Below are positions 1-36,620 of a stretch of DNA of 36,620 nucleotides, one piece after another. Each line of letters begins with the position of its first letter. Within the stretch, counting starts at the first letter, position 1. Where the stretch lies: the IMG/VR virus record IMGVR_UViG_3300048771_000229, positions 1 through 36,620 of that record; one strand, 5' to 3'. This DNA is from a virus. The translations under genes and the position numbers were made by a program. The notes beneath the pieces are model-generated. The model was not told the DNA's origin and did not search any database. It worked only from the letters and a program-made list of their open reading frames with translations.

Positions 1-59
1 CCGCCGCGGCTCCCCGGCAGACATGCCCGCTGCGACAAGCAGCGGATCGGGACCCTTCG

Positions 60-1661
60 TTACGGCGGCTGTGCCGCCTCCGCCGGTTCGAGCTCGCCGG
101 CGATGCGGAATTCGATCGTCAGCGCCGTGCCGAAGACTTCCAAGCAGGCCGCTGCCAGTTGCGGACGGAAGTTAACGCGCAGCCAGTCGCGGAAAAAGCG
201 ATTCGGCGCGCACACCAGCAGCGTATCGCCGGCGCGCTCCATCACCGTCTCGCCGCCGCCGAACCAGAGATCGAAACGCTCGCGATCGGTGCGCGCCGCG
301 ATGGCCGTTTCCAAACGGGTCAGGGGTCTCCCCTGCTGCGGATTGGCCGCGGTTTCCGGGGTTTTTCTCACTTCGCGCGGAATCGCTGCCGGCAGGGCAG
401 TGGGGAGCGCGGCGAACAGTTGCGCCGCGCGGTGTTGGAACGGCGCCAGCAGTTTGCTCCACCAACGCTGCGCGCGCTCCTTGTCGTCGTCGTCCTCGAC
501 GCCGCACCACGGCGACACCTGGTTGCGCGCCGTACCGATCAGGTACTCTAGCGGTCGCGTGCTCGGCTTGCCGTGCGCACGGGTGCCGTCCAGTCCGACT
601 TTTGCATCGTGCGCGGCGCGCAACAGCCAGGCGACGTCGAGCAGCAACAGCGCCGCAGCCGCCAACCCGCGGAGTTGCCCGAGCGTCTTGTCGCTCGGCG
701 GCCGCTCGAACGCCAGTAACGACACCTGGCGGGCCAGCCGTTCGATCTCGCCGGCCGTGGCGGCGCGGTCGCGATCGTCGTCGTCGCGCATTTCGAGCCC
801 CGCCGCTGACGTATCCCCCTCCGACGCACGGTCCGTACTGTTAGTTGTTGTAGTATTACTACTACTAACATACAAACTAGTTTGAGCTAGCTCCAAGAGC
901 CTCGCGCGGCTCCTCCCCACTCTCAATAGGGAAGTCTGCTGACGTATTCCCCCGGTCGAGGGACCATACGTCAGCGGACTCCGGGGGGATACGTCAGTAG
1001 ATATAGTCTGCTGACGTATCCCCCCAGAAGATGCCGGAGTCTGCTGACGTATCCCTCCAGACGTGGAAATGCCCTGATCGTGGCGCGGATCGGGCTGCCC
1101 GTTAAAGTGATGTTCACGAGCTTGGGATGGCTCGGTCGGGCCCAGGGAACGAGACGGGCCGGCAGGGATATGCCGGCCCGTCTCTGCGGCCACCTCAGCA
1201 GCTTCCGTCGCGCGGGAAACCGCCGGCATGGTAGCCTGTATTTCCCCGGGGGCGGCCGCGGGAATGGTACGCCGCGTCAACCGCACCAGCGACGGCAGTC
1301 GCTTTCCCGAATTATCCCACCGCGGCTGGCTGCGAACAAGTACCCCGTCGCGGAGCCATTTTTTCACGGCCTCGCGGACGGCGTGCGCCGTCAGCGGTTC
1401 GCCTTCGCCGCACACCGTCACGTCGCCGCCGATGGCCTCGACGTCGTTGGCGACCCATTCGCAATGCGCGCCCTGTTCGAGAAACCACAGCAGCACGCGC
1501 GTTTCCGTCTTGGTGGCGTCGTAGATCGCCGCCAAATCCTTGATGGCGGCGACGCGCTCGCGGTGCAGGGCGGCCTGGTAGCGTTCCACGGCCAGGGCGT
1601 CGGCGTCCAGGCCCAACCAGAACTCTTCCATCGGCCGGGGCTCGTTTTGATCCTTGCGCAT
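60..1661 (-). CDS. Phage replication initiator-like protein with C-terminal DnaA domain I-like module
   Basis: The product is 533 residues from the ATG at 1661, which follows AAAGGAA by 9 bases. A GTG at 1685 overlapping the csrA stop is the alternative start. Residues about 30-115 read like a winged-helix DNA-binding domain. Residues 150-290 are low-complexity and cover DNA iterons. Residues about 447-520 closely resemble DnaA domain I, including the stretch CAPNRFFRDWLRVNF. In DnaA this domain contacts the DnaB helicase and other partners. By analogy with lambda O, the N-terminus probably binds the origin inside the gene and the C-terminus recruits the host replisome; both roles are inferred. 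There is no AAA+ ATPase domain. The gene is last in the csrA-initiator pair. Confidence 0.75.
   Translation of the reverse strand: MRKDQNEPRPMEEFWLGLDADALAVERYQAALHRERVAAIKDLAAIYDATKTETRVLLWFLEQGAHCEWVANDVEAIGGDVTVCGEGEPLTAHAVREAVKKWLRDGVLVRSQPRWDNSGKRLPSLVRLTRRTIPAAAPGEIQATMPAVSRATEAAEVAAETGRHIPAGPSRSLGPTEPSQAREHHFNGQPDPRHDQGISTSGGIRQQTPASSGGIRQQTISTDVSPRSPLTYGPSTGGIRQQTSLLRVGRSRARLLELAQTSLYVSSSNTTTTNSTDRASEGDTSAAGLEMRDDDDRDRAATAGEIERLARQVSLLAFERPPSDKTLGQLRGLAAAALLLLDVAWLLRAAHDAKVGLDGTRAHGKPSTRPLEYLIGTARNQVSPWCGVEDDDDKERAQRWWSKLLAPFQHRAAQLFAALPTALPAAIPREVRKTPETAANPQQGRPLTRLETAIAARTDRERFDLWFGGGETVMERAGDTLLVCAPNRFFRDWLRVNFRPQLAAACLEVFGTALTIEFRIAGELEPAEAAQPP
805..1058. repeat. Six iterons inside the initiator gene (putative replication origin)
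   Basis: The consensus is GTCTGCTGACGTATCCCCCC. Plus-strand copies lie at 805-820 (partial), 934-953, 1006-1025 and 1039-1058. Inverted copies lie at 965-980 and about 983-998. Because the copies differ in orientation and reading frame, the protein shows GGIRQQT for some and DVSP or PLTYG for others. This indicates conservation at the DNA level rather than as a peptide repeat. Iterons inside the initiator gene next to an AT-rich stretch is the lambda O/ori arrangement. Confidence 0.8.
835..892. other. AT-rich stretch between iterons (candidate DNA unwinding element)
   Basis: This run of about 58 bases is rich in A and T, with repeated TAGT/TACT steps, in an otherwise very GC-rich gene. It sits between the iteron at 805-820 and the main iteron cluster at 934-1058. 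It encodes a Ser/Thr/Asn-rich stretch with no evident fold, so the composition is better explained by DNA melting than by protein function. Lambda ori has the same iteron plus AT-rich layout. Confidence 0.6.
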
Positions 1662-1681
1662 CCTTGTCGATTCCTTTCCTA

Positions 1682-1897
1682 TCACGAGCCCAGCACGGCC
1701 ACGTCGGCAAGTTCCGCCGCTGCCAGTGCCCGCCTCGCCAACAGCTCGCCGCGCAGAATCTCCATGCTCTGGGGCGCGTTCACCAGCAGCCGGCAGCGAT
1801 CGCCGCCGAGGTGTACGACCTTTACCTCCGTCACATAGCCGCGGTCGTCGATCAAAAGAATCGTCTCGTTCATTCGTCTGGAGAGCACCAAACCCAT
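1682..1897 (-). CDS. csrA: CsrA-family RNA-binding translational regulator
   Basis: The product is 71 residues from the ATG at 1897, with GGAGG upstream. CsrA homodimers bind GGA motifs in mRNA leaders and usually block translation. The N-terminal strand (GLVLSRRMNETI) matches the canonical LILTRRVGE region. The strand LLVNAP and Arg49 in EILRGELLARR correspond to the VNAP core and Arg44 of Escherichia coli CsrA. The C-terminal tail is slightly longer than usual. The stop overlaps a GTG that could start the initiator gene. A hairpin with GGA in its loop at 6373-6392 is a candidate target. The family assignment is firm; targets are inferred. Confidence 0.9.
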   Translation of the reverse strand: MGLVLSRRMNETILLIDDRGYVTEVKVVHLGGDRCRLLVNAPQSMEILRGELLARRALAAAELADVAVLGS

Positions 1898-1987
1898 GTC
1901 GCAGTCCTCCGTGTTAACCGCGCCGTTGGCGACGCGACGGTGCATGAAACAGGAAAAAAATGTACGGATATACTTGCCGCCTTGCCG

Positions 1988-3166
1988 CTACTGCCGATAG
2001 TCCACCAGCTCGTACAGCTCGCGCAGCAGCCGCAGCGGCCGCTCCGTCTCCGCCGCCAGGGGCGCGGGCCATGCACAACCGGACACCTCCGGCAGTTGCC
2101 ATTGCTCCAACAGCGCCGGCAGCAATTCCAAGGTCGGCAAATAGTTGTTGAAGACCACATCGGCGCCGCCGCCGTGCCCCAGTTGCGCCCGCTCGGCGTC
2201 GGGATTTTTGGACCGCAACCAGGTCGCCAAGCGCTTTCGCATCTCCTGCTGCGGTTTGCTGACCGGGGCCGGTCCGCAGCGCTCCACGAGGTGATTCCAG
2301 GTCGAGCTGGTGTGCCGCCAGCCGAGGAGGCGGCCGCCGGTGAAGCCGAAGGTTTTTTGGCCGCGCAGTGCCGCGGCCACGCCCAGCGCCTGCGCCGAGC
2401 AATAGATGATCCGCGGCGTATTGGTTTTGGTCCGCCCCACCAACAGCCAAGAACCCTCCAGATCGTCCAGGTCGGCCCGCAGGGCCTCGCCGATCCGCAA
2501 GCCGGTCAGGAGCAGAAAACCTTGCAACAGCACCACCCGCCGCCGCTGCCCGGCCGTGGCAGGCTTGATGGCCTTGCCGCCGGGCCGCGGCACGGGTGCA
2601 TTGCCCGCTTCCAGATAGCGTTGCCACCAGGCCGCGATCTCCGCGGGCGTGCAGACGACCGAATAGCCCCGCTTGGTCCGCGGCCGTTCTTGTGGATCGA
2701 GGTCCGTAGGCAGACCCAAAAAACGCAGGATCGGCGCACCGTGCCGCCAAAAGCGGCCGATGGTGGCCTCCTTGCGTTTGGCGCAGCGGCGGACGGCCGC
2801 GGTCCCCCGCCCCGCCGCGCGATCGGCCAGAAATCGCGATACGTTTTGCGGGGAAAACGTTTTGGGCATACTCCAGGGCTTGGCCTGCCGCGGCGGCGTC
2901 GCCCGCAGCCAGCGCAGCCAACGCCGCCCCACGTCGTCGCCCAGTTCGCGCAGCGGCGCGTTGATCCCCAAAAATTCCAGCAGCGACCAGGCCGACTGCC
3001 GGTAGTCGATCGGCGTCCGCGGCGAGCCGCCGCGCTGGTCGAGTTCCACGAAAAACTCGGCGATGGCGTCGCCCAGCCGCGTCATGCCGGGGTCCGGTCC
3101 GGGCGCTTCTTTCGCCCTGATCCGCCGCTGTTCCGCCTGCCACGCCTGATACTTGCTCTCGCTCAT
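1988..3166 (-). CDS. int: Tyrosine recombinase (phage integrase), atypical box II
   Basis: The product is 392 residues from the ATG at 3166, with AGAGAGG about 9 bases upstream. An open frame continues to 3313 but lacks phage-integrase-like sequence. Residues 25-150 form a SAM-like core-binding region. Catalytic residues visible are Arg224 (TGLRIGEAL), Lys247 (GRTKTN), Arg310, His331 (LGHGG) and Tyr342 (FNNY). The box II motif HxxR reads QEMR, so its His is Gln307; other family members tolerate substitutions here. It would integrate and excise the element. The tRNA-like fragment at 7716-7762 is the best attachment-site candidate. Confidence 0.88.
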   Translation of the reverse strand: MSESKYQAWQAEQRRIRAKEAPGPDPGMTRLGDAIAEFFVELDQRGGSPRTPIDYRQSAWSLLEFLGINAPLRELGDDVGRRWLRWLRATPPRQAKPWSMPKTFSPQNVSRFLADRAAGRGTAAVRRCAKRKEATIGRFWRHGAPILRFLGLPTDLDPQERPRTKRGYSVVCTPAEIAAWWQRYLEAGNAPVPRPGGKAIKPATAGQRRRVVLLQGFLLLTGLRIGEALRADLDDLEGSWLLVGRTKTNTPRIIYCSAQALGVAAALRGQKTFGFTGGRLLGWRHTSSTWNHLVERCGPAPVSKPQQEMRKRLATWLRSKNPDAERAQLGHGGGADVVFNNYLPTLELLPALLEQWQLPEVSGCAWPAPLAAETERPLRLLRELYELVDYRQ

Positions 3167-3534
3167 GGTGCAAAACCTCTCTGCTGCAGGAGCGGACGGA
3201 TCGGCCCTGTGCCTGTGATGAATCGATCGCGTCCCTGACCATGATCCGGCCGCCTTTAGTCCAGAATAATCGCCCGCCGTGAAACTCCACGTCCAAAAGT
3301 GGGACCGCCGCAATGGGCTTCGACTCGCGCGGCGTTATGATCGTTGTCACCGTTTCGGACTCCAAAACGTGCTCAAAAAACCACGCTCCGCCGGGTGGCC
3401 GGCGAGAGCTTCGGATGTGTAGTCCGAAGCTCGCGCCCCTAGTGCCTTCGCGTCTTGGTGGTCAATTTTTCCCTCGCCCGCTCGCCGGGACGGATCGTCG
3501 GGACGTGCTGTTCGGCCCTGGCGCGCCTACCCTC
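3167..3534. other. 368-bp spacer upstream of the integrase, with hairpin
   Basis: I see no convincing gene. A perfect 10-bp stem (3406-3415 with 3423-3432, 7-base loop) lies downstream of the small-gene operon and could end its transcript, although no T-run follows. A fragment resembling the CACCAAGACGCGAAGG-type dispersed repeat lies near 3441-3461. No strong promoter for the integrase was found. A weak -10-like CATAAC lies near 3336. Confidence 0.5.
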
Positions 3535-3711
3535 TTACACGTCCCATTCGTAGCACTGCCGCGCCGAGTGCAAAACGTCCTCGGCCTCCTTGATGGCCTG
3601 CTCGTGCAGCCAGGGATTGCGGATCGTGCCGGCCAGTTCCTCGGCGGCGCGGGCGTACTGTTCCGCCGCGGCGGCGATCCGCTCGGCGAATTGCTGCTGG
3701 TTCGGCGTCAC
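3535..3711 (-). CDS. Small helical protein, paralogous to the N-terminus of the 4898-5557 product
   Basis: The product is 58 residues from a GTG at 3711. The start overlaps the preceding stop (GTGA) and follows AAAGGAGG by 6 bases. It begins MTPNQQQFAERIAAAAEQYA, which is nearly identical to residues 2-21 of the 219-residue protein encoded at 4898-5557 (TPNQQQYAERIAAAAEQYA), and similarity continues through ARAAEELA. The rest (NPWLHEQAIKEAEDVLHSARQCYEWDV) is helical and charged. It is the last gene of the operon. Function is unknown. Confidence 0.75.
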   Translation of the reverse strand: MTPNQQQFAERIAAAAEQYARAAEELAGTIRNPWLHEQAIKEAEDVLHSARQCYEWDV

Positions 3712-4067
3712 GCTGCACCTCCTTTATCGGTGGCTTCGGTGGTCTCTCGGGCCGCCCTGTTCGCCGCGCAAAGGGCGTTGTGCGCCGCGTAGAGCCGCTG
3801 CAGCGCGTCGCCCGTGGGGTGCCCGTAGCCGAAATCCCCTGGGGCCCCGAGGTGTTTGTACGCGGTCAAGAGATTCCCGAGTTCCTCGTGAAGCTTCCGC
3901 CCCGGATCGCCCGCGGCCGCGCGAAGGTCCAGAAGGGCGACCCAAAACCGCGGCGAGAGATCCCGCAGTTTCCGCCGCTCTTTCGGGTTCTCGAAAACGT
4001 CGGCACACTTCCGGATCGCCTCGCGCAGGGCCGTCTCGGCCCGCTCGACTGACTGCTGTTGGCTCAC
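3708..4067 (-). CDS. Hypothetical protein of the small-gene operon
   Basis: The product is 119 residues from a GTG at 4067, preceded by AAAGGAGG and overlapping the preceding stop by 4 bases. It is predicted mostly helical and contains FWVALLDLRAAAGDP and a Tyr/His-rich stretch near residues 68-92. Its last residues (TTEATDKGGAA) are encoded by a dispersed-repeat relative whose AAAGGAGG end is the ribosome-binding site of the next gene. No family was recognised. Confidence 0.75.
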   Translation of the reverse strand: MSQQQSVERAETALREAIRKCADVFENPKERRKLRDLSPRFWVALLDLRAAAGDPGRKLHEELGNLLTAYKHLGAPGDFGYGHPTGDALQRLYAAHNALCAANRAARETTEATDKGGAA

Positions 4068-4456
4068 GCTCCACCTCCTTTCTCTGTGCTCTCGGTGCCC
4101 TCGGTGGCTTTCTTCCCTTCCGCCTGGTCGATGGCGGCGTCGATCAGCTTCAGGGCCGCTTCCATCTCGTCGTCCTGCGCGCGGGGGCCGCGGGCCCAGC
4201 CCAGGTCCTGGACCGCCTTGGCGGCCGCCAGCAGCCGCGGCGCCGCGGCTAGCAGGGCGAAAACCTTCTGGCCGCCAAGGAAGCGCGGCAACACGCTAAG
4301 ATATTCGCACCCCACCTGGTCGACCAGGGTCAACTGCCGGACGGTGCGATGAAGCGTCGCCCGCCACGACCAGGCCGCGGGTATTTCGAGATCCTTCCCG
4401 GCCACCAGGCGGTGCGCCGCATCGCGTAGTTTCGATCCGTGTCTATCCGTGTTCAT
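4064..4456 (-). CDS. Hypothetical protein starting inside a dispersed repeat
   Basis: The product is 130 residues. The ATG at 4456 lies inside a family A repeat, so the protein begins MNTDRHG. The gene overlaps the upstream gene by 14 bases. The C-terminus ATEGTESTEKGGGA is read from a family B repeat whose AAAGGAGG end serves the next gene. The middle is helical (LLAAAPRLLAAAKAVQDLGW). No family was recognised. Both ends of the protein derive from repeat DNA. Confidence 0.7.
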   Translation of the reverse strand: MNTDRHGSKLRDAAHRLVAGKDLEIPAAWSWRATLHRTVRQLTLVDQVGCEYLSVLPRFLGGQKVFALLAAAPRLLAAAKAVQDLGWARGPRAQDDEMEAALKLIDAAIDQAEGKKATEGTESTEKGGGA

Positions 4457-4491
4457 CGGTGGCTACCTCCTTTCTCGGTGCCCTCTGTGCC
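4435..4491. repeat. Family A plus family B repeats joining two genes
   Basis: A family A copy (4435-4464) is followed at once by family B-like TCGGTGCCCTCTGTGCC (4475-4491). Between them lies AGGAGGT on the minus strand, used as the ribosome-binding site of the 4064-4456 gene. The other family A copies are at 15211-15230, 17451-17482, 20338-20368, 21052-21081, 23351-23381, 25187-25217 and 25540-25570. Confidence 0.75.
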
Positions 4492-4901
4492 AGGGAGTGT
4501 ACGCGCCGCACGAGTTCCTGGAATCCGCATTCGCCGGCATTTTCCGCTGCAGCACCGTCCAGGCCGGCCGGACCACAGAGCATGGCGGCCGCCAGGCTGA
4601 CAAGGAACTCCGCCCGCCGCGGCAGGTCATCGCCCGGCCGGGCGTGCTCGATAATGGCCTGCTGCACGGCGCAGCAGAAGTGGCCGTAGCCGTCGGCGGC
4701 CGTCCGCCCCGGCTCGTTGCGGAGGCTGGCCACCGTGCAGCGGCACACCACCGGCAGCGTGCGGAGGAATTCGATCTCCGCCAACAACTCGCGGCGGTCT
4801 TCGAGCAGTTCGCCGCATAGGGCGCGGTAGGAAAAATGTCCGGCCGGGTATCGATGCCAGAATTGCTCGATCTCGACCGCCCGTTCGTTGCTGATTTTCA
4901 C
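4443..4901 (-). CDS. Hypothetical protein of the small-gene operon
   Basis: The product is 152 residues from a GTG at 4901 that overlaps the preceding TGA (GTGA), with AAAGGAG upstream. It contains several Cys residues (CRC near 53 and CC near 76) and helical regions (ELLEDRRELLAEIEFLRTL). The C-terminus ATDEHG is encoded by a family A repeat, which also carries the start of the following gene. No known family was recognised. Confidence 0.72.
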   Translation of the reverse strand: MKISNERAVEIEQFWHRYPAGHFSYRALCGELLEDRRELLAEIEFLRTLPVVCRCTVASLRNEPGRTAADGYGHFCCAVQQAIIEHARPGDDLPRRAEFLVSLAAAMLCGPAGLDGAAAENAGECGFQELVRRVHSLAQRAPRKEVATDEHG

Positions 4902-5557
4902 ATCCCATCTCCTTTCTCCGCGCGGGCCACGATCAGCGCCGATAGCGCGCGGCCTGCGCCGTCGAGTTTCCGCAGCGCCGCTCGCCATTCGTCCGGAAGC
5001 TCGTACCCGTCGGGCGCAAGTTGTTCCCGACGGCGCGCCAGCAGCGACGTCAGGTTCGCGGGCACGGTGCCACGATCGGTCAAAGCCTGGTCGATCTCAT
5101 CCACGGCCGCGAAGAAGTGCGTCGGAAAGCCGTTGAAGTGCCGGCGGTACTCGTGAAAAATCCCGATCGCGTGCCGCATCGCGCTGCGGAGCGCCATTTC
5201 CGCGGTCATAGGTCCCATAGGACTCATAGGACCTATATTTTTCGGCGCCGACTCCCTCGGCCGACTGCTGAAGTTGCCGCCGCCGAACCGGCTGCTGGTG
5301 GGTTCTGTGCCGTGTGCCACTGGCTCTGCCCGTGTTCCCTGCCGATCGGCGGCGGCCAGCAGGTCCAGGCCGGCCGCGTGGGCATCCCAGTCCCAGGCGA
5401 TTCTGGCAGTCTCCAAGGCGTCCTGCGCCTCGGCCACGGCGCGTGGTCCGGCCTGGAAATTGCGCAGCACGGCCGCCAGTTCCTCGGCCGCGCGGGCGTA
5501 TTGCTCTGCCGCGGCGGCGATGCGCTCGGCATACTGCTGTTGGTTCGGCGTTTTCAT
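4898..5557 (-). CDS. Hypothetical protein with duplicated N-terminal helical domain
   Basis: The product is 219 residues from the ATG at 5557, overlapping the preceding stop (ATGA). Residues 1-30 share their sequence with the 58-residue protein at 3535-3711, evidence of duplication inside the operon. Residues 35-90 are helical. The stretch NIGPMSPMGPMTAEM near 108-122 is coded by a CATAGGTCC/GGACCTATA-type repeat at about 5207-5238, so a repeat sits within the reading frame. The C-terminal third (FFAAVDEIDQALTDRGTVP, LLARRREQLAPDGYELP) looks conserved and globular. Function is unknown. Confidence 0.75.
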   Translation of the reverse strand: MKTPNQQQYAERIAAAAEQYARAAEELAAVLRNFQAGPRAVAEAQDALETARIAWDWDAHAAGLDLLAAADRQGTRAEPVAHGTEPTSSRFGGGNFSSRPRESAPKNIGPMSPMGPMTAEMALRSAMRHAIGIFHEYRRHFNGFPTHFFAAVDEIDQALTDRGTVPANLTSLLARRREQLAPDGYELPDEWRAALRKLDGAGRALSALIVARAEKGDGM

Positions 5558-5739
5558 CGCTGTGCGAACCTCCGCTCTGCCCAGCGCACCGTGTACTCCC
5601 GGACGAACTGGTGTCCGTAGAGTCGCCACATCGCTCGCACCCACGCCGCCAGTTCGCCGCGAAAGCCCGTCGTAAAATCGGCGTCCCGCCCGGCGAATTC
5701 TCGTATCAACCGGAGCGTTTTAGGCTTGATGTTCTGCAT
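5554..5739 (-). CDS. Small basic hypothetical protein (61 aa)
   Basis: The ATG is at 5739 and the stop overlaps the next start by 4 bases (ATGA). The gene starts inside the last 20 bases of the upstream zinc-motif gene. The product is basic and aromatic-rich (RGELAAWVRAMWRLYGHQFVREYTVRWAERRF), suggesting nucleic-acid or protein binding. No family was recognised. Confidence 0.65.
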   Translation of the reverse strand: MQNIKPKTLRLIREFAGRDADFTTGFRGELAAWVRAMWRLYGHQFVREYTVRWAERRFAQR

Positions 5740-6154
5740 TTTTATTCTCTTTCGTGGACTCCTTCCCCACGCACGCGCTGCACAGGTCCGCCGCGACCCA
5801 GTAGCAGGGCTCTTCCGTAGTCGCGTCGCGGCAGGCGCGATCGTCGCGGCAGCCGCACACCCGGCAGACGCGATGTTCCTCCTCAATCACCAGGCCCTTG
5901 TTGCGCGCCCAGCGGTCGAGGTCGGCCTGCGCCTCGGCGAAAATTTCCCGCTCCGGGAAGCTCGGCGCGTTGAATCGCTCCGGGTCCGGGCTGCTGCCGC
6001 GGAGATAAGAAAACGTGCTGAACGGCGCGTTGGGAAAGCCGTCCATCGTGTCCACCATCAAGAGGCGTTTCGGCGGCCAGGCATAGATTTTGGCGGTAAC
6101 CGCGGCTTTCCCCCTGCTACCTCCTGACTCCTGATTCCTGACTCCTTTTTTCAT
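5720..6154 (-). CDS. Cys-rich zinc-motif phage protein
   Basis: The product is 144 residues from the ATG at 6154, which overlaps the preceding stop (ATGA). Residues 95-130 carry CRVCGCRDDRACRD and later CYWVAADLCSACVG, a Cys-rich zinc-binding motif seen in many small phage proteins of unknown role. Cys97, 100, 102, 108, 117, 125 and 128 are candidate ligands. The N-terminal residues VRNQESGGSRGK are encoded by a family C repeat, so the ancestral start may lie near residue 20, before AKIYAWPPKRLL. Confidence 0.75.
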   Translation of the reverse strand: MKKGVRNQESGGSRGKAAVTAKIYAWPPKRLLMVDTMDGFPNAPFSTFSYLRGSSPDPERFNAPSFPEREIFAEAQADLDRWARNKGLVIEEEHRVCRVCGCRDDRACRDATTEEPCYWVAADLCSACVGKESTKENKNAEHQA

Positions 6155-6375
6155 ATCCCCGCTCCCTTCCACACAACACGCGACACGCCCACTCGACACC
6201 GTGCGAGGCCGCGCCCTCGCGGCCTGCGGTCGGCTCTGCTGTCGCGGAGTCGGCGGCTCGATGCGCGGTGATGTACTGACCCTTGGATCGGTGCGTCATT
6301 TGGCGTGTTGCGTGTTTGCGCGGTCGGCCAGGGGAGCGGAGAACATGCCCGAGCATGGGCGCGCGAAGAAGACAT
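6151..6375 (-). CDS. Arg-rich 74-aa protein, first gene of the leftward operon
   Basis: The frame has no recognisable family and is very rich in Arg and Ser. It is supported by a perfect AAGGAG 6 bases before the ATG at 6375 and by a 4-base ATGA overlap with the next gene, the coupling used throughout this operon. The Shine-Dalgarno sequence and start codon lie in a hairpin (6373-6392). It may act as a leader peptide for translational coupling rather than as a functional protein. A frame at 6117-6356 overlaps it without such signals. Confidence 0.5.
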   Translation of the reverse strand: MSSSRAHARACSPLPWPTAQTRNTPNDAPIQGSVHHRASSRRLRDSRADRRPRGRGLARCRVGVSRVVWKGAGI

Positions 6376-6392
6376 GGAAAACTCCTTCCATG
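6373..6392 (-). promoter_or_regulatory. Hairpin covering RBS and start codon, with GGA in the loop (candidate CsrA site)
   Basis: On the minus strand CATGGAA, loop GGAGTT, then TTCCATG form a perfect 7-bp stem with a six-base loop. The Shine-Dalgarno AAGGAG spans stem and loop, and the start ATG at 6375 is the 3' end of the stem. GGA in a hexaloop over a ribosome-binding site is the classical CsrA target, and a CsrA gene lies 4.5 kb downstream on the same strand. CsrA binding is an inference. Confidence 0.5.
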
Positions 6393-6401
6393 AAAGGCAG
6401 G

Positions 6402-6450
6402 TCCGGACGCCCGCCGGCGGCTGATCCGTGCGGATAGGCGGGCGTCCGGA
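6402..6450 (-). promoter_or_regulatory. Two-tier hairpin in the leader of the leftward operon
   Basis: A perfect 14-bp GC-rich stem (6402-6415 with 6437-6450) encloses a 21-base loop that itself contains a small stem (ATCCG/CGGAT). It lies between the promoter at 6608-6637 and the first gene. The hairpin is too GC-rich and lacks a U-run, so it is unlikely to be a simple terminator. It may organise the leader RNA or act in attenuation. Confidence 0.5.
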
Positions 6451-6576
6451 GACTGCGAGGCTCTGGGGTTAGGCCGGTGTAACGCCGTTTCGCGGTAGCG
6501 CCGGCACCAAATCGGTTTCCCGACCAGCCGCGGCCGTACCCAGAGCGAAGAAGCTCTTAGAGTGGCTGTGAGAGGT

Positions 6577-6716
6577 CGCGAAACTCTCTTACACGATTGA
6601 CGCCCACATCATAGATCGAGTGCCCCAGAAAAGTCAAGCGGGGTCGCAAAGAATTTTTCCCTCGCCAAGAAAAGCGAAGGGCCGCCAGAGTTGTCAATCG
6701 TGTAATGAGTTTCGCG
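6577..6716. repeat. Inverted operator-like repeats flanking the leftward promoter
   Basis: The copy at 6577-6601 (CGCGAAACTC then TCT then TACACGATTGAC) and the reverse complement at 6693-6716 (same words joined by AT) flank the promoter symmetrically. The second copy also lies inside the loop of the hairpin at 6679-6741 and contains its own small hairpin, ATGAGTT/AACTCAT. They could be sites for a phage repressor or the arms of a small mobile repeat; no transposase accompanies them. Confidence 0.55.
6608..6637 (-). promoter_or_regulatory. Sigma70-like promoter of the leftward operon
   Basis: Minus-strand TTGACT (6637-6632) and TATGAT (6613-6608) are separated by 18 bases, both 5 of 6 matches to consensus. 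Transcription would start near 6600, giving a leader of about 225 bases before 6375. It lies between two inverted copies of a 24-25-base sequence (6577-6601 and 6693-6716), one of which begins at the predicted +1. Confidence 0.72.
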
Positions 6717-6767
6717 AACTCATCAAACTCTCTGGCGGCCCCAGTGAGCCTTCGGGGGGCTCATTTT
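6679..6767. terminator. Tandem hairpins ending the 6790-7497 transcript
   Basis: A 12-bp stem (6679-6690 with 6730-6741) is followed on the minus strand by a T-rich stretch. Next to it, TGAGCC/GGCTCA (6745-6764) is followed on the plus strand by TTTT. Together they could terminate transcription in both directions and insulate the leftward promoter from the gene upstream of it. Confidence 0.55.
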
Positions 6768-6789
6768 CGCGGCGTTTTCGGTGTTTCAG

Positions 6790-7497
6790 CTATTGATCGG
6801 CGGGCGCTTTCAAAAGTTCGCCGGCCTGTTTGGCGGCCGCGGTTCCGGGGTAACTTGCGACGATTTCCGCGAGTCGCGTGCGGGCCTTTTCCGGATTGGA
6901 TTCCAGGAGGGACTTCGCCATCCGCAGCTTGCTGGCGGCGAGGCCTTCCTTATCGGCAAGGCGCGCTTGCTTCTCGGCGTTCTTCTTGGCCTCCTCTTCC
7001 GCTCTTCTTCTTTCGCTCGCCTCGTGGCGGAGTTGCGCCTTTGGCACCATCGCTTTTAGTTGTTCGGGCGTGGGAACGCTGACGACGAGTTGGAAGAGGG
7101 TGCGGTAGGCGCGTTTCGTCGTTCCGGACACGACGAAAAAAATCTTGTCATCCACTCCGCTTCCGTCCGCTTTTCCCGTGGTGTCGAACCCCGATACGAG
7201 CGCCGTGACCCGTTCGGTTTGATAGGGGCCACGGTAAATTCCCGGGAAGGAGACGATTGCCGTCTTGGGGTCGATGATCTCTTCGATCCGGAAGCCGCCA
7301 TAGAGATAGCCGAACTGTCCGGCCGCCAGTTCGTGCGACTGGGGGGCTAGGCGTTTCGGATCGGTCGCTTCCGGCACGGCCTGGGCCTGGGCGGCAACGT
7401 GATACGCGGCCGCACTTCCAGCCCCCATAGCGGGATTCTGCGCGAGCGCCGGCGTGGCGGCCGAGAGGATCACGGCGAGTGCGGCAAGCGTTTTCAT
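6790..7497 (-). CDS. Secreted protein with signal peptide and helical C-terminus
   Basis: The product is 235 residues from the ATG at 7497, with AAGGAGGG about 12 bases upstream. Residues 1-19 (MKTLAALAVILSAATPALA) form a clear Sec signal peptide with an Ala-x-Ala cut site. Residues 55-150 look beta-rich. Residues 150-200 form a charged coiled coil (ASERRRAEEEAKKNAEKQA) and residues 190-230 resemble a single TPR-like helical hairpin. It has its own terminator and is not part of either neighbouring operon, which suits a cargo (moron) gene expressed from the prophage. Function is unknown. Confidence 0.78.
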   Translation of the reverse strand: MKTLAALAVILSAATPALAQNPAMGAGSAAAYHVAAQAQAVPEATDPKRLAPQSHELAAGQFGYLYGGFRIEEIIDPKTAIVSFPGIYRGPYQTERVTALVSGFDTTGKADGSGVDDKIFFVVSGTTKRAYRTLFQLVVSVPTPEQLKAMVPKAQLRHEASERRRAEEEAKKNAEKQARLADKEGLAASKLRMAKSLLESNPEKARTRLAEIVASYPGTAAAKQAGELLKAPADQ

Positions 7498-8002
7498 GGC
7501 GCTGCTTTTCCCTCCTTGCTCCGGGTCCGGGCTCCTGCCCCCGGCCCCTGTACTTGCGGCGGGCCGCCGGCCGGGTTATTCTGACGCTCAGTCGAAGGTT
7601 TGTGGCCGCGGTCCGGGTTCTGGAGAGCGCCCGGGCCGCGGCCGTCTTTGCCCGAGGTGGACGAGTCGGGCCATCGCAGCCCTTTTTTAGTCCACCCCCT
7701 ATAGGAGTTACCAAGCGAGGACGAAGGGGATCGAACCCTCAACCTTCGGATCGACAGTCCGAGCCTTTTGGGGGGTTCCCCTAAGGAAGCCACCTACGCG
7801 CGTGCTGGACGCTTGGTCGAATCGGACGGCCCGCGTGTCAGCCGGACCGGCAGAATCGCACCAGCGGGCCGCTGGCGCAACCGATTCCGGGCGTCCCGGC
7901 CCTGACGGCCGGCCCCCTGCCCTGTCGATACCATGGCAGTGGCAATCTAGCTAAGATGCGTAGTACGCTTAACCTCGTCGCTTGCGACGGGAGGGACCCC
8001 CG
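7498..8002. other. 505-bp gene-poor region with hairpin and tRNA-like fragment
   Basis: Frames here are shadows. A GC-rich stem (7604-7617 with 7630-7643, one G-T pair) lies near the start of the secreted-protein gene. A tRNA-Asp-like 3' fragment lies at 7716-7762 (separate entry). A -10-like TAAGAT occurs near 7953 without a convincing -35. Confidence 0.5.
7716..7762 (-). other. 3' part of a tRNA-Asp(GTC)-like gene, candidate attachment core
   Basis: Read on the minus strand, TCGGA, loop CTGTCGA, TCCGA forms a perfect anticodon arm with anticodon GTC. It is followed by AGGTT, then a T arm GAGGG/TTCGATC/CCCTT, then acceptor strand CGTCCTC and a G discriminator, as expected for tRNA-Asp. There is no D arm or 5' acceptor strand upstream, so it is not a functional tRNA. 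Such 3' fragments, from anticodon to discriminator, are typical attP/attL/attR cores of tyrosine-integrase phages. The integrase lies 4.5 kb away. Confidence 0.55.
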
Positions 8003-8233
8003 ATGAATCCGACTTGTCGCACGCTGTTCTGGATCCTGGCCGCGCTGCTGATGCTGGCCGGCCTGTTCGCGCTGATGCTCGGGCACTGCGAGCCGGGAAT
8101 CGTGGTCCTTGTCCTCGGCGGCCTCGGCCTGGGCGGCCTGAGCCGCGCCGAAGAATCGAACCCCTGTCGTTGGACTGAGAAGCCACCGTCAAGACACGCC
8201 AAGGGCCCTAAAATCGCTCAGAATGGCCGCTGA
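8003..8233 (+). CDS. Small membrane protein (76 aa)
   Basis: The ATG at 8003 follows GGGAGG. Hydrophobic segments at residues 7-28 and 32-48 predict two membrane helices. The C-terminal 28 residues are polar and show little sign of coding pressure. It is the first of three plus-strand genes opposed to the surrounding phage genes. Function is unknown; a lysogenic-conversion or superinfection role is only a possibility. Confidence 0.55.
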   Translation: MNPTCRTLFWILAALLMLAGLFALMLGHCEPGIVVLVLGGLGLGGLSRAEESNPCRWTEKPPSRHAKGPKIAQNGR

Positions 8234-8236
8234 CAG

Positions 8237-8265
8237 TTGAAGGGGGTTGCCCAGGCAGCTATGAT
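8237..8265 (+). promoter_or_regulatory. Sigma70-like promoter directly abutting the 8272 start (leaderless)
   Basis: TTGAAG (8237-8242), a 17-base spacer and TATGAT (8260-8265) make a good promoter. Only six bases separate the -10 from the ATG at 8272, so transcription would start at or next to the start codon. Confidence 0.6.
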
Positions 8266-8271
8266 GAGGGC

Positions 8272-8484
8272 ATGGGCATCCTGATCACCGCCGTCGGCGT
8301 GCTGCTCCTGCTGATCGTTTTCAGCCCGCTCCTGCTCGCGTTTGTGGAACTGGCCGAGCCGGCCAAGTGCCCGTGCTGCGGCGGCCCGCTGGATGAGCCC
8401 GACGCCGCCGGACATTGCCGGCGCTGCCAGGGGACGATGCGACCAGCGGCGGCCAGAAATTTGGAAGGGGAAGTGCTCCAGTGA
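8272..8484 (+). CDS. Membrane protein with zinc-ribbon tail (70 aa)
   Basis: Residues 3-26 form one membrane helix. The cytoplasmic tail carries Cys33-x-x-Cys36 and Cys49-x-x-Cys52 (CPCCGG and CRRC), a small zinc ribbon. The start ATG at 8272 sits just after a promoter -10, suggesting a leaderless message. The stop overlaps the next start (GTGA). It could recruit a cytoplasmic partner to the membrane; this is inferred. Confidence 0.7.
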   Translation: MGILITAVGVLLLLIVFSPLLLAFVELAEPAKCPCCGGPLDEPDAAGHCRRCQGTMRPAAARNLEGEVLQ

Positions 8485-8864
8485 TCGTGATCGTCGCGCT
8501 GCTCTGCCTCATTACCCTCGTCGGCGCCTATATGTCGGGCGGCGTGTTAGGGGTAATCGCCGTTCTCGTGAGTTGGATCATCTTCGCCAAACTCTGGGAA
8601 ACGTGCGACAACGTCGCCAAGGTGGCGCGGACGCAGACGGAATTGCTGGAACTTGCCAAGCGATTCCACGCTGAACAGATCGAGCGGCTCGATCAGCAGG
8701 GGGAAGAGGAGCCCACGACAATTGCGACGTTCCGTCGCCAGCCGCCTGCAAATTCCAAATTGGCCCCCGCCGCCGACCCCGCCTTCGACGCCGCGATTGC
8801 CGCGGACCTGGCCGACGGCCGCGGTTCCAAAACGCCCCCGCCGCGGCCGCGGCCGTTGCGTTGA
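8481..8864 (+). CDS. Membrane protein with coiled-coil and Pro-rich tail (127 aa)
   Basis: The GTG at 8481 overlaps the preceding TGA and follows GGAAGGGG. Residues 2-17 and 20-38 are hydrophobic membrane segments. Residues 45-75 (AKVARTQTELLELAKRFHAE) form a short coiled coil, and the tail is Pro/Arg-rich. It is co-transcribed with the zinc-ribbon membrane protein. No family was recognised. Confidence 0.7.
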   Translation: MIVIVALLCLITLVGAYMSGGVLGVIAVLVSWIIFAKLWETCDNVAKVARTQTELLELAKRFHAEQIERLDQQGEEEPTTIATFRRQPPANSKLAPAADPAFDAAIAADLADGRGSKTPPPRPRPLR

Positions 8865-8865
8865 A

Positions 8866-8885
8866 TGTCGCCAATTTTGGCGACA
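8866..8885. terminator. Palindrome between convergent genes
   Basis: TGTCGCCAA, TT, TTGGCGACA is a perfect 9-bp inverted repeat in the 50-bp gap between the plus-strand gene ending at 8864 and the HNH gene ending at 8915. It lacks a T-run. The same palindrome recurs at 25371-25388, so it may be a protein site rather than a terminator. Confidence 0.4.
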
Positions 8886-8914
8886 CGCGGCGGACGGCAC
8901 ACGGCGTGTGCCTG

Positions 8915-9241
8915 CTACTTTCCGCGCCGTTCCACCCGCAGCTGGTGCGTGGCCGAGTCCTCCACGACGTGCGGATTGATCGCCCGCCAGGAATCGGCGT
9001 GGCCGAACACCAGGTGATGCACCGGACAAAGCGTGAGGAGATTTTTTTCGTCCAACTCCAAGTCCGGCCGCTCGTGGAAAGGTTTTTGGTGATGCACCTG
9101 GTTGTGCCCCTTGCGTCCACAGGCCGCGCATTCGGGATGGGCGGCCAAGTGGTGACGCTCGACGGTCCGCCAGCGGTTGCTGCGGACCGCGCCGTGCGAG
9201 CGCGGCGCGAGCAGTCGGCGAAGATGATGGAGAAGAGACAT
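8915..9241 (-). CDS. HNH endonuclease
   Basis: The product is 108 residues from the ATG at 9241, overlapping the upstream stop by one base (TGATG). The zinc and catalytic motifs are visible: Cys38-x-x-Cys41, the His50-His51 pair, Asn68 and Cys72-x-x-His75 to His81 (LDEKNLLTLCPVHHLVFGH). Phage HNH proteins nick or cut double-stranded DNA and often assist terminase in packaging. This one sits at the far end of the tail module instead of next to terminase. A homing role cannot be excluded. Confidence 0.88.
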   Translation of the reverse strand: MSLLHHLRRLLAPRSHGAVRSNRWRTVERHHLAAHPECAACGRKGHNQVHHQKPFHERPDLELDEKNLLTLCPVHHLVFGHADSWRAINPHVVEDSATHQLRVERRGK

Positions 9242-10650
9242 CACGACGTCCGCTGGATGAAGCACACCGAGAACCAGGGCGGCAGCACGGGCGTCTCCCC
9301 GCCGTCGCCGGCAAGCAGTTCCGTGCCCAGGGTCTGCATGGCGGTGGCCGGATCGGCCAGGGCCGTGAAGGCCGCCGCGCCCTCCGTGCCGAGACTGCCG
9401 GCGGCGGTGGCCGCGGCCTGCGTGGCCAGCGTGCTGCCGTCAATCGCATGGCGATGGTCCGGCGAACCGCCCGTCTGGCTGATGCCCAGGCCGGCAGTGC
9501 CCAGAGGAAAACGCCCTTCGGCGACGCTCAGCACGCTCCAGCCCTGCGGCGGCGAAGGATTGTAACCGTCGCTGATCGATTCGATGCCCGCCCACATGGC
9601 GATCGTGCCGTAGGGCGCATCGCTGCAATCGCTCACGCAGACGGCCACGCCGGCCGTGCCGCCGCCCGCCCCGCTATCGCTGCCGCTGAAGGCAATGATG
9701 TCGCCGGGAAAGAGCGCCGGGGCGCGGCCCCCGGGCACGACCACGTTCACCGTGATGGTGTCGCCGGCCGAATTGCCATAGACGTCACATCGCTTGACGG
9801 GGACCGTCGTCGCCCGCGTGAAATAGGACCCCGCGCCAAAATTGGCGAAGCCGGGCTGGACGACGCCGTAATAGACGTCGGCAAAGACCTCGACGATCTC
9901 CCAGCAGCAGCCCGAATCGAAGGTGCTGGCCGGGTTGTAGCGGATCAGGCCGGCGGTGGCCGGCAAGCGCCACATGCCGCTGCGAGTCGAATCGCCGGAG
10001 ATGGCCGGCAGGATGAGCATTCCCGGGCTCGACCCGTAGACGTTCAGGTCCGGACCGGCGCCGGTCGGGTTTTTGCAGGTCGCCGGCGTGGAGAGATCCG
10101 CCGAGGCCGCGGCAGTGAAGTTCACCACGTGGCGGACGTTCATGTCCAGCACGGCCAGGATGCAGCCTGGCGTGCTGCTGCCGCTCTGGATGCGAAGCAC
10201 GGGCACTTGCGACTCATCGGAACAAGAAAAGCTGCCGGCAACCGGCCCGAGATAACCGCCGGGACCGGAGGTCGTCGCCAGCACGGTCCGCGGCACGTCA
10301 GAAGACGGAAAGCACATGCCCCAGCTCGAATAGCCGGGAACGGGGGGATTGCTGCTGCCCGGTACCGCCAGGGCCGAGTTGATGACCGGCTCGCCGCGGT
10401 CGCTGTGCGAAGGTTTTTGGCAGGTGTAGTAAAGGCCGAACTGATCGTCGTACTTGCCCACGATCTCCAGGAGGGCAAATGCCGGCACGTCGACGCCCGT
10501 ATCGTTCCGCCAGCGGACGCCGTCCAAACGCTGCGGGACGCCTTGCCGCTGGATGGCCTGGCTGGCCCCCTGGCGGCGCGCCTCCTCGGCGCGGACCGTG
10601 GCGGCAATGCGGGCCCCTTGCGATTTTGAGTGCAGGACGTAATCGGCCAT
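9241..10650 (-). CDS. Tail tip/collar-like protein, probable receptor-binding protein
   Basis: The product is 469 residues from the ATG at 10650. The C-terminal ~85 residues (PPQGWSVLSVAEGRFPLGT, GGSPDHRHA, LPPWFSVCFIQR) match the pattern of phage tail collar domains: a Gly-rich region, a metal-binding-like HxH and a closing hydrophobic strand with an Arg. The N-terminal ~30 residues are helical and probably attach it to the virion. The middle is beta-rich with many Cys. It is the last structural gene before HNH, which fits receptor recognition. Confidence 0.75.
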   Translation of the reverse strand: MADYVLHSKSQGARIAATVRAEEARRQGASQAIQRQGVPQRLDGVRWRNDTGVDVPAFALLEIVGKYDDQFGLYYTCQKPSHSDRGEPVINSALAVPGSSNPPVPGYSSWGMCFPSSDVPRTVLATTSGPGGYLGPVAGSFSCSDESQVPVLRIQSGSSTPGCILAVLDMNVRHVVNFTAAASADLSTPATCKNPTGAGPDLNVYGSSPGMLILPAISGDSTRSGMWRLPATAGLIRYNPASTFDSGCCWEIVEVFADVYYGVVQPGFANFGAGSYFTRATTVPVKRCDVYGNSAGDTITVNVVVPGGRAPALFPGDIIAFSGSDSGAGGGTAGVAVCVSDCSDAPYGTIAMWAGIESISDGYNPSPPQGWSVLSVAEGRFPLGTAGLGISQTGGSPDHRHAIDGSTLATQAAATAAGSLGTEGAAAFTALADPATAMQTLGTELLAGDGGETPVLPPWFSVCFIQRTS

Positions 10651-10708
10651 GGGAAGAAAGCCGCCGAGAATACCGAGAGAGCGGGGGAAGGAAAGGCTTT
10701 TGAACTTT

Positions 10709-10741
10709 CTCTGTGGCCTCTGTGCCCTCGGTGGCTGATCC
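10709..10741. repeat. Family B repeat between fibre-module genes
   Basis: On the minus strand it reads GGATCAGCCACCGAGGGCAC then AGAGGCCACAGAG. A nearly identical copy is at 12242-12274, and related coding copies are at 4073-4110 and 35078-35109. Confidence 0.75.
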
Positions 10742-10750
10742 TTTTGTTCG

Positions 10751-11113
10751 TTATTCCGCCGCCGGCGTCAGGGTCACCGTGCCGTCGTTGCCGGTGGTGT
10801 AGGGTTGGGCGGCGCTGAAATACTGGGTCGGCAGCAGGCCCGGGGCGATGGCGTTGATGGCGGCCGTGAGTGTGGCCGCCGACTGCATGATGGCCGCGCC
10901 GTCGGGACCGACCTGCGCCCAGAACTGCGCGGCGGTGAAGGCCGGATTGGCCCACACGGCGTTCCAGTTGCGCTGGACCACGGCCACCATCTGCCGCAAG
11001 AGCTGCTGGCCATCGGCGGTCATGCGGCCGGCGGCCGCCTGCAACAACTGCGCCTGCGTGGGCGCGGGCGGCGTGACGGGCGTTGGCGGGATAAACGGGT
11101 TGGACGTGGTCAT
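10751..11113 (-). CDS. Hypothetical virion-associated protein (120 aa)
   Basis: The ATG is at 11113, with GAGGAG 7 bases upstream. The first 20 residues are Pro/Thr-rich (NPFIPPTPVTPPAPTQ) and look like a flexible tether. The rest is helical. It lies between two fibre-like genes in the tail module, so an accessory fibre or chaperone role is possible. No family was recognised. Confidence 0.68.
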   Translation of the reverse strand: MTTSNPFIPPTPVTPPAPTQAQLLQAAAGRMTADGQQLLRQMVAVVQRNWNAVWANPAFTAAQFWAQVGPDGAAIMQSAATLTAAINAIAPGLLPTQYFSAAQPYTTGNDGTVTLTPAAE

Positions 11114-11129
11114 GAGGGGCTCCTCGCGG

Positions 11130-12176
11130 TTAAATGATTTGCGTCCACGTGCTGCCGTTAAGGCAGCCGTAGAAATGCGTGCCGCTGAAATAGAGGCCGC
11201 CAGCGACGGCCGCCGGTGGTGTCGATTGCGCCGTGAGCACTGCACGATTGCAGGTCACCACACCCTCGGTACTCGCTGGCACTGACGTACCGTCGCCGAC
11301 CAGGCCGTTGTCGGTTAGCGTCCAGGTACCGGCATACTCCACAATGGCGCCAATCGCGCCTTGCGTCGCGCCGCCCCGCACGCGATAGACGACGTAAAAG
11401 GCGAATGCCGAGTATCCAAGCCACGGATTGCTGATTGTGATCGTGTTGCTGTTGCTGTCCGACAAAGTCGCCGCATTGCTGATCGAGCGATACGAGCTTG
11501 GAGTTCCGGAGTTTCCCCTGTCATCGACGGGCACGACGACGTAGTGGTAAGCGGTCGATCCCGTGCCGTTTTTGGTCAGCGTGAAGTCTGGTGCGGGTAG
11601 CGCCGCGGCGGTGAAGTAGGCAGAATTGTTCTCGACCGTTTGCAATGTGAAACAATTCAGATCGTTGGCCACATTGAGATTATTGATGTTCAGTTGCCCA
11701 TCAACGATCAGGTCGCCATTGACCTCCAGCTGGCAATCGACATACAGCTCGTTCTCGGTATTGATGATGAGGTTGCCCGATCCGCCGGAGTCGGCACAGA
11801 GCGCACAGTAACCTCCCAGAAGTGGGTCTTGGAAGTACAGCGTGCCGTAACTTTGCACGGAGACGCTCCCGTTGACTTGCAATGGGGCCCCGCTGCCGTC
11901 ATCGGCGAAAATCTGCGTGGGGTCGACATACACCGTGCCGCCCAGGCACGACGTGGCCAGCGAGCTGATCCCCGCGCCGGCGGTGAACGCATTGGGCCCG
12001 ATGTTGACGTCGCCGGTCGCACCGCTGTAGGGTACGCAGCCGGCCAGCAGGTCCGCCACCGTGATCTGCTTGTCAGTGCCGCTGGCCGCCATGCTGTCGT
12101 CGCCGACGTCAACGATCAGCAGCAGATCGGCCGCGACGACCGTAGTGAGGACATTGAGGTCGGTAATGGCGGGCAT
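11130..12176 (-). CDS. Tail fibre-like protein
   Basis: The product is 348 residues from the ATG at 12176; a TTG at 12194 is in frame. Residues 1-40 resemble fibre N-termini that bind the tail tip. The middle has repeated short beta motifs (LYVDCQLEVNGDLIVDGQLNINNLNV) typical of beta-helical shafts. Residues 200-290 look like a fibronectin-type or beta-sandwich domain. The C-terminus (AGGLYFSGTHFYGCLNGSTW) is a common fibre ending. Local base composition is more AT-rich than its neighbours, suggesting exchange. Confidence 0.75.
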   Translation of the reverse strand: MPAITDLNVLTTVVAADLLLIVDVGDDSMAASGTDKQITVADLLAGCVPYSGATGDVNIGPNAFTAGAGISSLATSCLGGTVYVDPTQIFADDGSGAPLQVNGSVSVQSYGTLYFQDPLLGGYCALCADSGGSGNLIINTENELYVDCQLEVNGDLIVDGQLNINNLNVANDLNCFTLQTVENNSAYFTAAALPAPDFTLTKNGTGSTAYHYVVVPVDDRGNSGTPSSYRSISNAATLSDSNSNTITISNPWLGYSAFAFYVVYRVRGGATQGAIGAIVEYAGTWTLTDNGLVGDGTSVPASTEGVVTCNRAVLTAQSTPPAAVAGGLYFSGTHFYGCLNGSTWTQII

Positions 12177-12184
12177 GGGGATGG

Positions 12185-12202
12185 CCTGCCGCAAGCGGCA
12201 GG
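12185..12202. other. Stem-loop upstream of the fibre gene
   Basis: CCTGCCGC, AA, GCGGCAGG is a perfect 8-bp inverted repeat just upstream of the fibre start at 12176. A family B repeat lies next to it at 12242-12274. Its role is unknown. Confidence 0.4.
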
Positions 12203-12282
12203 CGAATGAGGGAAAGATTTGAAATCTCGAATCTCAAAAAACTCTGTGGCCTCTGTGCCCTCTGTGGCTGATCCTTGCGGGG

Positions 12283-13788
12283 TTACTCGGCCAGCGGCGC
12301 GAGGATGGTGGCCGTCCCTTGCGGGATGGGCGTCACCGTGTCGCCGCCGGAGGTGGTCAGCGTCAGGGCGTAGCTCTGGTCGCCTGTCGAAGCGCTGCGG
12401 GCCATGGTGGCCGTCTGGGTGTGCGTGGGCTGGAAACGCATGATTTGCGGGCTGCTGCCGGCGACGATCGCGCCGGTGGTCAGATCGAGCTGGGGGGCCG
12501 CGTCGTCGCCGCTCTGGCGGATGGTGAGGCGCCCGCTGGCGATCGCGGCCGGCCAGGTGCCCGGGTCCACAAAGTCCAGCGCGCGGCCATCGGCGGCCTT
12601 GTAGTCGTCGCCGATCACCAGGGTGATGCTGCCCGTGGTGGGGTCGATCGGCAACAGCGATGCCAGGGCGGCCAGGCCGAGCGAGCCGACCGCGCTGTCA
12701 GTGGGGACGCCGTAGAGGACCTGGTTGGGCGCGGGGACCGCCAGTGTGCCGGTGGTGGCGTCGACGCCGGTCCCCTGTCGCACGTCGCCCGCCGCGGGTA
12801 CCACGCAGGAACCCAAGATGCCGTCGCCCGTGTCGACGCCCGAACGGACGTCGGTCGCCGCGGGCACGCCCGGCGCCCAGGTGCCGGTGATGCCGCCGAT
12901 GGTGACGGCCATCCTGACGTTGCCGGCCAGCAGGTTCGCGAGATTCAGCGTGGGCTCGACCTCGTTGCCGGGGTAGCCGAACGCGCCGGCCGCGGTGCTC
13001 ACCAGGTCCGCCGCCGGCAACGCGATCGTGGACGGATCGACGCCGGCATAGGTGCCCACGACCGCGGCGATCGTGACGCCGCTGCGAACGTTGCCGGCGG
13101 CGAGATTCGTGAGGTCCAAGGTCGGCGTGAGGCTATGGCCGGGGTAGCCGAACGCGCCGGCCGCGGTGCTCACCAGGTCCGCCGCCGGCAACGCGATCGT
13201 GGACGGATCGACGCCGCCGCCGAGCGTATTGGGAAAGCCGGGGTCGACGTCACCGGAGCCGGTGATCTCGACGCCATCGATCCACAGCACGCCGCTCTGA
13301 AGCCAAAAACCGCCGCTGATCGTGCCCCAGTTGGCGAAGTCAGCGCCGGTGAAAATTCCGCCGCTGATCGTGCCGTAGTTGGCGAAGTCAGCGCCGGTGA
13401 AAATTCCGCCGCTGATCGTGCCGGAGTTGGTGAAGTCAGCGCCGGTGAAAATTCCGCCGCTGATCGTGCCGGAGTTGGTGAAGTCAGCGCCGGTGAAGGT
13501 GCCACCGCTGATCGTGCCGCCGCCGTTGTCGATGCCAATGCCGCTGAACGTGCCGCCGCTGATCGTGGCGTAGTTGATGTGTAAACCGAAGATATCGCAG
13601 GCTCCGCTGCCGAGGTTGACTGTCACCGTTCCGAGGAACAGGTCGCCGCTTTCTCCCGTGGCCAGCGTGCAGGAGTCGCCCTCGGCCGGTAGCGCGCCGT
13701 GGTTGACGGTCGCGGCGGCGTCCTCGAACCAGTTGGCGGTGTTTTCCCACGCCCCATCGGTCGCGGCGTTTTTCCAGTAGAGCAGCAT
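12283..13788 (-). CDS. Repeat-rich tail fibre/appendage protein
   Basis: The product is 501 residues from the ATG at 13788, with GAGGA 6 bases upstream. Residues 91-160 are tandem 16-residue units GTISGGIFTGADFTNS, a beta-solenoid or pentapeptide-like shaft. Two near-identical ~57-residue units begin GVDPSTIALPAADLVSTAAG at residues 192 and 249 and end with NVRSGVTI-type motifs common in tail fibres. The C-terminal 120 residues look globular. Copy number of both repeats is likely to vary and could change fibre length. Confidence 0.78.
   Translation of the reverse strand: MLLYWKNAATDGAWENTANWFEDAAATVNHGALPAEGDSCTLATGESGDLFLGTVTVNLGSGACDIFGLHINYATISGGTFSGIGIDNGGGTISGGTFTGADFTNSGTISGGIFTGADFTNSGTISGGIFTGADFANYGTISGGIFTGADFANWGTISGGFWLQSGVLWIDGVEITGSGDVDPGFPNTLGGGVDPSTIALPAADLVSTAAGAFGYPGHSLTPTLDLTNLAAGNVRSGVTIAAVVGTYAGVDPSTIALPAADLVSTAAGAFGYPGNEVEPTLNLANLLAGNVRMAVTIGGITGTWAPGVPAATDVRSGVDTGDGILGSCVVPAAGDVRQGTGVDATTGTLAVPAPNQVLYGVPTDSAVGSLGLAALASLLPIDPTTGSITLVIGDDYKAADGRALDFVDPGTWPAAIASGRLTIRQSGDDAAPQLDLTTGAIVAGSSPQIMRFQPTHTQTATMARSASTGDQSYALTLTTSGGDTVTPIPQGTATILAPLAE
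12967..13216. repeat. Pair of 79-bp identical direct repeats in the fibre gene
   Basis: 12967-13045 and 13138-13216 are identical, 171 bp apart, and mark two copies of a larger 57-residue unit. Identity at the DNA level implies recent duplication or gene conversion. Confidence 0.8.
13309..13518. repeat. 48-bp tandem repeats in the fibre gene
   Basis: Four full units of 48 bp, plus degenerate flanking ones, encode GTISGGIFTGADFTNS/ANY/ANW. Units differ mainly in the last few codons. This is a coding tandem repeat, not a CRISPR array: there are no unique spacers. Confidence 0.85.
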
Positions 13789-13809
13789 GATGAATCCTCG
13801 TTGCAGGAG

Positions 13810-14232
13810 CTATTTGGTGGCCAGATATGCGATCACCTGGGCATACGCCGCGGCGACCAGCGGATCGCTGCCGACCAGCGCGAAGAGGTCGGGAATCTTG
13901 TACTGCGTCTTGTCGGCGAACAGTGCCAGCACCGAGACCGGGGCCAGCGGATCGCATTCGGACACGGTCACCAGGCTCACCGGCGCCGTCTTGCCGGAAA
14001 GCCGCTGCATCTGCGCGGCGACGGCCGCCACGACGGCGGCCGCGGCGGCATCCTTCGTGGTGTCGGCCACCACACGCTTGGCCAGCGAGCGATTGCCCAA
14101 AACGTGCTGGCCGTCGCAGGGCCGCAGCGTCGCGGACAGCAGCGGCGTCGAAAGGGTCAGCGAGCTGCTCCAGAAGGTGGCGCAGGAGGCGGTGGTGATG
14201 GGAGTCGGATTCGGCAGGGTGGGGTTGGACAT
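13810..14232 (-). CDS. Hypothetical tail-module protein (140 aa)
   Basis: The start is set at the ATG at 14232, after AAGG; an in-frame ATG at 14265 is less likely. The first 15 residues are Pro/Asn/Thr-rich. Residues 60-90 form an Ala-rich helix, and the C-terminus has hydrophobic helices (DPLVAAAYAQVIAYLATK). It lies between the minor tail protein and a fibre. No family was recognised. Confidence 0.68.
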   Translation of the reverse strand: MSNPTLPNPTPITTASCATFWSSSLTLSTPLLSATLRPCDGQHVLGNRSLAKRVVADTTKDAAAAAVVAAVAAQMQRLSGKTAPVSLVTVSECDPLAPVSVLALFADKTQYKIPDLFALVGSDPLVAAAYAQVIAYLATK

Positions 14233-14290
14233 GGGATTGGGCCTTGGGCTGGAGATTGTTTTCAAGATCGCCGCGTCGCCGGCGACGCGG

Positions 14291-15205
14291 TTAATACGGC
14301 GGTACCAGCTTCAGCGGCGCGAAGGCCGCCCGCTGCGTGTTGCGGAATCGCAGGTACACGTTATTGGCCGTGGCCGGCGTGAGCACGTGGCCCCTGCCAT
14401 CGAGGCGCTGGCCGCGGCCGTCGACGACGCCGGCGGCTCCGACGATCGGCTGCGGGGCGCCGTTGGCGTCCAGTTGCCGCGGGCCGGCATCGATGACGCA
14501 ATCGTAATCGAACGCGCCCACAAACGGCTGGCCGCCAGCGCCGGCGATGGGGGCGAAGCTACCGTCTACCGTCACCCGCGGACACACCAGCACGGTAAAG
14601 GTCCGCTTGAACCAATACGCGCCCTGCTCGAACAGCTCCGCGGTGGCGATGTTCTGGATCAGCGCCTCGCCCGGGTCCGCGCCCTGCCAGGCATCCGTGT
14701 TGCTGGCGTTGAGGTAGCTGCGGTCCTGCTGACGATTGAGACTGGTCTCGTAGCGCTCGATGGTGATTTCGTCCATCCAGATCGCCCGGGCCGGCGGCGG
14801 ATCGAAGGGCGTGCCGGCGGAATCCTTGTAGGCCAGCCCGTCGTAATCGGCGGGAAAATACTTTTGCAGCGGCGAGAACTTGTAGCTCCACACCGGCCGC
14901 CGCTGGTCGGGCGGTTTTTGACGATCTTGGGGATTGCCGATCTGATGCGTCGACCAGCGGACCTGCACCTCCCAGTGGTGCGGCGAGGTCTTGTTCTGCT
15001 CCGGATGGATGTAATTGCAGATGGCCGCATAATCGTCCGGGTAGGGCGAGTAGCCGTAGACCGGCAGCATGCCGCAGAGCAGGATGTTCACCTTCTGCTC
15101 GTTGGGCACGTTCGAGCGGACGGTGAACGCGCCTTCATACTCGCGCTGGCCATCGGGACCGATGGTCATTTTGACGCCGTTTTGTGGTCGTACCCAGAGG
15201 ATCAT
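14291..15205 (-). CDS. Putative minor tail protein
   Basis: The product is 304 residues from the ATG at 15205. The start is just downstream of a family A repeat, which occupies the place of a normal leader; no strong Shine-Dalgarno is visible. The protein is beta-rich with many aromatic residues (MLPVYGYSPYPDDYAAICNY). It follows the tape measure gene, where distal tail and baseplate hub proteins are found, so a tail-tip role is inferred from position. No motif settles the family. Confidence 0.7.
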   Translation of the reverse strand: MILWVRPQNGVKMTIGPDGQREYEGAFTVRSNVPNEQKVNILLCGMLPVYGYSPYPDDYAAICNYIHPEQNKTSPHHWEVQVRWSTHQIGNPQDRQKPPDQRRPVWSYKFSPLQKYFPADYDGLAYKDSAGTPFDPPPARAIWMDEITIERYETSLNRQQDRSYLNASNTDAWQGADPGEALIQNIATAELFEQGAYWFKRTFTVLVCPRVTVDGSFAPIAGAGGQPFVGAFDYDCVIDAGPRQLDANGAPQPIVGAAGVVDGRGQRLDGRGHVLTPATANNVYLRFRNTQRAAFAPLKLVPPY

Positions 15206-15228
15206 GTCGTATCCGTGTTCATCCGTGG

Positions 15229-17439
15229 CTAAAAGTCCGGAGCAGCCGCGGCGACGATGGGCTGCTTGGCCTTGGCGGCTTGCTCGGCGAGCCGCTTCTC
15301 GATCGCATCCAGCTTGGCGTTGGTGGCGATGGCCGCCTGGAGCTTCGGATCGTTCAACTGCGCCTGGACCTGCATGCTGTAGGCCTCGCGGCTGCCGGCG
15401 GCCATGGCGGCGATCGGCGAGACCGTTTCGACCTCGCCGGCACGCTCGGAAACGGCCTGGCGGCGCAATTGCCGTTCGCGGAGCCGCGCCTCGCCGCCGG
15501 TAATGTCTCCGCTATCGAAGGCTTTCTTGATGAGCCGCATCTGCTGTTCAAAATCGTCCTCCGGACGCTTCACGCCCAGGGCGGACAGCTCGCCGCGGGT
15601 CTCCGCTTCGCGGCGACGGCGAAGCTGCTCGGGATCGAGATCGCCGCGGGCAGCGGAGGCGTCGAGCTGCGTGTTATGTTTCTGATAGCGCTCGACGGCA
15701 TCGTCGAAGGCCTCGTCCAGGGCCGTCAGCGACTTGTCGGCTAGTTGCGTGGCCGTGCGACGGGCGACGTTGGCGGACAACTCGCCGCGGGCCGCCACGA
15801 AATGGGCATACTCCTCGGCGAAGTCCAGCACCACGTCGTGGATGCCCAGCCCGGAGAGCAGATTCTTGTAGTTCTGCTTGTGGACGAGGCCTTCCTGGTT
15901 CTTGTCCAGCCGGCCGCCGGCCAGATCGCGGTCGAGCTTCTTCTCTTCTTCTTGGTAGGCCTTCATGGGGTCTTGCCGCACCAGCGCCTTGACCTTCTCC
16001 TGCGCCTCATGGCGCTCGCGGTAGGCGGTGGCGGCCTTCTCGGCCTGGCTGCGGGCCCAGAGGGCCTCTTCGATCTCCATATCGCCCACGCCGGCCTTTT
16101 GCAGATCGCGGCGCATGCGGGCCGCGGCCGCGGCCTTTGGCCCCAGGGCTTCGTCGTGAACCGATTGGGTTTGTTCCGCGACGCTCTTCAGCGCCGTGCG
16201 CTGGCGATCGCGTTTGGCGGCTTCAGCCTCGGCTTGGATCCGCTGCTGTTCGCGCTCGGGGGCAAGACGCTCGTCCTCTTCGAGTTGCCGGTAGTATTCG
16301 GCCAGCTTGCCGCCCTGCCCCATGCCCTCAGCACGGCGCAACGAAGTCCGCTTGGCGCCGAAGACGCCCGTATCGCGGTCGAACATGCCAAAGGTGAGCA
16401 TGCTGCCGATGCCCTTGGCACCGCTGGCGAAGTTGGCGCTGCCGGCGTCGCCGACCTGCTTTATCGCCGCGTCTTCCTTGGCGCGCTTCTCCGCCGCGGC
16501 CGTCTTCTCGATCGTGGCCGGGTCCAGCTCGAAGACGTGGGCCATTTTGTCCTTGAGGTGATCTAGCGCCGGCAGCAGCTCGACGCCGGCCTTGCCGAAG
16601 AGGTCCACGGCCTCCTTGGCGCGCTCGGCGGGACTGACCGTCTTGCCGAGCGCGTCGCTCACCTCGATCATGGCCTGTTTCAAGGGCTCGCTGGCCAGCT
16701 TGGTGGCATCCAGCCCCATCGACTTGAAGGCATCCGGATTGTCGATCATCGATCGCTGCAGCTTGGAGGCGGCGCCGGCGTCGATGCCAACGTCATTCAG
16801 CCGTCCGGTGTCCTCGACGCTCTGCCCCAGTTCGCGCGACTGGCGGCCGATCTCGACGGCGTGCTGGCGGCGCTCGGCGATGACGTCCATGCCCTCGTCG
16901 TAGCGGTGGCTTGCATAAGCGGATACGGCGCCCACGCCTGCCAGGGCGAGGGCGCCGGGTCCGCCGCCGATCATCGACAGCCCACGACCCAACAGTCCGC
17001 CAGCCTGGCCCAGCGGTCCGCCGACGCCACTGAGTTGGCCCATGGCAACGCGGAGCGAATCGGCAACCTTGGTGCCGCCTTCGCCGATCTTGGCCGCCAT
17101 CTCGGCGGCGTCGCGGCTGAGGCGGGTCTGCGCCGTCTTGCCCCAGGGCGACTTGAGGTCGTCGCCGATCTGTTCCTTCCATGCGGCGCTGCTGCCCTTG
17201 TTGCCGCCGAGCATGCCGTCGATATTGGCCAGGGGACCTGCCCCGCCACGCATGGCACGGACCCAGTTGTCGTGTTCCTGCAGCGCGCGGGCCTCGGCCT
17301 GCTTGACGGAGTCGAAGGAGCGGTTGAAACGCTTCTCCATCTTCTCCGCGGCGTCGCCGGCCTGCGCAAAGCCGGCGGTCGCGCCAGCGGCGTTGGCCAA
17401 GAGGTCGATGCGGATTTTGCCGGCTACGCTGTCGCCCAT
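15229..17439 (-). CDS. Tail tape measure protein
   Basis: The product is 736 residues from the ATG at 17439. It is the longest protein of the window and follows the G/GT pair, the canonical place. It is mostly helical with long charged coiled coils (residues 315-480 and 520-650). A Gly/Ala-rich hydrophobic segment lies near 150-185 (GGPGALALAGVGAVSAYASHR). At about 0.15 nm per residue the tail would be near 110 nm. It sets tail length and is ejected with the DNA. No lytic domain was seen. Confidence 0.9.
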   Translation of the reverse strand: MGDSVAGKIRIDLLANAAGATAGFAQAGDAAEKMEKRFNRSFDSVKQAEARALQEHDNWVRAMRGGAGPLANIDGMLGGNKGSSAAWKEQIGDDLKSPWGKTAQTRLSRDAAEMAAKIGEGGTKVADSLRVAMGQLSGVGGPLGQAGGLLGRGLSMIGGGPGALALAGVGAVSAYASHRYDEGMDVIAERRQHAVEIGRQSRELGQSVEDTGRLNDVGIDAGAASKLQRSMIDNPDAFKSMGLDATKLASEPLKQAMIEVSDALGKTVSPAERAKEAVDLFGKAGVELLPALDHLKDKMAHVFELDPATIEKTAAAEKRAKEDAAIKQVGDAGSANFASGAKGIGSMLTFGMFDRDTGVFGAKRTSLRRAEGMGQGGKLAEYYRQLEEDERLAPEREQQRIQAEAEAAKRDRQRTALKSVAEQTQSVHDEALGPKAAAAARMRRDLQKAGVGDMEIEEALWARSQAEKAATAYRERHEAQEKVKALVRQDPMKAYQEEEKKLDRDLAGGRLDKNQEGLVHKQNYKNLLSGLGIHDVVLDFAEEYAHFVAARGELSANVARRTATQLADKSLTALDEAFDDAVERYQKHNTQLDASAARGDLDPEQLRRRREAETRGELSALGVKRPEDDFEQQMRLIKKAFDSGDITGGEARLRERQLRRQAVSERAGEVETVSPIAAMAAGSREAYSMQVQAQLNDPKLQAAIATNAKLDAIEKRLAEQAAKAKQPIVAAAAPDF

Positions 17440-17450
17440 GATCGGGACTT

Positions 17451-17482
17451 AGCCACGGATGAACACGGATTCAACACGGATT
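17451..17482. repeat. Family A repeat supplying the stop of the T frame
   Basis: This copy, read in the T frame, gives the last codons NPC and the TGA at 17473-17471. The repeat fills the gap between the T frame and the tape measure start. Confidence 0.7.
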
Positions 17483-18186
17483 CTTCGTTCTTTCCTCTTC
17501 CTGCCGCCGGCGGACTTCGCAGATCGCGTCCCAGGTGGCCTGCATCTGCTCTTGCGTTTGCAACTTGGGCTGGCGGTTGCGACGGAGGTAGTGCATGTAT
17601 TCGACGGGCTCTTTTGGCGGCAGACCAGCGGCCGCGTCGGCGTGCATGATCTGCGTGCCGGTGGCGAAATCGCTGCGCTCCTCGGCCCAGGGCTCCAAGG
17701 CGTACAGTTCCCGCCACTCCTCGAAGAGGGCAGGCGGCGTTTCGCTCAGCAGGCGGTCGACGTCGAGTCCGTACCCGGTTGGGCAAGTGCGGCACAGCAG
17801 GAAGGCGAACCAGCGCCTGCCGTGCCCGGCGAGTTTTTTCGCCAGAGCGTGCGGTTAGCCTCCGTGAGGCCGTTTTGCTCGCGGGCGGCCCAATAGAGCC
17901 GTTCGACCATCGGGGTGAGCTGCTCGCAGGTCGAGAGCCACAGAATGTCTTCCGGCTGGAAGATGCGGCTGCCGGCGGAGTCGCAGGCGGCCGCCACGAC
18001 GAAGGCCGCGCGCTCATCGGTGGCCTCCTCGCCATCGGCCTTTTGCCAGAGGCTGGCGATCTGGCGGAGGTTTACCCGGCCGACGTAGATCTGGCCGTCC
18101 CACTGCGGCAGCTCCGGCGTGGGGACGAGGAGAACGGCCTTGGGGGCCGACTGGATGAAAGAACGGATGTCGTCACGTAGGGCCAT
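17471..18186 (-). CDS. Tail assembly chaperone G-T fusion made by -1 frameshift
   Basis: Ribosomes slipping on A-AAA-AAC at 17839-17833 (codons 116-118 of G) would continue with CTC GCC GGG in the -1 frame to 17471. The fusion is about 238 residues: 118 from G and 120 from T. The T frame has no start or Shine-Dalgarno at its beginning and reads as real protein (LAGHGRRWFAFLLCRTC, VEYMHYLRRNRQPK). This is the lambda G/GT arrangement and the expected location. Confidence 0.82.
17746..18186 (-). CDS. Tail assembly chaperone G (zero-frame product)
   Basis: The product is 146 residues from the ATG at 18186. Residues 1-118 look globular and conserved. Residues after Asn118 (SPGTAGAGSPSCCAALAQPG) are low-complexity, as expected for read-through past a frameshift site. 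It lies between the tail tube gene and the tape measure gene, the position of lambda G. Such chaperones coat the tape measure during assembly and are absent from the virion. Confidence 0.8.
   Translation of the reverse strand: MALRDDIRSFIQSAPKAVLLVPTPELPQWDGQIYVGRVNLRQIASLWQKADGEEATDERAAFVVAAACDSAGSRIFQPEDILWLSTCEQLTPMVERLYWAAREQNGLTEANRTLWRKNSPGTAGAGSPSCCAALAQPGTDSTSTAC
17833..17839 (-). promoter_or_regulatory. Programmed -1 frameshift slippery heptamer A AAA AAC
   Basis: The heptamer lies in the correct zero-frame phase (CGA AAA AAC) at the end of the conserved part of G. Both tRNAs can re-pair after a one-base slip. A GC-rich stretch follows, but I did not define a stimulating structure. 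Confidence 0.85.
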
Positions 18187-18249
18187 GAATTACTCGCAGT
18201 TGGAGGTCGGTTGGTGGGCATCGTTAAACCGCAAGCGTCCGGGACGGCA

Positions 18250-18615
18250 TCACTCCGCGTCGGGCACGGTGGGCCGCAGTTCGACGTCGCCGGTGATGGG
18301 AGCATCCCAATCGCCAGAGTTGTTGATCGGGCCGACCTGCCAGGTTCCGGGGCAGGTGGTGGTCAGGCCGTTCTTCCAGGTAATCGACAGCGCGCCCTTC
18401 TGGCCTTGCGTCATGGCGCAGCCGCCTTTGAACTTCACCTTGCAGGCGAAGTCGGGCTGGGTGCTGATCTCGAAGAGCTTGTTGGCGTCCTCGGGCTGAG
18501 TGACGTCGACCCACGTGCCGCCTTCGCTGACGGCGATGCCGACGACCTGGGTGACAGCGGAGGCGTTGAAGTTCAAAACGCTGCCGTTGAACATGCGGGA
18601 AACGGGAGTGGGCAT
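18250..18615 (-). CDS. Putative major tail tube protein
   Basis: The product is 121 residues from the ATG at 18615, with AAAGGA upstream. It is beta-rich (KVKFKGGCAMTQGQKGALSITW, TWQVGPINNSGDWD) and sits immediately before the G/GT pair, where the tail tube gene is found in lambda-like phages. It is shorter than lambda gpV, which carries an extra domain. Assignment rests on position, size and predicted fold. Confidence 0.65.
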   Translation of the reverse strand: MPTPVSRMFNGSVLNFNASAVTQVVGIAVSEGGTWVDVTQPEDANKLFEISTQPDFACKVKFKGGCAMTQGQKGALSITWKNGLTTTCPGTWQVGPINNSGDWDAPITGDVELRPTVPDAE

Positions 18616-18639
18616 TTTGCTATCCTTTCGGTAGGGGAA

Positions 18640-19299
18640 TCAGTTGGAATTCAGCTTAGCGGCCTCGGCTTCGATCAGCGGTCCGGCCTGCTCCGCGAGC
18701 ATGGCCTCGACTTGCGGGGCCGCCTCGGCGAAGGCGCGATCGATGAAGTCGTCCGGCGGCACGGCCGCCGCCTTCTTGCCAAAGAACCGGCCGCTGGTGA
18801 TGTTCGCGAGGATGGTACTGGAGGCGCGGCGCCGCGCACCGACAGGAATGGCGAAGTGGCCCCTATAACCGTGGCCAAGTATATCCGTGCCTTCGCCGTA
18901 GCCGCCGAGGCGAGCGCCGGCGACGGATTCCTTGCGGCCGCCGGTGACCAGGTGCAGATACTGCGTCGGGTTGCGGGCATCCTCCTCGCCCGCGTCTGGG
19001 CGGCTGCCGCGGGCGATCTTCAGTTGTCCCCTGGCCCCCGCCGTCACCAGGCGGCGGAAGCCGCGGCGGGCGCCCACGGCGACAAAGAATCCGCTGGCGT
19101 ACTCCCGCAACGCCGAGGCGCCCAGGGCGAGCCGAAGTAGGCCAGTCTCGCTGGGCGCGGCGGCGCGCGTGGTCTCGGCAACCAGCGCCGCGGCCTTCCG
19201 CATCAGCGGCGTCAGCACGCGCTCCTGCGCGGCCTTGGGCAGCGTCTCGAAGAGCGCCTGCAGTTGCTTGTCGCCGGTAAGGTTGAAGGTCAGGGGCAT
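18640..19299 (-). CDS. HK97 gp10-like neck/tail completion protein
   Basis: The product is 219 residues from the ATG at 19299. The N-terminal region (LFETLPKAAQERVLTPLMRKAAALVAETTRAAAPSETGLL) fits the HK97 gp10/lambda Z-type family, in which an N-terminal helix is followed by a beta domain that joins tail to head. It lies between the head-tail joining and tail tube genes. The start abuts a family C repeat. The protein is longer than many homologues. Confidence 0.72.
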   Translation of the reverse strand: MPLTFNLTGDKQLQALFETLPKAAQERVLTPLMRKAAALVAETTRAAAPSETGLLRLALGASALREYASGFFVAVGARRGFRRLVTAGARGQLKIARGSRPDAGEEDARNPTQYLHLVTGGRKESVAGARLGGYGEGTDILGHGYRGHFAIPVGARRRASSTILANITSGRFFGKKAAAVPPDDFIDRAFAEAAPQVEAMLAEQAGPLIEAEAAKLNSN

Positions 19300-19308
19300 G
19301 GGGAGAAG

Positions 19309-19386
19309 GGAGTCAGGAGGAAGGAGGAAGGAGGAAGGAGGAAGAAAACGCGACGGCGAAGCCGGCGGCGATGATTCTGTCTCCTA
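19309..19386. repeat. Family C repeat element
   Basis: GGAGTCAGGAGG, a run of GGAAGGA steps, and the partly complementary CTCCTAACTCCTG fill the gap between the tail completion gene and the gene ending at 19401. Similar units occur at 6116-6150, 20438-20475, 32360-32464 and 36561-36580. Confidence 0.6.
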
Positions 19387-19400
19387 ACTCCTGTATTCTC

Positions 19401-19877
19401 TTAGTACCGTCGGAACGTTCCCAAAATCTCGCTGAAAAAGCGGCTGTCGTGGTGCCACTCGTCATGGTTACGGGCCACCGGGCGACGGGCCTTGATGCAG
19501 GTCATCGCGTCGCCGTCACCGACATCCAGCTCCAAAGCGGCGTCGCGGCTCTTGAGGAAGTCGCGGACCGCGGCGGACAGGCCGCTTAGGTCGCGCGCCA
19601 TCTGTTCCTCGTCGATGTTGGCCGGCTTGCCCATCTGAACTATCACGAGAAGATCAAAATCCTCGTGGCACTCGCCGCGATCGCTCTGGCAGTCGTCCGC
19701 AGCGTCCAGCACCCACACCAGCGGCGCGGCGAGCTGAGCGCTGGTCAGCTCGATATTCACGTCGGCTGACCATTGGCAGGTGACCGCGTAGCGATTGCCG
19801 CAGATCTCCCAGGTCGGGAACGCGGCGGCCAGGGCGGCGACCAGGGCATCGGCAGCGGAAAGGAGGGTATCAGGCAT
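19401..19877 (-). CDS. Putative tail terminator/minor tail U-like protein
   Basis: The product is 158 residues from the ATG at 19877. The alternating hydrophobic strands and helix (FDLLVIVQMGKPANID, LSGLSAAVRDFL) fit small tail-terminator-like folds. It lies between the head-tail joining gene and the gp10-like gene. The call is based on size and order; no diagnostic residue is known. A perfect hairpin lies just upstream at 19898-19926. Confidence 0.55.
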   Translation of the reverse strand: MPDTLLSAADALVAALAAAFPTWEICGNRYAVTCQWSADVNIELTSAQLAAPLVWVLDAADDCQSDRGECHEDFDLLVIVQMGKPANIDEEQMARDLSGLSAAVRDFLKSRDAALELDVGDGDAMTCIKARRPVARNHDEWHHDSRFFSEILGTFRRY

Positions 19878-19897
19878 GGTTGGTTGGCAGTGGGAAT

Positions 19898-19926
19898 ATA
19901 GGTCTTATAGCTCCTATAAGACCTAT
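19898..19926. repeat. 13-bp perfect hairpin between head-tail genes
   Basis: ATAGGTCTTATAG, CTC, CTATAAGACCTAT is a perfect inverted repeat in the gap between 19877 and 19931. A related, less perfect sequence lies inside the coding region at about 5207-5238. It may be a dispersed repeat and may also weaken read-through in the late operon. Confidence 0.6.
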
Positions 19927-19930
19927 CTTT

Positions 19931-20329
19931 CTAGAGCCGGACTTTCTTCGTGTGAACGCGCAGTCTGAGACCCTGCGGATCGCAGGACCGGTAGCACCTG
20001 GTCCCCGGCATGGGCAGCGCCTCGTATTCCTCGCCAGCGATCGGGCGGCGGTCTGGGCCCAGCGGGCGAAACCGCATGCGGTCCTGGGGCTCGGTTTGCA
20101 CGCCGTCGAACACCAGATCGGCCGCGGGAAATAAAAAGTCGCGGTCGGAAAATTCGACGCGGACCGTGCCGCTCATGCCGTTGTCGCTGGCTTGCTCCAG
20201 GGCCGTGCCAAAGGTGCAATGCTCGATCAGGCAGACCTGGCCCTGCCACTCGACTTCGACGGCGCCGCCTTGCAGTCGCGCGGAGGCGCGGCCGGAGGCG
20301 GCGATGGCAAGGGCGAGCAGGCGGGACAT
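19931..20329 (-). CDS. Putative head-tail joining (head closure) protein
   Basis: The product is 132 residues from the ATG at 20329. Its pattern (LVFDGVQTEPQDRMRF, YEALPMPGTRCYRSCDPQGLRLRVHTKKV) resembles small head-tail joining proteins of the lambda gpFII kind, which often end in a similar RVHTKxV motif. It lies after the decoration-like gene and before the tail-terminator-like gene. The gene start is 9 bases from a family A repeat. Confidence 0.65.
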   Translation of the reverse strand: MSRLLALAIAASGRASARLQGGAVEVEWQGQVCLIEHCTFGTALEQASDNGMSGTVRVEFSDRDFLFPAADLVFDGVQTEPQDRMRFRPLGPDRRPIAGEEYEALPMPGTRCYRSCDPQGLRLRVHTKKVRL

Positions 20330-20438
20330 GAAGAGTCAGCCACGGATGGACACGGATTCGACACGGATCATGCGACGGCGAAAGAATCGCCGTTTGTGGC
20401 GTTGTCGGCCGAGCAGGCGGAACATGGGCGCGGAGCCG

Positions 20439-20467
20439 GGAGTCAGGAGATTCTTACTCCTGACTCC
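20439..20467. repeat. Family C hairpin downstream of the decoration-like gene
   Basis: GGAGTCAGGAG, seven-base loop, CTCCTGACTCC is a perfect 11-bp inverted repeat 19 bases beyond the stop of the 20486-20908 gene. A further CTCCTGACTCC-type copy follows directly. Confidence 0.6.
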
Positions 20468-20485
20468 TGACTCCTTGCTTCTTTT

Positions 20486-20908
20486 TCAGAACAGCAGTTG
20501 CAGCGCGGCGCTGGCCAGGTGGCAGTCGCCGGCCAGGGCGCCGGTCACGACCTGGACGGCCAGGTAGCGCGGGCAGTTGCTGGGCAGCTTGAAGCGGTAG
20601 GTGGCCGCGGCGGCGCCGGCACCGCCGGCACCGGTCTGCACGATGGCCGAGCCGACCAGCGACGTCAGGGCGTCGGCCGTGGCACCGCCCATGACCGAAT
20701 AGGTGGCCGTCTTGCCATCGGGCAGTTGCGCGGTCGTCAGCACCGGGGCGCTGAGCAAGGCCTCGCACTCGGCCAGTTGCGCCGACAGGCCGGTCAGCGT
20801 GCCGGTGTCGAGCACGGCCGAGGTCACCGTGCCAGGGGCAGCCGGCAGGGCGATGCTGTTGTTCAACGACGCGTCTTGGAGGCCGTAGCGGCCAGCGATG
20901 TTATCCAT
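20486..20908 (-). CDS. Putative capsid decoration/cement protein
   Basis: The product is 140 residues from the ATG at 20908. The pattern of small, Ala/Thr-rich beta strands ending in LPSNCPRYLAVQVVTGALAG resembles short capsid cement proteins encoded next to major capsid genes. It lies directly downstream of the major capsid gene. Identity is inferred from position, size and this C-terminal pattern. Confidence 0.6.
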   Translation of the reverse strand: MDNIAGRYGLQDASLNNSIALPAAPGTVTSAVLDTGTLTGLSAQLAECEALLSAPVLTTAQLPDGKTATYSVMGGATADALTSLVGSAIVQTGAGGAGAAAATYRFKLPSNCPRYLAVQVVTGALAGDCHLASAALQLLF

Positions 20909-20953
20909 GAGCTTTGTATCTTTCGTGGTTGGAGGGCGGTAAGGTTCTCAGGT

Positions 20954-20998
20954 ACGGGGTCCATGGCGAGAGCCGCAGCCGGTCGCCATGGAACCCGT
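20954..20998. terminator. Strong hairpin between capsid and decoration-like genes
   Basis: A 16-bp stem (20954-20969 with 20983-20998) with one mismatch and a 13-base loop lies in the 191-bp gap downstream of the capsid gene. It lacks a T-run. It may stabilise the capsid mRNA end or be another dispersed repeat. A family D repeat (21012-21045) and a family A repeat (21052-21081) fill the rest of the gap. Confidence 0.45.
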
Positions 20999-21099
20999 GT
21001 GATGGTCGATCGTAGTGGGCCTGCGCTTCGCTTGTCCCACCCTGCTTCTTAATCCGTGTCTTATCGGTGTTCATCCGTGGCCGCTTGTCCGCGCTTCGC

Positions 21100-22029
21100 T
21101 CAGCTCACGGCTTCCGTGTTGCTGATGCCGGAGGTGGCGTACAGGGGCACGCCCTCGAAATCCGTGGGCGTGGGCGCCGGCTGGCCGGTCGGGTTGGTCG
21201 CCGTCCGCGACTCGCGGATCTGCTCGCGCACTTCCTTCGTCATGAAGTACATGTGCGGCTGGCGGGGATCCGGGAACAGCGTCTTGAGCTGCCCCAAGAG
21301 CTTGTCGTTGGCGCGGTGCGTGGTGTCGCCGGGGTCCACGCTGATGTTCTTGATCCGCGCCACGCTCCACTTGCTGGCCACGCACAGCCCGGGCCGCGCC
21401 AGGATGTCCTGGTAGTAGGCCGGGTAGGGATTGCCGGGGCCATCGTATGCGACGACCTCTTTCACGGCGCTCAAGTTCAGCATGCCGTTCAGGCCCCAAA
21501 GCCATCCGCAATCGCGGACGCCCCAGCGGACGGCCCAGATCGAACTGGTTTTGGTGGCGCCGGAGGCGCCGGCGTCGATGACCATCGACGGGTCGACGCA
21601 GGCCTGCACGCCGGGGAAACCCTTGGGATCGTTGTCGATGCCGTAGTAGAACTGGCTCGACAGGTTGATCATGGAGGCCTCGGTCATGCCGATGCCTTCC
21701 ATGGCGATGAAGGCCTGCGCGCCGCGCTCGTAGGCGTCGGCAACCGCCTTGTCCGGCTGCCAGATTGGGTTGAGGATGAAACACTCGAAGAGGCGGTTCT
21801 CGTACTGGCTGGCGAAGCGCGGCGTGCCTTCATTGGCGGCGCGGAAACCGACCCGTCCGTAGGCGGTCCGAACCTGTTGGCGGAAGTGGATGCCGGGGAT
21901 GGTGTCGGCGAAGCCGTTGTCCAGCTCGGGCGAGACGCGGACGACTTCTTCGACCAGGCCGCGGGTGGCGTCGCAGCCGTTGATGGTGGCGATGTCGAGC
22001 AACGTCGGCTGGCCAAGTGCATTGGGCAT
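21100..22029 (-). CDS. Major capsid protein
   Basis: The product is 309 residues from the ATG at 22029, with AAAGGAT upstream. Position after protease-scaffold, size and motifs (VRTAYGRVGFRAANEGTP, SSIWAVRWGVRDCGWLWGLNG, PGLCVASKWSVARIKNI) fit an HK97-fold major capsid protein. The N-terminal region probably forms the N-arm. It assembles the icosahedral shell on the protease-scaffold protein and portal. It has an unusually well placed ribosome-binding site compared with neighbours, in keeping with high expression. Confidence 0.85.
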   Translation of the reverse strand: MPNALGQPTLLDIATINGCDATRGLVEEVVRVSPELDNGFADTIPGIHFRQQVRTAYGRVGFRAANEGTPRFASQYENRLFECFILNPIWQPDKAVADAYERGAQAFIAMEGIGMTEASMINLSSQFYYGIDNDPKGFPGVQACVDPSMVIDAGASGATKTSSIWAVRWGVRDCGWLWGLNGMLNLSAVKEVVAYDGPGNPYPAYYQDILARPGLCVASKWSVARIKNISVDPGDTTHRANDKLLGQLKTLFPDPRQPHMYFMTKEVREQIRESRTATNPTGQPAPTPTDFEGVPLYATSGISNTEAVS

Positions 22030-22078
22030 GGGAGAGATCCTTTCGAGGAGCGGGTGGTTTTAGTTGGCGGGGGACAAA

Positions 22079-23254
22079 TCACTTCTTCGGCGGGCAGCAG
22101 CCGGCCATGAACGCGCCGAGACCTTTGCCGAATCTCGCTTGCAGTGCGGTGGCCGCGGGATTGGAAGAATCTTCGCCGGCGACTTCGCTGGAGAGCGGCT
22201 TTTCCTCGCCCAGGCTCAGCGTGCCGGCGGGCGTAGTGGTGGCGCCGGCCAGGGCCGCGCCGCCCAGACGCTTCTTGAGCTGTTCGTTCTCTTCACGGAG
22301 TGCAGCGGCGAAACGCGTCTGGGACTCGGCCATGGTCAGACCCTGGGCAAAGTACAGCGCGCCCTGGGTCTCGCCGAAGGTCGTGGTGAATTGCTTGGCC
22401 TCTTCGGCACGCGTCAGAACACTGCTGGGCAAGCCAGCAGTGGCACCCGCGGCCAGCGTGCCAGCGGCTGCCGGAACCGTGGCGGAAGCCGCTACCGCCG
22501 GAACTGGCGGGGACGCCGACGGTGCCTCGATCACGATGGCGTCGTTTTTCGGACGGAGGGAAAGCATCGCGGCCAACGCGGACCAAAATCCGGCGGGGGC
22601 GGAGACGGTTTCGGATGCGGCCGTGGGGGTGGCGGATTCGACCATGGGAGAATGCTCCAGAGTGCGGATGGTGAAGGTGGCGTCGCCGGCGTCGCCGGCG
22701 CTGAAAGAGGCGTGGGCGTACTTGTCGCGGCCTTGCGGGCAGAGTGCGCCGCCGCGGAGTTCCCACTGCCGGAAGATGGTCAAGGGACCCTGCACGGCCT
22801 GGCCGTTGACGGTGGCCTGCTGGCCGTCGTCGAGCTGCTCGACGACGCAGTTGCAGGGATCGAATTGCACGGAGGCCTCGTAGGGTGTGCCGGCCGCGGC
22901 GCGGTGCAGGACCTCGCTGGCGCGGTCGTCGGGCTTGAAGGGCACGATGCGACCCTTGGCCTGCAGGCCGCCGGAACTGGTATCGATCGCGGAAAAGTCG
23001 CCGATCAGCTCGCCGGAGTCGTGGCAATAATCCAGCGGGAAGGTGTCCTTGTGCGCCGACATGCCGGCGACGTCGTGCAGGCACGGTCCCCAATAGGGAT
23101 GGTCGATGACCTGGCCGGAGAGCAGGCAGAGATCGAACGGCACCGGCTCGGCGGGCTTGGCTGGATCCGCGGCGGCGGAAAACTGGCCGAAGCGGACCTG
23201 GCCGGTGAAACGCAACGCGGCGGCGGGGACGGATTTGAGGGCTGGCTTGGACAT
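22079..23254 (-). CDS. Prohead protease fused to a scaffolding-type C-terminus
   Basis: The product is 391 residues from the ATG at 23254; the frame stays open to 23338 but that part is repeat-derived. His78 in DYCHDSGELIG and Ser128 in PYEASVQF match the catalytic His and the SVxF serine of phage capsid maturation proteases. Residues 230-391 are Ala/Pro-rich with a coiled coil (FAAALREENEQLKKRLGG), like scaffold domains of protease-scaffold fusions. No separate scaffold gene is present. It cleaves itself and capsid subunits inside the prohead. Confidence 0.8.
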   Translation of the reverse strand: MSKPALKSVPAAALRFTGQVRFGQFSAAADPAKPAEPVPFDLCLLSGQVIDHPYWGPCLHDVAGMSAHKDTFPLDYCHDSGELIGDFSAIDTSSGGLQAKGRIVPFKPDDRASEVLHRAAAGTPYEASVQFDPCNCVVEQLDDGQQATVNGQAVQGPLTIFRQWELRGGALCPQGRDKYAHASFSAGDAGDATFTIRTLEHSPMVESATPTAASETVSAPAGFWSALAAMLSLRPKNDAIVIEAPSASPPVPAVAASATVPAAAGTLAAGATAGLPSSVLTRAEEAKQFTTTFGETQGALYFAQGLTMAESQTRFAAALREENEQLKKRLGGAALAGATTTPAGTLSLGEEKPLSSEVAGEDSSNPAATALQARFGKGLGAFMAGCCPPKK

Positions 23255-23310
23255 GATTTTTACCGCAGAGGGTGCGGAGGTTCGCAGGAGGGAAGCCGGT
23301 TCGGTTTTCA

Positions 23311-23381
23311 TGGTGGGGCTGCGCTGCGCTGGACCCACCCTACTTTCTTCGTCCGTGCCTTATCCGTGTTCATCCGTGGCT
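23311..23381. repeat. Family D and family A repeats between portal and protease genes
   Basis: GTGGGGCTGCGC...GGACCCACC (family D, 23311-23342) has complementary ends and is followed by a family A copy (23351-23381). The same pairing of D and A occurs at 21012-21081 and 25436-25570; a lone D copy lies at 24914-24946. Confidence 0.75.
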
Positions 23382-23388
23382 AAGCTTC

Positions 23389-24870
23389 TCAGCGGTCGGC
23401 CGGATCGTACTGCACCGGTACCGGCGGCAGCGTGTTGGGCGGCGGCAGGCCGATCGACTCGCGGTATTTCAGGTAGGCGGCCTGCTGGTCGGCCAGCTCG
23501 TAGGCGTCCAGGCCGAGCGACTCGGCCACACCAGGCGTGCTGTTGAAGCCGGCATCGACCTCTGCCCTGCTGGCCTGGATCTCCTTCAGCGGATCGATCC
23601 AGGGCACCTTTCTCGCGATCCAGTCCCACTTCAGGCGCTGCGGACCAAAGCCGGACGGGAGCTCCAAAACACCCTGGTAGATCAGAAGTCCAAAAGACCA
23701 GGTGGCCCACTGGTCGAGCCACTCGCGCAGATCGGCGCGCTTGTCGTCGGCCGACTGGTCATACATCAGCCAGGCGCCGCGGCTTCCGCTGTAATTGGTA
23801 TGGCTCTCGTCGTAGAACGAGAACGGAATATCGAGCGACTTCAGGGCCGCCGCGATGACCAGTTGCATGAACGCCTGCCAGTTGGCAGACGGGTTATTGC
23901 TATGGAGGAAGGCGGCTTCGTCGCCGGGGTCCAGCTCCATCAGCACCGGGCCGCGGTTGAAGTCGATCTGCGCGGCGTAATCCGAAGGCCCATCGCTCTC
24001 GTTGTGTGCCTCAAGGGCCTTGACGCTGTTGCGCTTCAGGGCCAGGGCGAACAGTTGCGCCACCTTGGCCTGCGCTTTGGCCAGGTCGATTCCCTCATAG
24101 ATGTCGCGGAAATCATTCAGGGCCGCGCAAACCGGCGAGATGCCGCGGGTCTGGTCGAAGCGGTCGAAGTAGCCAACATGGAAACAGTTCCGCGCCGGTA
24201 CCAGCCGCTCGAAGGTGAAGGAGTTCGGCGCGGTGATCAGGTCCGGGCCGACGCGGTATTGCGGGCCGCGGCGGTTGACGGCGTAGGCCTGCGACGCGCC
24301 GGAGTCGTCGGTAACCACGCCGAACTTCATCTTGCGGAGAATGCCAGCGGACAGCGGCGATCCGCCGCTGCCGAGGCTCTGCGGCGTGCGGACGCGATCG
24401 GCCTCGATTGCCTGCAGGCGGCCGTTGGCCTGCTTGACCAGCAGGATGTCGCCGTCGACCGTGCGGCTGGCCTCGACCAGGCGGACGTACTTGCGGCGGC
24501 TGTGGCGGCGGGCGCTGTCGAAGTTCCAGGGCTTGCTCCGCCACTCCATCAGCTCGTCCAGCCGCTTGTCGATCTTCGCGTCGCCGGTGGCGGCGTGGAA
24601 GCGGAAGCGGGCCACGTAATCGAGGTGTTTTCGGATCGCCCAGGCGGCGATGGAGAAGTTTCGGCGGATATCGCGGCCGAGGGTGATGACCTGCTGGCGG
24701 CGGTAGAGCGGCAGTTCGTCGTCTTCCGAGCGCAGCAGGGGCGTGGGACTCTTGCGGCGGCCTTTGTCCTCGGTGGCATCATAGCCGAAGCGGCCGGTCC
24801 GGGAAGCACTGGCAGAGCCAGTGGCACCCAGGGTGTCGAAACGGCAGATGAGATCATCGACGTTGAGCAT
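23389..24870 (-). CDS. Portal protein, lambda gpB family
   Basis: The product is 493 residues from the ATG at 24870; a TTG at 24909 is in frame. Conserved patterns of the lambda-type portal are visible: RRDIRRN-type N-terminus, TRGISPVCAALNDFRDIYEG, and the C-terminal HTNYSGSRGAWLMYDQS. It forms the dodecameric ring at one vertex through which terminase packages DNA. It lies between the gpW-like connector and the protease-scaffold, the lambda order. Family A and D repeats flank the gene on both sides. Confidence 0.88.
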   Translation of the reverse strand: MLNVDDLICRFDTLGATGSASASRTGRFGYDATEDKGRRKSPTPLLRSEDDELPLYRRQQVITLGRDIRRNFSIAAWAIRKHLDYVARFRFHAATGDAKIDKRLDELMEWRSKPWNFDSARRHSRRKYVRLVEASRTVDGDILLVKQANGRLQAIEADRVRTPQSLGSGGSPLSAGILRKMKFGVVTDDSGASQAYAVNRRGPQYRVGPDLITAPNSFTFERLVPARNCFHVGYFDRFDQTRGISPVCAALNDFRDIYEGIDLAKAQAKVAQLFALALKRNSVKALEAHNESDGPSDYAAQIDFNRGPVLMELDPGDEAAFLHSNNPSANWQAFMQLVIAAALKSLDIPFSFYDESHTNYSGSRGAWLMYDQSADDKRADLREWLDQWATWSFGLLIYQGVLELPSGFGPQRLKWDWIARKVPWIDPLKEIQASRAEVDAGFNSTPGVAESLGLDAYELADQQAAYLKYRESIGLPPPNTLPPVPVQYDPADR

Positions 24871-24946
24871 GCTTGCGACGCGTTGGTTCGGGCGTTGCCG
24901 CTGTGGCAATTCATGGTGGGGCTGCGCCTCGCTGGACCCACCCTAC

Positions 24947-25261
24947 TCAATAGCCGTCGTAGCCGCCGGCTTGGCGGATAGTCAAAAACGGGTTGCGCTT
25001 GCGGTCGCGCTGGCGGCAGAGTTCGCGGAGCCGCTGGCGGGCCATCGCCAGATTGAAGCGCGTCGTGACGCCATCGACGGTGACGGATTCAGCGCCGCTG
25101 GCCAGCAGGCTCTCCAGATCGCAGATCTGCTGATCCAGGGGCTGCAGGGACTCGCGATCGCGCGGCGGATGGCCGGGAAGACAGTTAGCCACGGATGGAC
25201 ACCGATGGGCACGGATTAAGAGAACTGCGACTGCCGTGTCAGAACACGGCCGAGAGATCAC
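24947..25261 (-). CDS. gpW-like head-tail connector
   Basis: The frame runs 104 residues from a GTG at 25261; an alternative GTG is at 25192. The conserved part starts near residue 40: LDQQICDLESLLASGAES, VTVDGVTTRFNLAMARQRL, a helix-beta hairpin-helix pattern as in lambda gpW. The position between terminase and portal is that of gpW. The first ~38 residues are partly coded by a family A repeat, so the true start is uncertain and no Shine-Dalgarno supports either option. Confidence 0.65.
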   Translation of the reverse strand: MISRPCSDTAVAVLLIRAHRCPSVANCLPGHPPRDRESLQPLDQQICDLESLLASGAESVTVDGVTTRFNLAMARQRLRELCRQRDRKRNPFLTIRQAGGYDGY

Positions 25262-25558
25262 CGCCGGACGCTGGCGGTTTCGCGCGTGCGGTGCAGCGCG
25301 CCGTCGGCCAGAAAGTAAAGTCTAACACGCTGTTTTGCGGGGAAACCGGTAGAACCGGTTAATTCCTCGTTGTCGCCAATTGGCGACATTTTCGGACATC
25401 CTAAGACTTAAAAGCCAAGGCCGTCTTGGCGATTCCGGTGGGGCTGCGCTTCGCTGGACCCACCCTACCCGCCGGCGGCCGGATCGGCGGCCGCGGCAGC
25501 CGCTTGCCGAAAATGGCCCGCACCGCCTCGCCAAAATTCATCCGTGTCGTATCCGTGT
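25262..25558. other. 297-bp spacer packed with repeats and palindromes
   Basis: No gene is seen. It holds a 7-bp hairpin AACCGGT/ACCGGTT (25344-25360), the perfect 18-bp palindrome TGTCGCCAATTGGCGACA (25371-25388), a family D repeat (25436-25468) and a family A repeat (25540-25570). Confidence 0.7.
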
Positions 25559-25945
25559 TCATCCGTGGCTAACCTCTTCTTGCGGCGGCTCAAAGCGGTA
25601 CTCGCGCACGGTGAGGGCCTGGCCGCAGTCGGCGCAGGTGGTGCGGCGCCAGATGACGCGATTGTAGCGAAAGCCCTTGATCTCGCCGCACAGCGGCAGA
25701 TCGTCGGCCACGCCGTCGCGGTAGGGCTTCCGCCGCGTCGAGCCGCAGGCCGGGCAACTGGGCGGCAGCGTGACCGTCTCCAGCCGCGGCAGCGTCTTGG
25801 CGCCGCGAGGACGGCCGGGACCACGCGCGTCAGCGCCGCGGCTATCGCTTTGGGCGCCGGTGTCGGCCGAGACGGCAAGCGGCTCCGCATTGGAAGGGAG
25901 GACGGCGGTTGGTTCCGCGATCAATTCAGGGCGTTTACGGGCCAT
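25559..25945 (-). CDS. Zinc-ribbon protein with AT-hook-like motif
   Basis: The product is 128 residues from the ATG at 25945, with AAAGGAA upstream. RGPGRPRGAK at 41-50 is an AT-hook-like motif. Cys64-x-x-Cys67 (CPACGS) and Cys104-x-x-Cys107 (CADCGQ) would form a zinc ribbon. Both suggest DNA binding. It lies between terminase and portal. A small terminase or packaging-accessory role is possible but unproven. The last residues (SHG) and the stop come from a family A repeat. Confidence 0.7.
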   Translation of the reverse strand: MARKRPELIAEPTAVLPSNAEPLAVSADTGAQSDSRGADARGPGRPRGAKTLPRLETVTLPPSCPACGSTRRKPYRDGVADDLPLCGEIKGFRYNRVIWRRTTCADCGQALTVREYRFEPPQEEVSHG

Positions 25946-25971
25946 GGGGTTCCTTTCCACAAAGGGGCGAA

Positions 25972-26172
25972 TCAGGCGGCCAAGGACTTAACCTCGATCG
26001 AGATGCCAAGCCATCCGCCGCTCTCGGCATCCGTTCTCAAGGTGATCGGCCAGCGAGCGCTCGAGAAGCGACGGCGAAACTGGAAGACAGCGTTGCCGAC
26101 GGTGCGGGCAACGAAGGTGGCGTCGTGGCCGTGGCCACTGACGCGGATGCGGGCTTTGGGACGGTTTTTCAT
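25972..26172 (-). CDS. Small basic hypothetical protein (66 aa)
   Basis: The ATG at 26172 follows AAGGA. The product is basic and probably beta-rich (KARIRVSGHGHDATFVARTV, PITLRTDAESGGWLGISIEV). It belongs to the chain of small genes between terminase and the zinc-ribbon gene. No family was recognised. Confidence 0.68.
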   Translation of the reverse strand: MKNRPKARIRVSGHGHDATFVARTVGNAVFQFRRRFSSARWPITLRTDAESGGWLGISIEVKSLAA

Positions 26173-26184
26173 TGGAGTCCTTTC

Positions 26185-26382
26185 TTAAAAGCCACAGGGA
26201 TAGAACGGGACGATGCCGTTAAGCGAGTCCACCTGTTTATTGAGGAACTTGACGCGGGCGGCGAGGCGAATATTGTCCCCCAGCGATTCGTCGAGCTGAA
26301 TCTCTCGGGCACGCAGCCGGGCGCGGAGGCCATCGATCTCGCGGTGCAGTTCCGCGTTGCGTTTCTGTTGCGAGTTGCTCAT
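26185..26382 (-). CDS. Small coiled-coil protein (65 aa)
   Basis: The ATG at 26382 comes one base after the preceding stop. Residues 5-50 form a heptad-rich, charged coiled coil (HREIDGLRARLRAREIQLDE, KFLNKQVDSLNG). Such small helical proteins next to terminase can be packaging accessories; this is only inferred. Confidence 0.7.
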   Translation of the reverse strand: MSNSQQKRNAELHREIDGLRARLRAREIQLDESLGDNIRLAARVKFLNKQVDSLNGIVPFYPCGF

Positions 26383-26383
26383 C

Positions 26384-26614
26384 TTAGGCGAGCGGCGGCA
26401 CCGCCTCGATGGTGGCAAACATGATCCCCGGCTTGGCGGCGAAGGTGGCGGCCACATCGTCGGCCAGGCTGCGAACGGCAAAGGGTCCGGAGACGAAACA
26501 GCGGCCGAGCGGCCCTTCCGGCGTGTGGAACAGCGCCAGTATCGAAACCTGATACTCCAGCGGCCGCGGTTCGAGATAGTCAGGTTCGCAGCCGGTTTCA
26601 CTATAGACTCTCAT
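26384..26614 (-). CDS. Small hypothetical protein coupled to terminase (76 aa)
   Basis: The ATG at 26614 overlaps the terminase stop (ATGA). The product looks globular (YQVSILALFHTPEGPLGRCF, SLADDVAATFAAKPGIMFAT). No family was recognised. Coupling to terminase suggests a related function or stoichiometry. Confidence 0.7.
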   Translation of the reverse strand: MRVYSETGCEPDYLEPRPLEYQVSILALFHTPEGPLGRCFVSGPFAVRSLADDVAATFAAKPGIMFATIEAVPPLA

Positions 26615-28680
26615 AGGTAATGCACCGCCTTTTTCTTGCTTGCAGGTTTGTCGTTCGGGGTGGTTTTGCCGCGCTGCCACTCGGCCAGCTTGGCGCCGCC
26701 GGGCGTGGCGTTGGCCGCGCACATGGCGCTGACGAGGTTGTCGAAAAGATGCTGGTCGGGATGGTTGGCCGGCATCGTCCATTGATCCAAGGCGCCGTAG
26801 GGGCCACTGACGGCGATCGGCACCTCGGCGGCCAGGTGGTCGGCCAAAAGCTGATGGTCGCGCGGATCGCGGCCGAACAGCGTCCAGGGGCCGGCGCCGC
26901 CGGCGGCCTGCAGGATGCGGTCGCGGGTGAAGGACTTCCAACGGTTGGTGTCGATCTCCAGCGTCAGCATGCCGGTCGATTTGATGACCGCCTTCCGCCA
27001 ATGTTTTCCTAAGATTTGGCCAGGTTCTTGCCGGTATTCGGTGAAGGGTTTTTTGGCCGGTCCGATACCAAAGCCGCGGCTGGGCATGAGGCGATTGCCC
27101 TGTCCGGCGGCACGGATGACCTTGGCCACCTCGTCCGGTTTGTAGCCGGCGTCGACCAGCAGCAGGTCGATCGACTGCTCGCCGCCAGCCTCGCGCGGAT
27201 ACCGCCGCGGCATGAGCCGTTTTACCAACAATTCGGACAATCCGGCGTAGATCGCCCCTTCCTTGGTAAGGCCGGGATAGACGCGGGAGAGGCCGATGGG
27301 CGGGTTTTCCTGGGAAAAATAACGCTCGGGCTGCTCGGGCCAGTAGCCGTAATCGATCGTGTACGGGGTGAATCCGGCCTCGATCGCCAATATCTGGAAG
27401 TAGAGGATCTCGTCATGCACGTCGACGTGACCGGTGATCCACTGGCAGTTTGCCGGCACCTCGCCGCGCGGGCGGCCGTTGAGCTTGGCCAGGACCGCTT
27501 CGGCGGTGATGCGGCCAGCGGACTGGATGATATCGGGCTCGGGCTCGTTCTGGTGTTCGCTGAAGAAGCTTGCGCGATTGAACAGGAAGAGGTTCATCGC
27601 GTTCTGGATGGCGCTGATTTCCTGCGGGGCCTCGAATCGCTCGCGCCAGGATGGTTCGGCACCGGCGTCCATGGCGGCGCGGTTGCGGCGGTAGAAGCTG
27701 GTCGCCTCCTTCGCGTCGGCGCCGCGCTCACGGGCATTGCGGTAGATGCGCGCGTACTCTTCCCAGAGCTTCAGGTTGCTCGGGAAACTGTGCAGCGCCT
27801 TGAGGCGGACGCCTTCCCACTCCGGATGGCGGCGGCGATCGAAGAATCGCTCGGCCAGATCGCCGCGTCGGATGACGGTCACCGGCATCAGGATCGCGAT
27901 CCGCTTGCCCGGGCCGGCCAGACCGCGTATCGACTTCGTCAAGACGTTCTCGCGAAAATCGGTCTGCGATGCACTCCGCGCCGAGTCGTCCGTCTGCGGG
28001 TCGTCGACAACGCAGAGATCCGGGCGGGCAACGCGGCCGTCTGGCCTGGTGAACTTCATGCCGCGGACGCGACCGGTGATGCCGGCGACGCGGAGGATGG
28101 CGCCGGAGGCCTTCGACTCCGGCAACGTGCCAAAGACGATCGTGTCTGCCGTCCACTTGATCAGCGTGCGTTTGCCCTCGAAACGCTGGCCGTTGGCGCG
28201 TCGGGCCTCCCCTTCCAGTAGCGCGAACGGTCCAACCTCGCGGGGAAAGTCTGACGCCAGTAGCTCGTTGGTCGAGAGTTCGGCCTTGATGCTGTCGAGC
28301 ATCTCGACCGCGGCCTGCTTGTCGCTGCCGATCAGGGCAATGAACGATCGCGCGCCGAGCAGGATCGCCCAGATGCAGGCGACTTCGATCAGGGTCGTTT
28401 TCCCACTCCCTCTGGGCATCGCCACTTCGAGCTTGCCGCCGGCGAGCACGGCCTGTTCGATCAGGGCAATGACGCGGAAATGATCGTCGGACCAAGGCTT
28501 GTCGAAACGCTCGGGGAAATAGGTCTTCGCGAAATAGGCGAAGCTTTTCTCCGCGCGGGCGCGGCGGCGTTTGTTCGCAATGGATTCCAGACGGCCGGCG
28601 ATGTCCTGTGCGGCGGCCGTCTTCTCGCGTCGAGCCTCGCGGCTGTTCTCGCGGGCCTCATCGATATCGGCATAGGGCAT
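26611..28680 (-). CDS. terL: Terminase large subunit
   Basis: The product is 689 residues from the ATG at 28680. The ATPase half shows Walker A MPRGSGKTT (88-96), Walker B DLCVVDDP (221-228) and a LMPVTV coupling-like segment (264-269). The nuclease half shows acidic residues in GHVDVHDEILYF (417-428) and LLLVDAGYKPDEV near 515, typical of the RNase H-like fold. It cuts concatemeric DNA and pumps it through the portal. It is longer than most HK97-type terminases and nearer in length to lambda gpA. No clear small subunit lies next to it. Confidence 0.88.
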   Translation of the reverse strand: MPYADIDEARENSREARREKTAAAQDIAGRLESIANKRRRARAEKSFAYFAKTYFPERFDKPWSDDHFRVIALIEQAVLAGGKLEVAMPRGSGKTTLIEVACIWAILLGARSFIALIGSDKQAAVEMLDSIKAELSTNELLASDFPREVGPFALLEGEARRANGQRFEGKRTLIKWTADTIVFGTLPESKASGAILRVAGITGRVRGMKFTRPDGRVARPDLCVVDDPQTDDSARSASQTDFRENVLTKSIRGLAGPGKRIAILMPVTVIRRGDLAERFFDRRRHPEWEGVRLKALHSFPSNLKLWEEYARIYRNARERGADAKEATSFYRRNRAAMDAGAEPSWRERFEAPQEISAIQNAMNLFLFNRASFFSEHQNEPEPDIIQSAGRITAEAVLAKLNGRPRGEVPANCQWITGHVDVHDEILYFQILAIEAGFTPYTIDYGYWPEQPERYFSQENPPIGLSRVYPGLTKEGAIYAGLSELLVKRLMPRRYPREAGGEQSIDLLLVDAGYKPDEVAKVIRAAGQGNRLMPSRGFGIGPAKKPFTEYRQEPGQILGKHWRKAVIKSTGMLTLEIDTNRWKSFTRDRILQAAGGAGPWTLFGRDPRDHQLLADHLAAEVPIAVSGPYGALDQWTMPANHPDQHLFDNLVSAMCAANATPGGAKLAEWQRGKTTPNDKPASKKKAVHYL

Positions 28681-28832
28681 TCGGGCACCTGGCGGCCGTC
28701 AGGGCCGCGGGGAAAACATTACCGAGGAGGGAGTCTGATACCCAAACCGTCCGTTGCGACCCTGGCCGGGAGGACCCAGATAGGGGGGGTGGGGTCGTAA
28801 CGACCGGCATTAGGAAAAGAGGGTCCCAACGC
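28681..28832. other. 152-bp spacer upstream of terminase, G-rich with odd palindrome
   Basis: It contains a G-rich run (28784-28796) and GGTCGT-A-ACGACC (28794-28806). An 8-bp hairpin AGCCGCGG/CCGCGGCT (28839-28857) sits just beyond it in the 3' end of the neighbouring gene. Packaging sites of lambda-like phages lie just upstream of terminase, so this is a candidate cos/pac region. Confidence 0.35.
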
Positions 28833-29150
28833 CTAGAGAGCCGCGGAATCCGCGGCTATGGACGGCGCTGCCGCAGGCTTGGTTACGCTACGCAGTCGCA
28901 ACACGTCGCCGCGTAGCTGTGCCAGCGCATCGAGGACGCGCTCCTGAAACTGCTTGTCACCGGCGGCGCGGGCCTCGGCCTTCACCCGCAGTTCGACCGT
29001 GGCAGTCTCCGCGTCGTATGCCTTGCCCACACCCCAGCCGATCATGCTGACAAGTCCGCCAATGATCGTCACCGCGAGTGCGAGCGCCCGCCACAATGCG
29101 GCCTTGCGGTTCTCGGCACAACGCTCCGTGGTTACGCACTCGGACGTCAC
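28833..29150 (-). CDS. Small membrane protein with coiled coil (105 aa), lysis-cassette candidate
   Basis: The GTG at 29150 overlaps the preceding stop (GTGA). Residues 20-42 are a membrane helix (LALAVTIIGGLVSMIGWGVG) and 50-90 a charged coiled coil. A single N-terminal helix with a long soluble domain fits spanin-, holin- or tail-associated small membrane proteins. Its place next to the papain-fold hydrolases suggests lysis. Confidence 0.7.
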   Translation of the reverse strand: MTSECVTTERCAENRKAALWRALALAVTIIGGLVSMIGWGVGKAYDAETATVELRVKAEARAAGDKQFQERVLDALAQLRGDVLRLRSVTKPAAAPSIAADSAAL

Positions 29151-29377
29151 GATTTCACCTCATCAGCGGGTCGCGCGAGATGCGCGAGCAGGTCCTTGGC
29201 CAGCAACCTCAGCTCTGGTCCGATCTCCGCGATCGCCGCGGTCGCCAGTTCACGGACGTCCTTGAGGAGCCGGGCACGGCGGCGACGATTGCGGCGCACG
29301 CCATGCTTGTAGCCGGCTTGGTAGGCCACCGCGGCGGCGATCGGCACCACAGCCAGGCCAAACAGATAAGCAACCAT
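29147..29377 (-). CDS. Small membrane protein (76 aa), holin/antiholin candidate
   Basis: The ATG at 29377 is preceded by GAGG. One N-terminal membrane helix (residues 3-20) is followed by a strongly basic stretch (HGVRRNRRRRARLLK) and a helical tail. The charge pattern fits a class III-like holin topology. Overlaps the following gene by 4 bases. Confidence 0.68.
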   Translation of the reverse strand: MVAYLFGLAVVPIAAAVAYQAGYKHGVRRNRRRRARLLKDVRELATAAIAEIGPELRLLAKDLLAHLARPADEVKS

Positions 29378-29401
29378 GGGAGCCTCATGGAACGAAAGAG
29401 G

Positions 29402-29430
29402 CGGGGCACTGCTGGAACGGCAGTGCCCCG
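29402..29430 (-). terminator. 11-bp perfect hairpin between lysis-region genes
   Basis: CGGGGCACTGC, a 7-base loop, GCAGTGCCCCG lies between the stop at 29450 and the next gene start at 29377. On the minus strand it is followed by a mildly T-rich CTCTTTCG. It may be a partial terminator or attenuator within the late operon. Confidence 0.5.
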
Positions 29431-29449
29431 CGCGGAGGTCCTTCCTCGA

Positions 29450-29860
29450 TCAGGCGACGGCCACGATGGCCAGGCCGGCGGCCTTCAGCAGTGCCGGAGT
29501 GCTCGCACCCAGCGCGGCAATCTGCTTGAGGATATCCGGCGCTTCGGTGGCATCGGCCAGCCGCGCGGTGAGCTGATTGCTGAAGCACGTATCCAGCAGC
29601 GACGACGCGGATTCCGGCGTCTCCATTTTCACGACCAGATAACGCACCGTTTTGACGACCTCGGCAAGATCGCCGACGGCCAGCGAAGAGCAAATCGTCG
29701 CCAGGTGCGGCAGGCCGTCGCGCGTCAGCAGGCTGCTCAGCGCGATCAACTCTTTGCGGGCCTTGATAAGCACGTCCTCGGCGCGAAAGGCGAGTCGCAC
29801 GCAGGCGGCGACGGCGATGACGGCCAGGAACAGGATCACGACTTCTTTAGGACCGAGCAT
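29450..29860 (-). CDS. Membrane-anchored helical protein (136 aa)
   Basis: The ATG at 29860 follows AAGGAA. Residues 7-24 are a membrane helix (VVILFLAVIAVAACVRLAF); the rest is helical and soluble. The C-terminus is again hydrophobic (LLKAAGLAIVAVA), so two membrane passes are possible. It lies in the presumed lysis cassette. Function is unknown. Confidence 0.68.
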   Translation of the reverse strand: MLGPKEVVILFLAVIAVAACVRLAFRAEDVLIKARKELIALSSLLTRDGLPHLATICSSLAVGDLAEVVKTVRYLVVKMETPESASSLLDTCFSNQLTARLADATEAPDILKQIAALGASTPALLKAAGLAIVAVA

Positions 29861-29908
29861 GGACTTTTTCCTTCAGGCTGAATGGTGGCGGGTGTGGATG
29901 GATGGCGA

Positions 29909-30280
29909 TCAGGCGGCCGACTGCACGCGCTGGCGAAACTGCCACGCGGCGGCCAACAGGACCGTTGCGGCGCTCAGTGCGGCGAGCAACAGCCAAAACG
30001 TCTTCGGCTCGCTGGCGGCCGCTTCGCGCTTGGCCGCCGGCTCGACGGGCGCGGTCTCGGTGATGTTGACCTTCACGTCGACCGGTTCCGCGGCGCGGTG
30101 GCAAAACGGCCCTTTGCAATGGCCGTCGGCGCAGTCGCCGTGATGGAAGAGGCCCGCGCACTGCCAAGCAGGCGGCGGATCGGCAGCCACCGCCGCGGCC
30201 GCGGTGGCGCTACTGATGGCGAAATACAGACAGGCCGTGAAGGCCAGGACGAGAAGCACGCGGACAGAGGCGTTGGTCAC
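29909..30280 (-). CDS. Exported Cys/His-rich membrane protein (123 aa)
   Basis: The GTG at 30280 is chosen because AAGGAG lies about 8 bases upstream; the frame upstream to 30376 lacks such a signal. Residues 1-31 form a signal peptide. Residues 38-60 are an unusual Cys/His cluster (CAGLFHHGDCADGHCKGPFC), which could bind metal or form disulfides outside the membrane. Residues about 95-115 are a C-terminal membrane helix. No family was recognised. Confidence 0.68.
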   Translation of the reverse strand: MTNASVRVLLVLAFTACLYFAISSATAAAAVAADPPPAWQCAGLFHHGDCADGHCKGPFCHRAAEPVDVKVNITETAPVEPAAKREAAASEPKTFWLLLAALSAATVLLAAAWQFRQRVQSAA

Positions 30281-30315
30281 GATGGATCTCCTTGCGAGAA
30301 AATCGGGGTAAGTCT

Positions 30316-30936
30316 TTATTCCCAAGTCCACCAGGCCGGCGACGCGGTGACGACGGTCCAGGCGCCGCCGCCGCACCCGCGCCAGATGTGCAAAAACTCC
30401 CCGCGCGGCAGACTGTTGACGCCGGGCGTGTTATTGTCTATCCAGAAAGCGCGACGATCGGCGAATCCCAGGAACGTGACGGCATGGTCGCGCGGCTGGT
30501 TGATGCGCCAATAGATGGCCGCGGGACGGCCGTTGTCGGAACACCGGTCCAGAAATGCCGCATCGCCGGCGACGGTGAATTCGTAGGGGAGGCCCCGGCG
30601 ATCAGCCAACTCATTGATGGCGGCGATCGGCCGCGAGCGCTGTTGCGGGTCGAGCAGCGCCGGCCCGGAAAAGTGCGCGCGCCAGTAGGCGGCTTCGGCC
30701 TGCAAACCGTTGTAGGCCAGCACGTCTTCCACGGCACAGAACAGGCACGATCCCGCGCCCGCGGGACTGACGTAATTGCCGTGCTGCTGGGCGCAGGTGA
30801 AAGAAGTCGCCGGCGAGAGCTTTTGCTCGTCGTCGCAGCCGGCCAGAATAACCGCTGCCAGGCAAGCGGCGATCATTGCGGCCGAAACTCGGCCGCATCG
30901 CTCGCGGACGCTGCTGGCGTTTTCGCGCGTTTTCAT
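30316..30936 (-). CDS. Papain-like (C39-like) cysteine peptidase lipoprotein
   Basis: The product is 206 residues from the ATG at 30936, overlapping the upstream stop (ATGA). Residues 20-34 end in the lipobox LAGC with Cys34 as the lipidated residue. Cys64 in AGAGSCLFCAV, His151 in RDHAVTFLGF and Asn168/169 in FWIDNNTPG form a papain-type triad; the second domain pattern resembles C39-like peptidases. It would act at the outer side of a membrane. A role in lysis, or in host-surface modification during lysogeny, is inferred. Confidence 0.75.
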   Translation of the reverse strand: MKTRENASSVRERCGRVSAAMIAACLAAVILAGCDDEQKLSPATSFTCAQQHGNYVSPAGAGSCLFCAVEDVLAYNGLQAEAAYWRAHFSGPALLDPQQRSRPIAAINELADRRGLPYEFTVAGDAAFLDRCSDNGRPAAIYWRINQPRDHAVTFLGFADRRAFWIDNNTPGVNSLPRGEFLHIWRGCGGGAWTVVTASPAWWTWE

Positions 30937-31526
30937 GGCACGAGGGTTCCTTGATATTCAAAAAAAAGGCTGCGGGCCAGGTCGCCCGGCTCGGTCAATT
31001 CCCCGGGCAGAAACGGCACCGGATCCACCCCGCCGGCACGCGTGGCGATATCGACGGCTTCGGAGCAGTACGGCGTATGTCCATACGTTTCCGTGTCGGC
31101 GACTTGCGCCGGCGTGAAGGCTCGTACCAGGGGCAGGTGCAGGGCCGCGTCGCGGAGCAGATCGTGCCAGCCATAGGGACGGCCGACGAATTTTTGCATT
31201 CGCGCCACGGCCGCGCCGCGGTTGAAGTGCCAGCGGTAGGCGCGATTGGCGCGGAAATGGTCCCAGTGGCCAGGATTCTCCCGCACCGCTTCCAGCAACG
31301 AGCGGCAGCGGCCGCCGTGGAACTGGATCATCTCCAGCAGCAGCAGGCGGCGCGGGTTCATTGGATCGGATGCCACCATCGCAGCGTGGCACCACGGCGA
31401 GCGGCCGAAGCGGGCGATCTCGACGTCCACCAGGCCGTCGGCCGCGGTGGCGCGGTAAAGCAGCAGATCACCGGGAAGCATCTCGGCTTCGTGGTCGGCA
31501 TAAGCGAGGCGGCGGAAGGCGATCAT
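30933..31526 (-). CDS. Permuted NlpC/P60-like (YiiX-type) cysteine hydrolase
   Basis: The product is 197 residues from the ATG at 31526. The order GDLLLYR, then His47 in PWCHAAMV, then GRPYGWHDLL, then Cys154 in TPYCSEAVDI is the circularly permuted papain-fold pattern, with His before Cys. Related enzymes cut peptide or amide bonds in cell walls or lipids. It overlaps the lipoprotein peptidase gene by 4 bases. It is the best endolysin-like candidate in the window; no lysozyme or amidase is visible. Confidence 0.78.
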   Translation of the reverse strand: MIAFRRLAYADHEAEMLPGDLLLYRATAADGLVDVEIARFGRSPWCHAAMVASDPMNPRRLLLLEMIQFHGGRCRSLLEAVRENPGHWDHFRANRAYRWHFNRGAAVARMQKFVGRPYGWHDLLRDAALHLPLVRAFTPAQVADTETYGHTPYCSEAVDIATRAGGVDPVPFLPGELTEPGDLARSLFFEYQGTLVP

Positions 31527-31654
31527 GAATGCACTCGGGAAGAGAAAAAGGGGCCGGCGAAGGCGCCCGCGAAGCGTCTTTTTCCGCGTCGTCGATAGCG
31601 CCCGGTCGTGACGTACTGTCGGGCTGCAGGCAGCGGCGGACTGCTCAGCGTTAA

Positions 31655-32059
31655 TTAAGCCGGCTGATTCGTGTGGGCCGCGTCGAAGGCGGCGGCGGGA
31701 AGCGGAGTGGGATTGGTGGCGTCGACGTCTACCGCATCGCCGCGGCGCGGGCCATGATCACAGCGGCTCTTGTATGGTCGCTTGCTACGCGGCTTGGCGG
31801 CGCGGGCCACGCGCTCGAAGGAGAACCGCCGCGAGGCGGCCGCCTTGAAGGCCACGTTCGAGAACGTGCCATTTTTCATGTAGGCGTCCTTCAACGCGAT
31901 CGCGTCGGTCGTGCTGATGGCGGCCTGGCCATCGGCACTCGCCTGGCAGGCGGCGATCAACTGGGACTCGATCGCATCGTTGGCCTGATAGAGCGCCTTG
32001 CAGGCGGCATTATTGCGATTGTAGCGGTCGAACAAGCGGCGGACTTCAGCGGCACGCAT
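31655..32059 (-). CDS. Hypothetical protein, first gene after the 32240-32267 promoter
   Basis: The product is 134 residues from the ATG at 32059; an upstream TTG at 32083 is in frame. Residues 1-50 are helical (AAEVRRLFDRYNRNNAACKA), and a basic segment near 85-105 (AAKPRSKRPYKSRCDHGPRR) suggests nucleic-acid binding. It follows a good promoter and a strong leader hairpin. No family was recognised. Confidence 0.68.
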   Translation of the reverse strand: MRAAEVRRLFDRYNRNNAACKALYQANDAIESQLIAACQASADGQAAISTTDAIALKDAYMKNGTFSNVAFKAAASRRFSFERVARAAKPRSKRPYKSRCDHGPRRGDAVDVDATNPTPLPAAAFDAAHTNQPA

Positions 32060-32093
32060 TTTGATATTCTCGTGGTGAGTCAAAGAGAAGAGA

Positions 32094-32123
32094 TCGCGCG
32101 GACCGGAGTTCCGGCCCGCGCGA
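32094..32123 (-). other. Leader hairpin upstream of the 31655-32059 gene
   Basis: TCGCGCGG pairs with CCGCGCGA, with an inner CCGGA/TCCGG stem. It lies between the promoter at 32240-32267 and the start codon at 32059. Confidence 0.5.
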
Positions 32124-32239
32124 CGCAGGCCCGGGCACGTTTCGGCCGCGGCGGATCGGGGGCGGATGGCGGCGGCCGTCAGGAGAGAGTCGGAGTACCG
32201 GAGAACCGGCAGAGGCGGGAAAGATTTCCTAGTTGTGAA

Positions 32240-32267
32240 ACTCTACGCGATGCGCAGGCGTTGTCAA
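32240..32267 (-). promoter_or_regulatory. Sigma70-like promoter for the lysis/late region
   Basis: Minus-strand TTGACA (32267-32262) is a perfect -35, followed after 16 bases by TAGAGT (32245-32240). Transcription would start near 32233, about 175 bases before the first gene. No other strong promoter was seen between here and the tail genes. Confidence 0.6.
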
Positions 32268-32359
32268 ATCGCCACGCGGAAAAAATGCCTCATTTCGTTG
32301 CACTTTCGCCACGAGCGAACGGCCGCCGCGCCGCACATCCGCTACAGGCGTTGCGAGCA

Positions 32360-32464
32360 GCAGGACAAGGAGTCAGGAGACAGGCGTCAGGAGACAGACG
32401 TTTGCCGCCTGCGCGCCTTATTCCTCCTGACTCCTGACTCCTGAATCCTGACTCCTTGTCCTGC
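32360..32464. repeat. 19-bp inverted repeat made of family C units
   Basis: GCAGGACAAGGAGTCAGGA (32360-32378) and its exact complement (32446-32464) bracket 67 bases that contain further CTCCTGACTCC copies. It has the form of a small non-autonomous element or REP-type stem. It lies in the divergent spacer between 32059 and 32552. Confidence 0.7.
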
Positions 32465-32551
32465 CGATTCTTTTCCCTGGGTCGTGGCCGGCAGCTGCAA
32501 CGGTCGGGGGAAACGACGGCGGCCGGCCCAGTCTGATCGGGAGGGATGAGG

Positions 32552-33481
32552 ATGGCCGCGATTGCTTTCGGGTCCGGGGCTTTGCAAGACGGCCCCGCGA
32601 CGTCCACCGGGTACCATCCGTCTCCCTCCGCGTGCCAGCCGGCCGGCGCGGCCGCATCCCCCGCGCCGGTCGGCCCCTTGGCGCCGTTCCCCGATGAGCC
32701 CGTACGGACCTGGACCACGATCGATCAGCTTCCCGCCGGCGGCGTGCCCTATGCGAAGGGCGCCGGCAGCTACCGCGCCCCGGGCACCGGCGAACTCTGC
32801 CGCCAGGCCCGCCACGCGATGGCGATGGCTGCACCGGCGAAGACGGCGGCGGCGGCGCAAACGCTGTCCGCGCCAAGCCCGAAGACGTCCTCGCCGCTCA
32901 GCCTCGACCTTTTGCTGCGGCAGTGGCGGCTCGCCGATCGCCGCAGCGGTCACAGCACCGTTTATCTCGGGCTGCTCGCCTATCGCTGGCTGAAGGCGGC
33001 GGTCGACCGACCGGCGGCCCTGGCAGAGCTGAAAACCCGCTTGGCCGCGGACGGCTTCCGCGGCGAACGACTCAAGATTCACCGCTACATCGGCTGTTAC
33101 TGGGTCGGGCGACTTTTCTCCGCCGACCAGAAAATAGGCCAGGCCGGCCAGGAGCATCCCGCCGAGATGGTTGGGACCTCGATCCTTCGCACCTTGATTC
33201 CGCTCTGCCGCCGCGATCCGCGAACGGAGAAGTGGACCATCCGCGCGCAGTGCCACGACGAGGCGCTGCTTCTTTGGGGACGGATCCTCGCTGGGCGGCC
33301 CACGATCGCGGCCGTGGCGGCCGAGGTGGCCCGCATCCGGCCGCCGCACATCGCCGCGAGCAAGACGCCGCCCAAGTCGCTGAAGAAGCTCCTGCGCGTG
33401 CTCAGTCGCCTGGGCGAGCCCGAGGCCGCCCAGGCCCTGGCCGTGCTCGAGCAGCGACTGGAGAAGCTGCGGGCGGCGTAG
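32552..33481 (+). CDS. Hypothetical protein, lone plus-strand gene (309 aa)
   Basis: The ATG at 32552 follows GGAGGG by 6 bases. Residues 1-115 are Pro/Ala-rich and probably disordered. Residues 118-309 are helical and basic (LRQWRLADRRSGHSTVYLGL, ERLKIHRYIGCYWVGRLFSA, SLKKLLRVLSRLGEPEA), suggesting a DNA-binding or replication-associated domain. It reads against all neighbours and converges on the exonuclease gene across a hairpin. No family was recognised, so no function is assigned. The minus strand over the same DNA is also open but composition favours this strand. Confidence 0.72.
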   Translation: MAAIAFGSGALQDGPATSTGYHPSPSACQPAGAAASPAPVGPLAPFPDEPVRTWTTIDQLPAGGVPYAKGAGSYRAPGTGELCRQARHAMAMAAPAKTAAAAQTLSAPSPKTSSPLSLDLLLRQWRLADRRSGHSTVYLGLLAYRWLKAAVDRPAALAELKTRLAADGFRGERLKIHRYIGCYWVGRLFSADQKIGQAGQEHPAEMVGTSILRTLIPLCRRDPRTEKWTIRAQCHDEALLLWGRILAGRPTIAAVAAEVARIRPPHIAASKTPPKSLKKLLRVLSRLGEPEAAQALAVLEQRLEKLRAA

Positions 33482-33538
33482 CTATGAGTCTGTGACTCAA
33501 AGCCTCATAAATCACCTGCGCACGAAACCGAAAAGAAG

Positions 33539-33554
33539 AAGCCCACGTGGGCTT
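33539..33554. terminator. Bidirectional terminator between convergent genes
   Basis: AAGCCCACGTGGGCTT is a perfect palindrome flanked by A-rich sequence on the left and TTTT on the right. It lies between the plus-strand gene ending at 33481 and the exonuclease gene ending at 33607. Confidence 0.65.
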
Positions 33555-33606
33555 TTGCGCGCAAAGCGTTGCGGGAGAGCGGCTTGCGCCGCGGGGCTGC
33601 GCAAAA

Positions 33607-34368
33607 TCACCGCAATGCGTCCGCGGCCGCCTGGCAGTCGGTCCGCAGCGTCACCAGCCGCAGCACGTCGCGAGCCAGCGGCTGCCAGTTCAAGAGGCTG
33701 GTCCGCAGCCGCGGCGTGATGGGCAAACCCAAAATGTGTGTGAAGACGCGATCCAGCGTGCCGGCCGCGGAAAGCACCTTTTGGGCGTTCACCGGCCCGA
33801 AACCCGGGCAGCCCTCAATGCCGTCTCCCGCGTCTCCGGTCAGGGCCTGAAAATCAGTCCACTGCTCCGGCCGCACGCCGTACTTCTCCTCGACCCCCTT
33901 GGCCGTGAGCCATTCCGGCCGCTTGAGCTTGCCATGTTCGACGGTGAAGCCGCGGAGGATCGAAACGCGTCCGGAGACCAGGCACTGGCGGATGTCCTTG
34001 TCGGGCGAGGCCAAGACGACCTGGCGGTCGGTCGCCAAGCCGATCGCGGTGATGGTGGCCAACTGGTCGTCCGCCTCAAAACCGTCCTCGATCGCCACGG
34101 TGCATCGGAGGGCGAACGCCTCCGGCGCCGCATCGAGTACTTCCAGCAATTCGGCCGGTTTTTCGCTTCTGCCCGCCTTGTAGGTTGGTAAGAGATCGTG
34201 GCGAAAGGACCGTCGATCGAAGCAGGCCACCAGGTGGCCCGGTTCCAGGCCCTCGGCCAACACCATCATCCGTGCGACGGCTCGATCGATCACGTCGCGG
34301 CCGGGCTGCGCGTGCCAGAGCGTGTGGATCCAGTTGGTGGCGTCGATGGCCAGAATTCTTCCGCTCAT
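33607..34368 (-). CDS. 5'-3' exonuclease/flap endonuclease
   Basis: The product is 253 residues from the ATG at 34368, which overlaps the preceding stop (ATGA) and follows GGGAGA. The frame stays open to 34608 but that part is a shadow. Metal ligands are visible: Asp9 (ILAIDATNW), Asp51, Glu98-Asp100-Asp101 (GFEADDQ), Asp123/Asp125 (SPDKDI), Asp179/Asp182 (LTGDAGDGIEGCPGFGP, the helix-3-turn-helix). It resembles the PolI N-terminal nuclease and T5 exonuclease. It would remove primers or flaps in phage replication or recombination. No phage polymerase is seen. Confidence 0.9.
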   Translation of the reverse strand: MSGRILAIDATNWIHTLWHAQPGRDVIDRAVARMMVLAEGLEPGHLVACFDRRSFRHDLLPTYKAGRSEKPAELLEVLDAAPEAFALRCTVAIEDGFEADDQLATITAIGLATDRQVVLASPDKDIRQCLVSGRVSILRGFTVEHGKLKRPEWLTAKGVEEKYGVRPEQWTDFQALTGDAGDGIEGCPGFGPVNAQKVLSAAGTLDRVFTHILGLPITPRLRTSLLNWQPLARDVLRLVTLRTDCQAAADALR

Positions 34369-34586
34369 GCGAACATCTCCCGCTGCACGAGTTTTTCCTT
34401 TTTCTTCGCCTTCGGTGGCGTCGCACCGGGCAGCGGCTGCCGCCAGGCCTTCAGACCCGGATAAGTGTAGCAGCGTCCGGTTCCAGGATCTTCGACGATC
34501 AGCGCCTTGCCCACGTCGGGCAGCGCGCCGCTCCAGAGGACTTTCAGCGCCGGATAGTCGCGCAGGCAAAGTTCCTGGATCGTCAT
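34365..34586 (-). CDS. Small hypothetical protein (73 aa)
   Basis: The ATG at 34586 and the stop at 34365 both form 4-base overlaps with neighbours. The product (MTIQELCLRDYPALKVLWSG...) is globular with a basic Lys-rich tail (PPKAKKKEKLVQREMF). It is coupled to the exonuclease gene and may serve replication. No family was recognised. Confidence 0.72.
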   Translation of the reverse strand: MTIQELCLRDYPALKVLWSGALPDVGKALIVEDPGTGRCYTYPGLKAWRQPLPGATPPKAKKKEKLVQREMFA

Positions 34587-34792
34587 CCTGGTTTACCTCC
34601 GTCGACAAATGTTCCGGCCACGGCCTCAGCTTCGGCCGGCGGCCGCGTGCCGTGGAAGGCTTCCTCCGTCTCGCAGAGCACCCGCCAAGCGTGCTGGACC
34701 TCTTCGTCGCCGCGTCCGTAGTCTCGCACTAATTCGGAGATCACCAGAAAGGCGATAGCCCGCGCGGTTCGTTTCGTCCGGATGTTGCTCAT
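34583..34792 (-). CDS. Small helical protein (69 aa)
   Basis: The ATG at 34792 overlaps the preceding stop (ATGA), and its own stop overlaps the next start. It is helical with an acidic C-terminal half (VRDYGRGDEEVQHAWRVLCE). The open frame upstream is a shadow of the ParB/HTH-like gene. No family was recognised. Confidence 0.7.
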   Translation of the reverse strand: MSNIRTKRTARAIAFLVISELVRDYGRGDEEVQHAWRVLCETEEAFHGTRPPAEAEAVAGTFVDGGKPG

Positions 34793-36483
34793 CGCGGCCG
34801 CCTCCGCGCCGTTACGCCGAGGGACTTCATGTCGGCGGTCAGGGCCGCGGACTCGTTCGCGGCCTCCAGGCCGTCGACCTGCTCGCGGAGGATGGCGGCC
34901 AGGTGGGTGCGACATTGCGGCCCATAAGCGCCAAAATATCCCATGTGCTGAATTTGTGAGAGGAGTTGGCTAACCTGGCTCATCCAGACCTGAAATGTGC
35001 GGGGCTCCAGCACGTTTTGCACGATTCCCTCGGCCGAGCTGGCCGATAGCTGTCGATCGACCTGCTGCGAAGGCGAAGCCACAGAGGGCACCGAGGCCAC
35101 CGATGGGGAAGGCGAGTTGGCCGCGGCCACGTCGGCGAACTGTCCCGCCTCGTCACGCGTAAACGGATCGGCGGCCCGCGTCTTGGTCGCCGTCGGCTCG
35201 CCGATCCGTTCGCGCACGACTGCCTCGACAATCCGCGCCGGCACGTTTTGCACTTCTCTCCCGTTTGCTTCGGCCCGCGCGAGTTTCGTGGCTTGTTGCC
35301 AGACCTTCACCTGGAGTTTCGGATCCGTCAGGGCCATCAGCGGCCGCACCTGGCTCTCCGTCCGCGGCAGCACGGTTGTCCCAATTGACACCAGCCGGCG
35401 GCTGATCCGCGCCGCCGCGATGAAACGATACGCTTGCTGTCGGCCAATGCCAAGGCGCTCCTGGCAATACGCTTCGAAGGTCGCATGGGTTTTTCGGTAC
35501 AGCCGCTCGCTCTGGATGGGTTCTAGGCCGTCGCCCATTTGCTGGTAGGATTGCGCTGCCTGTTCGGCCGCCTGCGCGATCTTCGCCTCACAATCGGCCA
35601 GGCGGTTTTCCTCCGCCGCGGTCAACATCGTTTCTGGCGAGGTGGCCGGCACGAGGGCCAGCACCGCTTTGGCCGGCACCGCCGCGTCGGCCGCTGGTAG
35701 TTTGGCGCTGCCGGGCCGCAGATATTGCTCGACGTAACCCATCGCCCGGCGAATCTCATCCTTGCTGATGAGTTCGTTTTTCAACCCGAGCTGCGCGATC
35801 ATATCGGCGCAGAACGCGCCCACGTAAGCCGGGATGGGCAGGTTGTAGATGCGCCCGAGTTGTGTGGCGAGGCTAGCGCGGAATTCGCCCGCCGCGCCGC
35901 TCCATCCCGAGCGCGGTGCCGGGCCCGGCTCGACCGGATCGAGGTCGCTGCGGCGGCCCTGGGTCTTGGGAGTGCCCCGGCTCGCCACCGCTTTCTTCGC
36001 CGTGGAACCCGTAGCCCGGTTCTTCGCGTTCGATTGGTGTTTCAGCCGATCGGCGAAGTCGTGGCAGGCCTTTTTCGCGACGCCGGAACGCCAGCGAATC
36101 GCCGTGCTATATGATCCGACATACTGCCGCTCAAACCACCGCGCCGCGGCGTCGGCGAAAAATAGCAGCGCCGCCTCGCGAGTGGCGAATCCCGCGCCGC
36201 TGCACGACGGGGCCGCGCTAGCGCCTCCGGAGCCGACGCCAACGCCGTCCAGGCCGAAATCGTGACCGGCGCGCCAGTGCTCACCCTCCGGCAGTTCCGG
36301 ATCGCGAATGAGTCGCGCTGCTGCGTGTGCCCTGGCACGCTTCGGCATGAATATTGTCACCTTCTCCACGCCGCGTATGTACACGCCGTGTTCGTTGGTC
36401 AGTTTGGTCACCGTAGCCATCTGCCGCCGCGGCCTGGCCGGTTTGCGTTTCGCTCGTTTTTTCGTTCTCGTTACCGTCGCCAT
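34789..36483 (-). CDS. ParB/HTH-like DNA-binding protein (564 aa)
   Basis: The ATG at 36483 has AGGAGG 8 bases upstream. The first 20 residues are strongly basic (RTKKRAKRKPARPRR). Residues 85-120 (GFATREAALLFFADAAARWF) recall regions next to ParB-like domains in phage proteins. Residues 325-365 contain LYRKTHATFEAYCQERLGIG followed by RQQAYRFIAAARISRRLV, a helix-turn-helix pattern common to phage and plasmid partition or replication proteins. The C-terminus is helical. It heads the operon with the exonuclease. Residues near 475-485 are coded by a family B repeat (35078-35109). Exact role is unknown. Confidence 0.7.
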   Translation of the reverse strand: MATVTRTKKRAKRKPARPRRQMATVTKLTNEHGVYIRGVEKVTIFMPKRARAHAAARLIRDPELPEGEHWRAGHDFGLDGVGVGSGGASAAPSCSGAGFATREAALLFFADAAARWFERQYVGSYSTAIRWRSGVAKKACHDFADRLKHQSNAKNRATGSTAKKAVASRGTPKTQGRRSDLDPVEPGPAPRSGWSGAAGEFRASLATQLGRIYNLPIPAYVGAFCADMIAQLGLKNELISKDEIRRAMGYVEQYLRPGSAKLPAADAAVPAKAVLALVPATSPETMLTAAEENRLADCEAKIAQAAEQAAQSYQQMGDGLEPIQSERLYRKTHATFEAYCQERLGIGRQQAYRFIAAARISRRLVSIGTTVLPRTESQVRPLMALTDPKLQVKVWQQATKLARAEANGREVQNVPARIVEAVVRERIGEPTATKTRAADPFTRDEAGQFADVAAANSPSPSVASVPSVASPSQQVDRQLSASSAEGIVQNVLEPRTFQVWMSQVSQLLSQIQHMGYFGAYGPQCRTHLAAILREQVDGLEAANESAALTADMKSLGVTARRRPR

Positions 36484-36620
36484 GTCCGAAAACCTCCTGA
36501 AAAAGACCTACTGTGGTTCAAGGGACGCGCCGTGTCGGCCGCTCGCCGGCCGTCTCCCGTCTCCTGCCTCCTGACTCCTCCCCACACCACCGGTTCGCCG
36601 CGGCGGCCACACCACGGCCG
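36484..36620. other. Right edge: spacer with family C repeat
   Basis: Only 137 bases remain. They hold the AGGAGG of the 36483 gene and a CTCCTGCCTCCTGACTCCTC repeat (36561-36580). No promoter is obvious; a TTGAAC lies near 36522 without a fitting -10. Confidence 0.5.

Follow-up and report, generated by a model that had tools for sequence, protein, structure and literature searches.

In lambdoid phages, the central part of gene O contains the origin, made up of four to six iterons and an AT-rich tract (PMC7466680). In the Rickettsia plasmid pRAM18, the C-terminal 75 residues of the initiator are similar to the first 65 residues of E. coli DnaA, and the plasmid fragment sufficient for replication includes this DnaA-like C-terminus (PMC3328469). 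The REP regions of P. yeei, including that of the dnaA-like pYEE2, are functional in Alphaproteobacteria (PMC6209633). Plasmid replicons of Rickettsia and of Rhodobacterales that carry the domain I module replicate autonomously (PMC3328469, PMC6209633). In E. coli, domain I of DnaA binds the helicase DnaB, with Glu21 and Phe46 being important residues; E. coli is the only species in which this contact has been shown, and in B. subtilis it was not seen (PMC5448010).

Here we describe a locus in the IMG/VR virus record IMGVR_UViG_3300048771_000229 that joins features of both systems. The window, namely the whole stretch of DNA analysed, spans 36,620 bp. We propose that positions 801–1058 are probably the origin of a planctomycete phage, placed within its own initiator gene, and that the DnaA domain I at the tail of the initiator recruits the host helicase.

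Overall features of the phage

The window encodes a lambda-type portal, a GP7-like capsid protein and a GpA-type terminase, together with an integrase, a CsrA-like protein and a 5'-3' exonuclease (family searches), and therefore belongs to a temperate tailed phage. It has no terminal repeats and thus may be incomplete. The relatives of the portal (38–70% identity) reside on short contigs without the initiator, and our searches found no relatives of the neighbouring integrase.

Several other elements were observed along the window. A minus-strand ORF at 12283–13788 has a weak pentapeptide-repeat match and a 48-bp tandem repeat of 5.5 copies (array 13310–13576), and a second minus-strand ORF at 30933–31526 matches a PHROG named enoyl-CoA hydratase/carnitine racemase-like, of the category moron. 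In addition, a ACCTCCTTTCTCNGTGCYCTCNGTGCC-like repeat occurs in three spaced copies (3717–3743, 4073–4099 and 4465–4491), and CTCTGTG motifs are found elsewhere at 10709 and 12242.

The initiator possesses a C-terminal DnaA domain I

The initiator gene and its surroundings consist of the following features:

Positions 60–1685, minus strand: initiator (rep) gene, 541 codons from the GTG at 1685
Positions 1251–1661, minus strand: N-terminal region, presumed to bind DNA, without a family match
Positions 96–314, minus strand: DnaA domain I module (residues about 458–530), recognized by Pfam, sequence and predicted fold
Positions 1682–1945, minus strand: CsrA-like gene (family match), directly upstream and overlapping the GTG start of the initiator

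The ATG at 1661, which has an AAGGA-like Shine-Dalgarno sequence upstream, appears the more likely start and would give a protein of 533 codons. The only Pfam family matched by the initiator is DnaA_N, at residues 465–513 of 541 (25.5 bits, above the curated cut-off of 24.6), and no PHROG was matched. A profile built with planctomycete DnaAs matches the solved structures of DnaA domain I (PDB sequence searches). The AlphaFold model of the domain, with a mean pLDDT of 85, resembles B. subtilis DnaA domain I at a Foldseek E of 2e-5; further matches are the DnaAs of E. coli and H. pylori, and the helicase loader DciA is a weaker one. The first-pass annotation had recognized a DnaA domain I-like module at this C-terminus, and Pfam, AlphaFold and Foldseek bear this out. 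With domain I near its C-terminus and no Pfam match to an AAA+ domain or DnaA domain IV, the protein resembles in this respect the "DnaA-like" initiators of mobile replicons.

Sequence comparison showed that the domain shares up to 51–54% identity with planctomycete DnaA and 33% with E. coli DnaA; some of the planctomycete DnaAs were retrieved with the initiator's own peptides, and those retrieved by Pfam only still reach 44–49%. In a poorly resolved domain I tree of 82 columns, the phage domain is grouped with planctomycete DnaA, and neither with E. coli DnaA nor with the contig L110 described below. Domain I was apparently taken from the DnaA of a planctomycete, and it points to a planctomycete host, since planctomycete DnaAs are its nearest relatives. 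In an alignment inspected by eye, the position of E. coli Glu21 is occupied by an Arg, with a Glu one residue before it, whereas Phe46 is kept.

A winged helix was looked for in the N-terminal half, which is presumably the DNA-binding part of the initiator; Pfam searches at E up to 10 returned no family, and NCBIfam no HTH. AlphaFold gave no usable full-length model (pLDDT 35), and a very low-confidence model of the N-terminal region has a helix followed by two strands; hhalign of this region reached 0.5% probability. Of the weak N-terminal matches, the traceable ones proved to be transporters and a kinase. No homologues of the initiator, as a whole protein or in parts, were found in IMG/VR, in phage and plasmid records, or in 392 genomes of the phylum and 297 of the order.

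The motif ACARGGATG, which we take to be the CsrA site consensus, occurs once in the window against 0.21 expected by chance. This single copy, at 1659–1667, covers the likely ATG of the initiator; together with the overlapping CsrA-like gene, it suggests that the phage CsrA may exert translational control of the initiator.

Six iterons within the initiator gene

Six copies of an about 20-bp site are clustered at 801–1058 within the 541-codon minus-strand gene; two of them are inverted relative to the other four. Their register and mismatches, counted against GTCTGCTGACGTATCCCCCC, are as follows:

Positions 801–820, plus strand: iteron 1, 4 mismatches, with degenerate flanks and an exact core
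Positions 934–953, plus strand: iteron 2, 1 mismatch
Positions 960–979, minus strand: iteron 3, inverted, 4 mismatches, with a degenerate C-run and an exact core
Positions 983–1002, minus strand: iteron 4, inverted, 2 mismatches
Positions 1006–1025, plus strand: iteron 5, consensus, 0 mismatches
Positions 1039–1058, plus strand: iteron 6, 1 mismatch

The centres of the iterons are spaced by 133, 26, 23, 23 and 33 bp. All six share the exact 9-mer core CTGACGTAT, which is absent from the rest of the window. At up to three mismatches, four copies of the iteron are present, compared to 0.01 expected by chance. Moreover, in 2,000 synonymous shuffles that held the protein and codon usage fixed, the core appeared zero to three times per shuffled gene and never six times. 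Searches of IMG/VR with the iteron gave scattered single matches and no cluster.

Further analysis revealed that the iterons occupy three codon phases in addition to two orientations, and encode four kinds of peptide: GGIRQQT (three times), EGDTSAA, SPLTYGP and ISTDVSPR. The peptide is therefore not what is conserved; selection acts on the DNA, at the iterons as well as at the AT-rich stretch. The earlier count of six copies in both orientations and different frames was correct, with the sites at 801–820 and 960–979 being degenerate outside the core, and its reading of the different frames as selection on DNA gains support from the synonymous shuffles and the four peptide readings.

The AT-rich stretch adjoining the iterons

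Two features are located between iteron 1 and the remaining five iterons:

Positions 835–894: AT-rich 60-mer, presumed DNA unwinding element, the least stable 60-mer of the window
Positions 856–867, minus strand: DnaA-trio-like run TAGTAGTAGTAA, the only run of at least three TA[GA] units in the window

The 60-mer has a stability of -70.3 kcal/mol, compared to a mean of -95.1 kcal/mol (s.d. 5.4) for the 60-mers of the window. The segment 835–892, which the first-pass annotation had singled out as AT-rich, indeed contains 67% AT against 34% for the window. None of 5,000 synonymous shuffles reached the AT content of 835–894, so that codon choice alone does not explain it.

Iterons of many replicons also act in copy control, and the repeats might accordingly be an autoregulatory operator, or an incompatibility or partition site of the initiator, instead of an origin. 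We consider this quite unlikely, given that the repeats sit deep inside the coding sequence and adjoin the least stable DNA of the window, that no sigma-70-like promoter was found in 1–3600, and that the scanned ORFs include no ParA/ParB-like protein.

The trio-like run bears on how the same origin would be opened. Domain I of the initiator could contact domain I of the host DnaA, which would then open the AT-rich stretch via TAG TAG TAG TAA and load the helicase. Domain I is known to mediate the self-association of DnaA (PMC5448010), the run resembles the DnaA-trio consensus 3'-GAT-5' (PMC8287927), and a four-unit run arose in only 3 of 5,000 synonymous shuffles. However, trios are expected at most 16 bp from a DnaA box (PMC8287927), and within 781–1088 no sequence comes closer to the DnaA box TTATCCACA than three mismatches; the run can also come from the Ser-Ser-Ser-Asn codons AGT AGT AGT AAT. 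The function of the run is doubtful because no DnaA box is within reach, and a chromosomal DnaA/basal unwinding system at this site was demoted for the missing box. Opening of the origin by host DnaA therefore seems rather unlikely.

A switch in GC skew near 900, put forward in the first-pass annotation as a check on the origin, is absent from the cumulative skew, whose clear extremes, a minimum at 6,218 and a peak at 32,592, are far from the candidate origin. GC skew thus failed as an origin marker, as it does not switch at the iteron site.

Proposed mechanism of replication initiation

Altogether, the presence of an origin in the initiator gene is well supported, and the best reading of the locus is a theta origin laid out like lambda O/ori, in which a host-derived DnaA domain I would recruit the host replisome. 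That the initiator binds the iterons and melts the stretch, that the segment is active as an origin and that the helicase is recruited are steps that we infer. Through its N-terminal half, the initiator would assemble on the six iterons into a nucleoprotein complex, which in turn would melt the adjoining AT-rich stretch. Next, the DnaA domain I at the C-terminus would bring in the host replicative helicase, either directly or via host factors, and a phage helicase loader would not be needed.

A family scan of the 78 other ORFs of the window detected the 5'-3' exonuclease and structural genes, and no helicase, loader, primase or polymerase. The phage may thus depend on the host replisome, which fits the domain I tail; a helicase or loader gene could nevertheless lie outside the window, because the window may be incomplete. 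A phage protein that keeps domain I without the ATPase and DNA-box-binding domains represents a natural separation-of-function experiment. In addition, replicating vectors for Planctomycetota could draw on the locus as a compact candidate origin.

A phage-like contig with the same layout

Across the 297 order and 392 phylum genomes, the DnaA_N scan yielded chromosomal DnaA, and among the short or odd DnaA_N frames in the matches listed and examined, only one was not DnaA. It belongs to L110 (G576:C2), a phage-like contig of 46% GC that is unrelated to the window and was found among the genomes of one planctomycete order. A search of phage records with E. coli DnaA domain I gave chromosomal-type dnaA in some of them and weak matches in unannotated fragments.

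In L110, a winged-helix ORF comes first; four to five iterons of the type GGACA-TTTTGTCC follow, then an AT-rich tract among the least stable 1% of the contig, and finally a DnaA domain I (43 bits). The two loci share the in-gene iterons, the AT-rich tract, DnaA domain I and their order, with a winged helix forming the N-terminus in L110. They differ in that the iterons of L110 are unrelated in sequence and its domain I is not of the planctomycete type. Owing to these differences, the layout of an in-gene origin with domain I may have arisen more than once. Within its iteron region, the initiator-like gene of L110 (L110:5249-6387) breaks into two overlapping frames, as a result of mutation, assembly error or programmed frameshifting.

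The prophage protein YfdR makes contact with DnaA domain I (PMC5448010), and by analogy the initiator could be a decoy that titrates host initiation factors via its DnaA domain I, the repeats being incidental or regulating the gene. This is highly improbable, as it leaves unexplained both the iterons with an unwinding-like tract inside the gene and the same layout in L110.

Beyond the in-gene origin with a helicase-recruiting tail that we favour for the window, we tentatively raise the possibility that phage initiators have, repeatedly and independently, taken up host DnaA domain I, which would serve behind an in-gene origin as an exchangeable tail for recruiting the helicase. If this is true, the tail would track the host lineage, whereas the DNA-binding half and the iterons would evolve together; the window would be the planctomycete version and L110 another.

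Comparison with lambda and plasmid initiators

The window resembles the origins of lambda (O/ori-lambda) and the Stx phages, the latter with six iterons (PMC7466680), in having its iterons and AT-rich tract in the central part of the initiator gene. The first-pass annotation had stated that the layout copies lambda O/ori; this holds for the iterons and AT-rich tract within the gene, but the initiator is not of the lambda O family by sequence. Compared to lambda, the initiator matches no Pfam or PHROG phage replication family, two of its six iterons are inverted, and its C-terminus is DnaA domain I. Moreover, no P-like or DnaC-like helicase loader was detected among the 78 further ORFs of the window, which may be incomplete.

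The replicases of the Rhodobacterales plasmids pDSM14862_b and pDSM14862_d (pYEE2 replicon type) are likewise short initiators with a C-terminal DnaA domain I (26.8 and 28.7 bits, respectively), and give weak HTH matches at their own N-termini. They differ from the phage initiator in their length of about 220 aa and in the partition genes carried by the plasmids. Both replicase genes examined lack an in-gene iteron array, and their N-terminal parts share no detectable similarity with that of the phage initiator. The pRAM18 initiator also has a C-terminal domain I, and its remaining ~700 aa contain no conserved domains as published (PMC3328469). In the open-access literature, we found no description of an in-gene origin together with a DnaA domain I tail. 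DnaA domain I is known at the C-terminus of initiators from Rickettsia and Rhodobacterales plasmids, and what appears to be new in the phage is the combination of such a tail with an origin inside the initiator gene.

Follow-up and report, generated by a model that had tools for sequence, protein, structure and literature searches.

A start-covering hairpin in a csrA-bearing phage is probably not read by CsrA; CsrA-type hexaloops are enriched at gene starts of several other csrA-bearing phages

A virus record of 36,620 bases, whose full length is called the window here, carries on its minus strand a hairpin (6373-6392; CATGGAA-GGAGTT-TTCCATG; 7 bp, or 8 bp with a G-U pair) that covers an AAGGAG Shine-Dalgarno sequence and the ATG of an ORF at the head of a leftward operon. 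The same record encodes a CsrA protein. The locus raises the question of whether the phage CsrA binds this hairpin and switches the operon, as a sequence-only reading had proposed.

The record belongs to a phage, as had been supposed, by its terminase, portal and head protease. Relatives of the portal were found in viral contigs (70% and 65% identity) and in prophage-like loci of Planctomycetota MAGs, which makes a planctomycete the most likely host. The announced csrA gene was confirmed at 1682-1897 (minus strand): its 71-aa product matches PF02599 with 43.2 bits, above the curated cut-off of 27, and has kept the RNA-contact residues R6 and R44, both invariant across nine aligned phage CsrAs. 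RNA binding by RsmA was virtually eliminated in an R44A variant (PMC4066749). The minus strand carries a chain of overlapping genes from about 6154 leftward to 3535, followed by a tyrosine integrase gene (1988-3166; phrog_1, E 6e-9 over 1988-3313), csrA and, next to csrA at 60-1661, a gene whose product weakly matches the DnaA N-terminal domain (DnaA_N) and is a possible replication initiator. The integrase scan of genome contigs yielded no relative.

The hairpin was found where it had been placed, with a perfect 7-bp stem and a six-base loop over the ATG (6375-6373) and the AAGGAG (6387-6382). The ViennaRNA fold has 8 bp and a GAGU loop, the first G of the GGA being paired with U in the minimum-energy structure; the GGA is in the loop as drawn with a probability of 0.81. 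Within a 302-nt leader the stem bases are unpaired with a probability of at most 0.21, except for positions 6385 (0.32) and 6380 (0.46). As a hairpin the element is ordinary: with stems of 7 bp or more and loops of 3-8 bases, 47 perfect hairpins were counted in the window versus 27.7 expected. Among the 66 start-like sites of the window, one has a perfect stem of 7 bp or more whose loop contains the Shine-Dalgarno GGA, as do 5/1727 sites (3 distinct) in other loci; the latter frequency gives a probability of 0.11-0.17 for one or more such hairpins per window. By this chance estimate the hairpin is unremarkable, which is compatible with a function. The Rfam scan of the window retrieved no known family and no CsrB-type RNA. 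Another hairpin, GGAGTCAGGAG/CTCCTGACTCC, is found at 20439-20467.

CsrA/RsmA sites have the reported consensus A(N)GGA (PMC4066749), and CsrA RIP-seq enriched for a CAAGGAUG stem-loop (PMC13418256). A CsrA-type site was accordingly taken as A-N-G-G-A-N in a six-base loop. The element at 6373-6392 resembles the leaders repressed by CsrA/RsmA in having a hairpin, a GGA, an overlap with the Shine-Dalgarno sequence and start codon, and a csrA in the same genome. It differs from those leaders, which have A(N)GGA in the loop in the passages cited (PMC4066749, PMC13418256), because its loop is GGAGTT, with the GGA at the 5′ end and the preceding AA paired, and not an ANGGAN hexaloop. The closing pair of a CsrA hexaloop has a probability of 0.00 at this position, and exposing AAGGAG costs 4.2 kcal/mol; of seven canonical sites tested, six need only 0.0-0.9 kcal/mol. 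This energy argument is not absolute, since the site of csrA in G027, which was counted as canonical, costs 3.6 kcal/mol. The window has no canonical hexaloop site (0/33; 0/24 within −25 to 0). The proposal that 6373-6392 is a CsrA target is not supported, given the wrong loop register, the cost of opening, the lack of canonical sites in the window, the absence of coding signal in the ORF behind the hairpin and the failure of the searches to find a relative that might have conserved it; the phage CsrA is unlikely to read it.

That ORF (6151-6375, minus strand, 74 codons) is probably not a real gene. Its codon log-odds, trained on nine long window genes, is −0.48, and that of the alternative ORF 6117-6356 is −0.27, compared with +0.06 to +0.63 for other window genes (+0.06 to +0.62 for the remaining operon genes, +0.33 for csrA); the wrong-frame ORFs 3724-4074 and 5233-5532 score −0.66 and −0.57. 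It was skipped by a simple gene finder and has no Pfam or PHROG match. The sole tblastn match (locus L016, E 2.5e-4) was rejected as an out-of-frame stretch of terminase. The ATGA overlap of its end with the next gene, and an AAGGAG and ATG that look genuine, count against the non-gene assignment. With such a codon score, no valid homologue and no family, the place formerly given to it as first gene of the operon is doubtful. The first credible operon gene is 5720-6154 (minus strand, codon log-odds +0.29), which codes for a Cys-rich protein of unassigned function; among 392 planctomycete genomes, two contain weak homologues of it. Six further overlapping genes (5554-5739, 4898-5557, 4443-4901, 4064-4456, 3708-4067, 3535-3711) span 3535-5739 on the same strand. 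The 4-base overlaps described for the whole chain of eight are present at five of its seven junctions, the two others being overlaps of 20 and 14 bases. That the hairpin would act as a switch over all eight genes is an unsupported extrapolation. Viral contigs scanned with CsrA, the product of 5720-6154 and the 3535/5557 paralogue pair yielded no relatives of the operon. This pair refers to genes 3535-3711 and 5384-5557, which share a 65% identical N-terminal segment, a gene duplication within the operon. Low-complexity phrases (e.g., tcggtgccctcggtggc, tcctgactcctgattcctgactcc) recur close to gene ends and ribosome-binding sites at 3720-3750, 4075-4110, 4430-4490 and 6120-6146.

Upstream of the ORF, the stretch from just past a promoter-like match to beyond the ATG has a folding z of −2.88, none of 200 shuffles being as stable. 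A 14-bp perfect stem with a 21-nt loop (6402-6450, minus strand), immediately upstream of the hairpin, adds to the stability of this leader. The promoter-like match (6608-6637, minus strand) is sigma-70-like (TTGACT-18-TATGAT, 10/12) and weak, with two such matches in 8.5 kb versus 0.9 expected. It is bracketed by a 33-bp inverted repeat, with arms at 6569-6601 (plus strand, with operator-like TTACACGATTGAC ends) and 6693-6725 (minus strand); the repeat scores 44, compared with a best of 24 among 500 shuffles. This inverted repeat is a better and more orthodox candidate for a switch than the hairpin. Its ends and its GAG-TCGCGAAA-CTC cores are reminiscent of an operator or a recombination site, and its second operator-like arm is found inside the loop of a 12-bp inverted repeat, GGGCCGCCAGAG/CTCTGGCGGCCC, at 6679-6741. 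The proteins scanned included none recognisable as a repressor, which, like the weakness of the promoter match, counts against control at transcription. In the 392 planctomycete genomes the leader DNA had three matches, short and GC-rich, which were judged to be due to chance. The pattern TGGAAGGAGNTTTCCATG matched four viral contigs from two unrelated lineages, a number that was roughly estimated to be near chance.

We favour, with fair confidence, the reading of 6373-6392 as a cis-acting leader hairpin that probably is not read by CsrA, control of the operon being more likely transcriptional by means of the 33-bp inverted repeat flanking the promoter-like site. The hairpin would be part of the long, structured leader that precedes the leftward operon and, by covering the Shine-Dalgarno sequence and ATG 6375, would alone bar ribosomes from this start; the phage CsrA would most likely not be its reader. 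Because ORF 6151-6375 is probably not a gene, the hairpin may be incidental or merely a part of the tightly folded leader. Its stem seals AAGGAG and ATG as in intrinsic Shine-Dalgarno-sequestering hairpins, from which no difference was detected and among which it is best classed. For the window the consequence is small: what the hairpin seals is the start of an ORF that is itself doubtful. A similar stem would also serve an RNA thermometer or a leader-peptide switch with no protein partner, since it is local and seals the start and the Shine-Dalgarno sequence, but no Rfam family and no conserved relative were found and the ORF lacks coding signal, which makes this alternative quite improbable.

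Two other readings give the element a protein partner. The phage CsrA could use 6373-6392 as a non-canonical target, its dimer melting two A-U pairs, taking AAGGA and blocking the start. The presence of csrA with R44 in the same genome, the AAGGAG overlapping the start, and the CsrA hairpins at start sites of other phages (sets A and C, see below) speak for it, but the register and loop are wrong, the opening cost and the closing-pair probability are those given above, none of the 33 positions in the window is canonical and the gene is doubtful; we consider this unlikely. Little credence is given to the 20-bp dyad being a DNA operator for a dimeric repressor instead of an RNA element: it is a perfect 7+7 dyad with further dyads in the same intergenic region, but it is present in a single copy (one 2-mismatch match elsewhere, as many being found in 27 of 100 shuffles) and the promoter-like match lies about 220 bp upstream of it. 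In the widest reading, many environmental csrA phages would run a CsrA regulon of their own, with AAGGAN hexaloops over the Shine-Dalgarno sequences of capsid, portal, terminase, csrA and other genes delaying translation; the window phage would belong to this group and 6373-6392 would be a drifted, non-canonical member. We hold this reading, taken as a whole, to be rather improbable.

The search for csrA among the portal relatives covered 50 of 66 loci, including two host genomes, and the gene was found in nine of the 48 virus records searched, many of which are fragments. A scan of 64 non-redundant loci identified the ANGGAN hexaloop as the most enriched kind of hairpin near gene starts. For a formal count, ANGGAN loops on stems of at least 5 bp with at most one G-U pair were scored from −60 to +20 of called starts, and the expectation was derived from the 255 other XNYYYN motifs (occurrence counts vary slightly between analyses because the search-window edge was treated differently). 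The nine csrA-bearing portal relatives (set A) have 9/154 canonical hexaloops versus 0.47 expected, and 38 non-redundant contigs with csrA, collected independently by way of CsrA (set C), have 20/600 versus 2.28 expected; ANGGAN ranks first of the 256 motifs in both sets. In 35 portal relatives with no csrA seen in their sequence (set B) the count is 3/273 versus 0.81 expected. A count made without the gene caller was concordant: set A had 4/180 versus 1/630 for other first letters and set C 15/543 versus 7/1313, or 9/511 minus its two richest loci.

The specificity of the signal was assessed in sets A and C together. The first letter is selective (ANGGAN 29/754, CNGGAN 3/542, GNGGAN 1/595, TNGGAN 0/338) and so is the register: GGANNN, the arrangement of the window hairpin, is at background (11/2239), whereas ANGGAN is tenfold up. 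Loop length is equally restricted, with 2/759 for five-base ANGGA and 4/746 for seven-base ANGGANN, all hexaloops amounting to 359/92021. A four-base NGGA loop is mildly increased (21/2281), an excess taken to be ANGGAU sites whose A and U were counted as paired; apart from it, the enrichment is confined to the CsrA shape. The clearest case is the 62,640-base phage G442 (L148/L149), which has two csrA genes: 10 of its 33 ANGGAN occurrences within −25 to 0 are in hexaloop hairpins with a stem of at least 4 bp, versus 0.40 expected. Its sites include portal-like, capsid-like and small-terminase-like genes, identified by reading the sequence and not by family search. PHROG matches place the sites of G049 in front of major head protein and nuclease genes and that of G033 in front of a DNA helicase gene, and csrA itself has a canonical hairpin in G027, L185 and L168. 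Of the earlier proposal, the csrA-bearing phage stands, and other such phages do have CsrA-type start hairpins; 6373-6392 as one of these sites is not supported. Outside this window, the counts lend new computational support to the idea that csrA-bearing phages may use CsrA on their own messages.

Several observations bound this idea. Five cultured csrA-bearing phages of gammaproteobacteria are unenriched (1/181), as are five phages whose hosts are taken to be without CsrA (2/214, none over the Shine-Dalgarno sequence). The latter count rules out a generic tendency of Shine-Dalgarno sequences to sit in hairpins as the cause, and the two results together indicate that the enrichment is no general Shine-Dalgarno effect and is not shared by all csrA-bearing phages. 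With stems of at least 4 bp, the csrA-minus portal relatives are also enriched (14/278 versus 2.7 expected), as are the own genes of the host genome G006 (Planctomycetaceae MAG D4_Bin_5; 7/122 versus 1.2 expected), which has 14 CsrA matches. Host CsrA may therefore read the phage hexaloop sites or share them. The contrast between csrA-plus and csrA-minus phages is borderline (pooled sets A, C and D versus B, P 0.087; set A versus B over the Shine-Dalgarno sequence, P 0.052), and pooled csrA-plus phages compared with the phages of CsrA-less hosts gave P 0.10. Set C is enriched away from starts too (13/548 at −200 to −60; 19/1237 at +20 to +300), a pattern not accounted for by a pure start-site model. 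Locally, the csrA hairpin of G027 is not the preferred structure. No sponge-like arrays of ANGGAN hairpins were found in any set (0 clusters of 3 within 250 nt), and an Rfam scan of eight loci gave no CsrB-type RNA.

Thirty csrA-bearing phages have been counted, and loss-of-function tests of why phages carry csrA called for (PMC7366521); the csrA of Burkholderia phage JC1 was described as a moron of unknown role and unknown benefit (PMC9144972). The window phage resembles these phages and plasmids in carrying csrA. Those two reports propose no phage mRNA targets in the passages cited, unlike the present data, in which csrA-bearing relatives of the window phage have CsrA-type hairpins on their own starts. 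Within the titles, abstract openings and passages searched, there was no report of CsrA-shape hairpins over phage gene starts. The CsrA recognition shape at such starts, above all in the two-csrA phage, offers a directly testable answer to why phages carry csrA: the phage would regulate its own messages.

In orthologous genes the hairpin is mostly absent. Judged by eye, an ACGGAG loop is possibly kept, on a different stem, in one case, that of the G034 gene at 254 and its distant homologues from L107 and L138. In the G034 sequence (L120, 230-260), where no csrA was seen, an 11-bp stem with a perfect ACGGAG hexaloop ends at the ATG of a 274-aa gene.
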